Below the pieces are notes generated by a model. That model did not search any database and was not told where the DNA came from. It worked only from the letters and a program-made list of their open reading frames with translations. From NCBI GenBank assembly GCA_001593685.1, contig LUKI01000001.1, positions 1 to 64,000 on the forward strand: DNA of 64,000 nt, given 5' to 3'. Position 1 is the first letter of the stretch. Each line of letters begins with the position of its first letter. This stretch comes from Gammaproteobacteria bacterium F7. GTDB lineage: Bacteria > Pseudomonadota > Gammaproteobacteria > Pseudomonadales > IMCC2047. Position numbers and translations under genes: made by a program. This document shows positions 1 through 64,000 of this stretch, one piece after another.

Positions 1-48
1 TCTGGCGATGTATAAACCGAGAAACCAGCCATACTATTGCGTGCCTTC

Positions 49-549
49 CTACGCCTCAGCAGCTCCCTTGCCGCCTCCTGCTGCGATACGTTCAAGTTCT
101 GCATCTGATAAGCCGGTAGCGTCTCTGTGGTTTAGGTTGGCGGCGAGTTCTTGCTTGTCAGTTAAACCAAGATCGCGAGCAATAATATTCGGGTTCAACA
201 GATCAGCGGCAGCCCCTGCGAACTTCTGGGTTTTAATGATTTCTTCTACGCGCGTAACGACTCCGATAAAATCTTTACGACCTCTATATAAATCCCAGGT
301 AGCGCGGTTAATATCCAAGAATATACAAAGCCCGCTAATCGTCATTGCCCGCATCTTTGCGGCGACATCGCTTCGGACCTCGCCTTGATAATGGAATAGC
401 CTCTCTTCAAATAGAGGATTATCTTCTACCCAAGTAAAGTATTCGCTACAGGCGTCCCATAGCTGCTCTTCTGACTCGAAAATAGGTTTTCTACCGTGAG
501 AGCTTCTTGCTTCCCAGAACCTGTTTCCTTTAGGCGCACTCATAACCAA
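49..549 (-). CDS. phage terminase small subunit / DNA-packaging protein
   Basis: 166-aa ORF at the left end of the prophage; resembles gp3-type DNA-packaging proteins (family recognised by eye). Confidence 0.6.
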
Positions 550-554
550 CCTTG

Positions 555-863
555 TTAATAATCACTACTTCCGCCGCCTTCGCACTTAGGGTCAAGCACG
601 GTTAGTTTGAAATAAGCAAAGTCGTCGTCGCCATCAGCAAAAACAGCATTGCACGCAATCAATGCGCAACCCGTCTGAGTCGCCGTGAACTTAGCCGACG
701 CCTTACTGCCCGTTAATGATTCATCAGACAAAGAGATCGCACTGCTATCGGTTGACCAAGGAGCTGAATTAACGCTAGTGCCTTTCTTAGACGCATAGCC
801 AGACCAGTCCCAGGCGTAAGTAATAGATGCACCTTTGTAGATAACGCCTAAATCTTTAATCAT
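555..863 (-). CDS. phage hypothetical protein, Ig-like
   Basis: ORF with beta-rich, Ig-like pattern; tightly packed in the leftward operon. Confidence 0.5.
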
Positions 864-1138
864 TATCCAAGCTTCGCTTTAAGCAACGTGAGCTTATCTT
901 TCATCCGCGCTTCATCTTCGCCTTCGTAGCGCCCTTCTGATAAGTCGCGCTCTAAGGCGTGCAAAACAGGCTTCATATGAGCTATATAAAGCGCTTCCTG
1001 TATGGTCTTAATCTCGTCGCGAATGGCTTTCTCTCGCTCTTCGATGGGCGCTTTCTCAGCCTGAATATCATCCAGCTCAGCCCAAAGCTCATCGCGTCTG
1101 GTTTTTTGGTCTTTGATAGTCATTAGCTTAAAGTCCAT
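863..1138 (-). CDS. phage hypothetical coiled-coil protein
   Basis: ORF rich in E/K/L heptads; overlaps neighbouring genes. Confidence 0.55.
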   Translation of the reverse strand: MDFKLMTIKDQKTRRDELWAELDDIQAEKAPIEEREKAIRDEIKTIQEALYIAHMKPVLHALERDLSEGRYEGEDEARMKDKLTLLKAKLG

Positions 1139-1539
1139 GTTGAGGTGGTGAAGTCGAGCGTTAATGTCTCGCCATCTGCCAGGGTTAAATCAGAGCCGTA
1201 GTCATACCAGCAAACAAGCGGATCAGCAGGCGATGTTGGCGTATTGTTATAAACCACAACATAACGGAACGCTGCCGCCGAACCACCGGATGCTGTCAGC
1301 ACTAAATCAGCAAATAACTGCGTATATATTCCGGCAGCCTCTGCGTGTGAACTGGTTGTCAGGTTGCGAGAGGATAGATTCGTGTACGCAATCTCTGTGA
1401 GATCTGCCAGCACAGAGTTAGTAGCTACTGGCGCGTTAGCATCCGCACAAAGGGCTACCGTGAACTGATCGGAGCCGCAGGCGTGCACCTTATCCGATAA
1501 GTCCTCAACGAACTGATTGAACTTGTTATAAGCCGCCAT
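1123..1539 (-). CDS. phage hypothetical structural-type protein
   Basis: 138-aa ORF, leftward operon. Confidence 0.5.
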   Translation of the reverse strand: MAAYNKFNQFVEDLSDKVHACGSDQFTVALCADANAPVATNSVLADLTEIAYTNLSSRNLTTSSHAEAAGIYTQLFADLVLTASGGSAAAFRYVVVYNNTPTSPADPLVCWYDYGSDLTLADGETLTLDFTTSTWTLS

Positions 1540-1548
1540 AAGTAATAC

Positions 1549-3123
1549 CTAGTGTTTGTAGAATGTGGTGGTTTTAGGAGGCACGATAAAACTTGTTACC
1601 TTAGCCTTTACGAAATAAGTTTTATAAGGCTCTGCTGATCCCTGAGAATAATTAAGCGTGACGTTTGCGCCGCTAATGACATATTCGCCACTATCGGCGC
1701 TTAATACTGCCGCCCGAAGGAAATCAACATCTGTGCCGGTAAAGCTGTACACACCTGAATCAGCCGCCAGAGTGTAGCCGTGGATAAGATCAGCTACCGA
1801 TACGCTCAGCGCATAACTGCCCGAATCAGCCTCTATTTTTCTGGCCGCCAACAAAGCAAGCGTTGAGCCAGTTAATACGTAATTACCTGAATCACACGAC
1901 AGCGTGTAGGTGCCCGCGTTAGGGGTGTATGTTAGCGTGGCATCTGTGCCGCTTATTGAGTAAGAGCCGCTATCCGCAGAGAGCTTGCTAGATTTTAATA
2001 GGCTTGCATCTGTACCCGACAAGCTATAAGCCCCACTGTTTCCAGCAATGCGTCTTGACGAACGCAGCGCCGGTTCTGCGCCAGATAATGCGTAGCTACC
2101 AGAGCCACAGATCAGCGTCACCCCGCCGCCGCCAGTCGTATTCTCTGGCGTGCCAACCGTCCAGAATGCAGCAGGGTCTGATCGGTTGCTATGCTCTAGA
2201 GAAATATGATCGGCAGAAAGCGTGCCGTTGTATAAAATCAGATCATCTAACGTGCCGTCGTATGCAAACGCAGAACCTCCGCCGCGATAGTGCCCAAAGT
2301 GCATGGGCGCTGCGACGATATTCATTGACGCGACAGAATCAGTTGCATCAAGCACGCCATCGACATACAGACGAGCAGTAGTTCCGTCAGACGTCATGTA
2401 AACCCAGTGATCTACACCATCATCAACGGTTACATTTCCAAGTCCACCACCGCCCCATGCCCCGAATTTCAGCTTATGATTATATTTAATAATCAAAAAC
2501 ATGCTGTTCGACGCAGCCGTGCCAATGTTAATCATGTGATGATTAGCGCCGCCAACGTACTGCGTGGTATTCATCTTGAAGCCGATCGAAATATTGCCTG
2601 TCCCGCTTGGCCCGTTTGAATTTGATGTTAAATAATTTTCGCCAGAGCCAAAATCAGCGTCATCGCCGAGCGTTACGCCCGTGCTTGTCAGGTCATTATT
2701 CCCCGCTGAATCAGTCGTCGAGTTAAGCGGGTATGAGTTATGATAATCAGCCCATACTGAGTTTCTACCGTAAGTGCTCGTAACGACAGGCTGAGACTCG
2801 CCAGCCTTCTTGTAGAACATCCACACTTCACCTGCGGCGCTTGAGTAAGTTGAGAATCTAACTTTTATCTCGCACTTTCTAAGACCTGCCGTAGCAGAGG
2901 TCACAAACGAGACAATCTCGCACGGCAGCTGATTCGTACCCGCGTCATCAGTCGAAAACCGTAAATCTCCGCCACCGTTGAGCGCAGAGTTTGCCCCCGC
3001 ATCAATGGCTTCTGTCGGTATATTGTCGAGCGTTATTAACGCAACAAAACCCGATAATGAGCTAGCCGGAGTTAACCCGGTCAGCTTGACGCGACGGCCC
3101 CAGTTTGAGCCCGTAAACGCCAT
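1549..3123 (-). CDS. phage fibre/appendage-like protein with DUF2341 and LamG-like domains and C-terminal ~22-aa repeats
   Basis: 524-aa ORF; N-terminal NWGRRVKLTGL..LRFSTDDAGTNQLP (DUF2341-like), LamG-like region (FKMNTTQ..WVYMTSDGTTARLYVDGVLD), seven repeats of DSGxYxLSGTDAxL type. Confidence 0.7.
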   Translation of the reverse strand: MAFTGSNWGRRVKLTGLTPASSLSGFVALITLDNIPTEAIDAGANSALNGGGDLRFSTDDAGTNQLPCEIVSFVTSATAGLRKCEIKVRFSTYSSAAGEVWMFYKKAGESQPVVTSTYGRNSVWADYHNSYPLNSTTDSAGNNDLTSTGVTLGDDADFGSGENYLTSNSNGPSGTGNISIGFKMNTTQYVGGANHHMINIGTAASNSMFLIIKYNHKLKFGAWGGGGLGNVTVDDGVDHWVYMTSDGTTARLYVDGVLDATDSVASMNIVAAPMHFGHYRGGGSAFAYDGTLDDLILYNGTLSADHISLEHSNRSDPAAFWTVGTPENTTGGGGVTLICGSGSYALSGAEPALRSSRRIAGNSGAYSLSGTDASLLKSSKLSADSGSYSISGTDATLTYTPNAGTYTLSCDSGNYVLTGSTLALLAARKIEADSGSYALSVSVADLIHGYTLAADSGVYSFTGTDVDFLRAAVLSADSGEYVISGANVTLNYSQGSAEPYKTYFVKAKVTSFIVPPKTTTFYKH

Positions 3124-3125
3124 AA

Positions 3126-3464
3126 CTAATCCAGGCTGTTAACGTAATCATTGAACGAGTCAGTCATGCCGTACTTAGTCAGCATTTCATCAGCCGTAGG
3201 CGTACCCGTTCGCATTGCCTGCAAATCCTGCGCTTTTTCAACCGCTGTGCTGATCTCTGACATAACCGTATCAGACTGGCTTTCGATAAATGTAACGTCC
3301 TCGGCAGTGAACTCGCTACGCGGGTCTTTCTTCATCATCGCTGAATACTTGATCGCCTCATCAAGCACCGCGTTCAACTGGCTTAATGCCGACGCAGAAC
3401 GACGCACCAGCTCTTCGTGTGCTTTGCTCACGTTCATAACGCGACGCTGTTTAATAATGCTCAT
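3126..3464 (-). CDS. phage hypothetical protein
   Basis: 112-aa ORF in the leftward operon. Confidence 0.5.
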   Translation of the reverse strand: MSIIKQRRVMNVSKAHEELVRRSASALSQLNAVLDEAIKYSAMMKKDPRSEFTAEDVTFIESQSDTVMSEISTAVEKAQDLQAMRTGTPTADEMLTKYGMTDSFNDYVNSLD

Positions 3465-3474
3465 TCAACTACCC

Positions 3475-3795
3475 TCAATTCAACTCAACAACATAACGAT
3501 CAAGCCCGTCGACCGTTTTATCGTACATCGCATGGCGGCTCGCATTTGAGCCCTCCGGCACTTCAAACTGTATGCGCTCGAAGCCAAGGGACCGAACAAG
3601 CTCCATCACCAGCCCGTTTATCTCATCATTCAACACGCCGCTAACAAGATGCAGGCGACACTCGTTACAGCCCAAATCAGTCAGTAACATACTGGTCGAA
3701 TAGCGCGTTTTATCTGCTAACGACTCACCCATGGCAGAATCGTAAATCTGCAAGCTGCGCTGTAACGCAGTCACGCCTATTTCATATCGAGACAT
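3475..3795 (-). CDS. phage hypothetical protein
   Basis: 106-aa ORF in the leftward operon. Confidence 0.5.
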   Translation of the reverse strand: MSRYEIGVTALQRSLQIYDSAMGESLADKTRYSTSMLLTDLGCNECRLHLVSGVLNDEINGLVMELVRSLGFERIQFEVPEGSNASRHAMYDKTVDGLDRYVVELN

Positions 3796-4402
3796 CGTCA
3801 GCCCCTAGCGCCTCTGCGTATAATTCAATTGGATGATCCTTCCACGTTCGACTGTCGTGAAAATGGCCTAGCTGAGTCAGCTCAACAGGGTGTCGATAGC
3901 CCCACGACCTACGCGGCACAGTCGTCACAAAATCGTGCCGGTGCCGGTATGACACACACGGAATAGAAAACCGTTTAGCCGCAGAACGCTTGAACGGACG
4001 CGGAGAACCGAACAACACGACTTCACGAACGTCAAATCCCTCAGCCTTCAAAATCATCGACAGCGGCGCGGCAATACCAGCACCGAGGCTGTGACCGCTT
4101 ACAATAACTGGCCCAGGTAAATCAAACTCAATCATTGCATCGGCAATCTTTTGAGCCGCCTTTAAAAATCCTGCGTGGCACCAACCAACTCGACGATCAC
4201 GCCAAGGCAGAAAACGAATATCACGCAAAACATCAAGCCATCCGCCATTTTTCCACCAATTCGTTGCTTCTGTGCCGCGCGGAATAACCACCGTCGCATC
4301 GTCCTGAATCGTAATCCAGCACTCAATATCACCGCGCAAATGAAGTGTTTTCTCGTGATAACCGCGCTCGCAAAGCCGCGCTAGTGCTGCGTGATTTTGC
4401 AT
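3782..4402 (-). CDS. lipase class 3 family protein (alpha/beta hydrolase)
   Basis: GHSLGAG nucleophile elbow, VLFGSPRP and YRHRHDFVTTVP context typical of Lipase_3. Confidence 0.8.
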   Translation of the reverse strand: MQNHAALARLCERGYHEKTLHLRGDIECWITIQDDATVVIPRGTEATNWWKNGGWLDVLRDIRFLPWRDRRVGWCHAGFLKAAQKIADAMIEFDLPGPVIVSGHSLGAGIAAPLSMILKAEGFDVREVVLFGSPRPFKRSAAKRFSIPCVSYRHRHDFVTTVPRRSWGYRHPVELTQLGHFHDSRTWKDHPIELYAEALGADDVSI

Positions 4403-4494
4403 TCTGCGTCTATCTCGATTTTGTCTGTTTGAACCTGAATCATCGTGCAGCCAGCGGCCATCAAGGCAACGGCTACAGCGAGAACAATTTTCAT
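4381..4494 (-). CDS. small lipoprotein of the lysis region
   Basis: 37-aa ORF MKIVLAVAVALMAAGCTMIQVQTDKIEIDAECKITQH with lipobox (LMAAGC); below the ORF-track size cut-off; between endolysin and lipase genes. Confidence 0.6.
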   Translation of the reverse strand: MKIVLAVAVALMAAGCTMIQVQTDKIEIDAECKITQH

Positions 4495-4895
4495 GGGTGG
4501 TATGTTTTTATGGGTGTGCAATTACGCACGTCAAAATGCAGGTGAGGCGTCCCCAGTTCAACAAATGTAATATGAGGAAATAAGCCTGGGTTATTGAGAA
4601 TATCCTGGCGAACGCTCTCAACATCGATATCGTGAAACGTGCAATCAGCAGCACGACCAAAGCGATGCTGACTATAGGGTGTGCCGACAGGACTAAGCTC
4701 AGTTCTGAGGCCGCGCCAGTGATTAGCGCCACCCCAAAGCCAATCATTTACCGTCATCTTTCCGTATGAGGCTCTAAGATCGTCTAAAGTCTTAAGAAGA
4801 CGCTCGTCCAGCAACTCAAGAGATCGCTCGCCGCGCACATCGTAAATATGCTTTGGCACAAGCTCTTCTGTCTCAAAGAATCTAGGGCGGTACAT
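4491..4895 (-). CDS. phage endolysin, peptidase M15-like
   Basis: SQHRFGRAADC...TPHLHFDVRN, M15-type His/Asp motifs. Confidence 0.7.
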   Translation of the reverse strand: MYRPRFFETEELVPKHIYDVRGERSLELLDERLLKTLDDLRASYGKMTVNDWLWGGANHWRGLRTELSPVGTPYSQHRFGRAADCTFHDIDVESVRQDILNNPGLFPHITFVELGTPHLHFDVRNCTPIKTYHP

Positions 4896-5197
4896 TAGCC
4901 AACCTTCCGGCGAATAATTTTAACAGCAAGGGCTCGAACAGTAGCCGAACCAAAATAACCGATAGTGCCGCCAGCAAATACCGACCAACTCATATCAAAA
5001 CCCATCGCAGTAATACCTGCGCTCGCGGTTAGACTTAATGCACCGCAAATAAGCGACTCAAGGATAACTCTGATTGGTTTGGTTTCTTCTCTGTCGTATA
5101 TCACTCTAATAGCCGCGATAAACATAGCCATAAGCGCGCCAGAAGTTTCAGGTGGTATATCGTTTAGCATATGTGCCGTTTCTTTGATCGGTGGCAT
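4895..5197 (-). CDS. phage holin-like membrane protein
   Basis: about three predicted TM segments, directly upstream of the endolysin gene. Confidence 0.6.
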   Translation of the reverse strand: MPPIKETAHMLNDIPPETSGALMAMFIAAIRVIYDREETKPIRVILESLICGALSLTASAGITAMGFDMSWSVFAGGTIGYFGSATVRALAVKIIRRKVG

Positions 5198-5220
5198 AGC
5201 TCACCTGTTTTTATAGACAT

Positions 5221-5258
5221 AAAAAAGCCCCATGCGGCCTGGTGGAACCACATGAGGC
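5221..5258 (-). terminator. Rho-independent terminator 1
   Basis: minus strand GCCTCATGTGG..CCGCATGGGGC stem followed by TTTTTT. Confidence 0.7.
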
Positions 5259-5272
5259 GTTAGGAACTGGCA

Positions 5273-5307
5273 ATAAAAAACCCGCTCCAGATTGCTCTGC
5301 GCGGGTC
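5273..5307 (-). terminator. Rho-independent terminator 2
   Basis: minus strand ACCCGC...GCGGGT stem followed by TTTTTTATT. Confidence 0.7.
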
Positions 5308-5379
5308 TAATGTTTGTCGTGGACGCAAAAATCCACAATACGGAATTAACATTACTTCACTGATAGCAAAAATGCAAGT

Positions 5380-5664
5380 TTATTTGAACAATCTGCGCAG
5401 CTCCAAGCCAAGCTGCTCATGATCAAACTGGACCTCAACCTCAATCAGCATATCAAACCAGAATGCGAACACCGTGCGGGGGACTGGCTTGCGCCCTGCC
5501 AGCCAGTTATCTATGTGTTTGCGCTCATAATGCGTGCCAAGCTTTCTGTTAAGCTCCGCCAAGGCGGCATCTTTTTGGCTAGCCAACGTCGGGTTATCTT
5601 CATCCGCGTGCGCGCGTATTGCCCAGTCAGCCAGGTTTTTGTACTGCGATAAAGAGTTATCCAT
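5380..5664 (-). CDS. HTH-like small protein, candidate anti-CRISPR-associated (Aca) regulator
   Basis: 94-aa ORF with HTH-like segment ALAELNRKLGTHYERKHIDNWLAGRKPVP; immediately downstream of the AcrIF11-like gene. Confidence 0.5.
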   Translation of the reverse strand: MDNSLSQYKNLADWAIRAHADEDNPTLASQKDAALAELNRKLGTHYERKHIDNWLAGRKPVPRTVFAFWFDMLIEVEVQFDHEQLGLELRRLFK

Positions 5665-5668
5665 TTTG

Positions 5669-6109
5669 TTATACTCGCTCCTTAACCCCTTCCAGTTTAA
5701 GTTCTTTCTCTTTGCCGCTCATTGAAACAATGTAGACCACGCCTTGCTCGTCTTCTGATTCGCAAGCTAAGAACCCCATTTTTTTTGCGCATTCACCTTG
5801 TTTTGCTTGTACCCACCAGTCTTCTTCACCTTCGCCACCGTGGTCCCATGCAGTGTCTCGACCATCAAGAACGCGCTCAGCGTCGTCCTCATCAATCTCC
5901 AGGACACGAGCGATATCTTCGATAATCTCTTCGTCGTACAGGTCGCGAACGCTTACGATTTGGTCTTCTTCAATCTCAATTGAGTAGACATAAACTGTGT
6001 TAGCCTGGGTCATTGTGTACTCTTCTGCTGCGAAAAACAGGCAGTCACCAAACATGCCGCTGTTATTAATTTCGTTAATTTCTTTTGGGCTTGTATGGAT
6101 CAGGTTCAT
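5669..6109 (-). CDS. acrIF11-like: AcrIF11-like anti-CRISPR (predicted ADP-ribosyltransferase)
   Basis: Starts MNLIHTSPKEINEINNSGMFGDCLFFAAEEYTMT..., matching the remembered AcrIF11 pattern (M.IFHTSPVEITTINTQGRFGEFLCFAADEYVMT), with later ..DEDDAERVL.. and ..DEQGVVYIVSM.G.. matches; RBS AGGAAAAAG upstream of ATG at 6109. Confidence 0.8.
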   Translation of the reverse strand: MNLIHTSPKEINEINNSGMFGDCLFFAAEEYTMTQANTVYVYSIEIEEDQIVSVRDLYDEEIIEDIARVLEIDEDDAERVLDGRDTAWDHGGEGEEDWWVQAKQGECAKKMGFLACESEDEQGVVYIVSMSGKEKELKLEGVKERV

Positions 6110-6147
6110 GTCTTTTTCCTCTGTGTTTCCCCTAACTCTTAATAACA

Positions 6148-6175
6148 AGCATACTCCTATTTAGGAGCATGGCAA
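6148..6175 (-). promoter_or_regulatory. promoter with dyad operator for the acr operon
   Basis: minus strand TTGCCA (6170-6175), 16-nt spacer, TATGCT (6148-6153); spacer holds perfect dyad CTCCTA-TT-TAGGAG (6154-6167), extended CAT..ATG to 6150-6171. Confidence 0.7.
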
Positions 6176-6216
6176 GTATTAATTAAGCCTTTTTTTAAAT
6201 TATTGCGATCACAACC

Positions 6217-6615
6217 CTAAGCCACCTCTTTTCGCTCGCGCATACTATCCAGCTTTGCATCAATCCAAGCCGTTCCACCGTTTGTTAGTTCACCCACTCG
6301 CTGGCGGTTGAGCTGATAAATGCCGTTTTTAGATAGCACTCGCGCCGTTTTAGAAGCGTTCTCATTCAGCAAGTAATAACACATCGTTACTGTGCCCATT
6401 TCTTCGTCTCGATGCGTTAATCGGCATAATATACGCTCAACCTGGCAGGCCTGCTCGTCGCAGATAATCACCCTGCTCGGTCTGCGCCTCGCTACTAATT
6501 TCCAGTATGAAGACATGACCGGATAGTTCAAAGACAGCCCAGGATTTGTCAGCGCCCACGCCGCCCACTGTCTCAGCAACCAAGTTGTGTCGTCTACGTC
6601 GAGAAGATCGCTCAA
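6217..6615 (-). CDS. phage antitermination protein Q-like
   Basis: 132-aa ORF with Q-like pattern LLRQWAAWAL..GLSLNYP; located after NinG and before the lysis genes. Confidence 0.6.
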   Translation of the reverse strand: MSDLLDVDDTTWLLRQWAAWALTNPGLSLNYPVMSSYWKLVARRRPSRVIICDEQACQVERILCRLTHRDEEMGTVTMCYYLLNENASKTARVLSKNGIYQLNRQRVGELTNGGTAWIDAKLDSMRERKEVA

Positions 6616-6816
6616 TGTGTTATCCCTCTCTTTTACATTTTCCGGTTTTGCAGGTCAGGTTTGGTTAGGTTTGCTGCACCTAACTCCAAGTAAATACCGC
6701 ATCAAGCTTCATCCAGGTAAGAGCCAAGAATCCGCCTCCTTTGTTCGGGAACAACCCAAAGCGAATGGTTGGCAACAAAAACCATGAGGAAAAACCACCG
6801 TTCCTAAATCTAAATT

Positions 6817-7017
6817 TCATGCCGCCTTCTCCTTTTTCAGCTTTCTAACCGGTATGTACCGGCCCTTGTTTAACTTCTGGCGCAAGTCGTTTATCTCGCG
6901 CTTTAGCTTTGAAATCTCCGACCTCTGCTCCATAATTAATTGCAGATCACGCTGAGCCAAATCTTTGTATGCCTCTACTGTTTGCGGCATTGGCTCACGC
7001 CACTCTGGTACTTTCAC
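6817..7017 (-). CDS. phage hypothetical coiled-coil protein
   Basis: 66-aa ORF between ninG and Q. Confidence 0.45.
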   Translation of the reverse strand: MKVPEWREPMPQTVEAYKDLAQRDLQLIMEQRSEISKLKREINDLRQKLNKGRYIPVRKLKKEKAA

Positions 7018-7552
7018 TTTCCAATTCCTTTAGTTTCTGTTTGTAATGCAGCTCTATCGCTTTGTAGTCCTGAGCTGTGTATCTATTTGCTTCGTGCGGG
7101 CCCTCCAGCCACTCCACCTTTTCCAGCCCTATTTTCTCAATCAAGTTTGGCCGGTAGTTGGCAATATTCCCCGATAGATGGTTGTTGCACGGGGCGCATT
7201 GTTTGTGGCAGTTAAGCTCTTCAAATCTCAGCTCTGGATTAGCGCCTATCGTCTTGAAGTGTCCTGCATGATACTGGCCGTTGTGGTGGCGCTGACAGCT
7301 AATACAGGGCTGCCCCTTGTCTCTTGCTCGGATAAACGCATTAAAGGCCTTCTGCGCCGCTTTAGCCCTGAATGCTTTGTCGTTAGCATAGAAGTCGCGC
7401 TTTTGCTGCTTAATCGCCTTGTCTTTCTTTTTTGCCTGCTTCTTTTGAGCGTAGGTGATAGCGCAAGCCATATTGCAAGCAATCTGGAGCGAGCTTTTCG
7501 GGATAAATTCAAACTTACAGACGCGGCATTTTTTGGGCTTTAGCGGCTTCAC
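6995..7552 (-). CDS. ninG: NinG/Rap recombination protein
   Basis: CISCQRHHNGQYHAGHFKTIGANPELRFEELNCHKQCAPCNNHLSGN, highly characteristic. Confidence 0.9.
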   Translation of the reverse strand: MKPLKPKKCRVCKFEFIPKSSLQIACNMACAITYAQKKQAKKKDKAIKQQKRDFYANDKAFRAKAAQKAFNAFIRARDKGQPCISCQRHHNGQYHAGHFKTIGANPELRFEELNCHKQCAPCNNHLSGNIANYRPNLIEKIGLEKVEWLEGPHEANRYTAQDYKAIELHYKQKLKELESESTRVA

Positions 7553-8040
7553 TTAGTCGCCTCCAGCCACTCGAAATATTCAGATTCGGCGGGCGTGGTT
7601 AATCGCACCGGCAAGTCTTCGTTTGCCACGCCAAGCTGCACATGATTCAAATACATGCACATTTGGTCTTTAGTCATTAGACTAGTGACCGGCAGTATTC
7701 GCATGGCTTTTAGCTTCTCTTCGTATGACAGCGTTTTTAATATCGCTCTGTCGTACAGCTCTCTAAACTCTGGCGATTCAGCGCGTAGGATTGGCACCCC
7801 GTAATGCAGCTTGCAGTGACAACGAGCATCAACAACGGGTTCGCTCCGAATCTTAGCAATATCTGCATACCAAACATGACTGAGCGCGTTGGCTGGCAAG
7901 GATCGCTTACCCCCCTTGGCAACCTTTACTGTAATGCTTGCGCCAGGGTTTAAATTCAGACTACCGAACTTGTCTGCATTGATCGTATCGACTATGCGAA
8001 AGTCTTGGTGATGACCGACCTGCATTGTTAGCTCAGTCAT
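7549..8040 (-). CDS. phage recombination-type (NinB-like?) protein
   Basis: 163-aa ORF overlapping ninG; KGGKRSLPANALSHVWYADIA reminiscent of nin-region proteins. Confidence 0.45.
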   Translation of the reverse strand: MTELTMQVGHHQDFRIVDTINADKFGSLNLNPGASITVKVAKGGKRSLPANALSHVWYADIAKIRSEPVVDARCHCKLHYGVPILRAESPEFRELYDRAILKTLSYEEKLKAMRILPVTSLMTKDQMCMYLNHVQLGVANEDLPVRLTTPAESEYFEWLEATK

Positions 8041-8276
8041 TCAGCCACCCCAAAATATTCATAAACATCGCCAACCGTTTCCCAGCTATCCCACGCATCA
8101 TCCAGCACATAAATCTCATTTCCATGCCGATCTGTAATCGTGTCTTCCAGCGCCAAAACCAGATCAATCACTGCAATGGAATCTACACCGAGCGAAATCA
8201 GCGTTTTTTCCGGCTTAACGTCCTCCGGCGCTTTGTTTGCGACTTTGGCGATAACTGTTTTGATTTGGTCTTTCAC
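8037..8276 (-). CDS. acyl carrier protein
   Basis: 79 aa with LGVDSIAVIDLVLALED, the canonical phosphopantetheine-serine motif and helix II of ACPs. Confidence 0.8.
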   Translation of the reverse strand: MKDQIKTVIAKVANKAPEDVKPEKTLISLGVDSIAVIDLVLALEDTITDRHGNEIYVLDDAWDSWETVGDVYEYFGVAE

Positions 8277-8446
8277 TATCCCGCCCTCACGATGAATTTA
8301 TCGCCCAGCGGCGCTATCGTTATGCGCACCCCGCCGCGCTTCATTTTTATCTCAGGCTCTCGCGATTCAATCTCGAAGCCCTCCAGTATTTTCAAGTCCA
8401 CAACTTCACGCTGAGCGGTTTGTAATCGTCTTTCGATGCTATTCAC
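8276..8446 (-). CDS. small phage hypothetical protein (GTG start)
   Basis: 56-aa ORF VNSIERRLQTAQREVVDLKILEGFEIESREPEIKMKRGGVRITIAPLGDKFIVRAG filling the gap between ACP and the upstream ORF. Confidence 0.4.
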   Translation of the reverse strand: MNSIERRLQTAQREVVDLKILEGFEIESREPEIKMKRGGVRITIAPLGDKFIVRAG

Positions 8447-8771
8447 GTATTATTAGCTCCCATGTGACACACAGCCGCCCGCCCACTCCGCATTTACGCT
8501 TGCTGCCATGCTGGACATTGATATTTTTGAGATCATTAAGGCGCTTGATCGCTTTGTAATTATCCCAGCCCTCACCCGGGTAAATATCCTGCAAACCCTT
8601 AGCAATCTCAGCCCACGTCATGGGGTCTACCCCCTTGTAGTCTTCGTTAATGAGAAACGCTAAAACCTTGTCAGCGTCTTTCATGCGCTTGCCCGACTTG
8701 GTAATCGCATCAGCCGCTAGATGGCTTGTGCTTGGGTCAGTGTTACGTGCTGCCGGTGTTTCAATTATCAT
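8439..8771 (-). CDS. phage hypothetical protein
   Basis: 110-aa ORF starting MIIETPAARNTDPSTSHLAA. Confidence 0.55.
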   Translation of the reverse strand: MIIETPAARNTDPSTSHLAADAITKSGKRMKDADKVLAFLINEDYKGVDPMTWAEIAKGLQDIYPGEGWDNYKAIKRLNDLKNINVQHGSKRKCGVGGRLCVTWELIIRE

Positions 8772-8774
8772 TTC

Positions 8775-9436
8775 TTATGCTGCTCCAAATATGTCTAATT
8801 GAGCCGTTTCTTTTTTAAAGCGGGACTGTGCTGCATTAAAGTAATCAGCGTCCAACTCACAACCCACAAAATCACAGCCGAAATAATGCGCGGCAATAGC
8901 GGAAGAGCCAGAGCCTAAATGCGTATCAAGAATGCGCTGCCCTGGCTTGGCGTAGTTATCTAAAAGCCATTGGTAGAGCTTTACGGGCTTTTGCGTTGGA
9001 TGAATGCGAACCTCTTTGTTTTTCATGTCGCCCTGCAGCATCCCCGCCCACTGGAACTTAAATCTACGGACTGCAGTCTTAAAACTTGTCCAGGCTAATT
9101 CGCAATCAGCAAAATCGGAAGCGCCGTTCTCTTTGTCCCACACCACCCAGCACGGGGATCCCTTCAAAATGCGATCCATAAAATGATTCGCCCCCAAACA
9201 ATCTGGTTTTTGCTAACGCGCTGCAGCTCAGCAAAATACTCTTCAGGAGGTGGCTCAAGGTCTTCACCGTGGAACGGCTTATAATCTTTGGCTGTCGCTA
9301 ACTTTCCGCGACTTTTATTGGTCTTACCGCTTTCGCCAATTCCATACGGCGGGTCAACAATAGCCAAGTCAAAAGCGTTATCGGGCTGCGTTTTCATGTA
9401 TTCCATGCAGTCGATATTCAAAAGCTCTACGCTCAT
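8775..9436 (-). pseudogene. phage DNA N6-adenine/N4-cytosine-type methyltransferase, frameshifted
   Basis: N-terminal frame: LAIVDPPYGIGESGKT (DPPY); C-terminal frame: HPTQKPVKLYQWLLDNYAKPGQRILDTHLGSGSSAIAAHYFGCDFVGCELD. Frames join as ..KNQIVWG|GANHFMDR.. at a G5 run (C5 at 9191-9195 on +). Confidence 0.8.
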
Positions 9437-9618
9437 ACCGCCTCCGCTGCTTTCATTTCTTCCAGTGCTAATAAGCCATTTAGACATAGCTTTTGAATAC
9501 CCATGTCTGCGTGATCCATGTCTCTGCATCTGGCGCATACAACCTGGTATCTGCGTATCTTTTTTTGCTTGTGACAGCTCTTGCAGGTCTTAATAAGCAT
9601 ATCGTTACTGTTGCTCAT
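9433..9618 (-). CDS. small zinc-ribbon-like phage protein
   Basis: CKSCHKQKKIRRYQVVCARC; stop overlaps the methyltransferase start. Confidence 0.55.
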   Translation of the reverse strand: MSNSNDMLIKTCKSCHKQKKIRRYQVVCARCRDMDHADMGIQKLCLNGLLALEEMKAAEAV

Positions 9619-9624
9619 AATTTC

Positions 9625-10044
9625 TTATCTCCCCTTCATCATCGCCAGCAGCGCCGACGAGTGTTTGCGTCCCTCTTCGCGGGTAATGTTGCAAGGCGGT
9701 GGCAATTGAAAATCTTGGTGCATTGGCTCTACTCGATCCGGTTTACACATCTGAATAAACGACTTGATGTTTGGGTATTTCTCGTCGCTTGCCTTGTGTT
9801 TTTCCAGTCCGGCGGCAATTTGCTCAGCAGTCAGCTTTAAAATCTCCTCTGACCATTCACGCTTAGACGCCTGCTCGTCGCGCTGCGTTTTGAACGTAAG
9901 ATCGTACGTGCCTGCGTAAATCGCTTTTAGCTTCGCATAAACGCCGTTAATGATGATTTTTTCATCATCGCTAAAAATCCGCGTATGGGTTGAATGTGTC
10001 CTTTGCCGCTGGTTTACCACTGTGCTGATGTGCTGCATTTCCAA
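9625..10044 (-). CDS. phage replication-associated hypothetical protein
   Basis: 139-aa ORF overlapping the upstream replication gene; position of a P-like/helicase-loader gene. Confidence 0.4.
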   Translation of the reverse strand: MEMQHISTVVNQRQRTHSTHTRIFSDDEKIIINGVYAKLKAIYAGTYDLTFKTQRDEQASKREWSEEILKLTAEQIAAGLEKHKASDEKYPNIKSFIQMCKPDRVEPMHQDFQLPPPCNITREEGRKHSSALLAMMKGR

Positions 10045-10729
10045 TGCCTCCCCTGTTTTGCTCTCTTGCTAGCCAAGCTGTAATAAATTTAACGATTCCT
10101 GATTTTGTTTTGCGCTTAGTCGGGTTTGACTCAATCCAACCGATCATGCCTCTGAGTTGCTGCTCGATATCGACAGCCGGGTATAACTCTCGCCATCGGT
10201 GAATGTCGTCAGGGTAAACAGGATGAAAAGTTTTATCGTTCAGCATCAAGACGAACTCTGGCGCTTGAGCTGGTGACAGCTCTGGCGCAATAGTCTTTTT
10301 ATTTTCTTTTTTATTTTTATCTAATCTAATCTTATCTAGAGGGACTTTCTCGGAGTTTGTCGGAGTTTGTCGGTTCTCTTTGTTTTCAATAGCTTGCACA
10401 CCATTCTTGCGAACTAGCTTTGCTGTGTAGTCGTCTGCGCGTTGAGATAGTTTTAGGCAAAGAATGCGGCCATTCGAGTTATCAAAAAGCCCCAATTCAA
10501 CAAAACGCGTCATCATTTCTTGCACTTTCTGAACGCTTGACCCGGTATTTCTGGCGATGATTCGTGAGTCATGCTCAAGCTCAAAAGTCAGCTTTTCAGG
10601 CGTTACATTCGACGCGATCAATTCCAGGCAGTACCAGTACAAGCCATAACCTTCTAGCCCGTAATCCAGCAACACCTCTTGCAGCTTTGCATCCATATTT
10701 GCGTCTGTGTCATGCCTAAACCACTTCAC
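9971..10729 (-). CDS. phage replication protein with DUF4373-like N-terminus
   Basis: MKWFRHDTDANMDAKLQEVLLDYGLEGYGLYWYCLELIA motif. Confidence 0.7.
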   Translation of the reverse strand: MKWFRHDTDANMDAKLQEVLLDYGLEGYGLYWYCLELIASNVTPEKLTFELEHDSRIIARNTGSSVQKVQEMMTRFVELGLFDNSNGRILCLKLSQRADDYTAKLVRKNGVQAIENKENRQTPTNSEKVPLDKIRLDKNKKENKKTIAPELSPAQAPEFVLMLNDKTFHPVYPDDIHRWRELYPAVDIEQQLRGMIGWIESNPTKRKTKSGIVKFITAWLAREQNRGGIGNAAHQHSGKPAAKDTFNPYADF

Positions 10730-10733
10730 CCAA

Positions 10734-11141
10734 CTAACCCCACATTAAAGATTGATTTGATTTTTCTTCTGCTTCGAGCCGCTCTACTTCTTCTTTTAGC
10801 TGGTCAAGTCGGCTCCTTCTCGACTGGCAGTTAAGCTGCCCAGCTGTCTCCATACGGAAAAACTGATCCATTGCGTGATTACCGGCTATTTGCTGAATAA
10901 GAGAAAAATAACCAGGGTCTAGATTTCTCTTTCGCTTCCCGCTCTTTCTCAATATTCCGCTCAATGTGGCAGGCGTCATATCCAGCTTCGCTGCCCATTG
11001 CTCACGTGTATAGGCGACTACCGACTTATCCATGCACAACTCAACAGCTTGACGCCAATCGTCACACGCAGCGATCCAGTCAGACGGGAGGTCTTTAACC
11101 TCATAACCTGCCGTTCCAAGTATTTGCATTTCCTTCTGCAT
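10734..11141 (-). CDS. phage regulatory protein (CII-position, putative DNA-binding)
   Basis: 135-aa ORF with HTH-like AAKLDMTPATLSGILRKSGK. Confidence 0.5.
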   Translation of the reverse strand: MQKEMQILGTAGYEVKDLPSDWIAACDDWRQAVELCMDKSVVAYTREQWAAKLDMTPATLSGILRKSGKRKRNLDPGYFSLIQQIAGNHAMDQFFRMETAGQLNCQSRRSRLDQLKEEVERLEAEEKSNQSLMWG

Positions 11142-11157
11142 ATTCGCCTCCGATTGC

Positions 11158-11200
11158 CTTTGGTTACTTACGTTTGCTTACGTTTGCTTACGCTTATCAG
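11158..11200. repeat. tandem ~10-bp repeats upstream of the CII-position gene
   Basis: GGTTACTTAC GTTTGCTTAC GTTTGCTTAC GCTTATCAG. Confidence 0.7.
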
Positions 11201-11296
11201 CTAAAAAAACACTTGAGCATCTAGTAAAGGCCGCTGGTCGGAGATTGGCACTTGGAGGGGATGCCACCAACGACCTTTCTAGATGCCCAGGCTTGG

Positions 11297-11491
11297 TTAG
11301 GCTGCTGATTCTGGTAGATGGGAGCGATATACCGATTCGATCCGCTTACCAAGCTCGTAATCAGTTCTTTGCCCCTGTTTTATTCTTGCGACTTGCGGCT
11401 GATTTGTTTTCACCAGTTCGGCGATCTGCTGCTGAGTCATGCCCGAATCAATAAGGGCCACTATCATTTGTTGTGGAGTTTTTATGTTCAT
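11297..11491 (-). CDS. Cro-like HTH regulator
   Basis: MNIKTPQQMIVALIDSGMTQQQIAELVKTNQPQVARIKQG HTH; ORF track start at 11527 lies upstream of the predicted promoter -10, so an internal start is preferred. Confidence 0.65.
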   Translation of the reverse strand: MNIKTPQQMIVALIDSGMTQQQIAELVKTNQPQVARIKQGQRTDYELGKRIESVYRSHLPESAA

Positions 11492-11498
11492 GCGACGC

Positions 11499-11527
11499 AT
11501 AATAATACACTTATGTATAATGGTCAA
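11499..11527 (-). promoter_or_regulatory. leftward early promoter with embedded operator
   Basis: minus strand TTGACC (11522-11527), 17-bp spacer, TATTAT (11499-11504); operator ATACACTTATGTAT at 11505-11518. Confidence 0.65.
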
Positions 11528-11575
11528 TACACTTGTGCTTTTGTGTTGGGCGTTTTTTTAATAAAAAATACAGAT

Positions 11576-12238
11576 ATGAATAAGCCCAATTTTTCAACGA
11601 CAATCACAAACCTGTTCCTTCTTGACCCCACGCTTAGAAAGGAGAACGGCACCCTAAACGTAACCAAAGCCGCAAAAAAAGCAGGTATACAGCAGCCAAC
11701 TCTTAAGAGAATCATCGACGGCGCCGTTTCTCACATGCGTCCAGAGCAAGAAGAGAAGCTAATGACCTATTTTGGGCTATCATCAAGAGATGAACTTTAT
11801 AACAAAAAGGAATCAGATAATGTTTCACCAGGGCCTGACACAAAAGGGCTTGTCCCTTTGATTTCTGGCATTCAAGCTGGCGAATGGGCTGAGGCAATTG
11901 ACCTTTTCGAGCCTTATGATGCCGAGGCTCTTTACCCCTGCCCTGCTCCACACGGCCCTCATACCTACTGCCTGAGAGTAGAGGGCGACTCAATGACTTC
12001 GCCAGTTGGACGCAGCTACCCAGAGGGGGCGTTAATCTACGTAGACCCAGATCAGAACTGCTGCGCACCTGGCGACCGCGTAGTTGCTAAACGCAGCGGA
12101 GAGAACGGCGTCACTTTTAAGCAGCTAGCAAAAGACGGTGACAGGCTGTACCTTAAACCATTAAACCCACACCACCCGCCTATCTTTGATGAGTTTAAGA
12201 TCATCGGTAAAGTGATCGGTATGTGGATGGAAGAGTAA
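11576..12238 (+). CDS. CI-type repressor, S24/LexA-like peptidase
   Basis: N-terminal DNA-binding region, AG cleavage-type site (ISGIQAGEWAEA), CLRVEGDSMTSPVG..YPEGALIYVDP..GDRVVAK motifs. Confidence 0.85.
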   Translation: MNKPNFSTTITNLFLLDPTLRKENGTLNVTKAAKKAGIQQPTLKRIIDGAVSHMRPEQEEKLMTYFGLSSRDELYNKKESDNVSPGPDTKGLVPLISGIQAGEWAEAIDLFEPYDAEALYPCPAPHGPHTYCLRVEGDSMTSPVGRSYPEGALIYVDPDQNCCAPGDRVVAKRSGENGVTFKQLAKDGDRLYLKPLNPHHPPIFDEFKIIGKVIGMWMEE

Positions 12239-12262
12239 CTAAAAAGACAAGGAGGCCCGCTA

Positions 12263-12469
12263 ATGGCGACTAATCAAACAATGAAATACTGCAAGGCTTG
12301 TAAGAGTAAAACCATGCATGTCCAACCATCAACCTCTCACATATTGCACCTACTACTATCTATAATAACGTCTGGAATATGGATCGTAATATGGATAATT
12401 ATTGCTATGAACAACAGCTCAAAAGCTCAATGCACTCAGTGCGGAAAAGATAAAGGCGTCTTTGGATAA
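12263..12469 (+). CDS. small zinc-ribbon/TM protein downstream of the repressor
   Basis: CKACKSKTMH..hydrophobic segment..CTQCGKDKG. Confidence 0.6.
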   Translation: MATNQTMKYCKACKSKTMHVQPSTSHILHLLLSIITSGIWIVIWIIIAMNNSSKAQCTQCGKDKGVFG

Positions 12470-12538
12470 AAATAAACACTTCCATGCGTAGATAGCGAAA
12501 AAACCACCTACGAATACATCCACCTCCACAACTATAAG

Positions 12539-12561
12539 GCCCGCCAAGCGCGGGCTTTTTT
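12539..12561 (+). terminator. Rho-independent terminator downstream of the repressor operon
   Basis: GCCCGC-caagc-GCGGGC followed by TTTTTT. Confidence 0.8.
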
Positions 12562-12602
12562 GTGCCTGCCGCTTAATAAAAATACAAAAATAATGAATAA
12601 AT

Positions 12603-12644
12603 ATACATTTATGTATTGATATTAAATATACACTTATGTATTAT
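12603..12644 (+). promoter_or_regulatory. rightward early promoter with two operator copies
   Basis: TTGATA (12616-12621), 17 bp, TATTAT (12639-12644); operators ATACATTTATGTAT (12603-12616) and ATACACTTATGTAT (12628-12641). Confidence 0.7.
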
Positions 12645-12684
12645 TGGTCTCATCAAATGAGCAAACGGAGACGGAGTTAGCAAG

Positions 12685-12936
12685 ATGGATTTAATCACTG
12701 ACATTTACACATTAGAGGATTTGAGCGCCCTTCCTCGGCCACTGCTTCAGGCAATGATTAACTCTGAGGTCGAAGACGAGACGCTAACAACACATGTTCT
12801 GGATGCTCTTCATGTGATGGATGACGTTCTTCGTTTTATCACTGACGTTGAGTGGGTAAACGCCCCTGTGAGCATCTTGTCTAGCACAGCGACAATCATG
12901 CTGGACGCGGCGGGCCAAGTTCTCGGTGAATGGTAG
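12685..12936 (+). CDS. phage hypothetical protein
   Basis: first ORF after the rightward promoter. Confidence 0.5.
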   Translation: MDLITDIYTLEDLSALPRPLLQAMINSEVEDETLTTHVLDALHVMDDVLRFITDVEWVNAPVSILSSTATIMLDAAGQVLGEW

Positions 12937-13211
12937 AAAGGAGCAGGATAATGTTCACAGGATGCAGAGCAACAGACGAAACGAACGAATACCTCGAAGC
13001 CGAAGCAAGGGCTGAAATCGAACAAGAGCAGCGCGAACGCCGCGCAGAAATGTTTGATGATCTGGACGTTCAATCCTGCGACGAATGCGGCGACCAGTTT
13101 CCAGCTACAGAATTTAAGCATGATGGAGTTTGCGAAGGCTGCGCGGAACGGGGTTCATACCCTAATGCTCACACCTTCCGCTCTGAAACTGGCCGCGAAT
13201 ATCTGATCTAG
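12930..13211 (+). CDS. phage zinc-finger hypothetical protein
   Basis: CDECGDQFPATEFKHDGVCEGC. Confidence 0.55.
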   Translation: MVERSRIMFTGCRATDETNEYLEAEARAEIEQEQRERRAEMFDDLDVQSCDECGDQFPATEFKHDGVCEGCAERGSYPNAHTFRSETGREYLI

Positions 13212-13221
13212 GGAGAGAGGC

Positions 13222-13461
13222 ATGGACTACGAATTTGAAACAGTAATCGGTGAGGACGTTCCAGTAATGGTTTGCTTTCACTATCAGCCTTACGAGCCGC
13301 CAGAGCCTACTTACCCAGGCTGCGAGGCGTCAGTAGAGCTTGAGGCGGTACTGATCCCCGTAGGTTTCTGCGGCACAGATATTAGCGATGCTTTAAGTAA
13401 GCGAGTTATTGAGGATCTTGAGGCTGAATGCTTCAAGCATATAGCTAGCAAAGTCGCATAG
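13222..13461 (+). CDS. phage hypothetical protein
   Basis: 79-aa ORF, early operon. Confidence 0.5.
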   Translation: MDYEFETVIGEDVPVMVCFHYQPYEPPEPTYPGCEASVELEAVLIPVGFCGTDISDALSKRVIEDLEAECFKHIASKVA

Positions 13462-13472
13462 GAGCAAGGGAA

Positions 13473-13742
13473 ATGTTTGACGCAAAAACAGAGGCCGCTT
13501 TCCAGCGTGAGTTTGTGCGGCCACAAAAGACAAAGGCCGAGACACGCGCTCACTACGAGGGCGAGCTACACAAGCTGCAATACAACGCGGTCATGGCTTA
13601 CTGGGATATGCACAAAAAAATCCCGCTCAGCACCATTATCGACCAGATCAGCCGCGATCTTAACCAGGTTATTTCAACCAAGGTTATCGAGCAGGCAAAA
13701 GACGTCATAGAAGCATTCAAGAAAGCAGGAGAAGGGAAATGA
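13473..13742 (+). CDS. phage hypothetical protein
   Basis: 89-aa ORF, early operon, translationally coupled. Confidence 0.5.
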   Translation: MFDAKTEAAFQREFVRPQKTKAETRAHYEGELHKLQYNAVMAYWDMHKKIPLSTIIDQISRDLNQVISTKVIEQAKDVIEAFKKAGEGK

Positions 13743-14041
13743 TTAAGCAAAACTTAACAGTATGGATTACGAACGTAGCAGAGATTTTGAAAGGCGAAGA
13801 GCCACGGCTATATTTATCGTCAGGGCTTTACTATGACATGAGTAGTGAAGGCTGGTTTGAAGTAAACCCTAAGCACATATCTCTGAAAATGGCCGGTACT
13901 AAGATCGCAATCTCTGCCGAATGTATTGAGGAGGTGAAGGAGGCAGGCCGTAGCCTGGCTATCAAGAAGGCTGAGGCAGCTAGAAAGTCCGCAGACGAAG
14001 CAGAAGCCGCTCTATCTGTGTTAAATGGGGAGACTGCATGA
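13739..14041 (+). CDS. phage hypothetical protein
   Basis: 100-aa ORF, early operon. Confidence 0.5.
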   Translation: MIKQNLTVWITNVAEILKGEEPRLYLSSGLYYDMSSEGWFEVNPKHISLKMAGTKIAISAECIEEVKEAGRSLAIKKAEAARKSADEAEAALSVLNGETA

Positions 14042-14145
14042 ATCCCTCACCAGAAGCGCTAGGAAAAGCGGCTGTTCAGCGCCGAAAAACATGGGGGCCG
14101 ATTTGGCTCGTTAAATTCAAACTTTGGTATCAAGGGTGGCTGTAA
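14038..14145 (+). CDS. very small phage protein
   Basis: 35-aa ORF MNPSPEALGKAAVQRRKTWGPIWLVKFKLWYQGWL with ATGA/TAATG overlaps to both neighbours. Confidence 0.45.
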   Translation: MNPSPEALGKAAVQRRKTWGPIWLVKFKLWYQGWL

Positions 14146-14321
14146 TGGGAGCTAAAGACATTATCGGCCCTTTCATTCAGGGCCAGAGGGATTGCGAAGC
14201 TGGATTGCCGCAACAGTCAGACGACCCTGATTACATTCGAGGCTATGCAGCTCAGTATGAGTTAGAGCAATTCCAAACATGGGCAACAGAGCAAGTTATG
14301 GAGAAGGCAAATGGAAATTAG
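14145..14321 (+). CDS. phage hypothetical protein
   Basis: 58-aa ORF MGAKDIIGPFIQGQRDCEAG.. Confidence 0.45.
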   Translation: MGAKDIIGPFIQGQRDCEAGLPQQSDDPDYIRGYAAQYELEQFQTWATEQVMEKANGN

Positions 14322-14886
14322 CGAATCAATAAAAGAGATTGCGAGCGCAATGAATAAAGCGCAAGCCGATATGACGGCGGCAAAGAAGGACGCTAACAAC
14401 CCGTTTTTTAAGTCAAAATACGCCGACCTTGGGTCTGTTATCAAGGCGCTAAAAGAAGCCTTTGCAGAGCATGGTCTTAGTTATGTTCAGTCGCCAGAAA
14501 TGGATGATAACGGCGTTGGTGTAACAACTATGATTATGCACACCTCTGGCGAGTGGATAAAAGGAACGCTGCATATTCCGATGGCGAAGAAAGACCCACA
14601 AGGCGCTGGCTCAGCGATCACTTACGCAAGACGCTACGCCCTTCAAGCAATGATTGGGCTACCCTCTGCCGATGATGATGCTGAGTTTGCTATGGGTCGA
14701 GATACGAAGCCGGCCTTTATCTCCGCTGGGCAAGTTGAAGAGATAAGAAGCGCTATGAGCATGGCGAATATTGCAGAGGCAGATTTGTGTCGAATCGTAA
14801 AAATTAACGCCATTGAAGAGCTGGAGGCATCCAGGTTTGAAGGAGCTAAAGAATACTTGCGCACCCAAATGAAGGAGGCATCGTAA
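14311..14886 (+). CDS. erf: ERF-family single-strand annealing recombinase
   Basis: NPFFKSKYADLGSVIKALKEAFAEHGLSYVQ...GSAITYARRYALQAMIGLPSADDDAE, typical ERF signature. Confidence 0.9.
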   Translation: MEISESIKEIASAMNKAQADMTAAKKDANNPFFKSKYADLGSVIKALKEAFAEHGLSYVQSPEMDDNGVGVTTMIMHTSGEWIKGTLHIPMAKKDPQGAGSAITYARRYALQAMIGLPSADDDAEFAMGRDTKPAFISAGQVEEIRSAMSMANIAEADLCRIVKINAIEELEASRFEGAKEYLRTQMKEAS

Positions 14887-15380
14887 TGCAGCTTTATAAA
14901 TTATCAGATCAGTATCAAGAAGCCTTTAACACCATGGGCTTAATGGTTGAAGACGGCTCTCTACCTCAAGAAGCCATGAATGACACGCTAGAAGCCATTG
15001 GAGGCGAGATTCAGGAGAAGGCGAAGAACGTAGCCGCTTGGATTAAAAACTGCGAGGCAGACGCTAAGGCGCTCAAGGAGGCCGAGCAGGAGTTAGCCGC
15101 TAGACGCAAATCAATCGAGTCTCGTGTTAGCTGGGCTAAAGAGTATCTGCATACCAACATGGAGCAATGCGGTATTACTGAGATTGAATGCCAGTTGTAC
15201 GCAATCAAGCTGGCTAAGAACCCGCCTTCCGTGCTAGTTACTGGCGATGTTCCTAAAGAGTTTGAGGTAGTTAAAGAGACGAGATCGCCAGACAAAAAAG
15301 CGATCAAAGCGCTTATTGAATCAGGCAAGAAGTGTGATTTTGCAGAGATCACTCAAGCTACTCGCCTAGTAATCAAATAA
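14886..15380 (+). CDS. siphovirus Gp157-family protein
   Basis: MQLYKLSDQYQEAFN...KAKNVAAWIKNCEADAKALKEAEQEL..; adjacent to ERF. Confidence 0.75.
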   Translation: MQLYKLSDQYQEAFNTMGLMVEDGSLPQEAMNDTLEAIGGEIQEKAKNVAAWIKNCEADAKALKEAEQELAARRKSIESRVSWAKEYLHTNMEQCGITEIECQLYAIKLAKNPPSVLVTGDVPKEFEVVKETRSPDKKAIKALIESGKKCDFAEITQATRLVIK

Positions 15381-15392
15381 GGAGAAACAAGG

Positions 15393-15575
15393 ATGGCTTT
15401 AATCTTAACAAGACGCATCGGCGAAACACTAATGATCGGTGACGATGTAACAGTGACAGTAATTGGCGTAAAGGGAAATCAGGTGCGTATCTCTGTAGAT
15501 GCTCCAAAGGATGTTTCCGTGCATCGAGAAGAAGTTTATCAGCGAATTCAGGCAGAGAAGAAAAGCGCTGCATAG
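15393..15575 (+). CDS. csrA: CsrA/RsmA carbon storage regulator homologue
   Basis: [56 protein letters not shown]. Confidence 0.93.
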
Positions 15576-15580
15576 TTAAC

Positions 15581-15634
15581 GGCTCTGGCGGGTTGGGTTT
15601 GTGAGATTTCCCAGCCCTGCCGGAGCCACTTTTT
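15581..15634 (+). terminator. Rho-independent terminator after csrA
   Basis: GGCTCTGGCGGGTTGGG...CCCAGCCCTGCCGGAGCC stem, then ACTTTTTA. Confidence 0.75.
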
Positions 15635-15635
15635 A

Positions 15636-15788
15636 TGGCTGCTGCGGCGTGGAAAGCTGAGGGGCTGGGACGTGACGACACATCCGAAACCTCTGGAGAC
15701 ACGCAAGGGTTATGGAGGCAGGCTCCACCGTTTGAAAGTATCGGTAACCCTAAAAACCTGAGCAGGATTAGCGCCCTGCCAGCAGCCA
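15636..15788 (+). ncRNA. candidate structured RNA between csrA and ssb
   Basis: closing helix GGCTGCTG(15637-15644)/CAGCAGCC(15780-15787); inner helix AGGGTTA(15706-15712)/TAACCCT(15745-15751) enclosing GGAG/CTCC and ACCG/CGGT hairpins; five GGA motifs. Confidence 0.4.
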
Positions 15789-15811
15789 CCCTAATAAGAT
15801 AAGGAAAAGTA

Positions 15812-16240
15812 ATGGCAACAACGATCACAGGAAAGCTAAACAAGCCAGCTAACGAGTTTCAGGCCGGTGAATCTATCGGGTTCGGCATTCGACTAGGTGT
15901 TCAGTATTACGACCGCGCAACGAAGTCTAAGCAATGGACTAACTACTCTGCCGTAGTGTTTGCAAAGGCATCGGCCCAAATCGACTACTACCGCCAGGTA
16001 TTGCAAATTGGCTCCGTAGTTGAGTTAACGGCTACACATGAAAAGATCGACGTTTACGAAGGTCAGCAAGGGCCGTCTTATACGATTGAGCTGCTTAACG
16101 CTCAGATTGGCAGCGTGTTTGCCACTGGCGATCAGCCACAACAGCAACAGGCGCAGAATGCCCCACGGCAACAGGCCCCAGCAGCTCAACCAGCGCCAGG
16201 CGGCGGCTATCCAGATGACGATCTCGATATCCCATTTTAG
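15812..16240 (+). CDS. ssb: single-stranded DNA-binding protein
   Basis: OB-fold-like N-terminus, Q/P/A-rich linker, acidic tip DDDLDIPF. Confidence 0.85.
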   Translation: MATTITGKLNKPANEFQAGESIGFGIRLGVQYYDRATKSKQWTNYSAVVFAKASAQIDYYRQVLQIGSVVELTATHEKIDVYEGQQGPSYTIELLNAQIGSVFATGDQPQQQQAQNAPRQQAPAAQPAPGGGYPDDDLDIPF

Positions 16241-16248
16241 GAGGGCTT

Positions 16249-16677
16249 ATGACGATCACGGGACAAGTGTTAAAGCCTTTAGTTGATATTGGTGATTCTC
16301 CAGCCGACTGCTGGGAATGGCGAGGGACTATTAATAAAAACACGGGTTATGGCAAGAAAACATTCAACGGGAAAAGTTTGTTAGCGCATCGCTGGATGTA
16401 CGAAACCATTGTTGGGCCAATACCTGAAGGCTTGGTGATAAACCACAAGTGCAGCAATACGAAATGCGTCAACCCTCACCACCTTGAGGTTGTCGATCAA
16501 GCGGGAAATTGTCGGCACGGAAAGGGCACAAAGCTGAGCGTTGGCGAGGTGCTTGAGATCAAGGCAGCTAAAACAAACAAAAAATGGGGTGATGGCGCAA
16601 GACTGGCCAAGAAGTACAACGTCACCTCTGCTCTTATTCACGACATTTGGAACGGGAGGGCTTGGGCCGATGTATAG
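16249..16677 (+). CDS. HNH endonuclease
   Basis: GYGKKTFNGKSLLAHRWMYETIVGPIPEGLVINHKCSNTKCVNPHHLEVVDQAGN. Confidence 0.9.
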   Translation: MTITGQVLKPLVDIGDSPADCWEWRGTINKNTGYGKKTFNGKSLLAHRWMYETIVGPIPEGLVINHKCSNTKCVNPHHLEVVDQAGNCRHGKGTKLSVGEVLEIKAAKTNKKWGDGARLAKKYNVTSALIHDIWNGRAWADV

Positions 16678-16725
16678 CCTAATTAAATTCGATGTGTTTC
16701 AAAAAAGGACAGTGGCGTAACGAAA

Positions 16726-16935
16726 ATGCAGCTAGATATTTTTGAACCAAAGCCGGTGCTTTTAAGAGGATACAATCCTGATCTCGTTTTGCGACATGCG
16801 TTTGGAAGCAAAATAAATGCAAGCAACGCAATGCGCAGATCGGTCAGAATTTACTGGCCGTTTCGAAATAAAAACGATATTGCAAAGTGCCGGCTGAAAT
16901 CAGCGATAAATCTGATCAGGGTGTTTTCGCAATAA
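16726..16935 (+). CDS. small hypothetical protein, first ORF of the cassette-like array
   Basis: 69-aa ORF whose TAA stop lies inside attC-like site 1. Confidence 0.5.
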   Translation: MQLDIFEPKPVLLRGYNPDLVLRHAFGSKINASNAMRRSVRIYWPFRNKNDIAKCRLKSAINLIRVFSQ

Positions 16936-17007
16936 CGCCGTAAACACGCGGGAACGAAGCAGAGCGGAGCGGCGTGTAGTGAATCGCCGTGATTTAAATT
17001 GTTATAC
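16930..17007 (+). repeat. attC-like site 1
   Basis: CAATAACG...ACACGC..GCGTGT...TTGTTATAC, 78 bp. Confidence 0.65.
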
Positions 17008-17038
17008 GCAACCAATTTCACCAAGCGGGAAAAATGGT

Positions 17039-17227
17039 ATGAGTGAAAAGATTGTAAATATTGAAGAGGCCAAACCGCATTTGACGGTAAATTGTGGTGA
17101 AACTATTCATGTAATACCTGTCGCATTAATTGAAGACGTGATAGCAGGGAAGAAAGATTTCACCCAGCTGGACGACTGGGAAACACTTTTGAAAACTATA
17201 TTAAGAGATTGGCTTGATAGCATATAA
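17039..17227 (+). CDS. cassette ORF, hypothetical
   Basis: 62 aa; TAA stop forms part of the next attC-like R'' box. Confidence 0.55.
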   Translation: MSEKIVNIEEAKPHLTVNCGETIHVIPVALIEDVIAGKKDFTQLDDWETLLKTILRDWLDSI

Positions 17228-17291
17228 CGGCCATGTTGTGTTGCACGAAGGAGCAAAGCGGATGAGTGTCAAAACGAACTACTTGTTAGGT
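17222..17291 (+). repeat. attC-like site 2
   Basis: ATATAACGG...GTTGTGTTGCAC..GAGTGTCAAAACGAAC..TTGTTAGGT, 70 bp. Confidence 0.7.
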
Positions 17292-17486
17292 GGCTTCACT
17301 GTTACGGACAGAGATAAGGCTATTTTTGAAAAAGCTGTTCAATACATTAAAGCTACTGACGGACTCGATAGAAGACAGGGCGATTTTTACTCAAGGGAGT
17401 TTTCCACCTGGTGTAAAGAGCGCGGGTTTACTCACAGAGAAATGGTGGATGCGAAGCGGCAAGCTGAACGCTACCTAGACACCTAA
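17262..17486 (+). CDS. cassette ORF, hypothetical
   Basis: MSVKTNYLLGGFTVTDRDKAIFEKAVQYIK..; ATG lies within attC-like site 2. Confidence 0.55.
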   Translation: MSVKTNYLLGGFTVTDRDKAIFEKAVQYIKATDGLDRRQGDFYSREFSTWCKERGFTHREMVDAKRQAERYLDT

Positions 17487-17550
17487 CGTTGAACATAAAG
17501 TGCGAATGGAGCAAAGCGGAATGAAGTCAATTTTGATGTGGTTGTTATGT
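17481..17550 (+). repeat. attC-like site 3
   Basis: ACCTAACG...GAGCAAAGCGGA...GTTGTTATGT, 70 bp; shares core with site 2. Confidence 0.7.
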
Positions 17551-17796
17551 GCAGTTGCTCGCAAATTTGGCTTTGTCCGGATTAGCGAAACACGCCGAGA
17601 GTATGTTTGCGATGAATGCGGTGACAAAAGCATTTACCTAGATGGCTCATACGGAATCGATTACGAGGCGATGGAAGAATATGCAATGCAGAACGGCTGG
17701 GGAGGATCTGCAAAGCATGGAGTGGAAAAATTAACTTGCGGTCACTGCATGGCAAAAAAATTCAGAGAATACGCCGCAAAACAAAGAAGCACATAA
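17521..17796 (+). CDS. cassette ORF, zinc-ribbon protein
   Basis: MKSILMWLLCAVARKFGF..YVCDECGDKS..LTCGHCMAKK; alternative GTG start at 17500, both inside attC-like site 3. Confidence 0.55.
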   Translation: MKSILMWLLCAVARKFGFVRISETRREYVCDECGDKSIYLDGSYGIDYEAMEEYAMQNGWGGSAKHGVEKLTCGHCMAKKFREYAAKQRST

Positions 17797-17860
17797 CGGC
17801 TTGGGTGTGGGGCAAGTGAAGCAACGCGGAACGCAGTCCCGCACGAACCGATTGTTATAG
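17791..17860 (+). repeat. attC-like site 4
   Basis: ACATAACGGCTTGGGTGTGGGG...CCCGCACGAACCGATTGTTATAG, 70 bp, good imperfect hairpin. Confidence 0.78.
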
Positions 17861-17868
17861 GTGGAATT

Positions 17869-18075
17869 ATGAAAACACAGATACCAAAAGCACGTGCGCC
17901 ATTTACGCCAGAGCAAGTGCAGAACATTAACATCAGGCAGGACGACACCAGCTTGCACCCATACACCTGTTCAGGATGCTCTCCATCAAGAGTGCTACAT
18001 GCGAATGAAGCAGGGTTGTTTTGTGCAATGTGTGGCTACCAGCAAGAGTGGGTTCTCGCTGTAGACGCCCTATAA
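17869..18075 (+). CDS. cassette ORF, small zinc-binding protein
   Basis: FTPEQVQNINIRQDDTSLHPYTCSGC...GLFCAMCGYQQEW. Confidence 0.6.
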   Translation: MKTQIPKARAPFTPEQVQNINIRQDDTSLHPYTCSGCSPSRVLHANEAGLFCAMCGYQQEWVLAVDAL

Positions 18076-18202
18076 CGTGAGAGGTAACGGGCGATGAAGT
18101 GCGAATGTAGATTAAGCGAACCTTGCTTCAAAAAAGAAGGCTGCAAATTTGAAGAGCAAAACGACAAGGTGGGGAGTCGTCCCGTTGACCGGGTTGTTAT
18201 TC
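18070..18202 (+). repeat. attC-like site 5 (long, 133 bp)
   Basis: CTATAACG..AACGGGCGA......TCGTCCCGTT..GGTTGTTATTC; inner arms complementary. Confidence 0.55.
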
Positions 18203-18432
18203 GCGCATTCAAAACGGAGTGCACTGGCGTGACAACCATTGTATTTGCGGAAACGGCTGGTCAGGCGAAGTACGACACCATGCGCGCAGCTAACGATGCT
18301 GGGTATCGGGTTAAGTTTACGGACGTGGCCGCTTGCCGCGCCCCTAAATACGATCAGCGCCGCACCATCGACGGGGAGATACCCACTTTACGCATGTGTC
18401 ACTCACCTGAACGACTGGCGCAAAGTGAATAA
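18094..18432 (+). CDS. cassette ORF, hypothetical
   Basis: 112-aa ORF; start inside attC-like site 5, TAA stop in site 6. Confidence 0.45.
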   Translation: MKCECRLSEPCFKKEGCKFEEQNDKVGSRPVDRVVIRAFKTECTGVTTIVFAETAGQAKYDTMRAANDAGYRVKFTDVAACRAPKYDQRRTIDGEIPTLRMCHSPERLAQSE

Positions 18433-18485
18433 CGTTTTAGCTTAACTGCCGCCGTAGGCGGTCGGATTACAGCGCATTGTTATGC
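18427..18485 (+). repeat. attC-like site 6
   Basis: GAATAACGTTTTAGCTTAACTGCCGCC-gta-GGCGGTCGGATTACAGCGCATTGTTATGC, 59 bp, classical short hairpin. Confidence 0.85.
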
Positions 18486-18507
18486 GCTGAACGAACGGGA
18501 GATAAAG

Positions 18508-18744
18508 ATGATTGATAAGGTTGGGGATTTAGACACAAGCTGGATTTTAAAGCACTGCCCGTTTTGTGGATGCGGCGCTCACTGGTGTCGATGCGGATCG
18601 AGCGACAAAGAGCATGAAGGGTGTCACCAGATATCCTGCCCGAACTGTGGAAATTTCGACTTTGCTAACGGTGATGATAAAGACTGCGAGACACTCGAAG
18701 AGCTAAGAGAGCATTGCGCAGCGAAGTGGAATTCTAGGCTCTAG
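18508..18744 (+). CDS. cassette ORF, Lar-like restriction-alleviation/zinc-ribbon protein
   Basis: LKHCPFCGCGAHWCRC...HQISCPNCGNFDF...ETLEELREHCAAKWNSR. Confidence 0.6.
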   Translation: MIDKVGDLDTSWILKHCPFCGCGAHWCRCGSSDKEHEGCHQISCPNCGNFDFANGDDKDCETLEELREHCAAKWNSRL

Positions 18745-18751
18745 ATTTAGC

Positions 18752-18824
18752 GCATAACGCTTTGCTAAGGGGCTGGCGTTTAGCCAGTCCCGTGCGAAGC
18801 ACGAACTTGAGCAATTTGTTAGCA
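18752..18824 (+). repeat. attC-like site 7
   Basis: GCATAACGCTTTGCTAAGGGGCTGGC-gttta-GCCAGTCCCGTGCGAAGCACGAACTTGAGCAATTTGTTAGCA, 73 bp. Confidence 0.82.
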
Positions 18825-18836
18825 GCAGGAGATAGC

Positions 18837-19121
18837 ATGAAAACTGAATTTTCTGGTGAGTGCGATTGGTGCAGAAAAGAAGCAGACGACCTTGTGGAGC
18901 ACAAGGATTTCGAGGAAGGCATGGCAGGCCGACTCTATGACGTTTGCGCCGAGTGCCGGATAAAGGAGCGGGAATCTGTTGAAGCGGAACAGGCCGAAGA
19001 TGACGACTACAACGAGGAACCCTACGGCCCAGAACCAGAGTGCTACCAGGATGCTACTGGCTATTGCTCTATGCAAGGAACCGAACATTGCGACTGGGAC
19101 TGCCCCAACGGGGGCTGCTAA
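18837..19121 (+). CDS. cassette ORF, Cys-rich protein
   Basis: CDWCRKEADD..CAECR...CYQDATGYCSMQGTEHCDWDC; TAA stop in site 8. Confidence 0.55.
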   Translation: MKTEFSGECDWCRKEADDLVEHKDFEEGMAGRLYDVCAECRIKERESVEAEQAEDDDYNEEPYGPEPECYQDATGYCSMQGTEHCDWDCPNGGC

Positions 19122-19189
19122 CGGTAAAAATTAACGGGCGGCGCAGCCGTCCCAGCGAGGAACGAGCGATGTTTAATTGGTTGTTATCT
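19116..19189 (+). repeat. attC-like site 8
   Basis: TGCTAACGGTAAAAATTAACGGGCGGC-gca-GCCGTCCC...TTTAATTGGTTGTTATCT, 74 bp. Confidence 0.8.
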
Positions 19190-19399
19190 GCCTTTGGCTG
19201 GCGAGAGGAGTGGCACGTATGCTGGCGCGCCAGTTTGGACGGAAACAGGACTGCATTTTCTGACGGGACGTACACTTTTAGACCTCGGCTTACAGTTGCG
19301 CATGTGAAAGCACTACGCGAAGAGCTTGCTGCAGCAACTGGATATGGTTGCACTGCCGAGCAAATAAATATAACTAGCATGATAAAGATAGGCAGATAA
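19169..19399 (+). CDS. cassette ORF, hypothetical
   Basis: MFNWLLSAFGWREEWHVCW..; ATG inside attC-like site 8. Confidence 0.5.
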   Translation: MFNWLLSAFGWREEWHVCWRASLDGNRTAFSDGTYTFRPRLTVAHVKALREELAAATGYGCTAEQINITSMIKIGR

Positions 19400-19443
19400 C
19401 AGCGGGATATGGGAACTGTGCACGTTTCTATAGGGAGTTAGCA
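19394..19443 (+). repeat. degenerate attC-like site 9
   Basis: AGATAACAGCGGGATATGGGAACTGTGCACGTTTCTATAGGGAGTTAGCA; TAAC..GTTA outer boxes and TATGGGAAC/GTTTCTATA inner stem with two G-U pairs. Confidence 0.45.
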
Positions 19444-19763
19444 TGAAGTATTACGAGGAAGATTGGCGGCGAATTACAACCGAGCAGGCCAAAGCCATGA
19501 ACGATGCTAAGCGCCGATACATGATGGCTGCCCCGCCACCAGATTATCCAAATGACCTGCCGTACATGCCCTATCAGCTCATTTTGTTGAATTGGGAGTT
19601 CGAGCTATCTGTAACACAAGTTGACTTTATCCGTCCATCGAGAGGCCGTCGCATAGACTCGTTCATGATGGAAATAGACGGAGTTCGTCACGCTAACCCG
19701 ATGGGTCTGGTCAGAGGCTTGCGCTACTTCGCAGAACAAATACCCCGTGTTAGAGCGGTTTAA
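19443..19763 (+). CDS. hypothetical protein, last ORF of the cassette-like array
   Basis: 106-aa ORF beginning at the edge of site 9. Confidence 0.5.
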   Translation: MKYYEEDWRRITTEQAKAMNDAKRRYMMAAPPPDYPNDLPYMPYQLILLNWEFELSVTQVDFIRPSRGRRIDSFMMEIDGVRHANPMGLVRGLRYFAEQIPRVRAV

Positions 19764-19803
19764 CCATTTTCGTGGCACCACGAAATAGGTAGAGGATAAA
19801 TAA

Positions 19804-19986
19804 ATGAAGACTTTTAAGCATCACTGGGAAGAAAACATTAAGCCGCTTATATGTTTTTTCTGTGCGGGCGTGATGATCGCAGCAGGATTTATTGCGGCTA
19901 ACTGGGTTATTCCAACAAAGCCTGTTGAGTATCAAATCTGCATTAAGGAAGCAGGCGGAGATTATATGTGCGAGGTATATAAGTAA
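19804..19986 (+). CDS. small membrane protein
   Basis: hydrophobic IKPLICFFCAGVMIAAGFIAANW segment. Confidence 0.5.
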   Translation: MKTFKHHWEENIKPLICFFCAGVMIAAGFIAANWVIPTKPVEYQICIKEAGGDYMCEVYK

Positions 19987-20201
19987 TGAGCCGATTTATC
20001 ACACAAGAGACAATCGAAGAGCTTACAGGGAGAAAAACCCCTAAAGCTCAAGTCAAAGTATTGCGCGAGCTTGGCTTTACTGTCTTGTGGGTGCAAGGGC
20101 AATCTCCAAAAATCTCGACTGAAAACTTTATTCGCGTTACAGGTGGCGCACCTTTACACCGCCAAAAACAAGAGGTTAAACTGGATTTTAGTCAGCTATG
20201 A
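19986..20201 (+). CDS. DUF4224-family protein
   Basis: FITQETIEELTGRKTPKAQVKVLRELGF, overlapping the integrase start. Confidence 0.75.
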   Translation: MSRFITQETIEELTGRKTPKAQVKVLRELGFTVLWVQGQSPKISTENFIRVTGGAPLHRQKQEVKLDFSQL

Positions 20202-21241
20202 GAAAGCGTAATCCTGAAAACGTGGGCCTCCCATCGCGCTGGCGTTTCACGCGTAATGCGTATTACTACCAAGTTCCGCCAGGCAAGGAGGCTAACTGGG
20301 ACAACAAAAAGACGTTTAAGTTGGGCAAAACATACGCCGAAGCCGCTGCTGTTTGGGCTGAGCGTTTGAGCTGGACTGAATCGTGCAACCTAATGTCACA
20401 GCTTTTTGATCGTTATTCTGTCGAGGTCGTTCCGCATAAAGCAGCGGCAACGCGCCGCAGCAACGGGATAAGCATCAAGAGGCTGAAAGGGGTTTTCAGT
20501 GACTCACCCGCTAAGCTGGTGGAGCCCCAGCATATCTATCAGTACAGAGACGCCTGCACGAAAAAAAATGGCCCTGTATCAGCTAACCGCGACCTGGAAG
20601 TGTTGAGCCACGTTTTCACTAAAGCGATTGAGTGGGGCGTTATCGGGACGCACCCAATGACAGACAAAAAAGTGGTAAAGAACAAATCACAAAAGCGGGA
20701 TCGCTATGTGGAGGACTGGGAGCTAAAAGAGGCCTTAAAGGTCTGCTCTCCATTCCTGACTGCTTACATTAACCTGAAAATGCTTTTAGGCGTCCGCAAA
20801 GGCGATATGCTTAGCATTAAGCTATCGGATATAAAAGATGATGGCCTTCACATTAAGCCGCGCAAGACGGCCAGCACAACCGGCAAAAAGAAAGTCTACC
20901 CGCTAACGCCAGAGTTAGAGAGCGCTATTGCAGAAATAAAATCTCTGCATAAAAAGGTCAAGAGTGTATGGCTATTCCATACTCGCAAAGGCCAGCCGTA
21001 CATAAAAGAAGACGGGCAAGCATCCGGTTTTGATTCGGTATGGCGGCGTATGATGAATAAGGCATTAAAAGAAACAAAGCTATCAGAGCGGTTCACCGAG
21101 CACGATTTACGCGCCAAAGTTGCCAGCGATACAGACGCGCAACACGCCAGAGATTTGCTAGACCACTCTACCGACACAATGACCGATAAGTACCGAAGAA
21201 AAGCGAGGGTTGTTGAGCCTGCTAAGTGGAAAGCGAAGTGA
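20198..21241 (+). CDS. int: phage tyrosine integrase
   Basis: 347 aa; catalytic-region motifs LLGVRKGDMLSIKL, FTEHDLRAKVASD, LLDHSTDTMTDKYRR. Confidence 0.92.
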   Translation: MRKRNPENVGLPSRWRFTRNAYYYQVPPGKEANWDNKKTFKLGKTYAEAAAVWAERLSWTESCNLMSQLFDRYSVEVVPHKAAATRRSNGISIKRLKGVFSDSPAKLVEPQHIYQYRDACTKKNGPVSANRDLEVLSHVFTKAIEWGVIGTHPMTDKKVVKNKSQKRDRYVEDWELKEALKVCSPFLTAYINLKMLLGVRKGDMLSIKLSDIKDDGLHIKPRKTASTTGKKKVYPLTPELESAIAEIKSLHKKVKSVWLFHTRKGQPYIKEDGQASGFDSVWRRMMNKALKETKLSERFTEHDLRAKVASDTDAQHARDLLDHSTDTMTDKYRRKARVVEPAKWKAK

Positions 21242-21302
21242 CCAACCTAGTGACCAAGCTATGAGAGGCGAGAAATTCCCAAACGACAGAAAGGTTAGAG
21301 TA

Positions 21303-21452
21303 ATGAGTGGACCGGACCTTAAAAAAACAAAGATGGTGCTTGAAAGCGATTATCTAATGATGGTCCACAAATTCGCCGAGGCTGAGGTAAGGTTTGCTCA
21401 GCAAGAAAGATCCAAAAGGACGGGTTTCAATAGTACAAAGCGTGATTTGTAG
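21303..21452 (+). CDS. small hypothetical ORF between int and attachment site
   Basis: 49-aa ORF; no recognisable domain. Confidence 0.3.
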   Translation: MSGPDLKKTKMVLESDYLMMVHKFAEAEVRFAQQERSKRTGFNSTKRDL

Positions 21453-21491
21453 TACAGCGTTAGTGACTACTAACTTGGAAAGGACTTCTGG

Positions 21492-21567
21492 TGGTGGGCC
21501 GTGCTGGATTCGAACCAGCGACCAATTGGTTAAAAGCCAACTGCTCTACCAACTGAGCTAACGGCCC
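21492..21567 (-). tRNA. tRNA-Lys(TTT)
   Basis: GGGCCGTTAGCTCAGTTGGTAGAGCAGTTGGCTTTTAACCAATTGGTCGCTGGTTCGAATCCAGCACGGCCCACCA on minus strand. Confidence 0.95.
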
Positions 21568-21665
21568 CCAGAAGAGGTGCGTATATTAATGGTTTCTGAG
21601 TTTATGACAAGTCTTTATTAGCAGTTTTTTCTATTTTTTTACTTCTTTTTTTTGTTTGCCAATTT

Positions 21666-22340
21666 TCAAATATAAAGTGTCGGATCTTCCAGCCCAGCAT
21701 CTTCAAATCCCTTGATTCGTAATCGGCAACTATCGCATTTCCCGCAGGCTTTTCCATCGTCATCAGCCTGATAACAACTCACCGTTAAACTATAATCCAC
21801 ACCCAGTTGAATACCTGCTTGTACTGTTTCCGCTTTACTGAGGTGCATCAGCGGCGTTTGAATTTTAATCGACTCGCCTTCCACGCCCGCTTTAGTCGCC
21901 AGATTAGCCATCGCCTCAAAGGCTTCAATAAACTCAGGGCGACAATCCGGGTAGCCTGAGTAATCGACGGCGCTCACGCCAATATAAATTTCCTGGGCAC
22001 CAATCACTTCAGCCCAGCCTAACGCGAAGGATAAAAACACCGTATTACGGGCCGGCACATAGGTAACCGGGATCCCTTCCGGCTCATCTTCTGGCACGTC
22101 AATTGAGTCATCCGTCAACGCCGAACCACCAATTTTACCCATATCAATGTTAATCACCTGGTGCTCAATGACACCCATCGATTTGACAATGCGTTCTGCC
22201 GCCGCAAGCTCGGCATTACAACGCTGGCCGTAATTGAAACTGATGGCATAGCAATCGGCACCACTGGCCTTAGCCATGGCGAGTGCGGTAGTGGAGTCGA
22301 GTCCACCAGAAAGAAGAACTACTGCTTTGTTTGTCGTCAT
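21666..22340 (-). CDS. queC: 7-cyano-7-deazaguanine synthase
   Basis: [27 protein letters not shown]. Confidence 0.95.
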
Positions 22341-22512
22341 GTTTTTCTGGAAATCAAATAAAAAGAAAAGTCGTGATATCTATGTAAGAACCGAGGGGCA
22401 ATCGCACAAAAACTGAGTGTATATTAAGTACATCAAGTGCCGAGCACAGAACTGACGCTGTAATCAGCGAACATTGTTCCACTTGAGGCTAAAGAGCGCA
22501 TTTTATGGAAGT

Positions 22513-23160
22513 TTAGTGACCAGGCTCGTCATTCCAAAGATACTTATGCAGTTGTAACTGAAATCGCACCTGCAAGCCATCGTCTAAGATCCATTCTGCC
22601 AATTGCGCACCGGTCAGCTCACCGTGACTAGGGGAAAAAAGCACTTCATCGACACGCTCAGTCAACGAGTATTGATCAATTTGCATTTTTGCCCAATCGT
22701 AATCCTGGCGGTCACAGATCACAAACTTCACCTGATCATGTGTATTCAGCAAATCAATATTTTCATAAAGGTTGCGATGACATTCCTGCGAAGACGGCGT
22801 CTTTAAATCCATCACTTTGACCACGCGTTGATCAACACCTTCTAGCGTGACAGCGCCACTAGTTTCCAACGACACCTGATAATCACGATCGCAAAGCTCT
22901 GTCAGCAGTTTCAAAACCTTTGATTGAGCCAGGGGCTCGCCACCCGTGACAGTGACATGTCGTGAAGAATATTTATCAACCTCGCTCAGAATCGCATCCA
23001 AAGACATCTGCTCGCCGCCACTGAAAGCATAGGCTGTATCGCAATAAACACAGCGCAGCGGGCAACCAGTCAGGCGTACAAATACCGTTGGCAATCCGAC
23101 CGTCGAAGTTTCACCCTGCAGGGAATTGAAAATTTCAGTAATTCTTAGCTGTTCAGACAT
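22513..23160 (-). CDS. queE: 7-carboxy-7-deazaguanine synthase
   Basis: FNSLQGETSTVGLPTVFVRLTGCPLRCVYCDTAYAF. Confidence 0.95.
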   Translation of the reverse strand: MSEQLRITEIFNSLQGETSTVGLPTVFVRLTGCPLRCVYCDTAYAFSGGEQMSLDAILSEVDKYSSRHVTVTGGEPLAQSKVLKLLTELCDRDYQVSLETSGAVTLEGVDQRVVKVMDLKTPSSQECHRNLYENIDLLNTHDQVKFVICDRQDYDWAKMQIDQYSLTERVDEVLFSPSHGELTGAQLAEWILDDGLQVRFQLQLHKYLWNDEPGH

Positions 23161-23196
23161 GATCTAAATTAGGCAGGTAAACAGCGAGACACCAGC

Positions 23197-24051
23197 TTAA
23201 AGCTTTGCGTCACGTATTTCAGCAGCGGCCAATTTAGCCGCGGAACTGTCGGGGTATTGCTCCAGGACATCCTGTAAAATCACCTTTCCCTGAGCTTTAT
23301 CGCCCATCTGCAGGTAAATTTTACCCTGCTTGAATTTCGCATCTGGTGCTTTACGATGATTTGGGTATTTTTCTAACAACGACTCAAAAGCATCAAGAGC
23401 CTGCTTTTGTTTAGACTCGACCAACAGCACCTCACCCAACCAGTAGTAGCTATTACCCGTATAATGACTATCAGGGTAATCTTTAATCAACTGATCAAAG
23501 GCTGCACTCGCTTCGGCATACTGTTTATTGCGTACCAACGAGAAAGCGACTTGATACGCTTCCTTGGCATCAGCGCTAGCATCGGCCTGAACGGGCTTTT
23601 TAGTCACCGCTGGCTCTGGCTTGGGCTTAACCGCAACAGACGTCTGCGCTTTTGGTGCCTCTTTTTTAACAGCCACTGGCTTGGCAGTCACGGCAGACTG
23701 ATTAGAAGATGACTGATTTAACAGCGTAATACGTCGATCAAGATCCAGGTAACGATCACGCTGCTCTTCTCGCATACGTTTGATTTCATGGGCCTGCTCT
23801 TCAACAATGCCGCGCAATTGCTGCACCTCCTGCTGCAGCTGCTGCTGTTGATAAAGCATGTCAGCAAGCTGGGATCCCTGCTGCTTAGCTTGAAGCCCGC
23901 CCTGTAATTGCCGTTGCTGTTCAACCGCTTTACCGGCAACACCCGGAGACGCCTCAACAACAGGAATAGGATCATTAGCGCAGCTTATGCTGGCGGTGGA
24001 GGCCGCCAGCACAAACGCGATTAAAGCAATAGGTCTAGTCATCATGATCAA
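23197..24051 (-). CDS. cpoB: Tol-Pal system protein CpoB (YbgF)
   Basis: coiled-coil N-terminus plus TPR region (YQVAFSLVRNKQYAEA), next to pal. Confidence 0.9.
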   Translation of the reverse strand: MIMMTRPIALIAFVLAASTASISCANDPIPVVEASPGVAGKAVEQQRQLQGGLQAKQQGSQLADMLYQQQQLQQEVQQLRGIVEEQAHEIKRMREEQRDRYLDLDRRITLLNQSSSNQSAVTAKPVAVKKEAPKAQTSVAVKPKPEPAVTKKPVQADASADAKEAYQVAFSLVRNKQYAEASAAFDQLIKDYPDSHYTGNSYYWLGEVLLVESKQKQALDAFESLLEKYPNHRKAPDAKFKQGKIYLQMGDKAQGKVILQDVLEQYPDSSAAKLAAAEIRDAKL

Positions 24052-24066
24052 ATAAGCTAGCTAAAA

Positions 24067-24615
24067 TTAGCCGCCGTATCTAAGATCAACTCGACGATTC
24101 AAGCTCCAGGAAGTTTCATCATGGCCCTGACTGGCTGGACGCTCTTCACCATAGCTTACTGTTTCGATTTGCTGGCTGGAAACACCCAGCGCACTCAGGT
24201 AGCTGGCAACTGCCTGGGCACGACGCTCACCCAGCGCCAGGTTGTATTCACGTGTGCCACGCTCATCGGCATGACCTTCCAGAACCACATTGTCGCCGCT
24301 CTGTACCAGGTATGCTGCGTGAGCTTCCAGTGCAACACGCGCTTCCTGTTTAATTGTAGACTGGTCAAAATCAAAGTAGAAAGTTGTGATATTTAGTAAC
24401 TGTTCTGCTTCTGCCGCTGCGCGTGCTGCGTCTTGAGCTGCTTGCTCTTCAGCACTGAGAGTAGCGCGATCACCAGCACCGTATGCGCTTTCGCCATTTG
24501 TATCCGCTGCGCCTGCATCGGCGTCAGAACCGCCACCTGTTGTAGAACAACCTGCCGCAGTAATGGCCAAGCCCAGTAGTGTTACCTTAAAAAGTGTTGC
24601 TAGTTGCATAGTCAT
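24067..24615 (-). CDS. pal: peptidoglycan-associated lipoprotein
   Basis: lipobox, FDFDQSTI..., GHADERGTREYNLALGERRA. Confidence 0.95.
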   Translation of the reverse strand: MTMQLATLFKVTLLGLAITAAGCSTTGGGSDADAGAADTNGESAYGAGDRATLSAEEQAAQDAARAAAEAEQLLNITTFYFDFDQSTIKQEARVALEAHAAYLVQSGDNVVLEGHADERGTREYNLALGERRAQAVASYLSALGVSSQQIETVSYGEERPASQGHDETSWSLNRRVDLRYGG

Positions 24616-24674
24616 GCTCCTGACTGATAGTAAATACAAAATCGGCGATCAACATTAAAAGCCCGACAAGCGCA

Positions 24675-25973
24675 TTAACGCGGTGACCAGGCTGGTTCAC
24701 GCACATCACCAAATTTGGATGGACCACGGGATTTCACCCGCCCATCCAGTGAAACAAAGGCTAAAATGCCCTTATTATCGTCGTTAGTAGCGTAAATTAT
24801 CATACTTCCATTCGGTGCGATACTCGGCGACTCATCTAATTGCGTTTGCGTCAAAACCCTTAAACGGTCACGCTTTAAATCTTGAACTGCAATATGAAAA
24901 ACACCCGCCTGGCGGTGCACCATCACTAGATAACGACCATCAGCACTGAGGCGGCCACGAGCGTTGTAGTCTCCCTCAAAGGTCAACCGCTCCAGCCTCC
25001 CTGTCTGTATCTCTTTGCGATAGATCTGCGGTTTTCCCCCCCGGCTAGAAGTAAAAATGAGCGACTTCCCATCCGCCGACCAGCTGGGTTCGGTATCAAT
25101 ACCAAAGTGACGTGTTACACGCTGAAACTTGCCTGTAGCGATCTCATAGATATAAATTTCCGGGTTACCATCCTTAGATAGTGTCATGGCCAGTTTACGC
25201 CCATCGGGGGACCAGGCCGGCGCACTGTTAATGCCCCTGAATGCGGGCACTTTTTGTCGTTTACCAGTGCTGACATCCTGAATATAAACCGCTGGTCGTC
25301 GCCCTTCAAAGGACACGTAGGCCAGCTTATTACCATCGGGGGACCAGTGAGGCGACATGATAGGCTCACGTGATTCACGGATAATTTTTTCGCGATAACC
25401 GTCTGCATCGGCCACCAGCAAGCGAACCCGTTCAGCCCCATTGGCGGGACGATCAACCGTCACGTAGGCTATACGAGTCGAAAAGGCACCTTTAATGCCA
25501 GTCAGCCGCTCATAAATACGATCACTGATCAGGTGAGCCGCATCACGCAACTCATTCGGACCGGCCTTAATATTACCTTCAACCATACGCTGCTGCTTGT
25601 AAACGTCATAAAGCTCGTAATGAACTCGATAGCCTCCAGTGGCATGCGGGGTAACCTGCCCAATCAGTAAAAACTCCTGATTAAGAATACGCCAGTCTCG
25701 ATAATACACCTGATCAGCACGAGTCGGTAAGCTCATCATATTACGCTGGTCAAGGGCCACAAATTGCCCGCTGCGAGATAAATCCGCCGACACAATCTGG
25801 GCTATATTCTCAGGCAGTAAACCGGCTCCCTGCCAGCCAAAGTTTACCGCGGCAATTCGCGTCGGGTTATCAACGCCCTGGGTAATTTCAATTTCAAATG
25901 ATGCCCAGGCCGGACGTAATAGGCCCACCGCCATAAGCAGCATAAACGTGAAACGTAAAAAATATGATGTCAC
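24675..25973 (-). CDS. tolB: Tol-Pal system beta-propeller protein TolB
   Basis: repeated SPDGxKLAY motifs; gene order. Confidence 0.95.
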
Positions 25974-26797
25974 CGGTCCAAATCCTCAGGCCTGAATTTA
26001 ATGATTCGTTTGCGGAAATACTTGTCAAAAGCCCGCGGTTCGAGCTGCTGAAGCTCTTCAATTTTACCGACTCGCTGAACTGCCAACACCACCGAGCGAT
26101 CAAAAGCTGCATCGCCACTGCTCTTATAAAGCGCCACCGTATTGATTTCTCCGGTCGGCAAAAAGTGCACCACAACTTTGGCGACCATGCCATTACGGGC
26201 ACTCAGTGGGATATGCCAGTTTTCCATGATGCGTTGACGTACTAAACCGTCGTAGGACTGGGCAGCAATCCGGTCATCCTCTTCCTGTGCCGCAGCGATT
26301 TCATCCGCTAATGAGTCGGCTAATAACTGTTCCTGCTTGAGACGTTCTGCTTTTTCTCGCGCCAACTGCTCCTGACGACGTTTTTCCTCGGCACGCTGCT
26401 GGGCGGCTTTTTCTTCAGCGGCTTTCTTTTCAGCGTCAGCTTTCTTTTTAGCCTCGGCTTTTTTCTTAGCATCCGCTTTCTTTTTGGCTTCAGCTTTACG
26501 TTTAGCCTCGGCTTTTTTCTTTTCGGCAGCCTTACGTTTGGCTTCCTCTCGCTTGCGCTTTTCGGCTGCGCGTCGTTTAGCTTCAGCTTTTTTCCGCGCT
26601 GCTTCTTTTTTGCGTGCCGCCTCTTTTCGCGCCGCAATCGGATCGGCCATGGTCAAAATCTTGGCCTGTACGACCTGAGGTGGCGGCGGGAGTTCCTTGC
26701 CTGTGTCACTTTCCCAATTAAAAGTAAACGCGGCAATCACCAGCGCATGCACCAACAGCGCTTGAAAAACAGGAACAATATAGGAACGCCAACTCAT
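25970..26797 (-). CDS. tolA: Tol-Pal system protein TolA
   Basis: N-terminal TM, long Lys/Ala/Glu-rich domain, TonB-like C-terminus. Confidence 0.93.
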
Positions 26798-26809
26798 CGG
26801 ATAAAACGG

Positions 26810-27235
26810 CTACTGCCCCGGCTCGGAAATCAGACCGACGTTCGGTACACCTGCACCCTGGAGAGTCGTCATTAGTTTAACAATGGTGCCATAGGGAACC
26901 GCTTTATCACCGCGAACTAATACGGGGGTTTTTGGTTTAACCCGCATCAACTTGGCAACTTTCTCCTCAACATATTGAAGACTGACAGGCTTTTCTGAAT
27001 CCGTGCCCAGGTCAATATAATAGTTGCCACCAGCATCAACAGACACCACCACAACATCTTCATTGCTGTTATTATCCAAGGGTTCCGAAGGCGCCTCAGG
27101 AAGATCCACATCCACGCCTTGCGTTAACAGTGGTGCGGTCACCATAAATACCACTAACAATACCAGCATCACATCAATGTAGGGCACCACATTGATTTCA
27201 GAAACCGGTTTACGACGGCGACGAATACGAGCCAT
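26810..27235 (-). CDS. tolR: Tol-Pal system protein TolR
   Basis: SEINVVPYIDVMLVLLVVFMVTAP. Confidence 0.95.
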   Translation of the reverse strand: MARIRRRRKPVSEINVVPYIDVMLVLLVVFMVTAPLLTQGVDVDLPEAPSEPLDNNSNEDVVVVSVDAGGNYYIDLGTDSEKPVSLQYVEEKVAKLMRVKPKTPVLVRGDKAVPYGTIVKLMTTLQGAGVPNVGLISEPGQ

Positions 27236-27237
27236 TA

Positions 27238-27975
27238 TTAGCTACTCGCTTGATCAGCAGGCACAGCTGATGTTCGCGCCTGGGAGTCATGCACTTTACG
27301 GTGCAAAATACTGGAAAATTCTTCGGCAAAGGTTTCATAACGACCAGCCAGATTATCGGCCTCCGCGGAATAACGGTTATAGGCAATCACCGCGGGAATC
27401 GCAGCAAACAGCCCCATGGCTGTCGCCACCAGGGCTTCTGAAATGCCCGGCGCAACCGTTGCCAAGGTCGCCTGCTGCACGTTTGCCAGGCCACGGAAAG
27501 AGTTCATAATTCCCCACACTGTGCCAAATAAACCAACATAGGGACTAATCGAACCAACCGTCGCTAAAAACGATAGGTGCTTCTCAAGCTTTTCTTCTTC
27601 ACGGGCCAACGCGACACGCATCACACGCTGAACCCCGTTAATGATGGCATCAGCATCACTAGCAATACGCGAACGTAAACGGGTGTATTCTTTCAGACCA
27701 GCACCAAAAATATTTTCTACGCCGCTATTGGGATTAATGCGGGCGTTAATTTCCACATAAAGCTGGCTTAAATCAATTCCTGACCAAAACTGCTCTTCAA
27801 ATTTATCCAGTGTTTTACGGGCATGACGTAAAAACCGCGAACGCTGAAAAATCATAACCCAGGATACTAATGACGCCAGCACTAACAGCAGCATCACCAA
27901 TTGCACCAGCAAGCTGGCGTTAGCAACCAGACTATAAAGTGACATTTTTTCGACCAAAACTAATTCCCCTTGCAA
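27238..27975 (-). CDS. tolQ: Tol-Pal system protein TolQ
   Basis: MotA/TolQ/ExbB motifs VGLFGTVWGIMNSF..GISEALVATAMGLFAAIPAV. Confidence 0.95.
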   Translation of the reverse strand: MQGELVLVEKMSLYSLVANASLLVQLVMLLLVLASLVSWVMIFQRSRFLRHARKTLDKFEEQFWSGIDLSQLYVEINARINPNSGVENIFGAGLKEYTRLRSRIASDADAIINGVQRVMRVALAREEEKLEKHLSFLATVGSISPYVGLFGTVWGIMNSFRGLANVQQATLATVAPGISEALVATAMGLFAAIPAVIAYNRYSAEADNLAGRYETFAEEFSSILHRKVHDSQARTSAVPADQASS

Positions 27976-28005
27976 AGCCCCATGGGCTGAAAACTGACTA
28001 ATTGT

Positions 28006-28416
28006 TTAGATATAGGCCTGCAACGCGGCAACCATATCGTCACCTATCGCACAGGGTTTCATTGTTTGTTTTTGTACGCAGACCGCCCGCACCTCTGTTT
28101 CAGCCAGCACTTCCTGTGTTCTGGCCCGCAGTACTTGCTGGTTAAAGGTGACACTACTGCGTTTGATCGTAGCCATTGCCACTGTCACCTGAAGTTCGTC
28201 ATCCAGTAAAGCTGGCAGCAGGTAACGGGTATTGGCTGAATGAATAACAAACATACTGCCCTGCTGAATCATTTCGGCATGATCAAAGCCAATATGACGC
28301 AGAAACTCCGTTCGCGCCCGCTCCATAAATTTCAGGTAATTAACGTAGTAAACGATACCCCCCGCATCGGTATCCTCGATGTAGACCCGCACCGGCCAGC
28401 TAAATTCCATCCCCAT
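28006..28416 (-). CDS. ybgC: acyl-CoA thioesterase YbgC
   Basis: VYIEDTDAGGIVYYVNYLKFMERARTEFLR. Confidence 0.92.
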   Translation of the reverse strand: MGMEFSWPVRVYIEDTDAGGIVYYVNYLKFMERARTEFLRHIGFDHAEMIQQGSMFVIHSANTRYLLPALLDDELQVTVAMATIKRSSVTFNQQVLRARTQEVLAETEVRAVCVQKQTMKPCAIGDDMVAALQAYI

Positions 28417-28448
28417 CTAACTCTTTTCTCCAAAAGCCACTGATATCT

Positions 28449-29462
28449 TTAGTCGTCCGTTACTGGCGTTAAACCAAAGTGCAAATAGGCGTGTTTGGTG
28501 ACAATACGACCACGTGGCGTACGCAAAATATAACCCTGTTGAATCAAGTAGGGCTCGAGCACATCTTCAATGGTGTCGCGTTCTTCACTGATGGCCGCCG
28601 CCAGACTATCGACACCCACCGGCCCACCATCAAACTTTTCAATCATTGCCAGCAGTAACCGTCGGTCCATATTATCGAAACCAACATCGTCAACATCAAG
28701 CATGCCGAGCGCCGCATCCGCGATGTCTTTACCAATGGCGCCATCGCCCTTCACCTGCGCGTAATCTCTGACGCGGCGTAACAGTCGATTAGCAATACGC
28801 GGCGTTCCACGGGAACGGCGGGCAATTTCAGCGGCACCTTCCTCATTAACCGGCACATTCAATAAGCCACAGGAGCGGGAAACGATATGGGTTAAATCTG
28901 CAACATTATAAAACTCAAGGCGCTGCACAATACCAAAGCGATCACGTAACGGTGACGTCAACAAGCCCGCCCGAGTCGTTGCCCCCACTAAGGTAAAGCG
29001 AGGCAGATCCAGTTTAATGCTACGCGCTGCCGGGCCTTCACCAATCATAATATCAAGCTGGTAGTCCTCCATCGCCGGATACAATACCTCCTCAACAGCA
29101 GGACTGAGCCGGTGAATTTCATCAATGAACAGCACATCCCCCTCTTCAAGATTGGTCAGCATCGCGGCCAGGTCACCAGCCTTTTCAAGGACCGGTCCCG
29201 AGGTGGATTTAATGGAGACACCCATTTCTTGAGCAATAATATTCGCCAGGGTTGTTTTACCAAGACCTGGCGGGCCAAAGATCAAAACGTGGTCAAGCGC
29301 TTCGGCGCGCCCTCGGGCAGCATGGATAAAGATTTCCATTTGTTCTTTAACCGCGTCCTGTCCAACATACTCGCTTAACGTTGAGGGTCGAATCGCATAA
29401 TCAATTCGCTCTTCAGCCGTTGCCTGAGGTTGTGCAGAGATAAGTCGATCCGATTCGATCAT
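28449..29462 (-). CDS. ruvB: Holliday junction helicase RuvB
   Basis: [22 protein letters not shown]. Confidence 0.97.
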
Positions 29463-29546
29463 GTGAGATTAGCCCGCCGAGAAAAAATTGGCTTATTGTA
29501 AACGCAGAGAGACCCGCAATGAAATGTGCAGCGTTATTGATTGCTG

Positions 29547-30140
29547 TTACGCCATTGACTTAAGCGCCTGTCGAATCAGCTCCTGACTACTCATCCCTTC
29601 AACAGCAATACTTTTAATCGCCTTCTCAGCATCCTTAGGTTTATAGCCCAACGCCAGTAAAGCGCTGACCGCTTCATCTGTACCATCCGCCGCGGCGGAG
29701 TTCAGTGATGCCTCTAAATCGCCGGGGGCTTCGGGCCAATCCTTGAGCTTATCGCGCATTTCAATAACTAACCGCTCAGCGGTTTTCTTGCCAATTCCAG
29801 GCACTTTGGTTAACGCGGCTACATCATTATTGTGCACTACCCGCACAAAATCGCTGGCTTCGATTCCGGACAAAATCGCCAAACCCAGTTTAGGACCCAC
29901 ACCGTTAATCTTAATCACGGCTCGAAATAGCTCACGTTCACGCGCCTCATAAAAGCCGTAAAGCAGTTGCGCATCTTCACGCACTACAAAATGGGTATAA
30001 AGACTGACCGGGTGGTCAATATCTGGTAGTCGATAAAAGGTATTCATCGGCACCTGTAGTTCATAACCAACGCCCTGCACATCAACACAAATATCCGGCG
30101 GACTTTTTTCAATCAATACACCTTTGATACGACCTATCAT
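29547..30140 (-). CDS. ruvA: Holliday junction protein RuvA
   Basis: [44 protein letters not shown]. Confidence 0.96.
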
Positions 30141-30158
30141 GATGAGAGCCTGTGAGTG

Positions 30159-30683
30159 TTATTTATGCTGAAGACGGCTATTGCGATGCGAACCGGCACC
30201 CGCCATACGAATTAAATTTTGTTCAGTATGCGCATGACACAAGGCAATCGCCAGCGCATCAGCGGCATCCGCCTGCGGTGTTTTATTCAAATGCAGTAAT
30301 GCCGTGACCATATGCTGAACCTGTGCCTTGTCGGCAGCACCTTTCCCCACCACCGCCTGTTTGACCTGACGTGCCGAGTACTCGTATACCGGCAACCCCT
30401 CATTGGCACCGGCAACCATCGCAACACCACGCGCTTGTCCCAGCTTCAACGCTGAGTCAGCATTACGCGCCATGAAGACCTTTTCGATGGCCATCACCTG
30501 CGGAGAGTAGGTGTTAATGAGTTCCGCAACCCCTTTATAAATTTGATGCAGTCGCTCGGCAAGAATATCGCCCTGAATGCGGATACAACCGCTATCGACA
30601 TACTCATAGGCATTGCCTACCCAGTTAACTATTCCGTAACCAGTGATGCGTGAACCTGGGTCAATGCCGATAATCAGGGCCAT
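30159..30683 (-). CDS. ruvC: crossover junction endonuclease RuvC
   Basis: [16 protein letters not shown]. Confidence 0.96.
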
Positions 30684-30771
30684 AAAATATGAATGGAGTC
30701 CAATTCACGGGGGACACCCGTATTGCGCTAAAACGACCATTCCGGCTTAAGCCGGAATGGTGTATCGAAAA

Positions 30772-31506
30772 TTAATCGTATGCTTCGTCTGGAATGTCGG
30801 CGTTATGGAAAACATTCTGCACGTCTTCCAGTTCTTCCAGCATATCAATCAGCTTCATCACTTTCGTCGCTGTGTCCACATCCAGATCAACACTGGTGGA
30901 CGGCACCATCGCAACTTCAGCGTTTACTGGCTCGAGTCCAGCCGCTTCTAATGCATCTTTAACATTGCTGAACTCTGCTGGCGTCGTTACAACATCAATC
31001 GACTCGTCATCGTTAGTCACCACATCATCAGCACCGGCTTCCAGCGCAGCTTCCATAATGGCATCTTCGTCAGCGCCCGGCTCAAAGGTAATCTGTCCCT
31101 GTTTGGTAAACAGGTAGGACACCGAACCGTCAGTACCGAGATTTCCGCCAAACTTTGTGAACGCATGGCGAACTTCTGCCACGGTACGGTTGCGGTTATC
31201 CGTCATTGTTTCAACCAAGACTGCAACACCCGCCTGTCCATAACCTTCGTAGGTAATCTCTTCGAGGTTTTCACCTTCACCGCCCACGCCGCGATCAATC
31301 GCACGCTGCATGGTGTCTTTTGGCATATTCGCGCTTTTAGCGCGATCCACCGCCAAACGCAGACGTGGATTATCCTCCGGATCACCACCACCAGCTCGCG
31401 CCGCCACCGTTAATTCACGGATAAAGCGTGTAAAAATCTTACCGCGCTTGGCGTCCTGTGCCGCCTTGCGGTGTTTGATGTTGGCCCATTTACTGTGTCC
31501 AGCCAT
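30772..31506 (-). CDS. yebC: YebC/PmpR-family protein
   Basis: [26 protein letters not shown]. Confidence 0.96.
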
Positions 31507-31731
31507 TTTTACTCCTCAATCTTGATACCTAGAACAATTGCTCTTTTGCCCCCTGGCGGTGTTAAAAATGTACTCAATCGGTCATTTATAAATTATAAAC
31601 TCCCTCACTGCGTGCATTTTTGCCTTACCAGAAAGCAAAATCCCGAATTGTATAAGGCGTTCAAAAACCCAAATTTCTACCTTATTCATTCCCGCAAAAA
31701 CGAGAATTTACAAATAAAATCTCTAGGATGT

Positions 31732-31878
31732 CTCTAGTAGTTGTGAGCGAGAAATTTTGAGAGTCAAAACATTCAAGATCAAGGCGAAAGCTGCACGCAA
31801 TAGTGAACTATTGCGAAAGTTTTCAACGCCGATATTAGGTGTTTTGGACTCAAAATTTTCGTTCTTCAGCTGCTAGAG
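31732..31878. repeat. ~147-bp imperfect inverted-repeat element (MITE/REP-like) abutting the aspS 3' end
   Basis: left arm CTCTAGTAGTTGTGAGCGAGAAATTTTGAGAGTCAAAACATTC vs reverse complement of right arm CTCTAGCAGCTGAAGAACGAAAATTTTGAGTCCAAAACACC; central CGCAATAGTGAACTATTGCG (31796-31815). Confidence 0.65.
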
Positions 31879-33650
31879 CCATCCTCAGTCACCGGCTTAC
31901 GCACACGAATGCTCAGTTCGCGCAGTTGCTCCTGGCTGACCTCGCTCGGCGCATCGGTCATTACACAGGCAGCGCTCTGCGTTTTCGGGAAAGCAATCAC
32001 GTCACGGATTGAAGCAGCACCGGTCATCAGCATCACGATACGGTCCAGACCAAAGGCCAAACCACCATGTGGAGGACAACCATATTTCAGCGCATCCAGC
32101 AGGAAGCCGAACTTCTCGTTGGCTTCTTCATCACCAATTCCCAGCACCTTCAGGACGATTTTCTGCATATCCTGATCGTGAATACGAATCGAACCACCGC
32201 CCAACTCAGTACCGTTCAGTACCATATCGTAGGCACGAGATAAGGCTTCAGCAGGATTCTTCTGCAACTCTTCCAGTGAACAGGAAGGCGCTGTGAAGGG
32301 GTGGTGCAGTGGTGTTAACGCGCCACCTTCCAGTTCCTCAAACATGGGGAAGTCAACAACCCAACAGGGAGCCCACTCACGCTCAAAAAGATCAAGGTCT
32401 TCTGCCAGTTTTACCCGTAACGCACCTAGCGCTTCGTTAACGATCTTCGCTTTATCAGCGCCGAAGAAGATAATATCGCCAGTCTCTGCACCCAGACGAT
32501 CCAGCAACTGCATAACCACATCTTCCGGCATAAATTTAATGATTGGTGATTGCAGTCCTTCCAGGCCCTGAGACAAGTCATTAACCTTAATCCACGCCAG
32601 GCCGCGAGCACCGTAGATGCCAACAAACTTGGTGTAGGCATCAATAGCACGTCGCGCAATACTCGCACCGCCAGGCACCTTCAGTGCCGCAACGCGACCT
32701 TTAGGATCGTTGGCTGGACCACTGAATACCTTAAAGTCTACCGCTGCCATCAAATCTTTAATGTCGACCAGCTCGAGTCCAAAACGCAGGTCAGGGCGAT
32801 CACTACCGTAGCGGTTCATGGCGTCGGCATAGGTGATGTGTGGGAACTCTCCCAAATCAACGTTCAACTCATCCTTAAACAGTTTCACCATCATGCGCTG
32901 AGTGATATCCATGATGTCACTCTCCTCCAGGAAAGAGGTCTCGATATCTATCTGGGTAAACTCAGGCTGACGATCAGCTCGCAGGTCTTCGTCACGGAAA
33001 CATTTAGCAATCTGGTAGTAACGGTCCATTCCGGACACCATCAGCAGCTGCTTGAATAACTGAGGCGACTGCGGCAGTGCAAAAAACTCACCACTGTGAG
33101 TACGGCTCGGCACCAAATAATCACGCGCACCTTCAGGCGTCGCGCGAGTCAGGATGGGGGTTTCAATATCCATAAACCCTTCATGATCAAGGAAGTTACG
33201 GATATTGCTGGTCACCTTGGAGCGGAAACGCAGTTTCTCGGCAATTTCAGGGCGACGCAGATCGATATAGCGGTATTTCAAACGAACATCTTCACCCACG
33301 GTGATATGTTCGTCCAACTGGAAAGGCGGTGTTTCAGCACGATTAAGAATCGTCAGTTCCTTACCCAGTACTTCGATACCACCCGTCGGGATATCTTTGT
33401 TGACAGTCCCCTCTGGGCGGGCACGCACACGGCCTTTAATTTTCAGTACATATTCACTACGCACAGTTTCTGCCAGCGCAAAACTTTCAACCGTATCCGG
33501 GTCAAAAACGATCTGCGCCATCCCTTCACGGTCACGCATATCAAAGAAAATTACACCACCATGATCACGGCGACGATGCACCCAACCACAAATTTCTACT
33601 TCCTGATCAATCAACGATTCATTCAATTCGCCGCAATAATGACTGCGCAT
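31866..33650 (-). CDS. aspS: aspartyl-tRNA synthetase
   Basis: [60 protein letters not shown]. Confidence 0.97.
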
Positions 33651-33735
33651 GCTATTTCTTCCGATTACTTAAATTAAAAATTAGGTTTTTTTCCGTCACC
33701 TCAAACATCGTTAAAGATGACCTTAATATTGTGTC

Positions 33736-33963
33736 TTAACTGGCCGCCGGTTTACTGTCTGATTTCGGCTTTGAACCGCTGCCGGATTTAAAATCAGTCT
33801 CATACCAACCTGCTCCGGTAAGCCGAAAACCGCCCGCTGAAATCACTTTTTTCAATGCTGGCTTTTCGCACTCAGGACAATCCGTTAATGGCGCATCACT
33901 GATACTTTGCAGTTTATCCATCTGATGCCCACAGGCACCACATTGATATTCATAAATGGGCAT
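33736..33963 (-). CDS. FmdB-family zinc ribbon protein
   Basis: MPIYEYQCGACGHQMDKLQSISDAPLTDCPECEKPALKK. Confidence 0.92.
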   Translation of the reverse strand: MPIYEYQCGACGHQMDKLQSISDAPLTDCPECEKPALKKVISAGGFRLTGAGWYETDFKSGSGSKPKSDSKPAAS

Positions 33964-34351
33964 AACTTTCTCCCGACTCCATTAAACAAGCTAAACTTCA
34001 GAAATAGCTCTCTACAACAGCAACCAGAGCCCCTGAAATAAAAAGGCGGATTGTACCCTATTTTTGTGGTCAACGAATAGTCGCCATTTTGCAAGGAACA
34101 GGGCAAGGTAACGGCGGCACAGAGCAATTGTGTCAACTAATGGAAAAGCATCAATACCGGTAGCGCCACTCAGACAATCCCTGAGTCAGTTTACCTCGTA
34201 AAGATTCAGCCGAAATGCTTCAAAAGAGCTGTTACTGAACTCTCCATAGCGTCGTGACTGACGGCCGCACTCGGCCTTTGGACAGGACTTGAAAAACAGG
34301 TATTTTGTCACGCCTACGGGGCATTAATGGCCACTTTCAATGATTGCCGGG

Positions 34352-34777
34352 CTACCTATTAAGCGGCTGAAAATGCTCGCCCAGCGCCTCAAAAATTTGT
34401 TGAGAAATTTCTTCCAACACCCCATTTGGGTACTCAACTGGTTCAACCGCCCCCCAAACAGGCCCGGGCCAGGCAACATCATGTTTATAACGAACAATAT
34501 GGTGCACATGCAGCTGTGGCACCATATTTCCTAGCGCCGCGACATTCAGCTTATCGGCTTTGAATAAGTCATAAATTTGTTTAGAAAAGTAACTGGATTC
34601 CCATAACAACTGCTGTTGATCAGCTGCCGATAATTCAAAAATTTCGCGGATAGCGTCCCGTTTCGGCACCAGAATAAACCAGGGGTAATTAGCATCTTTA
34701 TTAAGCAAAACTCGTGTTAACGGAAAATCTCCCAGCACGATGCAGTCTTTAACAAGTTGCGGGTGTAGCTCAAACAT
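34352..34777 (-). CDS. HIT domain protein
   Basis: HVHHIVRYKHD-type His triad region. Confidence 0.85.
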   Translation of the reverse strand: MFELHPQLVKDCIVLGDFPLTRVLLNKDANYPWFILVPKRDAIREIFELSAADQQQLLWESSYFSKQIYDLFKADKLNVAALGNMVPQLHVHHIVRYKHDVAWPGPVWGAVEPVEYPNGVLEEISQQIFEALGEHFQPLNR

Positions 34778-34845
34778 ATCGATTCCTTAAATTAAGACCC
34801 GGCATAACACAAAGGTTTTTAGCGGTTATACCCGTCATTTATTTT

Positions 34846-36060
34846 GTGCAACACCCCTATACTGGTTTATTCAGGGCAGCAGGAGGGGTAGTATCGGCGC
34901 TAATGAATAACACGCAAAACTTCTCTTTCCAATACCTTAATAGCATCGACCAAATAGCCCGCACCGATTGGGATAAAATTTGTGCGCGAGACTACCCTTT
35001 TTTGCGCCACGATTTTCTCGCCGCGCTTGAACACTCCCATAGCGTTGGCGGTGACAGCGGCTGGCAACCCTACCATCTAACCGCTTATAACAACGGTACT
35101 TTAGTGGCCGTCATGCCACTATATATTAAAAGCCATTCCTACGGTGAATATGTCTTCGACTGGGCGTGGGCTGACGCCTATCGCCGTCATGCGGTTGATT
35201 ATTACCCCAAGCTTTTGTCGGCGATTCCCTTCACTCCCGCCAGCGGGCCGCGTTTATGTGTCACCAAGGGTGTCGACAAAAACGCACTGATGAACGCTAT
35301 CGTTGCCGATATTCAAACACAGACGCGCAGCGGCCTGTTTTCATCCTGGCACCTGCTTTTTCCTGACAGCAACGAATTTGAGGACTGGCAACAAACCGCG
35401 TTACGTCCGCGTAGTGGCTGCCAATTTCATTGGTTCAACCGTAACTACGATAATTTTGATGATTTTCTGACTGGGTTCACCTCACGTAAACGCAAAAACA
35501 TCAAGCGTGAACGCCGCCGGGTTAGCGAGCAGGAAGTCGAGCTAAAGCAAGTATCGGGAGCCGAGCTCACCGAGCAACATATCCATGACTTTTATTTGTT
35601 TTATCAAGCCACCTACTTAAAACGCGGCCAACAGGGTTATCTAACCTTGCCGTTCTTTTTAGAGCTACGCCTGAAAATGGCCGATCAATTATTAATGGTG
35701 ATAGCTGAAAAAGCAGGCAAAGCCGTTGCCGCTGCACTCTGTTTTCACGATAAAGAAACACTCTACGGCCGCTACTGGGGTTGTTTGGAGGAATACGAGT
35801 GTTTGCATTTTGAAGCCTGCTTTTATCAGGGCATTGAGTTTTGCATTGCCAACGGCCTTCAGCGCTTTGACCCCGGCGCTCAAGGCGAGCACAAGATTCT
35901 GCGCGGTTTTGAGCCGGTGACAACCCATTCCTTACACTGGATTGAGCACACGGAGTTTCGTCAGGCTATTGAGCGTTTTTTAGGTCAAGAAAAACTGGGC
36001 ATGGCGCAATATCAGGAGCAGGCAACACAGCTGCTACCTTTCAAGAAACAAAATGAATGA
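34846..36060 (+). CDS. GNAT-superfamily / peptidogalycan biosynthesis-type protein (DUF482)
   Basis: LTGFTSRKRKNIKRERRRV, LYGRYWGCLEEYECLHFEACFYQGIEFCI, FDPGAQGEHKILRGFEP; true start may be 34903. Confidence 0.85.
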   Translation: MQHPYTGLFRAAGGVVSALMNNTQNFSFQYLNSIDQIARTDWDKICARDYPFLRHDFLAALEHSHSVGGDSGWQPYHLTAYNNGTLVAVMPLYIKSHSYGEYVFDWAWADAYRRHAVDYYPKLLSAIPFTPASGPRLCVTKGVDKNALMNAIVADIQTQTRSGLFSSWHLLFPDSNEFEDWQQTALRPRSGCQFHWFNRNYDNFDDFLTGFTSRKRKNIKRERRRVSEQEVELKQVSGAELTEQHIHDFYLFYQATYLKRGQQGYLTLPFFLELRLKMADQLLMVIAEKAGKAVAAALCFHDKETLYGRYWGCLEEYECLHFEACFYQGIEFCIANGLQRFDPGAQGEHKILRGFEPVTTHSLHWIEHTEFRQAIERFLGQEKLGMAQYQEQATQLLPFKKQNE

Positions 36061-36073
36061 GAAGAGCCAGTCG

Positions 36074-36361
36074 TTAATCGAGTTTTTCGCCAACCGAAAT
36101 ATCAACCAGCCTGCCACCACTAAACCTCAACACCCGCAGAAAGCCTTTGTAATGTCGAGGCATGTAAGTCCACTCCTCCACTTTTATCTCATCAGCGCCG
36201 GAAACGACCTCGGCAAAAAACGGCTCGCCACAACGTAACAAAACAGTGGCTTTGCGATCACCAACAGTGACAAAACCATTATTGCATTTGTAACCGGAAG
36301 CCTTGACGCCCGTAGTTAAAAGCAAGGAAAAAACGAGTAGTACAACAGTACTCAACTTCAT
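36074..36361 (-). CDS. DUF2845-like secreted protein
   Basis: signal peptide, CNNGFVTVGDRKATVLLRCGEP. Confidence 0.7.
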   Translation of the reverse strand: MKLSTVVLLVFSLLLTTGVKASGYKCNNGFVTVGDRKATVLLRCGEPFFAEVVSGADEIKVEEWTYMPRHYKGFLRVLRFSGGRLVDISVGEKLD

Positions 36362-36448
36362 AAATAATTCCTACGCCATCAAACTTCAGTTACAAATAGG
36401 ACTGCGCTCAAAGTAAGCGGTTCCACTCACACAGTAAGCTTTGATTTA

Positions 36449-38599
36449 TCAGGCGCGCTGCTTATCAAGGATATACAGAGACTTAAAGCTTGCGGCGGAA
36501 CGCGGTTCAGAAAATAAAAAACCTTGCCCAAAATCACACTGTTCTGCTTGCAAAAAATCTGCCTGAGCAAAAGTCTCAATCCCTTCGGCGACAACAGGTA
36601 TATGTAATTGCCGTGCCATCGAAATAATCGCTGAGGTCAACGCCCGATCCTGTTGATCTGATTCAATATCGGCAACAAAACTACGATCAATTTTCAAACC
36701 ATCCACCTGAAAATGCCTCAGATAGCTCAGCGACGAGAACCCTGTACCAAAATCATCTAACCACACCTGGATGCCGAGCTTACGAAGCTCCTTTAACATC
36801 GCCTGCGCTGCCTGTTCATCACGCATCAAAAAGCTCTCTGTAATTTCAACATGAACATGCCTTGCCGGGATTTGGTATTCGTGCAACCGTTTTGAAAACA
36901 CATTGGCGAGGTCATGACGATAAACCTGTTTCGCCGAGAGGTTTATCGCCACATAAAAATCATGACTTATAGCAGGTAACCACCCTTTCAATTGCTGGCA
37001 TAAATTTTCAATCAGCATATCGCCGATCGGGATGATCAGGCCTGTTTCTTCTGCGATGGGAATAAACGCATCCGGAGCAATCAGTCCGCGCTCAGGATGC
37101 CGCCAGCGCACCAACGCCTCAGCGCCAACCAAGCACTTATCAGTTAACCGAAATTGAGGTTGAAACCAAAGTTCAAAATGCTCAGGTAACGCCAAAGACT
37201 TCCGCAACTCGCGCTCAATATCAGCCCGTATTTCAATCTGCTCATTCATCTGAAGTCTGAAATAGCTGTAAGTATTTTTGCCGCTAGCCTTAGCGTCATA
37301 CATCGCAATATCAGCATTCTTAATTAGCTCATCGGCGCTATAGCCCGCATGAGGGTAAGTGGCAATACCAACACTCCCACCAACAACAACCTCATCGCTG
37401 CCCACCGCGACCGGAGATCGAACAACCTCAAAGAAACCATCAACAATCGAATCAATTTCGTCAGGCGTTGAAATATCTGGCAAACAAATTAAAAACTCAT
37501 CACCACCAATTCTAGCGACCACCGGTTTAGGGCTGTTCTCTTCAAAAAACGGTAAAACAATATTCTCTACGCCAAGACTCTCTTTCATGCGCGAGGCAAG
37601 CTCACACAACAACAGATCACCAACCTTGTGCCCATAGTTATCGTTAATGCACTTAAATTCATCCAAATCGACAAACAAAACCGTAAATGCCGTGACGTCA
37701 CTCTGATTAATCAGCAGCTCCAGGTACTCAATGAAACGAGCCCTATTGGGCAGCCCCGTCAATGAGTCATGGTGAGCTTGGTGATATATTTCATCTGTAT
37801 GTTGCTTGAGCTTTAAGCCCATTCTGTTAAAAGCATTTGCAAGATCACCAATTTCATCCTGACGATCAATAGAGCTAAACGTACTGAAATCACCATCCCC
37901 AATCCGCTCAGTCTGGGCAATTAACTGCCGCAGAGGTCGGGTCAATGAACGCGCAATTAACACCGAACAAGCGCCGCCCACAATAACCAAAAAACCGGTC
38001 AACAGAACACTGCTTAACAACGTTTGATCGTACTTTTCTCGATGAAGGGCTTGAATTTCATCCTCCATCTGTTGAATGTCCTGATAAATGTCAGCTAACG
38101 AAAATTCCATAAATAGGCCACCAACTAACTCATTGCCAGCGATAACCGGCCGACCCAACACAAAGCGCTCCCCTTTTATTTTGGTATACGGCATGGCTTG
38201 TTCAATAACCTGAAATACCCCTTCTTTATTTTGATATTTACGACCAAATGCCAATAAGTTTTCTGTGCCATCGTGAAAGATATTACCTCTCTCATCAACC
38301 ACATAAACGCTCATCACCTCATCTAAACTAAGTGCCGCTTGAATCACGTAATAAGCTTCTTCAGGATTATGGTAATAAAGTGGGTTAAACAGAGCCTCCA
38401 CCAGATAATCAGCAATACCTATCGCTTTTTTCTCCAGTTGTGACTGTAAACGCTCTGAAGTATCAGCGGTTAACCGAACCTTTAGCTGCTCCGTTTGCTT
38501 TTCAGATACAAAAAAATATATGCCAGAATTAACAACAACGATAGCGACCAGAAGACTGAGTATAATCAGCACATAACGCCCATGAAGCCGGAGTTTCAT
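36449..38599 (-). CDS. HAMP-GGDEF-EAL c-di-GMP enzyme
   Basis: RIGGDEFLICLP, EALVRWRHPERGLIAPDAFIPIAEETGLI. Confidence 0.93.
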   Translation of the reverse strand: MKLRLHGRYVLIILSLLVAIVVVNSGIYFFVSEKQTEQLKVRLTADTSERLQSQLEKKAIGIADYLVEALFNPLYYHNPEEAYYVIQAALSLDEVMSVYVVDERGNIFHDGTENLLAFGRKYQNKEGVFQVIEQAMPYTKIKGERFVLGRPVIAGNELVGGLFMEFSLADIYQDIQQMEDEIQALHREKYDQTLLSSVLLTGFLVIVGGACSVLIARSLTRPLRQLIAQTERIGDGDFSTFSSIDRQDEIGDLANAFNRMGLKLKQHTDEIYHQAHHDSLTGLPNRARFIEYLELLINQSDVTAFTVLFVDLDEFKCINDNYGHKVGDLLLCELASRMKESLGVENIVLPFFEENSPKPVVARIGGDEFLICLPDISTPDEIDSIVDGFFEVVRSPVAVGSDEVVVGGSVGIATYPHAGYSADELIKNADIAMYDAKASGKNTYSYFRLQMNEQIEIRADIERELRKSLALPEHFELWFQPQFRLTDKCLVGAEALVRWRHPERGLIAPDAFIPIAEETGLIIPIGDMLIENLCQQLKGWLPAISHDFYVAINLSAKQVYRHDLANVFSKRLHEYQIPARHVHVEITESFLMRDEQAAQAMLKELRKLGIQVWLDDFGTGFSSLSYLRHFQVDGLKIDRSFVADIESDQQDRALTSAIISMARQLHIPVVAEGIETFAQADFLQAEQCDFGQGFLFSEPRSAASFKSLYILDKQRA

Positions 38600-39585
38600 T
38601 GGTTCACACCGCGTCCCTCTACATGCTTACCTAACAACCTCTTAAATTCCAAAGCCAATGCAATTTTTTCCTGGTCTTTACCGTCCAGTTCCTGAAACTT
38701 TGTTGTTTTTTGATACTTTTTTAACGCTTTTTTGCCCTTCGCTGTTTGGTTAGCTTTCAATAATAGTCTTTTAACAATTAACTTTATTTGCGGCTCAAGG
38801 TCTGTTCGAGTTAACTGTAGGCTTCGAGGAAAATCCTGACTCTGGTAAATGATTACTAACTCCTTTCTCAGCTCATCGGGCATATCCTCCGTGTCATTCC
38901 AATTCACGTCACTAAACGCACCCGCATGAACAATACCCCTCGAAACCCAAGAGGCTATGCTGATTTCATTACCTCTGGTTACCAGCTCTTTAACAAAAAC
39001 ATACCCAATGCCATCATGGGGTACCGGTGCATTAGGCGAATCCAGCTCAATTAATTTATACCCTTTTTTAAGTAATACCCCCGCCGGAATAAAAAAACCA
39101 CTCGTCGAAAAGCGATCTTCAAACGCAATCACTTTACCCCTAAGATCGTCCAGTGACTGAAAATCAAAGTCCTGCCTCACAAAAATCACCGACGAATATG
39201 ATTCAACGCCTTTCTTCCAACGCTTCAGTAATATTTCTGCGCCATATTTTTCTTGTAGTTCCAACGCAGTAAAAAGGGTTTCAGAAACCAAATCAACTTG
39301 ACCTGCCTTTAACATCTCCCCCATTGCTTTCGCATCTTTTGAGACGACAACGCGGCCTTTACTGAGATGATAATGCTCTAAATTCTCAGCAAGGTAATCA
39401 GCAAGCCGCTGAGTAAACTCAATATGCTTTCTTGCATCATCACTGATCGCACCAACAACAAACTCATCTGCTTTCGACGCACTAGGGGGCGCAGCAAGAG
39501 CCATCAAGGGTAAGGAAAACAGGAGAAAAAAAACGTAGCGACAAGCCAAACATTTAGCGGCTAACACAAAACCGTAAAACACCAC
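38596..39585 (-). CDS. PhnD-like phosphate/phosphonate-type periplasmic binding protein
   Basis: AGQVDLVSETLFTALELQEKYG..LDDLRGKVIAFEDRFSTSGFFIPAGVLLK. Confidence 0.8.
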   Translation of the reverse strand: MVFYGFVLAAKCLACRYVFFLLFSLPLMALAAPPSASKADEFVVGAISDDARKHIEFTQRLADYLAENLEHYHLSKGRVVVSKDAKAMGEMLKAGQVDLVSETLFTALELQEKYGAEILLKRWKKGVESYSSVIFVRQDFDFQSLDDLRGKVIAFEDRFSTSGFFIPAGVLLKKGYKLIELDSPNAPVPHDGIGYVFVKELVTRGNEISIASWVSRGIVHAGAFSDVNWNDTEDMPDELRKELVIIYQSQDFPRSLQLTRTDLEPQIKLIVKRLLLKANQTAKGKKALKKYQKTTKFQELDGKDQEKIALALEFKRLLGKHVEGRGVNQ

Positions 39586-39829
39586 TCGCTCCCATACAAA
39601 ATTAGATTAACGCCCCTATTTATTTATGTGAGTCACCCAGCCCCAGGCTTGACTAAGGGTTACTCACCCACTCAATCCATAATAGCGGCTAAGTCCTGTT
39701 TAGCAATGAAGTTAACGTTTCCAGAATATACCCAAGGCGAAATAGCTGCCGAAAAACAAAGTAATCAACTAAAAAACGCAGCCCAATAACAAAATGGCTT
39801 GACTGCTTTACCTTCAAATAGTGAGTTTA

Positions 39830-40429
39830 TTAACCAGTTTTAAGCCACTCAAGCAGGCGATTATTAGCAGGCATTTCATGATCTTCAACCAATACCATGC
39901 CCGCTTTATTGGCTAACGATTCAATCCACTCAAAATCACGAATCGCGCTTTTCGGGTTTTGCTGAAACAACCAGTCATTGAAACGAGCATTACTCTCAGA
40001 GGTAAACCGCCCACCATAATTAAAAGGGCCATAGCAACAAAATTTACCGCCCGGCAATAATATGTCGCCCAGCTTTTGAAAAAATCGCTCTACTTCGGAT
40101 CGTCCCATAATGTGCAGAGTATTGGATGTAAAAACCGCCTCGGTTTTACTAATCGGCCAACGGTTATCAAGCACATTTAAGGCCAGCGGCGATTTAATAT
40201 TGCTAAGTTGAGCCTCATCAAGCCATAACTGAATACCCGATAAATGGGCTGGCACATCGGAAGGCTGCCACACAAGGTGCGGCAAATGTTCGGCAAAATA
40301 CACCGCATGCTGTCCAGTGCCACTGCCTATTTCCAGCACCTCGGAAACATCAGCAAATGCATTTTTCAGTGCCGCCAGAATCGGCATTTTGTTATTTTCA
40401 CAGGCTTGAGAAAAAGGTTTAGGGGACAT
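39830..40429 (-). CDS. DUF938-family SAM-dependent methyltransferase
   Basis: VLEIGSGTGQHAVYFAEHLPHLVWQPSD. Confidence 0.9.
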   Translation of the reverse strand: MSPKPFSQACENNKMPILAALKNAFADVSEVLEIGSGTGQHAVYFAEHLPHLVWQPSDVPAHLSGIQLWLDEAQLSNIKSPLALNVLDNRWPISKTEAVFTSNTLHIMGRSEVERFFQKLGDILLPGGKFCCYGPFNYGGRFTSESNARFNDWLFQQNPKSAIRDFEWIESLANKAGMVLVEDHEMPANNRLLEWLKTG

Positions 40430-40635
40430 TAGCTTCTCTATTAACAGGTTTTCAGGAACAGGGCTCTGTTGTCAGTCGAGATGACAACTCAACGGTCATT
40501 TCAAACCTGGCAAGCAGAACCTTAAACACTTCGGATAACACAAGCTCGACTGGAATATACCGCGCTGGAAACGTACAATGCCTGCTTTTAAAGACATCTT
40601 CAATTTCACGTCTAAATTAAGGTTCACAACAGCTC

Positions 40636-42366
40636 ATGCGCGCTACCCAGTTTCCTATCAACACTCTTAAAGAATCCCCTGCCGATGCGGCTGTTATCAG
40701 CCACAAACTGATGCTGCGTGCGGGTATGATCCGCCGTCTCGCGGCTGGCCTGTACACGTGGACGCCACTCGGTTTACGCGTGCTACGCAAATCCGAAAAT
40801 ATCATTCGTGAGGAAATGAACCGTGCCGGCGCACTGGAATTGCTAATGCCTGCCGTACAGCCGGCAGAACTGTGGGAAGAAACCGGCCGCTGGGGACAAT
40901 TTGGCGATGAACTGCTACGAGTTAAGGATCGCCACGGTCGTGAGTTCTGCATTGGCCCAACACACGAAGAGGTCATTACCGATCTGGCCCGCAACGAGCT
41001 AAGCAGCTACAAACAATTGCCCGTCAACTTCTATCAGATCCAAACTAAGTTCCGCGATGAGCGCCGCCCTCGTTTTGGCGTCATGCGCTCTCGTGAATTC
41101 CTGATGAAAGACGCCTACTCCTTCCACCTGGACGCAGAAAGCCTGCAACAAACCTACGATGCCATGTACCAGGCCTACTGCCGCGTTTTCGAGCGCATGG
41201 GCCTGATGTTCCGCGCAGTAGACGCTGATTCTGGCAGCATCGGTGGTAGCCAGTCACAGGAATTCCATGTGCTCGCCGAATCTGGCGAAGATCTGATTGC
41301 CTTCAGTGACAGTAGCGATTACGCCGCCAACATTGAAACCGCCGAAGCGCTGGCACCAGATTTTGAACGCCCCGCCGCGTCTGCTGAGCTGGCAACAGTT
41401 GATACGCCCGATCAGCATACCATTGAAGAAGTGTCAGCATTCTTTAGTGTCGCCGCCAGTCAGGTCGCCAAAACCCTGCTGGTACACGGCGAGCCAACAG
41501 AAGAAAACGAAGCGCCACTGGTGGCACTGGTACTGCGTGGTGATCACGGCCTAAACGAAATCAAAGCCGAAAAACACCCGCTGGTAAGAGCGCCTCTGAG
41601 CTTCGCCAGCGATGAAGAAATTGCCAAGCAGATGAACTGTGATATCGGTTCACTGGGACCTGTTGGCACTGACATTCCTGTTATTGTCGATCGTAGCGCA
41701 GCCGTATTAGCTGACTTTATCTGTGGCGCCAACGAAACCGGCAAACACATGACCGGCGTTAACTGGGATCGCGACTGTAGTATGACCGACGTTGCTGATA
41801 TCCGCGAAGTCGTTGAGGGTGATCCGTCACCCTGCGGCAACGGCAAGCTGATTTTCAAACGCGGCATTGAAGTGGGCCACATCTTCCAGTTAGGCCAAAA
41901 ATACGCTGCGGCGATGAATGCCACCGTATTGAATGAAAAAGGCCAGGCTCAAGTGATGACTATGGGCTGCTACGGCATCGGCGTAACACGCGTGGTGGCG
42001 GCCGCTATCGAACAGAACAATGACGGCAACGGCATTATCTGGCCTGCTGGTCTCGCGCCCTTCCAGATTGGTATTGTGCCAATGAACTACGATAAATCCG
42101 AACAGGTAAAAGAAACCGCTAACCGTGTTTATCAGGAGCTGAAAGAGCTGGGTATCGAGGTGTACATGGATGACCGCGACAAGAAAACCAGTCCAGGCGT
42201 TAAGTTTGCCGACATGGATTTGATTGGTATTCCGCACCGCATCGTCATCAGCGATCGCGGCCTCAAGGAAAACCAGATTGAATATCAGGAGCGTCGTAGC
42301 CAGGAGCGTCAGAACCTGGCAGCCGATCAGGTTGTTGCCTTTATTCGAGAAACATTGGAAAACTAG
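40636..42366 (+). CDS. proS: prolyl-tRNA synthetase
   Basis: [46 protein letters not shown]. Confidence 0.97.
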
Positions 42367-42418
42367 TCACACCAATAGTTTTATGACTTAAAAAACTAAC
42401 TCAATCGCAGTTGTTAAT

Positions 42419-42595
42419 ATGAAATATATACTAGGCTCGTTAATGATTAGTTTTGCAGTTATTTTTCTAATCGTAGTAGTGATGATGTCGTTCAAACTTC
42501 AAGCAACAGGAAATGTTATGAAGTATTTGGGAATGGCTTGGGTTTTATTAGCAATAGTTTTATATCCCCTGGCAAAAAAGATTATCCGGAACTGA
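42419..42595 (+). CDS. small two-TM membrane protein
   Basis: 58-aa ORF MKYILGSLMISFAVIFLIVVVMMSFKLQATGNVMKYLGMAWVLLAIVLYPLAKKIIRN between proS and a terminator. Confidence 0.55.
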   Translation: MKYILGSLMISFAVIFLIVVVMMSFKLQATGNVMKYLGMAWVLLAIVLYPLAKKIIRN

Positions 42596-42623
42596 TCTTT
42601 TTTATTTCCCATTTCAAGCAGAG

Positions 42624-42654
42624 CAGCCCACAAACATGGGCTGTTTTGTTTTCT
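42624..42654 (+). terminator. Rho-independent terminator downstream of proS
   Basis: CAGCCCA-caaaca-TGGGCTG-TTTTGTTTT. Confidence 0.8.
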
Positions 42655-43991
42655 TAGTAATACCCCTCATACAGCGGCAGCTGCTCAATACGGCGCTCAA
42701 TCACTGCCAAATATCGCCGATAAAATTCGCTTTCAATACCACCACGCTGCTCAAAATCCTGCTGCCCAATTCCCTCCGGTAGCGCCGAAATTGATGGAAA
42801 GAATAGCCCCTCATGGGATAGCTTATTGGCGCTATTCTGCAGTTGCACTGCACTGTTCTTATCAACGGCAAATTCTGCAAAGCGAATACCCGCACGATCA
42901 GCCGCCAAATCGGCAAAACTGAAACCAGAACCACCCTGTTCGGTATCCAACAACTCCTTATATTCACCAATCGAGAAGCTGATACCGCTATTGGCGATCA
43001 CCTGTAACGCCGCCGAAAAAACAAAGTGCAGCCGTAGGTCGTTGCGGTTGGCCAAACCAATATAGCCACCAGGGGAGCGGCAGCGCTTCCGAGTTTCCCA
43101 GTTAAGAGCACCAATCAGCGCATCAAAACGCTCAGAGCCAAGAAAAAGTGCCATCGCTAACAGCGCTGCCTGATTTTCAGCAACCGCCTGCTCAATGTTG
43201 CTACTCTGCTGACCGGCATACGTAAAAATATGACTCAGGTAAGCGCTCAAAGCCTCGTAGCCTTCACTTGGTCCCTGCTGACGAAACTGGCAGAGTTGCA
43301 GGTAATACTCACGCACTCGGTACGAGTCATCTTCACCCAACTGTAGCTGAGTTTTCAGTTGCTTTAACTTGCTCCTGAAATTAGCGACAGGATGATAAAC
43401 CAGCGTAATCCGGCTCTGATTTATATGCAGGGATTCAATAGCAGCCATGAGCTCAGAACCCAGCGCTTCCCCCTGCAACGCCCGATTCAGCAGTGTCTCA
43501 ACAACACCCAGTAGTATTCGGCCGGACAAATTTAAGTTGCCGACTTTCAATTGCCTGATCTGCAAACCATCACTAAAAGGCTCAATAACCGCCGTTACAT
43601 TCAGGTATTCACCTACCGGGTTGCTCGGTAAGCGCAGCGTTAGCTCTGCTAACAGCTTGCCTGCATCAATACGCGCCCGTGATTTGGTAGAAGGAATACC
43701 TCGTACCGCCAACGCCAGCACCTCATTGAGTTCATCTTCAGACAGGCGAATAGTGGCGCTGGAGCCGGCAGCTTTACTGGTCAGACCGAGATAAAGCTGT
43801 TTAGCAATATAGCGAGCTTTAATGGCGCTATTGGAGTCAACCCGGGCGGTTTGCGTCACCAGCGGTGTCGAGTCACTAATGACCGTCATTAAAAGAACAG
43901 GCAACGCGATAAAGGTCAGCAGCAATAAAACGATGCTAATTCGCCAAAATCCACGCTGTGTAGCAATTCGGCCACCCCTCACGCCGCGCAC
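42654..43991 (-). CDS. conserved hypothetical membrane-anchored protein
   Basis: 445-aa ORF, N-terminal TM. Confidence 0.75.
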   Translation of the reverse strand: MRGVRGGRIATQRGFWRISIVLLLLTFIALPVLLMTVISDSTPLVTQTARVDSNSAIKARYIAKQLYLGLTSKAAGSSATIRLSEDELNEVLALAVRGIPSTKSRARIDAGKLLAELTLRLPSNPVGEYLNVTAVIEPFSDGLQIRQLKVGNLNLSGRILLGVVETLLNRALQGEALGSELMAAIESLHINQSRITLVYHPVANFRSKLKQLKTQLQLGEDDSYRVREYYLQLCQFRQQGPSEGYEALSAYLSHIFTYAGQQSSNIEQAVAENQAALLAMALFLGSERFDALIGALNWETRKRCRSPGGYIGLANRNDLRLHFVFSAALQVIANSGISFSIGEYKELLDTEQGGSGFSFADLAADRAGIRFAEFAVDKNSAVQLQNSANKLSHEGLFFPSISALPEGIGQQDFEQRGGIESEFYRRYLAVIERRIEQLPLYEGYY

Positions 43992-44018
43992 TCCCAGCGT
44001 GAATTTAAAGTAGCAAGG

Positions 44019-44552
44019 CTATTTGGCTTTTGGGCGAAACACCTGAATAAAGTCCTCATTGGCTTGCAGATAATAACCTTCTATCAAATCAATACAGTAG
44101 GGAATCGCCGGAAAAACGGCCCTCAGGCAATCGGCAATAGCGCTGGGTTTGCCGGGCAAGTTTACAATCAACGACTCGCCACGAATACCGGCAATTTGCC
44201 TCGACAAAATCGCGGTTGGCACATATTGCAAGGACACTGAACGCATCAGCTCACCAAAACCATCCATGATCTTGTCGCACACCGCAGCCGTCGCTTCCGG
44301 GGTAATATCGCGCTTGGCTGGACCGGTGCCACCGGTGGTGACCACCAGATGACAGCCCTCATCATCACACAGCTCTCGCAACGCCTGCTCAATCTGGTCC
44401 TGCTCGTCGGGTATCACCCGCTTAACTGGTTGCCAATCATTGGTAATAGCATTACCAATCCACTCTTCGATGGCTGGCCCACCTAAGTCTTCATAATCAC
44501 CGCGGCTGGCGCGGTCAGAAACCGTTACAATTCCAACGCTAATAATTGCTGT
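44019..44552 (-). CDS. mog: molybdopterin adenylyltransferase-like protein
   Basis: IGVTVSDRAS-like start (SVGIVTVSDRASRGDYEDLGG), TTGGTGPAKRDITPEA. Confidence 0.9.
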   Translation of the reverse strand, partial: TAIISVGIVTVSDRASRGDYEDLGGPAIEEWIGNAITNDWQPVKRVIPDEQDQIEQALRELCDDEGCHLVVTTGGTGPAKRDITPEATAAVCDKIMDGFGELMRSVSLQYVPTAILSRQIAGIRGESLIVNLPGKPSAIADCLRAVFPAIPYCIDLIEGYYLQANEDFIQVFRPKAK

Positions 44553-44685
44553 CATTTGAATTACCTGATTCACAAAAGAAGTTGGTTGCGAATAATCAGG
44601 CAATATCAGCAGCCTAGCCTTGATTCAGGCCAATCATCAGTAATTAACTGACCAAATAGTTCCCGCCGGTCGGCGCTATTCGCAA

Positions 44686-45450
44686 CTATCTAGGTTGCTG
44701 ATTAATCGTCCAGTCGTAATCAATGAACTTAACTCGATAATCAACTGGAATCTTAGGCTCGCGAAAGCGGTTTATATACGGCACCAAATCCCTTTTTTTA
44801 CCGGACTCAACGAAGTCTGCCGTATAGAACTTAAGGATTTCTGAAACATATACGGTACGCTTTTTATCATCAACCCGCAGGTGTACCGGCTTACTAAAAA
44901 ACTCATGCGCTGCGTTTTCTAGCTGTTGCTCGAGTGTCTCAGCTTGAAAGGGCTGCTGAGGCAAACGAGGGCAATCTCGCACCATACAATTCAACGCAAA
45001 GTGGGCACGGTCTTCACCCAGTGGGCGGATGACACCATTCTCGTAATCCTGCAGCGAAGTTTCTTCACCGCCAATCACCACCGAACGAAATTTAAAAAAG
45101 CGCAGTCGCTTAAAAAAACTGTCAAAATCAACCGGGATACCTTCGCCAATGACGCCATACATTGCCAACGCATTGTAGGCATTAATATGAAAAGCCAGCA
45201 CATCATTTTCCGTAGGGAAAAGTGCAGGATGAGAAGCAGGGCTAGTGCCTTCAATAAAACCTACAAAATGGCGCAAATCATCAGCATTTTCCGCCAACGC
45301 AGCAAAATCGGTGCGGCCTTGCTCATCAACATAGGTTTCCAGCACCTGAGCCCAATGCTCAATTGCTATCTCATACTGATCCCGGTCTGCAGCTTGCACC
45401 GCATGAAAGGCAGCGAATAACAGCAATGCTCCCAGGAAGGATTTAAGCAT
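44686..45450 (-). CDS. DUF547-family protein
   Basis: FHINAYNALAMYGVI...ALNCMVRDCPRLP. Confidence 0.88.
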   Translation of the reverse strand: MLKSFLGALLLFAAFHAVQAADRDQYEIAIEHWAQVLETYVDEQGRTDFAALAENADDLRHFVGFIEGTSPASHPALFPTENDVLAFHINAYNALAMYGVIGEGIPVDFDSFFKRLRFFKFRSVVIGGEETSLQDYENGVIRPLGEDRAHFALNCMVRDCPRLPQQPFQAETLEQQLENAAHEFFSKPVHLRVDDKKRTVYVSEILKFYTADFVESGKKRDLVPYINRFREPKIPVDYRVKFIDYDWTINQQPR

Positions 45451-45484
45451 ATTGCTTTCCTGTCTTTTGCTTCATCACGCCTCA

Positions 45485-45937
45485 TTAATGACTAATACGC
45501 GCTGTACCATCACTGGTTAACAGACGGACACGGTCACCCACCCGAAATACGCCTTCAGCCTGTTGCACCACCGAAATAACATTGCCGTTATCCAGTTGCA
45601 CCGTCATTTCCAGACCGTCTTTTTTAGTTGTTTCCTGTTCGATTTTATTACCCAGCAAACCACCGGCCACGCCAACAACAACCGCCGCAATAGTACTGCC
45701 ACGGCCATCGCCAATACCGCTGCCGGCAACCCCACCAACAACGGTACCAGCGGCCGCACCAACGCCACTCTGAGTGCCTTCGATTTGTACCGGCTGAACT
45801 GCCATAATGGTACCAAACTGCACCTGTTGTACCGTCAATGCCTGATCACGGGTATAGGTTTTTGCCGATGGGTTCGTACTACAGGCAACCACCAATAAAC
45901 AAAGAGGAACAATTAATAATGCTTTCAATTTCATCAC
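45485..45937 (-). CDS. glycine-zipper 2TM lipoprotein (SlyB/PcpY-like)
   Basis: lipobox VACST, glycine zipper GAAAGTVVGGVAGSGIGDGRGSTIAAVVVGVAGGLLG. Confidence 0.88.
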   Translation of the reverse strand: MMKLKALLIVPLCLLVVACSTNPSAKTYTRDQALTVQQVQFGTIMAVQPVQIEGTQSGVGAAAGTVVGGVAGSGIGDGRGSTIAAVVVGVAGGLLGNKIEQETTKKDGLEMTVQLDNGNVISVVQQAEGVFRVGDRVRLLTSDGTARISH

Positions 45938-46177
45938 GATAAACTCCTGCGGGCCGCTACTCTGAATGGGGCTTCAACCTTACCCCATTGCTGGTAAGAC
46001 TCCACTATAAGTATTAGGTTCGCCCAACCAGCGACAAAACGCTTAGCCATTTACACGCCCCTGCAAACCACCCATTATGAACCTACAGAATATTTCACAG
46101 TGAAGTATTCTCAAGCAAGACGCGCCATAAAAATTTCGTCTACACTATATAGCAACCACCTATAAAACCCCTGATTG

Positions 46178-46753
46178 ATGCCTAACATTTTTATAAAAAT
46201 TTCCAGCTTACTGCTACTGTTAACACTTGGCGCGATGCCTGGCCACGCCACTCAAGTAGATGCAGAGCTTCGTACGCTACTCAAACAAACGATCAACCAA
46301 GCTGATAGCTTTGAGGATCGTTTTGATGCGGAAGTGTGGCTGGTGGATATGTCTGGTCGCCTGCAACGTTTTATTAGAGATCATAAACAGCGCCTGTCAC
46401 TATTACGGGCTGTACACCGTGAGGCAACGCGAGCCGATCTGCAGCCCGAGTTGGTGCTCTCTGTTATTCAAATTGAAAGTTACTTTGACCGCTATGCCCT
46501 TTCCTACGTCGGTGCTCGGGGGTTGATGCAGGTGATGCCCTTCTGGAAAAAGGAAATCGGTCGCCCCGAAGACAACCTGATGGATATTGATACCAATTTA
46601 CGCTATGGCTGCACCATTCTCAGCTATTACCTGAAAAAAGAGAAAGGCGACATGATCCGCGCACTGGCACGCTATAACGGTAGTTTAGGAAAAACAAAGT
46701 ATCCCGCAAAAGTACTACTGGCGTGGGAGAAACGCTGGTATACCAATAACTAA
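46178..46753 (+). CDS. lytic transglycosylase, SLT domain
   Basis: LVLSVIQIESYFDRYALSYVGARGLMQVMPFW. Confidence 0.92.
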   Translation: MPNIFIKISSLLLLLTLGAMPGHATQVDAELRTLLKQTINQADSFEDRFDAEVWLVDMSGRLQRFIRDHKQRLSLLRAVHREATRADLQPELVLSVIQIESYFDRYALSYVGARGLMQVMPFWKKEIGRPEDNLMDIDTNLRYGCTILSYYLKKEKGDMIRALARYNGSLGKTKYPAKVLLAWEKRWYTNN

Positions 46754-46766
46754 TCTTGCCAGCCCC

Positions 46767-47510
46767 TTGAAACACACGCTCGTCATTCAATCCCACCGTT
46801 CGCCTCTACCCTTTGCCTGGTTGCGAAGCTGTATTGATTCTGTTCAGTCCTGGGCGGCCAACAGTCGCTTCGACTACCAATGGTTGGGCGATGAAATTTT
46901 CGATTCTGTTGATGAAAATCTGCTCGCTAAAACCCGCACCCAAAAGGTTATCGCCAGCGACTTAGCACGCCTCAAGGCTCTGCAAAAAGGTCTAAAGGAT
47001 GGCTATCGACAGGTCGTCTGGTGTGATGCGGACTTTCTGATTTTCAACCCTCAAAACTTTGTGTTGCCAGAAAGTACTTTTGCACTGGGCAGAGAAGTGT
47101 GGATTCAGCAGGATAAAAATCACAAGTTACGTGCTTATACCAAGGTTCACAACGCCTTTATGATGTTCAGTCAGAGTAATCACTTTTTGGATTACTACAC
47201 CGCCAGCGCTGAACAACTGCTACAGGCCAACCAAGGGCGTATGCCTCCACAGTTCATCGGACCCAAGTTACTCACCGCGCTGCACAATATTGTTGCCTGC
47301 CCGGTCATGGAGGCAGCTGGCATGTTAAGTCCGCTGGTCATTCAAGACTTATTAGAAAGAAAAGAGCTGGGAGATGGTAAAGCCCTGCAGCTTTTCAAAC
47401 AAAAATCAGCCTGCTTTCCAGCCGCTGCAAACCTCAGTAGTTCAGTCACTGCCGAGGCAGGTTTTAGCGAATCACAAATGCGACAATTAATCGAAGTTCT
47501 AACGCCCTGA
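46767..47510 (+). CDS. putative GT-A-type glycosyltransferase-like protein
   Basis: VVWCDADFLIFNP (DxD-like) context. Confidence 0.5.
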   Translation: MKHTLVIQSHRSPLPFAWLRSCIDSVQSWAANSRFDYQWLGDEIFDSVDENLLAKTRTQKVIASDLARLKALQKGLKDGYRQVVWCDADFLIFNPQNFVLPESTFALGREVWIQQDKNHKLRAYTKVHNAFMMFSQSNHFLDYYTASAEQLLQANQGRMPPQFIGPKLLTALHNIVACPVMEAAGMLSPLVIQDLLERKELGDGKALQLFKQKSACFPAAANLSSSVTAEAGFSESQMRQLIEVLTP

Positions 47511-47518
47511 AATAAAAC

Positions 47519-47791
47519 TTACCCGGTAACAAAGCCATCAACCGGCTCATACACAAGCTCTTCCGTTATGACATCATCGACCCGCGCAAGCTCGGGTCCC
47601 TTATGTAGCCAGCGCGATATACTTTCTACAGACTCCGCATCACCACATAAAAATGCTTCCACCCGGCCATCCGGTAAATTTTTAGCATACCCCGTCAAGC
47701 CCTGCTTTAGGGCCTGCTCTTTGGTGGACTGACGAAACCAGACACCCTGTACCTTGCCTGATACAAAAGCCCGTACACATACTTTTGCCAT
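47519..47791 (-). CDS. acyP: acylphosphatase
   Basis: VSGKVQGVWFRQSTKEQALKQGLTGYAKNLPDGRVEAF. Confidence 0.95.
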   Translation of the reverse strand: MAKVCVRAFVSGKVQGVWFRQSTKEQALKQGLTGYAKNLPDGRVEAFLCGDAESVESISRWLHKGPELARVDDVITEELVYEPVDGFVTG

Positions 47792-47971
47792 AACTGTTAT
47801 TACTCCACTGCCGTTAAAAGGTATGGCTGTTTATAGCGAAGACTCAGCGAACTGCGCACATGGTGCCGCCATTAAGTTCGGTACTTGAATTTTCACAATC
47901 GCCACAGAAAATGCTTTAAAATGCCCAACCTATTACGATTGTAAGTTGATTTTTCAAAGGGAAACAGCCCC

Positions 47972-49301
<1,330 letters not shown>

Positions 49302-49317
49302 AGCGCTTTATTCGACA

Positions 49318-49356
49318 TAAAAAAGCCCCGTTCCACACACTGTGGAACGGGGCTTT
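49318..49356. terminator. bidirectional Rho-independent terminator
   Basis: AAAAAAGCCCCGTTCCACACACTGTGGAACGGGGCTTT. Confidence 0.9.
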
Positions 49357-49378
49357 CATCCATCAAAACGACCAAGCC

Positions 49379-50638
49379 TTACATCACAAAACTAACCCCA
49401 ATCGCCGCAACAGCTGCCAACAGAGCAAACACACCCATCGTCTTCGCTGATCCTATTTTACCCAGCATAACTTTTTGTGATTCTTCCACCTTCTGCCAGG
49501 CAATTTCAGCAGCTTCTGTGCGCGCAACCTGATTAACATTCTCAAGCGCTCCAGACATCTTTTCATCCACCGCCACTTGGGTGGAACGGCTAAGCTCTTC
49601 AGCGACCTCTTTTGCGGCATCCTTAGCTGCTGAACTGGCCGCCGTTGACGCCTCAGCCAGTACTTGACGAGAAACCTCCTGTGCCGCTTCACGCGAATGC
49701 GCCACCAACTCCTCCTGTAGTTCTAGTGACGCTTTTTTCAGGTGCTGACTGGCTTTTAACTCGCCAATATTGGTATACACCTCGGTCAAGTGCTCATTCA
49801 TTTCGCGATGCAGAGTCTCTTCAAGGGTTTGCGCTCTCGCCTGAACGCTCGTTTCCAGCACCTCACGACTAACCTCATCGGCCACCTGGCGTGTCTCATT
49901 ACGCGCAATTTCAGCAAAATCCTGTTTAGCCTGCGCAATAGCTTCATCGATATAACCTTTGAGCATACTGCGTACGACCGAATCAAAATTAGCCATCACC
50001 ATTTCACGCATTTCCGGCACCTTGTCGGCTACCTCTCTGGCAACACGGTCTGCAACTTCACGCTCAACCACTTGTTCTGCAGATTCAGCAGCCACGCGCT
50101 TAATTTCTTCAACAGGCACCACCACATCTTCAAGAATAGGCCTCGCCGGTTTAGCCGCTGGCATATCAACATCATCAACGGCATAAGCATTGGCCACCTG
50201 CTCAAACATCTGCTCAGGAGGCGCCGATACCGCTGGCTGTTCTTGCTGAACCATAGTCAGGTCGTTAGCTGCGCCGCTCAGCTTGCTCAATACTACTTTC
50301 AGTGAGCCAGGCGTAGCGGGCTTAGAGAGAATATCAACCGCACCAATCGCCTGCGCTTCCGAAAAGTAGGCGTCGCCATCTTTTGAAGTACACATCACCA
50401 CTGGGATAGACGCGGTATCAGGTTGATTTTTGAGGATTTTAACGGCCTCAAAACCATCCATACCGGGCATAAAGTGATCCATGAAAATAACATCGGGATG
50501 GTTATCATTTAAATAACCCAATGCCTCTTCGGCATTCTCAGCAACATCTACTCGCAATCCATTGCGCTCCAGTAATTTTCGCAACGCAAAGCGCGCAGAC
50601 TTGGAATCATCGACTAACAACGCATGATTTAACATAGC
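49379..50638 (-). CDS. response regulator receiver fused to coiled-coil with C-terminal TM
   Basis: HALLVDDSKSARFALRKLL..DVIFMDHFMPGMDG..PVVMCTSKDG; C-term MGVFALLAAVAAIGVSFVM. Confidence 0.85.
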   Translation of the reverse strand, partial: AMLNHALLVDDSKSARFALRKLLERNGLRVDVAENAEEALGYLNDNHPDVIFMDHFMPGMDGFEAVKILKNQPDTASIPVVMCTSKDGDAYFSEAQAIGAVDILSKPATPGSLKVVLSKLSGAANDLTMVQQEQPAVSAPPEQMFEQVANAYAVDDVDMPAAKPARPILEDVVVPVEEIKRVAAESAEQVVEREVADRVAREVADKVPEMREMVMANFDSVVRSMLKGYIDEAIAQAKQDFAEIARNETRQVADEVSREVLETSVQARAQTLEETLHREMNEHLTEVYTNIGELKASQHLKKASLELQEELVAHSREAAQEVSRQVLAEASTAASSAAKDAAKEVAEELSRSTQVAVDEKMSGALENVNQVARTEAAEIAWQKVEESQKVMLGKIGSAKTMGVFALLAAVAAIGVSFVM

Positions 50639-50872
50639 GACTCCACTCAACACCAAGGCGGCGCTATGACATTTATTCTTAGGTAAATGCCGATACGACC
50701 TCGATATAACACCATTTAAAAAACTACATCTTGATTAAAATGTAGCTAATAACCAAAGTAAGCCAAACACTAATGAAAGCCACAGATGTACGACCAACCG
50801 ATTTAAGTCTAGGTCAGGATGCGGGAGTCGGCAAAAATTGCCTGAATTATTTTGTAAGGGTTTGTAATGCGG

Positions 50873-51523
50873 TTAGTTTGCCACACTACGATAATGCGCA
50901 CTTAAATCTTCGATATAAAAATGCTTAGGCGTTGACTCGAAAAGCAGTTCAAGTTCAGCCGTGTAATCACGACTTTCTCCAGCCTCCAAAGAGCGCTTAT
51001 CAACCACGTCAGCACTGCCAATATGCACGCCGAACTCATCAAATAGCAGCACTCGGAAACTGGGATTTATTTTTTTAACAGTTCCATTCTCAGCCACGAC
51101 AAGGTACTTATAGACCTCACGCTGATCCTGCTTTATTTTGGTGAAAATGACTTGTTTGATCAGCCCTTCATTAACATCCAGCATATTGTTAATTTTTAAA
51201 GGCCGTAGATTCGGGAAGCGTTTCTGTAATAGCGCTTGCAGTTCCGCACGGGATTTTTCTAATTGTGGTTTAAGGCTGGCGATTTCACGCTCTGCCATCA
51301 GCAGCTGGCGCTCCAGAGCCATATTTTCACCACCCAATGAGGAAATTTTACTGGCACTAAAAATTGACACGACAACCAGTACCAATAGCACGACAGCCAA
51401 GGTAACGGCCAATCCCAGAATTTTAATCCGACTCCGGCTTGAACGCCCGGTACGCAGATAGCGCTCGTGGCTCATCTTATCAATTGCGTGGTCGTCAGCG
51501 AGGTTCCGTTGGCGTTCCGACAT
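50873..51523 (-). CDS. conserved membrane-anchored protein
   Basis: TM segment LAVTLAVVLLVLVVVSIF then coiled coil; immediately downstream of ligA. Confidence 0.7.
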   Translation of the reverse strand: MSERQRNLADDHAIDKMSHERYLRTGRSSRSRIKILGLAVTLAVVLLVLVVVSIFSASKISSLGGENMALERQLLMAEREIASLKPQLEKSRAELQALLQKRFPNLRPLKINNMLDVNEGLIKQVIFTKIKQDQREVYKYLVVAENGTVKKINPSFRVLLFDEFGVHIGSADVVDKRSLEAGESRDYTAELELLFESTPKHFYIEDLSAHYRSVAN

Positions 51524-51578
51524 GTTATCCCCAAAGCTATTCTTGTTATTTCCCTGCAGTTTAGCAAAACTTAGGAAA

Positions 51579-54586
<3,008 letters not shown>

Positions 54587-54605
54587 ATTCTTTTATCAAT
54601 TGCAT

Positions 54606-57600
54606 TTAAACGGCTACCAGCGCCGCTGCTTCATCCACATTTACAGAAACCAACCGGGAAACACCCGGCTCGTGCATGGTCACCCCCATCATATGGGTTG
54701 CCATTTCCATGGTCACTTTGTTGTGCGTAATATATATAAATTGCACCGTTTCTGACATCTCTTTTACAATTCGACAGAAACGTCCTACGTTAGCGTCATC
54801 TAGCGGCGCATCTACCTCATCCAGCATACAAAAGGGGGCCGGGTTAAGCTGAAAAATCGAAAACACCAGCGAAATCGCTGTCAGTGCCTTTTCCCCTCCG
54901 GACAATAACTGAATCGTACTGTTACGCTTGCCGGGCGGACGCGCCATAATGGTCACGCCTGTATCGAGTAAATCTTCACCGGTTAGTTCCAGATAAGCGT
55001 GTCCACCACCAAACACTTTTGGAAACATATCCTGCAGTCCGTTATTAACCTTATCGAAGGTTTCCTTAAATTTAGTCCGCGTCTCGCGATCAATTTTCCG
55101 AATCGCATTCTCCAGCGTTTCCAATGCATCTTCAAGGTCTTCGTTTTGCGCATCCAGGTAGGTTTTACGTTCAGACTGCGTTTTATACTCATCGATAGCC
55201 GCGAGATTGATTGCACCGAGACGCTGAATACGGTTTTGCAATTGCGTCAGTGTATTTTCCCAATCACCATCAACAGCGTCTGCAGACAGGTTGCTGAGCA
55301 GCTCATCGAGATTCTGCTTCATTTCAGCAAGCTGGCCCTCCAGGTTTTGACGCTGCACACTCAAACCCTGCGCTTCAACGCGACTGGATTCAAGCTGATT
55401 ACGTATCGACTCCAACCGCAACTCAGCCTGGTGTCGCTTTTCATCCAACTGGCTTAATTCAAAGGCAACCTTATCCACCTGCGCTCGCACTTCGGCAAGC
55501 TGGGTGTCCAGGCGCAGGCGTTTCTCCAGCTGGATCTCCAGCGTTTCACGCAGCTCCTCCATCGGCAATACCGACTCACCCATGTCCTCTCGTAAACTGG
55601 TTTCACGCTCACCTAAACTTTGCAGCTGCGCATGCAAACGTTCAACCCCCTGACTTAGCGCCTGTTGCTGTGTGGTAAGCGCCTGCTGCTTAAGTGCCGC
55701 CTGGTGAGCTAACTCGCGGTCATGTCGTGCACGCTGACGCACATCATCCAACCGTGTACGACTACTGTCACGCTGCTGCAACAGCTCCTCTTTGCGGGCT
55801 GAATCCTGCTCAATCGCGTCCAGCGCTTCTTGCCAGACAAGACGTGATTCAGCCAATTTCTCCTGTTCCTGCAGTAGCTGCTCAGAATGCTCTTCAAGGT
55901 CATTTTCAAGACGCTGGCGACGCATATTAAGCTGTTCAATACGCGCCTGTTTAGCACCCAGTTGAGACGCCAGATCAGCATGTTGCCGCAACAGACTGTT
56001 TAGTTCCTGTTGCGCCGTCTCACGTGCCTGTTCAGCATTTTTAAGCTGTAACAAACCAGCATCAAGATCAACGCTCTGAGTTTCGATTTGCTCGTCCAAT
56101 TCAGCGATTTCTTCGTCAAGCAACGCTAGTGCCTGCTGGCGTTCAAGCACACTGTCCTGCTCATTAGCTTCACGGCTAACTCTGATCCAACCTCGCCCAA
56201 GCCACACTCCATCACGACACACAATGGATTCATGGGCCGCCAGCCGGTCACGCTGCGACATAGCAGAAACCAAATCATCCGCAATATACACACCAGCCAG
56301 CAAAGCCCCCAGGTTCCAGCGACTGGTCACTTTAGATGACAAACAGGTCAACGCTGAATCACTAACCTCAGCCTTAACCGGATCAGGGTTAAGCAAACTG
56401 ATACTGCCTTCGGTCAGGTTGGCCAGTGCGTTCGATAAATCACCATCCTGCTGCACACAGACACCCTGTAAATGATGTCCTAGCACAGTTTCTAAAGCTC
56501 GTTCCCAGCCACTCTCGACCTGGATGTTTTGTGCCAGACGCGGCAAACGGTGCAGTTGATTTTTCTCTAGCCACTGCACTACGGCAGTATCATTTTTGCC
56601 CAACGCTGCCAACTGTAGTGCTTCTAACGCACCATGTCGGCCCTGCTTTTCCTGCATGGTACGACGTGCCTGATCTAACGCCTGACTCAAGTGCTGATTT
56701 TTTTCACGCTGCAATTCAATTTGTTGCATCAGCTCAGTAAGCCGCGAGCGTTGCTGTTCAGAACGTTCATCCTGTGCCGCTATTTGTTCCTGCAGCGCCA
56801 CGATTTCGCCGTCTTCGGGGTTTTCGCCAAAGCTGGTTTTTTCCTGCTGCAAGCGTTCAATACGTTGCTGCAGCGTATTGATGCTATGCTCCAAATGCTG
56901 AATTCGAGACTGCTCTACCTCTGCACGCTGCCGGGGTTCTGCCGCTTGCTGGTTAAAATCGTCCCAGCTTTGCTGCCACTGCTGCATGGTGCTTTCAGCC
57001 AGCTCGAGCTGCTCGGCACTCTGTAATTCCTGCTCGGCCAACAGTTCCATTTCGGGCGTCAGCTCCAGCAATTGCTCCTCAAGCAGTTCAGCCTTTTGCT
57101 GATCCGATTCCAGGTCGGCTGCCGCCTGGTGTTTTGCCGCTTCAGTGCGCTGTAGTTCAATGTCTAATTGTTGAGCTCGTTGTTGCTGGTGTTGAATATT
57201 TTGTTCCTGGCGAGCAATGTCGGTACCGACATGATAAAGCTGGTTTTGTAACTGCTGGTAATGATCGTTTGCTTCGGTTTGTTGAGTACGCTGCTTTTCA
57301 ATAGCTGACTCAATAGCACGCTGTTCGGCGTGCACGGCTTCCAGCTGTACCTGTTCTTCACTGACCCGATTTTCCTGCGCGGCAGCTGCCTCGTTAAGCG
57401 CACGCCAACGGATGGCCAATAGTTCGGCCTTAGTGCTACGCTCCTGTTGCCGTAGTTCGGTATATTGTTCTGCCGCTTTAGCCTGGCGTTGCAGATGATG
57501 AAGCTGCCGGTCCAGTTCTTCGCGGATATCACTGAGGCGATCGAGGTTTTCCTTGGTATGCCGAATGCGGTTTTCGGTTTCGCGACGACGTTCCTTGTAC

Positions 57601-58115
57601 TTGGAAATGCCCGCCGCCTCTTCAATAAAGTGACGCAGCTCTTCAGGTTTGGCTTCAACAAAACGGGAAATGGTGCCCTGCTCGATAATCGAATAACTAC
57701 GCGGCCCCATACCGGTACCCAGAAAAATATCCTGAATATCTCGACGCCGGCATTTACTACCGTTCAGAAAATAGGTGGATTGCAGCTCACGGGTCACCAG
57801 ACGACGTATCGAGATCTCACTGAACTTACCGTATTCACCAGTGAGCGAGCCATCACTGTTATCAAAGATCAATTCAATGGAGGCCTGCCCCACCGGCATT
57901 CGCGCCGTGGAGCCACTAAAAATGACATCGGTCATGGAATCGCCACGCAGAGTTTTGGCAGAGCTTTCACCCATCACCCAGCGTACGGCATCAATAATAT
58001 TGGATTTGCCGCAGCCATTAGGTCCAACGACCGCAGTCAAATTATTAGGAAACTGCACCGTTGTCGGGTCAACGAAGGATTTAAATCCGGCTAACTTGAT
58101 GCTTTTTAAGCGCAT
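54606..58115 (-). CDS. smc: chromosome segregation protein SMC
   Basis: GPNGCGKSNIIDAVRWVMGE, LSGGEKALTAISLVFSIF. Confidence 0.97.
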   Translation of the reverse strand: MRLKSIKLAGFKSFVDPTTVQFPNNLTAVVGPNGCGKSNIIDAVRWVMGESSAKTLRGDSMTDVIFSGSTARMPVGQASIELIFDNSDGSLTGEYGKFSEISIRRLVTRELQSTYFLNGSKCRRRDIQDIFLGTGMGPRSYSIIEQGTISRFVEAKPEELRHFIEEAAGISKYKERRRETENRIRHTKENLDRLSDIREELDRQLHHLQRQAKAAEQYTELRQQERSTKAELLAIRWRALNEAAAAQENRVSEEQVQLEAVHAEQRAIESAIEKQRTQQTEANDHYQQLQNQLYHVGTDIARQEQNIQHQQQRAQQLDIELQRTEAAKHQAAADLESDQQKAELLEEQLLELTPEMELLAEQELQSAEQLELAESTMQQWQQSWDDFNQQAAEPRQRAEVEQSRIQHLEHSINTLQQRIERLQQEKTSFGENPEDGEIVALQEQIAAQDERSEQQRSRLTELMQQIELQREKNQHLSQALDQARRTMQEKQGRHGALEALQLAALGKNDTAVVQWLEKNQLHRLPRLAQNIQVESGWERALETVLGHHLQGVCVQQDGDLSNALANLTEGSISLLNPDPVKAEVSDSALTCLSSKVTSRWNLGALLAGVYIADDLVSAMSQRDRLAAHESIVCRDGVWLGRGWIRVSREANEQDSVLERQQALALLDEEIAELDEQIETQSVDLDAGLLQLKNAEQARETAQQELNSLLRQHADLASQLGAKQARIEQLNMRRQRLENDLEEHSEQLLQEQEKLAESRLVWQEALDAIEQDSARKEELLQQRDSSRTRLDDVRQRARHDRELAHQAALKQQALTTQQQALSQGVERLHAQLQSLGERETSLREDMGESVLPMEELRETLEIQLEKRLRLDTQLAEVRAQVDKVAFELSQLDEKRHQAELRLESIRNQLESSRVEAQGLSVQRQNLEGQLAEMKQNLDELLSNLSADAVDGDWENTLTQLQNRIQRLGAINLAAIDEYKTQSERKTYLDAQNEDLEDALETLENAIRKIDRETRTKFKETFDKVNNGLQDMFPKVFGGGHAYLELTGEDLLDTGVTIMARPPGKRNSTIQLLSGGEKALTAISLVFSIFQLNPAPFCMLDEVDAPLDDANVGRFCRIVKEMSETVQFIYITHNKVTMEMATHMMGVTMHEPGVSRLVSVNVDEAAALVAV

Positions 58116-58185
58116 TAATAACAGAGCCCGACGACAGTTTTATTAAAAATAGATCAGAATAGTGTAGCCCAAATTGTTTCACAGG

Positions 58186-59424
58186 TTATTCAATAATGTG
58201 ATCAATCACCAGTTCTATCGGCCCCTGTTCGGAGTTAACATTAACAGGCCTAAATTGCCCCTGCAAATCACCCGCCTGAGCGATAGGCTGTCCCGACATT
58301 GAGACACGTGCCAGCACTTCTACCTCATAGACCGAAGACAATTTTAACTCAGGTCGCATGGCCATATCATCATTAAGTATCACCGTTGCTGGCAGGTCCT
58401 TAACGCGAATTCGGTGTGCCGCTAGAGGCATCTTCGGTCCACTGGTCGCTCGCGCTAACACGAACACAACCTGATCGGGTTTTGTCTGAGCCCGCAGCGC
58501 TTCATCAAGGCTGACCGATACAATCAACTGGGCACCACCCTCTGCCTGAGGGGTTTCAGCCATTAATTTTCGAGCACGCTCAATGCCCATCTCCAACGCC
58601 TCAGCGCCCTGCGCATCAGGTGCAACACTCAGCGCCGTCTGCCAGGCAGCAATCGCTTTTGAATAATTTCCACTCTCAAAGGCGCTGATCCCCATCAGCC
58701 CCAGCGCACTTAAATTTCGTGGATCAACAGCTAAAGCACGCTCCGCAATAGAGGTCACATCAGTTGACATCTTATTGCCGTTCATAAAAAAGAGGATTTG
58801 AGCATACTCGGCAAGCAACACCGGTTCTTCACCCACTAACGCCAATAACTGGTCATAGGCATATTGAGTTTTTTCAAGGCGATTCTGCTGAAAATAGATA
58901 TTTGCCAACGCATACCAGATATCAATCTGCTCAGGGTTTTTATCAGCTTCCTGCTCCAATACTGCAAGACGCTCCTCAGCTGAAAGCTCTGATAGTTTAT
59001 GCACTAACGCCTGTTGCGATGCCATTTTTTGTAGAGTATCGCTGCTGCCTAACGAAAGATAAATCCCGAACACACCGGAAATCAGCACCGCGCTGAGCAG
59101 CATCGCCGTCAGTCCAGATGCCTTTACAGAAGGCCTTTTTCCCTGTTCAGCATGAATACGCGGATCACCTGCCTGCTTAACGTCTCCCAACAGGTTGCGT
59201 TCCAATTCAATTTTTAGCGCGCTAAACTGCTCGTCGTCAATACGTCCCGCCTGCAAGTCTGACGCTAAATCAGCAACCTGCGTTTCAAAAGCCTGTACGT
59301 TCAACTGCTGTCGGCTAACCATTGTCGATTGACGACGGCGCATAAATACCGGCCACCATAAAAAGCTCAACCCCGCTACTAGCAACAAGGTAATAAGCAG
59401 CCAAAAATCTATCATCTCAATCAC
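58186..59424 (-). CDS. ccmI: cytochrome c biogenesis protein CcmI
   Basis: two N-terminal TM segments, TPR region, gene order. Confidence 0.92.
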   Translation of the reverse strand: MIEMIDFWLLITLLLVAGLSFLWWPVFMRRRQSTMVSRQQLNVQAFETQVADLASDLQAGRIDDEQFSALKIELERNLLGDVKQAGDPRIHAEQGKRPSVKASGLTAMLLSAVLISGVFGIYLSLGSSDTLQKMASQQALVHKLSELSAEERLAVLEQEADKNPEQIDIWYALANIYFQQNRLEKTQYAYDQLLALVGEEPVLLAEYAQILFFMNGNKMSTDVTSIAERALAVDPRNLSALGLMGISAFESGNYSKAIAAWQTALSVAPDAQGAEALEMGIERARKLMAETPQAEGGAQLIVSVSLDEALRAQTKPDQVVFVLARATSGPKMPLAAHRIRVKDLPATVILNDDMAMRPELKLSSVYEVEVLARVSMSGQPIAQAGDLQGQFRPVNVNSEQGPIELVIDHIIE

Positions 59425-59932
59425 GTTTATTTGACTCCACCTCTGAGGTCGCTTCGGCGCTACCCTGTCCGCTGTCCGCTAATAATTTTTCCAAATCCTG
59501 CTGTTCGGTAGTATCCAGCCCGCCACTTTGCACCGTATTACGACGACGTATCACAAGAACCAGCACCACAGCCAAACCCAATACCAGAAACGCCAAGGGA
59601 GCCAACCACAGCATTAACGTATGCCCTGCTAGCTCAGGGCGGTACAAAATGTACTCACCATAACGCTCGACCAAATAATCCTTAATTTGCTGGTCACTTT
59701 TCCCTTCATTCAACAAACGGTAAACCTGTGCCCGTAAATCCGTTGAAATCGGTGAATTTGAATCGCCTAGCGACTGGTTTTGACATTTAGGACAGCGCAG
59801 TTCGCCATTCAACTGATGAAAACGCTCACGGGTTTGCTCATCATTAAATTCATAGGTATCAATAGCCGCATAACTGACCACAGAAAACAACAACACAAAC
59901 AATGAAAGAACGCGCAAATAAACGCACTTCAT
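59417..59932 (-). CDS. ccmH: cytochrome c biogenesis protein CcmH
   Basis: LRCPKCQNQSLGDSNSPI. Confidence 0.95.
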   Translation of the reverse strand: MKCVYLRVLSLFVLLFSVVSYAAIDTYEFNDEQTRERFHQLNGELRCPKCQNQSLGDSNSPISTDLRAQVYRLLNEGKSDQQIKDYLVERYGEYILYRPELAGHTLMLWLAPLAFLVLGLAVVLVLVIRRRNTVQSGGLDTTEQQDLEKLLADSGQGSAEATSEVESNKRD

Positions 59933-60459
59933 TTTTCACCTCGGAGTTCATCCACTAACGGTTTAAGGCGCTCCAACCAAACGCGCTCACTCACCACACC
60001 GACATGCTTGTAACGTACATAACCCTTGCGATCAATCACATAGGTCTCCGGCGCACCAAACACACCTAAATCAATACCCAATGTGCCCATCTCATCAAAC
60101 ACGTTCAACACGTAGGGGTTGCCAAGTTTATCTAACCAATCAAGGGCATCATCACGCACATCCTTATAATTAATACCGATAATCGGCACTTGATCGGATA
60201 ACTCCATTAGGTAGGGGTGCTCATGCATACAGGACGGACACCAAGTGCCCCAGACATTAACCAAACTCACCTCACCAATCACATCTGCGCGTGTCAGCAG
60301 ACGGTCAGGCGAAGCTAGCGAGGGTAAAGAAAATTCAGGCACTGACTGATCAATCAATGCTGACGGCATGTCATTGGGATCAAGTTTCAAGCCCTTGGCA
60401 AACAACACAACCAAAGCAATAAAAAGAATCAGCGGAACAAACAAATAAACGCGCTTCAT
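59929..60459 (-). CDS. ccmG: thiol:disulfide interchange protein CcmG/DsbE
   Basis: NVWGTWCPSCMHEHPYLM. Confidence 0.95.
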   Translation of the reverse strand: MKRVYLFVPLILFIALVVLFAKGLKLDPNDMPSALIDQSVPEFSLPSLASPDRLLTRADVIGEVSLVNVWGTWCPSCMHEHPYLMELSDQVPIIGINYKDVRDDALDWLDKLGNPYVLNVFDEMGTLGIDLGVFGAPETYVIDRKGYVRYKHVGVVSERVWLERLKPLVDELRGEK

Positions 60460-62465
60460 GAGCCCACCTCCGCTGTCCGTGCACTAGCCTGGGAAGGCTG
60501 TTTTTGCGCACTTGCGTTGGCTTTTTTTGTTTCACGGATACGGTAACGTTTATCCAGCAATGCCATTAATCCACCCAATGATGTGACCAGCGCACCAAGC
60601 CAAATCCACACAACAAAAGCTTTGTAATGGACTCGTACCGCCCAGGCATCGCCTTCCAGAGGCTCACCCAGCGCGACATATAAATCACGAGTGAAGCCTG
60701 GTTCAATAGCCGCCTCAGTCATCGACTGGCCACTGGCACGATATACCCTCTTCTGCGGCTGCATCAGGTATTTTTCCTCATTATCAAGATAAACCCTGAC
60801 CTGTCCTTCCTGCGCATCAAAGTTTGGCCCACGTACCTGACGAATCCCCTCAAAAACAAAACGATAACCCTGCAGTTCAACGGACTCACCCGGCGCTAAC
60901 TTAACGTCACGCTGATCACTGTAAACCGATGTAAAGGCAACACCAATCACACAAATTGCCACGCCCAAATGGCCCAGCTGCATTCCCCAATAGCTGCGTG
61001 ACAAACGTCGCAGTCGTTTTGCAGCAGAGCCACTGCCCTGCTGCATTTTATCGCGCATATCAAAGACAGCGGTTAACGTAATCCAAAGACTGAACAACAC
61101 CGCTAGCGCCGCACTCAGGCTGAACTCAGTACCGTACAGTAGCGGCAAAATGACAGCCAATAAGGCACTGACAGCCGCCGCAGCGATTAGCTGCAACCTA
61201 GTCGAAGCCATGCTGGTCTTTTTCCATTTGGAGCAGGCGGCAAATCCCAGAAAGACAAACAGAACACTCATCAGCGGGACAAACATCGCATTAAAATAAG
61301 GAGGGCCTACGGAAATACGTCCCATATCCAGGGCATCAATAATTAATGGATACAAGGTACCCAATAACACCGTAATTGCCGCGACGGTCAAAATAACATT
61401 ATTGATCAACAGCAGTACTTCCCGTGACCACCAGCCAAACACGGGCTTGCTCAGCACCGCCGGTGCCCGCACAGCATAAAGCGTCAAAGAGCCGCCGATA
61501 ACGACCACCAAAAAGATTAAAATAAACAAGCCACGATCTGGGTCAGTGGCAAACGCATGAACGGACGTCAAAACCCCGGAACGTACCAGGAAGGTACCCA
61601 GCAAACTTAATGAAAAAGCAAAGATAGCCAATAACACCGTCCAGCTTTTAAAAGCGCCACGCTTATCCGTTACCGCTAGCGAGTGAATCAACGCGGTACC
61701 CACCAGCCAGGGCATAAAAGAGGCGTTTTCAACCGGATCCCAAAACCACCAGCCACCCCAGCCGAGTTCGTAATAAGCCCAATAGCTGCCTAACGCAATC
61801 CCCAATGTTAAAAACACCCAGGCCAGGTTTGTCCAGGGTCGCGACCAGCGTGCCCAGGCAGCATCCAACTGGCCGCCCAGCAGTGCTGCAATGGCAAAAG
61901 CAAAGGCGACCGAAAAACCCACATACCCCATATACAGCATTGGCGGGTGTAGAATCAGGCCCACATCCTGCAGCAGTGGATTCAAATCCGCACCTTCGGC
62001 AGGCATTTGCGGCAACAGTCGTTCAAAGGGGTTTGACGTAACCAGCGTAAACAACACAAAACCGACACTAATCATCCCCATAACCGACAGGACACGAGCC
62101 ACCAGCTCATCGGGTAGTTTTCGGCTAAACAGGCTAACAGCAAAGGTCCAACCCGCAAGAATAAGCGCCCACAACAACAACGAGCCCTCATGGGCGCCCC
62201 AGACCGCGCTGACTTTAAAGGGCGTAGGTAATGCCGAATTTGAATTATTAGCAACGTAGGCAACGGAGAAATCATCGCCTACAAAAGCAGCCGTCAAACA
62301 GGCAAAACTAATCACTAAAAAGAAAAATTGGCCCCAAGCCAGTGGCCGCGCATAACTCATCCATAAGGAATCAGAGCGGGCTGCACCAATTAAGGGAACA
62401 ACCGCCAACAATACGGCCAAGCAAAGTGCCAGCGCCAAAGAAAAGTGTCCGAGTTCAGGTAACAT
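60456..62465 (-). CDS. ccmF: heme lyase CcmF
   Basis: ELGWGGWWFWDPVENASFMPWL (WWD motif). Confidence 0.96.
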   Translation of the reverse strand: MLPELGHFSLALALCLAVLLAVVPLIGAARSDSLWMSYARPLAWGQFFFLVISFACLTAAFVGDDFSVAYVANNSNSALPTPFKVSAVWGAHEGSLLLWALILAGWTFAVSLFSRKLPDELVARVLSVMGMISVGFVLFTLVTSNPFERLLPQMPAEGADLNPLLQDVGLILHPPMLYMGYVGFSVAFAFAIAALLGGQLDAAWARWSRPWTNLAWVFLTLGIALGSYWAYYELGWGGWWFWDPVENASFMPWLVGTALIHSLAVTDKRGAFKSWTVLLAIFAFSLSLLGTFLVRSGVLTSVHAFATDPDRGLFILIFLVVVIGGSLTLYAVRAPAVLSKPVFGWWSREVLLLINNVILTVAAITVLLGTLYPLIIDALDMGRISVGPPYFNAMFVPLMSVLFVFLGFAACSKWKKTSMASTRLQLIAAAAVSALLAVILPLLYGTEFSLSAALAVLFSLWITLTAVFDMRDKMQQGSGSAAKRLRRLSRSYWGMQLGHLGVAICVIGVAFTSVYSDQRDVKLAPGESVELQGYRFVFEGIRQVRGPNFDAQEGQVRVYLDNEEKYLMQPQKRVYRASGQSMTEAAIEPGFTRDLYVALGEPLEGDAWAVRVHYKAFVVWIWLGALVTSLGGLMALLDKRYRIRETKKANASAQKQPSQASARTAEVGS

Positions 62466-62621
62466 TAAATCGCTCTAAATTAAGTTAAAATTCAACCGTT
62501 ACGAAGCCTTCGCACGAAACAGGGATAAGTCAAAATAAGGTAAAATCATCCAGCTCAAATCGACAAGCGCAGAAAAATTTCCGTTTTGTACTCGTCGTGC
62601 ACTTCGTGAAAAAACTCTTTA

Positions 62622-63083
62622 TCAATAATCTGCTGCGGGTTTGCCATGCTGTTGCGGATCAACACCCGCCTTTTCAAGCGCTTCGGCGACTTCCGGTGAC
62701 ATATAATTTTCATCATGTTTAGCAAGCACTTCGACAGCCACTAAACGATCGCCCGCCATACGCCCTTGAGTAACGATGCCCTGCCCTTCACGAAATAAAT
62801 CCGGCAGAATGCCTTCGTATTCAACAGTGACCGTTTCAGCATAATCAGTAATCTGAAATTCAACCTTTAAGCTATCGGTGTCTCGCTTAACACTGCCATC
62901 AACCACCATACCGCCAGCACGAATAAGCTGCCCATCAGGCGCTTCACCCTCAACAATTTGCGTAGGTGAATAAAAGAGGTTGATGTTTTCCTGCAGCGCA
63001 AACAGGCCAAGCCCCACCGCCAAACTAATACCACCCACTACAAACAACACAATAAACAGGCGCTGCCTACGAATCGGATGCAT
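62622..63083 (-). CDS. ccmE: heme chaperone CcmE
   Basis: [42 protein letters not shown]. Confidence 0.95.
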
Positions 63084-63255
63084 GAATTTCCTCCCGTCGC
63101 AGTTGACGAACCTGCTGAGCAATAACACGTTTACGTTTAAAAATTGGCGATATCAGGTTAATCACGAAAATTAACACCGCCAGCCCGTAGGCAATCCACA
63201 CGTATTTAGCGTGACCACCCATAGCGATAAAATCAGCAAAACTATCAAAGTACAT
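63067..63255 (-). CDS. ccmD: heme exporter protein CcmD
   Basis: [30 protein letters not shown]. Confidence 0.93.
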
Positions 63256-63262
63256 AAATCAG

Positions 63263-64000
63263 TTACTTCGCCTTAATGATATCTTTAACCCAGCCCGTAC
63301 GTCGCTCACGATCAAGCAGTTCAACCCGCGCACGCATTAATAAAACCACGGTAAAAAAACAATAAAATCCAGCCACCATAATCAGCAATGGTACCCACAT
63401 ATCGGCCGGCATCGCTGGTTTTTCCGTCAACGTTAAACTGGCCGGCTGATGCAGTGTATTCCACCACTCCACCGAGTATTTAATAATTGGAATATTGACG
63501 AGCCCAACCAGCGACAACAGCGCACTGGCTCGAGCTGCCTGGTTGCGATCCGTGAAGGCTGACTGCAAAGCCACAACCCCCAGGTATAAAAACAACAATA
63601 CGAGCATTGAGGTCAAACGCGCATCCCAAACCCACCAGGCACCCCAGGTTGGTTTACCCCAAACGGCCCCGGTCACCAGCGCCAGAAAAGTAAAGGAAGC
63701 TCCAATGGGTGCGCAACATTTGGCCATCACATCAGCCAACTTCATTTTCCAAATTAAACCAATGGCGCCCGCAACCGCCATCATCACATAGACAGATTGC
63801 GCCAAAAACGCGGCGGGTACGTGAATATAAATAATGCGGTAGCTATTACCTTGCTGATAATCAGCTGGCGCAAATAGGAGAGCCCATACAGTGCCTACAA
63901 CCAGCAGTAATATCGAGGCCACGGCAACCCACGGCAACCAACGGCCACTGATAGCATAAAACCACTTCGGAGAACCTAACTTATGAAACCAACGCCACAT
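63263..64000 (-). CDS. ccmC: heme exporter protein CcmC
   Basis: [29 protein letters not shown]; start codon at the window edge. Confidence 0.95.

Follow-up and report, generated by a model that had tools for sequence, protein, structure and literature searches.

Between the recombination genes and the integrase of a prophage in Gammaproteobacteria bacterium F7 lies a run of small genes, each accompanied by an element that resembles the attC recombination site of an integron cassette. Are these true cassettes, and if so, are they bacterial genes in transit or a set that belongs to phages? The window, which here means the whole 64,000-nucleotide stretch of contig LUKI01000001.1 that was analyzed, carries a lambdoid prophage (CI-type repressor, NinB, NinG, Erf, Gam, and SSB). 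Its left part is cut by the contig start, and its right end lies at tRNA-Lys 21492-21567, the attachment end. A complete integron has intI and attI beside its array; the tyrosine integrase that adjoins this array is that of the phage, and no IntI above the TIGR02249 cut-off was found in the window. In the host, IntI was found only on contig C3, where it is intact and where the host has its own chromosomal integron. The region thus combines eight neighboring attC sites with the absence of intI beside them, the arrangement of a cluster of attC sites lacking an integrase (CALIN), which upholds the original prediction of a CALIN-like array in a temperate phage. In our preferred reading, to which we assign a probability of roughly three in four, it is a phage-resident CALIN of inverted polarity, worked on in trans by the IntI of hosts and shaped by selection of a phage-specific pool of small genes.

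Identity and extent of the array

To recognize attC sites we used a covariance model (CM R1) built from the bottom strands of 27 chromosomal-integron sites, taken from arrays at IntI-bearing loci of the host and other genomes of the same order; nothing from the window entered the training. When R1 was run on the array alone with filters off, it matched eight sites (E 8e-11 to 0.064), and in each of them 9 to 12 of the model's 12 base pairs are retained (Table 1). With default filters over 86 kb, seven of the eight were recovered up to E = 1, site 5 falling below the threshold, and there was no other match anywhere in the window. The variable part of site 5 is long and open in the frame of its gene, c5, which extends back to 18094, inside attC5. 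Nine attC elements had originally been claimed. This model from other loci places the first eight at just the starts foreseen for them, but the ninth, at 19394-19443, is a boundary half-site. In all eight sites, R'' pairs with R' and L'' with L', and the AACAA/CGTT asymmetry is present. No attC family is available in Rfam for comparison, and a search there gave no relevant match.

Table 1. Features of the array and its flanks, in window coordinates. The strand of an attC site is that of its top strand; bits and E values are from the R1 scan of the array.
Feature	Position	Strand	Remarks
Left flanking phage gene	16726..16935	+	TAA stop is the R' half box
Whole array	16936..19399		Eight cassettes, 2464 bp, contiguous, in lambdoid prophage
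Crossover points TAA|C	16935/36, 17227/28, 17486/87, 17796/97, 18075/76, 18432/33, 18757/58, 19121/22, 19399/400	+	
Unit starts (attC, then gene)	16936, 17228, 17487, 17797, 18076, 18433, 18758, 19122		Last unit ends at 19399
attC1	16930..17007	-	28.8 bits, E 1.5e-6
c1	17039..17227	+	phrog_30574 family
attC2	17222..17291	-	15.2 bits, E 0.0053; 9/12 pairs
c2	17262..17486	+	No family assigned; start codon inside own attC2, GGAG upstream
attC3	17481..17550	-	27.5 bits, E 3.2e-6
c3	17521..17796	+	phrog_17873 (E 2e-4); start inside own attC3
attC4	17791..17860	-	22.3 bits, E 7.1e-5
c4	17869..18075	+	Weak zinc-ribbon similarity, below Pfam cut-off
attC5	18070..18202	-	11.0 bits, E 0.064; long, weak
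c5	18229..18432	+	GTG start at 18229; phrog_9207 (E 1e-4)
attC6	18427..18485	-	21.2 bits, E 1.5e-4
c6	18508..18744	+	Lar-like restriction alleviation protein; PF14354, 30.1 bits (cut-off 28.6)
attC7	18752..18824	-	45.1 bits, E 8.3e-11; most canonical of the eight
c7	18837..19121	+	phrog_15864 (E 5e-14)
attC8	19116..19189	-	18.9 bits, E 5.6e-4
c8	19169..19399	+	No family assigned; start inside own attC8
Right boundary, R'-type half box	19394..19443	-	Minus strand ...CCCGCTG|TTATCT...; no CM match
Phage tyrosine integrase	20198..21241	+	PF00589; not IntI; adjoins array

The boundaries of the units provide a second line of evidence. Derived from a single circle, the first bases of a cassette (TTRRRY) and the inverse core of the same cassette (RYYYAAC) are expected to match each other rather than those of the array neighbor. 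In this array, the R boxes of the same cassette pair at 47 of 56 positions, a score that 3 of 200,000 permutations reached (permuted mean, 31), and those of the same site pair at only 29 of 56. Each unit is accordingly a gene cassette bounded by R' crossover points, both ends of which derive from one circle. Cassettes can be chained to a length of 8, or 10 with two loose end links; chains elsewhere in the window do not exceed 2, and none among 200 first-order Markov shuffles is longer than 4. These counts come from a tightened version of the test; a looser one that allowed long cassettes gave null chains of up to 9. Together, own-cassette pairing and chain length mean that the array is real and was assembled by cassette-type recombination. 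Its members are genuine integron-type cassettes.

As a search rule, R''/R' pairing within one site performed poorly, with many false sites and one of the eight array sites recovered. Extension of the array to 16346 or 19697 was also tried and rejected, as these positions gave only single loose R-box matches and no CM match.

Orientation of the cassette genes

The attC top strand is the minus strand of the window, i.e., the noncoding strand, and the genes lie on the attC bottom strand. R1, which models bottom strands, matches the strand opposite the genes in the host chromosomal integron but the gene strand in the prophage. A check that is free of the model agrees, as the AACAA/CGTT signature of chromosomal top strands is on the minus strand at all eight window sites. 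The R'' and R' boxes had previously been assigned the other way around, and both the CM strand and the AACAA/CGTT marker require that they be exchanged. Because the top strand is the minus strand, the crossover falls at TAA|C, at the left end of each element, and not at TTG|TTA as first proposed, and a unit consists of an attC followed by the ORF downstream of it. A classic cassette has its gene upstream of the attC on the top strand; the window array is arranged otherwise.

Inverted polarity explains why the ORFs of c2, c3, and c8 begin inside their own attC, why seven of the eight cassettes use the TAA of the R' core as their stop codon, and why the last site is a half-site, as an insertion point would be. 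It had been noted from the outset that a TAA stop coincides with the TAA of the first box in eight of nine cases, and this is borne out, c6 being the exception. The right-boundary box agrees in sequence with the start of cassette 8, and we presume that it is an attG- or attI-like insertion point. The candidate empty site of the array reads ...GTGTTTTCGCAATAA|CAGCGGGATATGGG...

How unusual is this orientation? In 16 chromosomal loci of the same order, polarity is classic in 88 of 100 scored cassettes. Among arrays with at least three cassettes, all 13 chromosomal ones are classic, while the viral ones divide into 10 inverted and 8 classic (n = 18), in a sample gathered with a polarity-neutral attC pattern, relatives of c1 and c6, and published phages. 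Several of the classic viral arrays, which have long attC sites as in Vibrio phage p16, are probably captured chromosomal arrays. Among the 59 inverted viral cassettes, 38 take their stop codon from the R'-core TAA. Within the window, seven of eight cassettes score as inverted, an outcome with a probability of ∼7e-6 under the chromosomal rate, although scoring by the longest ORF is rough and leaves window c8 and one PH101 cassette ambiguous. The annotated genes of PH101 all agree with inversion. A longer minus-strand ORF overlaps c8, making its polarity uncertain.

Cargo and its sharing among phages

Four of the cassette genes (c1, c3, c5, and c7) have their matches in functionally uncharacterized phage families. 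Among the genes of other inverted arrays are one for Mom-like modification (phrog_1384) and one for a DNA methyltransferase (phrog_359), and by sequence similarity some phage cassettes appear to be anti-restriction genes (Lar, Mom-like, and methyltransferase). Searches with the c1 profile found no match in the species-genome collection or in a further 368 genomes of the class, and the window array has no cassette protein in common with the chromosomal integrons sampled. The original prediction saw the phage as ferrying ordinary bacterial cassettes between hosts. This fits poorly with genes that are inverted, several of them in phage families, and that have relatives in other phages, and it is further disfavored by the lack of any cassette protein in common with the sampled chromosomal integrons. 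A relative of c1 in PS-1 (30%) lies in a late region, with no visible attC.

G298 and G133, two prophages of other families within the order, carry inverted arrays too, as do phage PH101 and ∼10 IMG/VR contigs, and the flanks of several of these contigs hold phage structural or replication genes. No IntI was found in the 18 viral contigs searched. In G298 and G133, the array adjoins an integrase-like gene (named by eye from the ORF list), and IntI is present only in split or partial form. The cassettes are shared by phages with little or no backbone in common. A c1 relative with 75% identity is in the array of IMGVR_UViG_3300038701_002017 (G759), and IMGVR_UViG_3300005611_000108 (G394) carries another (73%) along with a Lar relative of c6 (53%). 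Outside the array, the window phage has only Erf (27%) and one small ORF in common with the former, and nothing with the latter; these two contigs share some DNA with each other elsewhere. When the two are compared, conservation of the c1 unit takes in the attC upstream of the gene but not the one downstream. Two further contigs (L098 and L106) have 651 bp in common (94.5%), comprising an attC and a Mom-like gene and running from R' to R' in L098.

In other cases, a gene and its attC have parted. A gene common to L130 and L136 (99%) is not accompanied by the same attC, and in prophage G298 a site 92% identical to window attC1 is flanked by different genes on either side. These cases show that gene and attC are separable, with breaks at R'', and one R' crossover cannot explain such breaks. 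Some searches returned nothing: array DNA had no match in isolated phages or plasmids, queries with the phage integrase and SSB and with an earlier attC DNA pattern found no viral contig, and no close relative of the window prophage showing cassette presence or absence was found.

How might such arrays arise? An array would probably start when a cassette enters an attG- or attI-like GTT site of the phage, opposed to phage transcription. Sites of the attG type are entry points of cassettes into genomes (Loot et al. 2024, as cited in PMC12901181). Integron integrases of infected or lysogenized bacteria would then excise and insert units in trans, acting on folded attC bottom strands. PH101 attC sites do recombine with IntI1 in published assays (PMC9892861), and use of the bottom strand fixes cassette orientation (PMC8946536). 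With attC orientation set by the reaction, only cassettes whose gene is inverted would be read from the phage early operon and kept. Such selection for operon-readable genes could build up a pool of small genes peculiar to phages, including some with anti-restriction functions, in which the start codon of some units would be supplied by their own attC and the stop usually by the R'-core TAA. A more specific proposal, which we regard as evenly balanced, is that this inverted pool is functionally closed to bacterial integrons, since its genes would be antisense to Pc, and that anti-restriction and other early genes are exchanged within it via host IntI, with attC starts in some cassettes and R'-core stops. 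The weak points for an IntI-based model are the modest folds at sites 1-4 and 8, the R'' breaks, and the split or partial IntI of G298 and G133. The classic polarity of 8 of the 18 viral arrays, together with the rough scoring by longest ORF, likewise counts against the preferred reading.

The strongest competitor leaves IntI only a small role today. By now the attC sites would chiefly provide short stretches of homology through which Erf, RecT, or similar phage annealing proteins swap units by homologous recombination, as might be expected where the window prophage itself encodes Erf and Gam, where nearly identical attC bodies stand beside different genes in several phages, where breaks fall at R'' as well as R', and where the phages lack IntI. 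Mere homology, however, would not account for the retention of attC covariation and asymmetry, nor for R' tails that match within cassettes, the signature of circular intermediates; moreover, exchange breaks sit at the R boxes and are not spread through the attC bodies. On balance we consider this explanation unlikely, though it deserves to be taken seriously.

Far less probable is that the array is an ordinary piece of a bacterial integron captured by a phage, with no phage-specific design. Such captures do exist (PMC9892861), as in Va_90-11-286_p16, and this host has an integron to capture; yet polarity in that phage (MK672802) is classic, the inversion of seven window cassettes is hardly expected under the chromosomal rate, the attC sites of the host integron differ in type and its array shares no cassette protein with ours, and the cassettes have their relatives in other phages. 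We find it scarcely credible that the elements have no connection with integrons and are instead chance repeats or RNA hairpins with a regulatory or translational role in a phage operon. A GGAG motif and some start codons do fall within elements, and attC7 forms a strong hairpin (z -3.7), but minimum-energy folds of the bottom strands are mild at sites 5 and 6 and unremarkable at 1-4 and 8; most are no better than shuffles. The model of chromosomal attC sites matches the elements specifically, and own-cassette pairing of R boxes would be meaningless for an RNA element. The reading of a phage-resident, polarity-inverted CALIN served by host IntI is the one that we retain.

Relation to known integrons

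Phage CALINs are already known, including that of Pseudoalteromonas phage H101/PH101 (NC_029094), and a role of phage cassettes in withstanding restriction has been proposed (Qi et al. 2023, PMC9892861). PH101 resembles the window in having an attC array without IntI, anti-restriction cargo (methyltransferases), and annotated genes on the attC bottom strand, and compared with the phage CALINs of that report, the window offers a lambdoid prophage with eight cassettes. The report calls the PH101 arrangement typical; inverted polarity, R'-core stops, and phage-to-phage sharing are not described there. Nor did we find a description of these three features in the openly accessible journal papers searched, and an inverted pool of cassettes passed from phage to phage appears to be undescribed. 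Scattered reports of phage attC sites could thereby be joined into one recognizable system, distinct in its architecture, its cargo, and the network through which cassettes are exchanged. Our results suggest that phages keep and trade a cassette set of their own, some of it anti-restriction, and that phages reassort counter-defense genes by means of the integron integrase of bacteria, an enzyme generally regarded as serving the cell. There is also a warning for annotation: in such arrays, an attC belongs to the gene downstream of it, not to the one upstream.

Other systems share single features with the window. The lone G|TT box at the right end of the array is as expected for insertion at a non-attC site, in line with the attG secondary sites of Loot et al. 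(2024), as these are cited in PMC12901181; an empty counterpart of this site was not found. Vibrio phage Va_90-11-286_p16, a temperate phage with a captured piece of a chromosomal integron, likewise carries cassettes, but most of them are classic and IntI is present (PMC9892861). Treponema integrons (PMC3607928) also have atypical polarity; in these it is intI that has been turned with respect to the cassette genes, whereas the window has no intI and it is the genes that are turned with respect to attC. The sedentary chromosomal integrons of the same order, including that on host contig C3, have the same attC architecture and own-cassette R-box pairing, but they possess intI, their genes are mostly on the top strand, and their cassettes are more widely spaced. 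The median spacing per cassette is 535 bp in classic arrays and 364 bp in inverted ones.

Exchange of genes and attC bodies

Comparison of the attC-array sequences L098 with L106, of L130 with L136, and of the window with the prophage array of a genome from another family (L149) showed that genes and attC bodies reassort independently, with breaks at R'' as well as at R'. Breaks at both boxes are not predicted by standard integron recombination, which uses R' only.

Several inverted-cassette ORFs have a frame that stays open upstream across the attC. In these, judging from the reading frames, the attC itself would encode putative N-termini, e.g., SPLERLVM.

Inverted-cassette ORFs open back through attC
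Sequence	Coordinates
L120	6271-6843
L097	967-1587
L098	4185-4820
Window	18094-18228 (open frame upstream of the c5 start)

Sequences beside and within the arrays

To the right of the window array, most of the following gene falls within an additional R-box-like match at 19437-19697, which has a single mismatch (GTTAGCAT/GCTAAC). It lacks an attC and is probably a chance match, though possibly a decayed cassette.

In the inverted array of viral contig IMGVR_UViG_3300038701_002017 (L064, about 7300-7430), one cassette seems to carry a partial tRNA-like sequence (GGTTCGATTCCCGCA) ahead of the next attC.

Host integron and a second viral contig

The host encodes an intact IntI (G000:C3:47666-48610, locus L003), and its chromosomal array has attC sites of the TAACAA...GCGTTA type. 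Additional attC clusters on host contigs G000:C8 and G000:C14 (L075, L077) may be pieces of this same integron. The 52.8-kb viral contig IMGVR_UViG_3300027852_000046 has attC clusters in two separate places (L133, L135).
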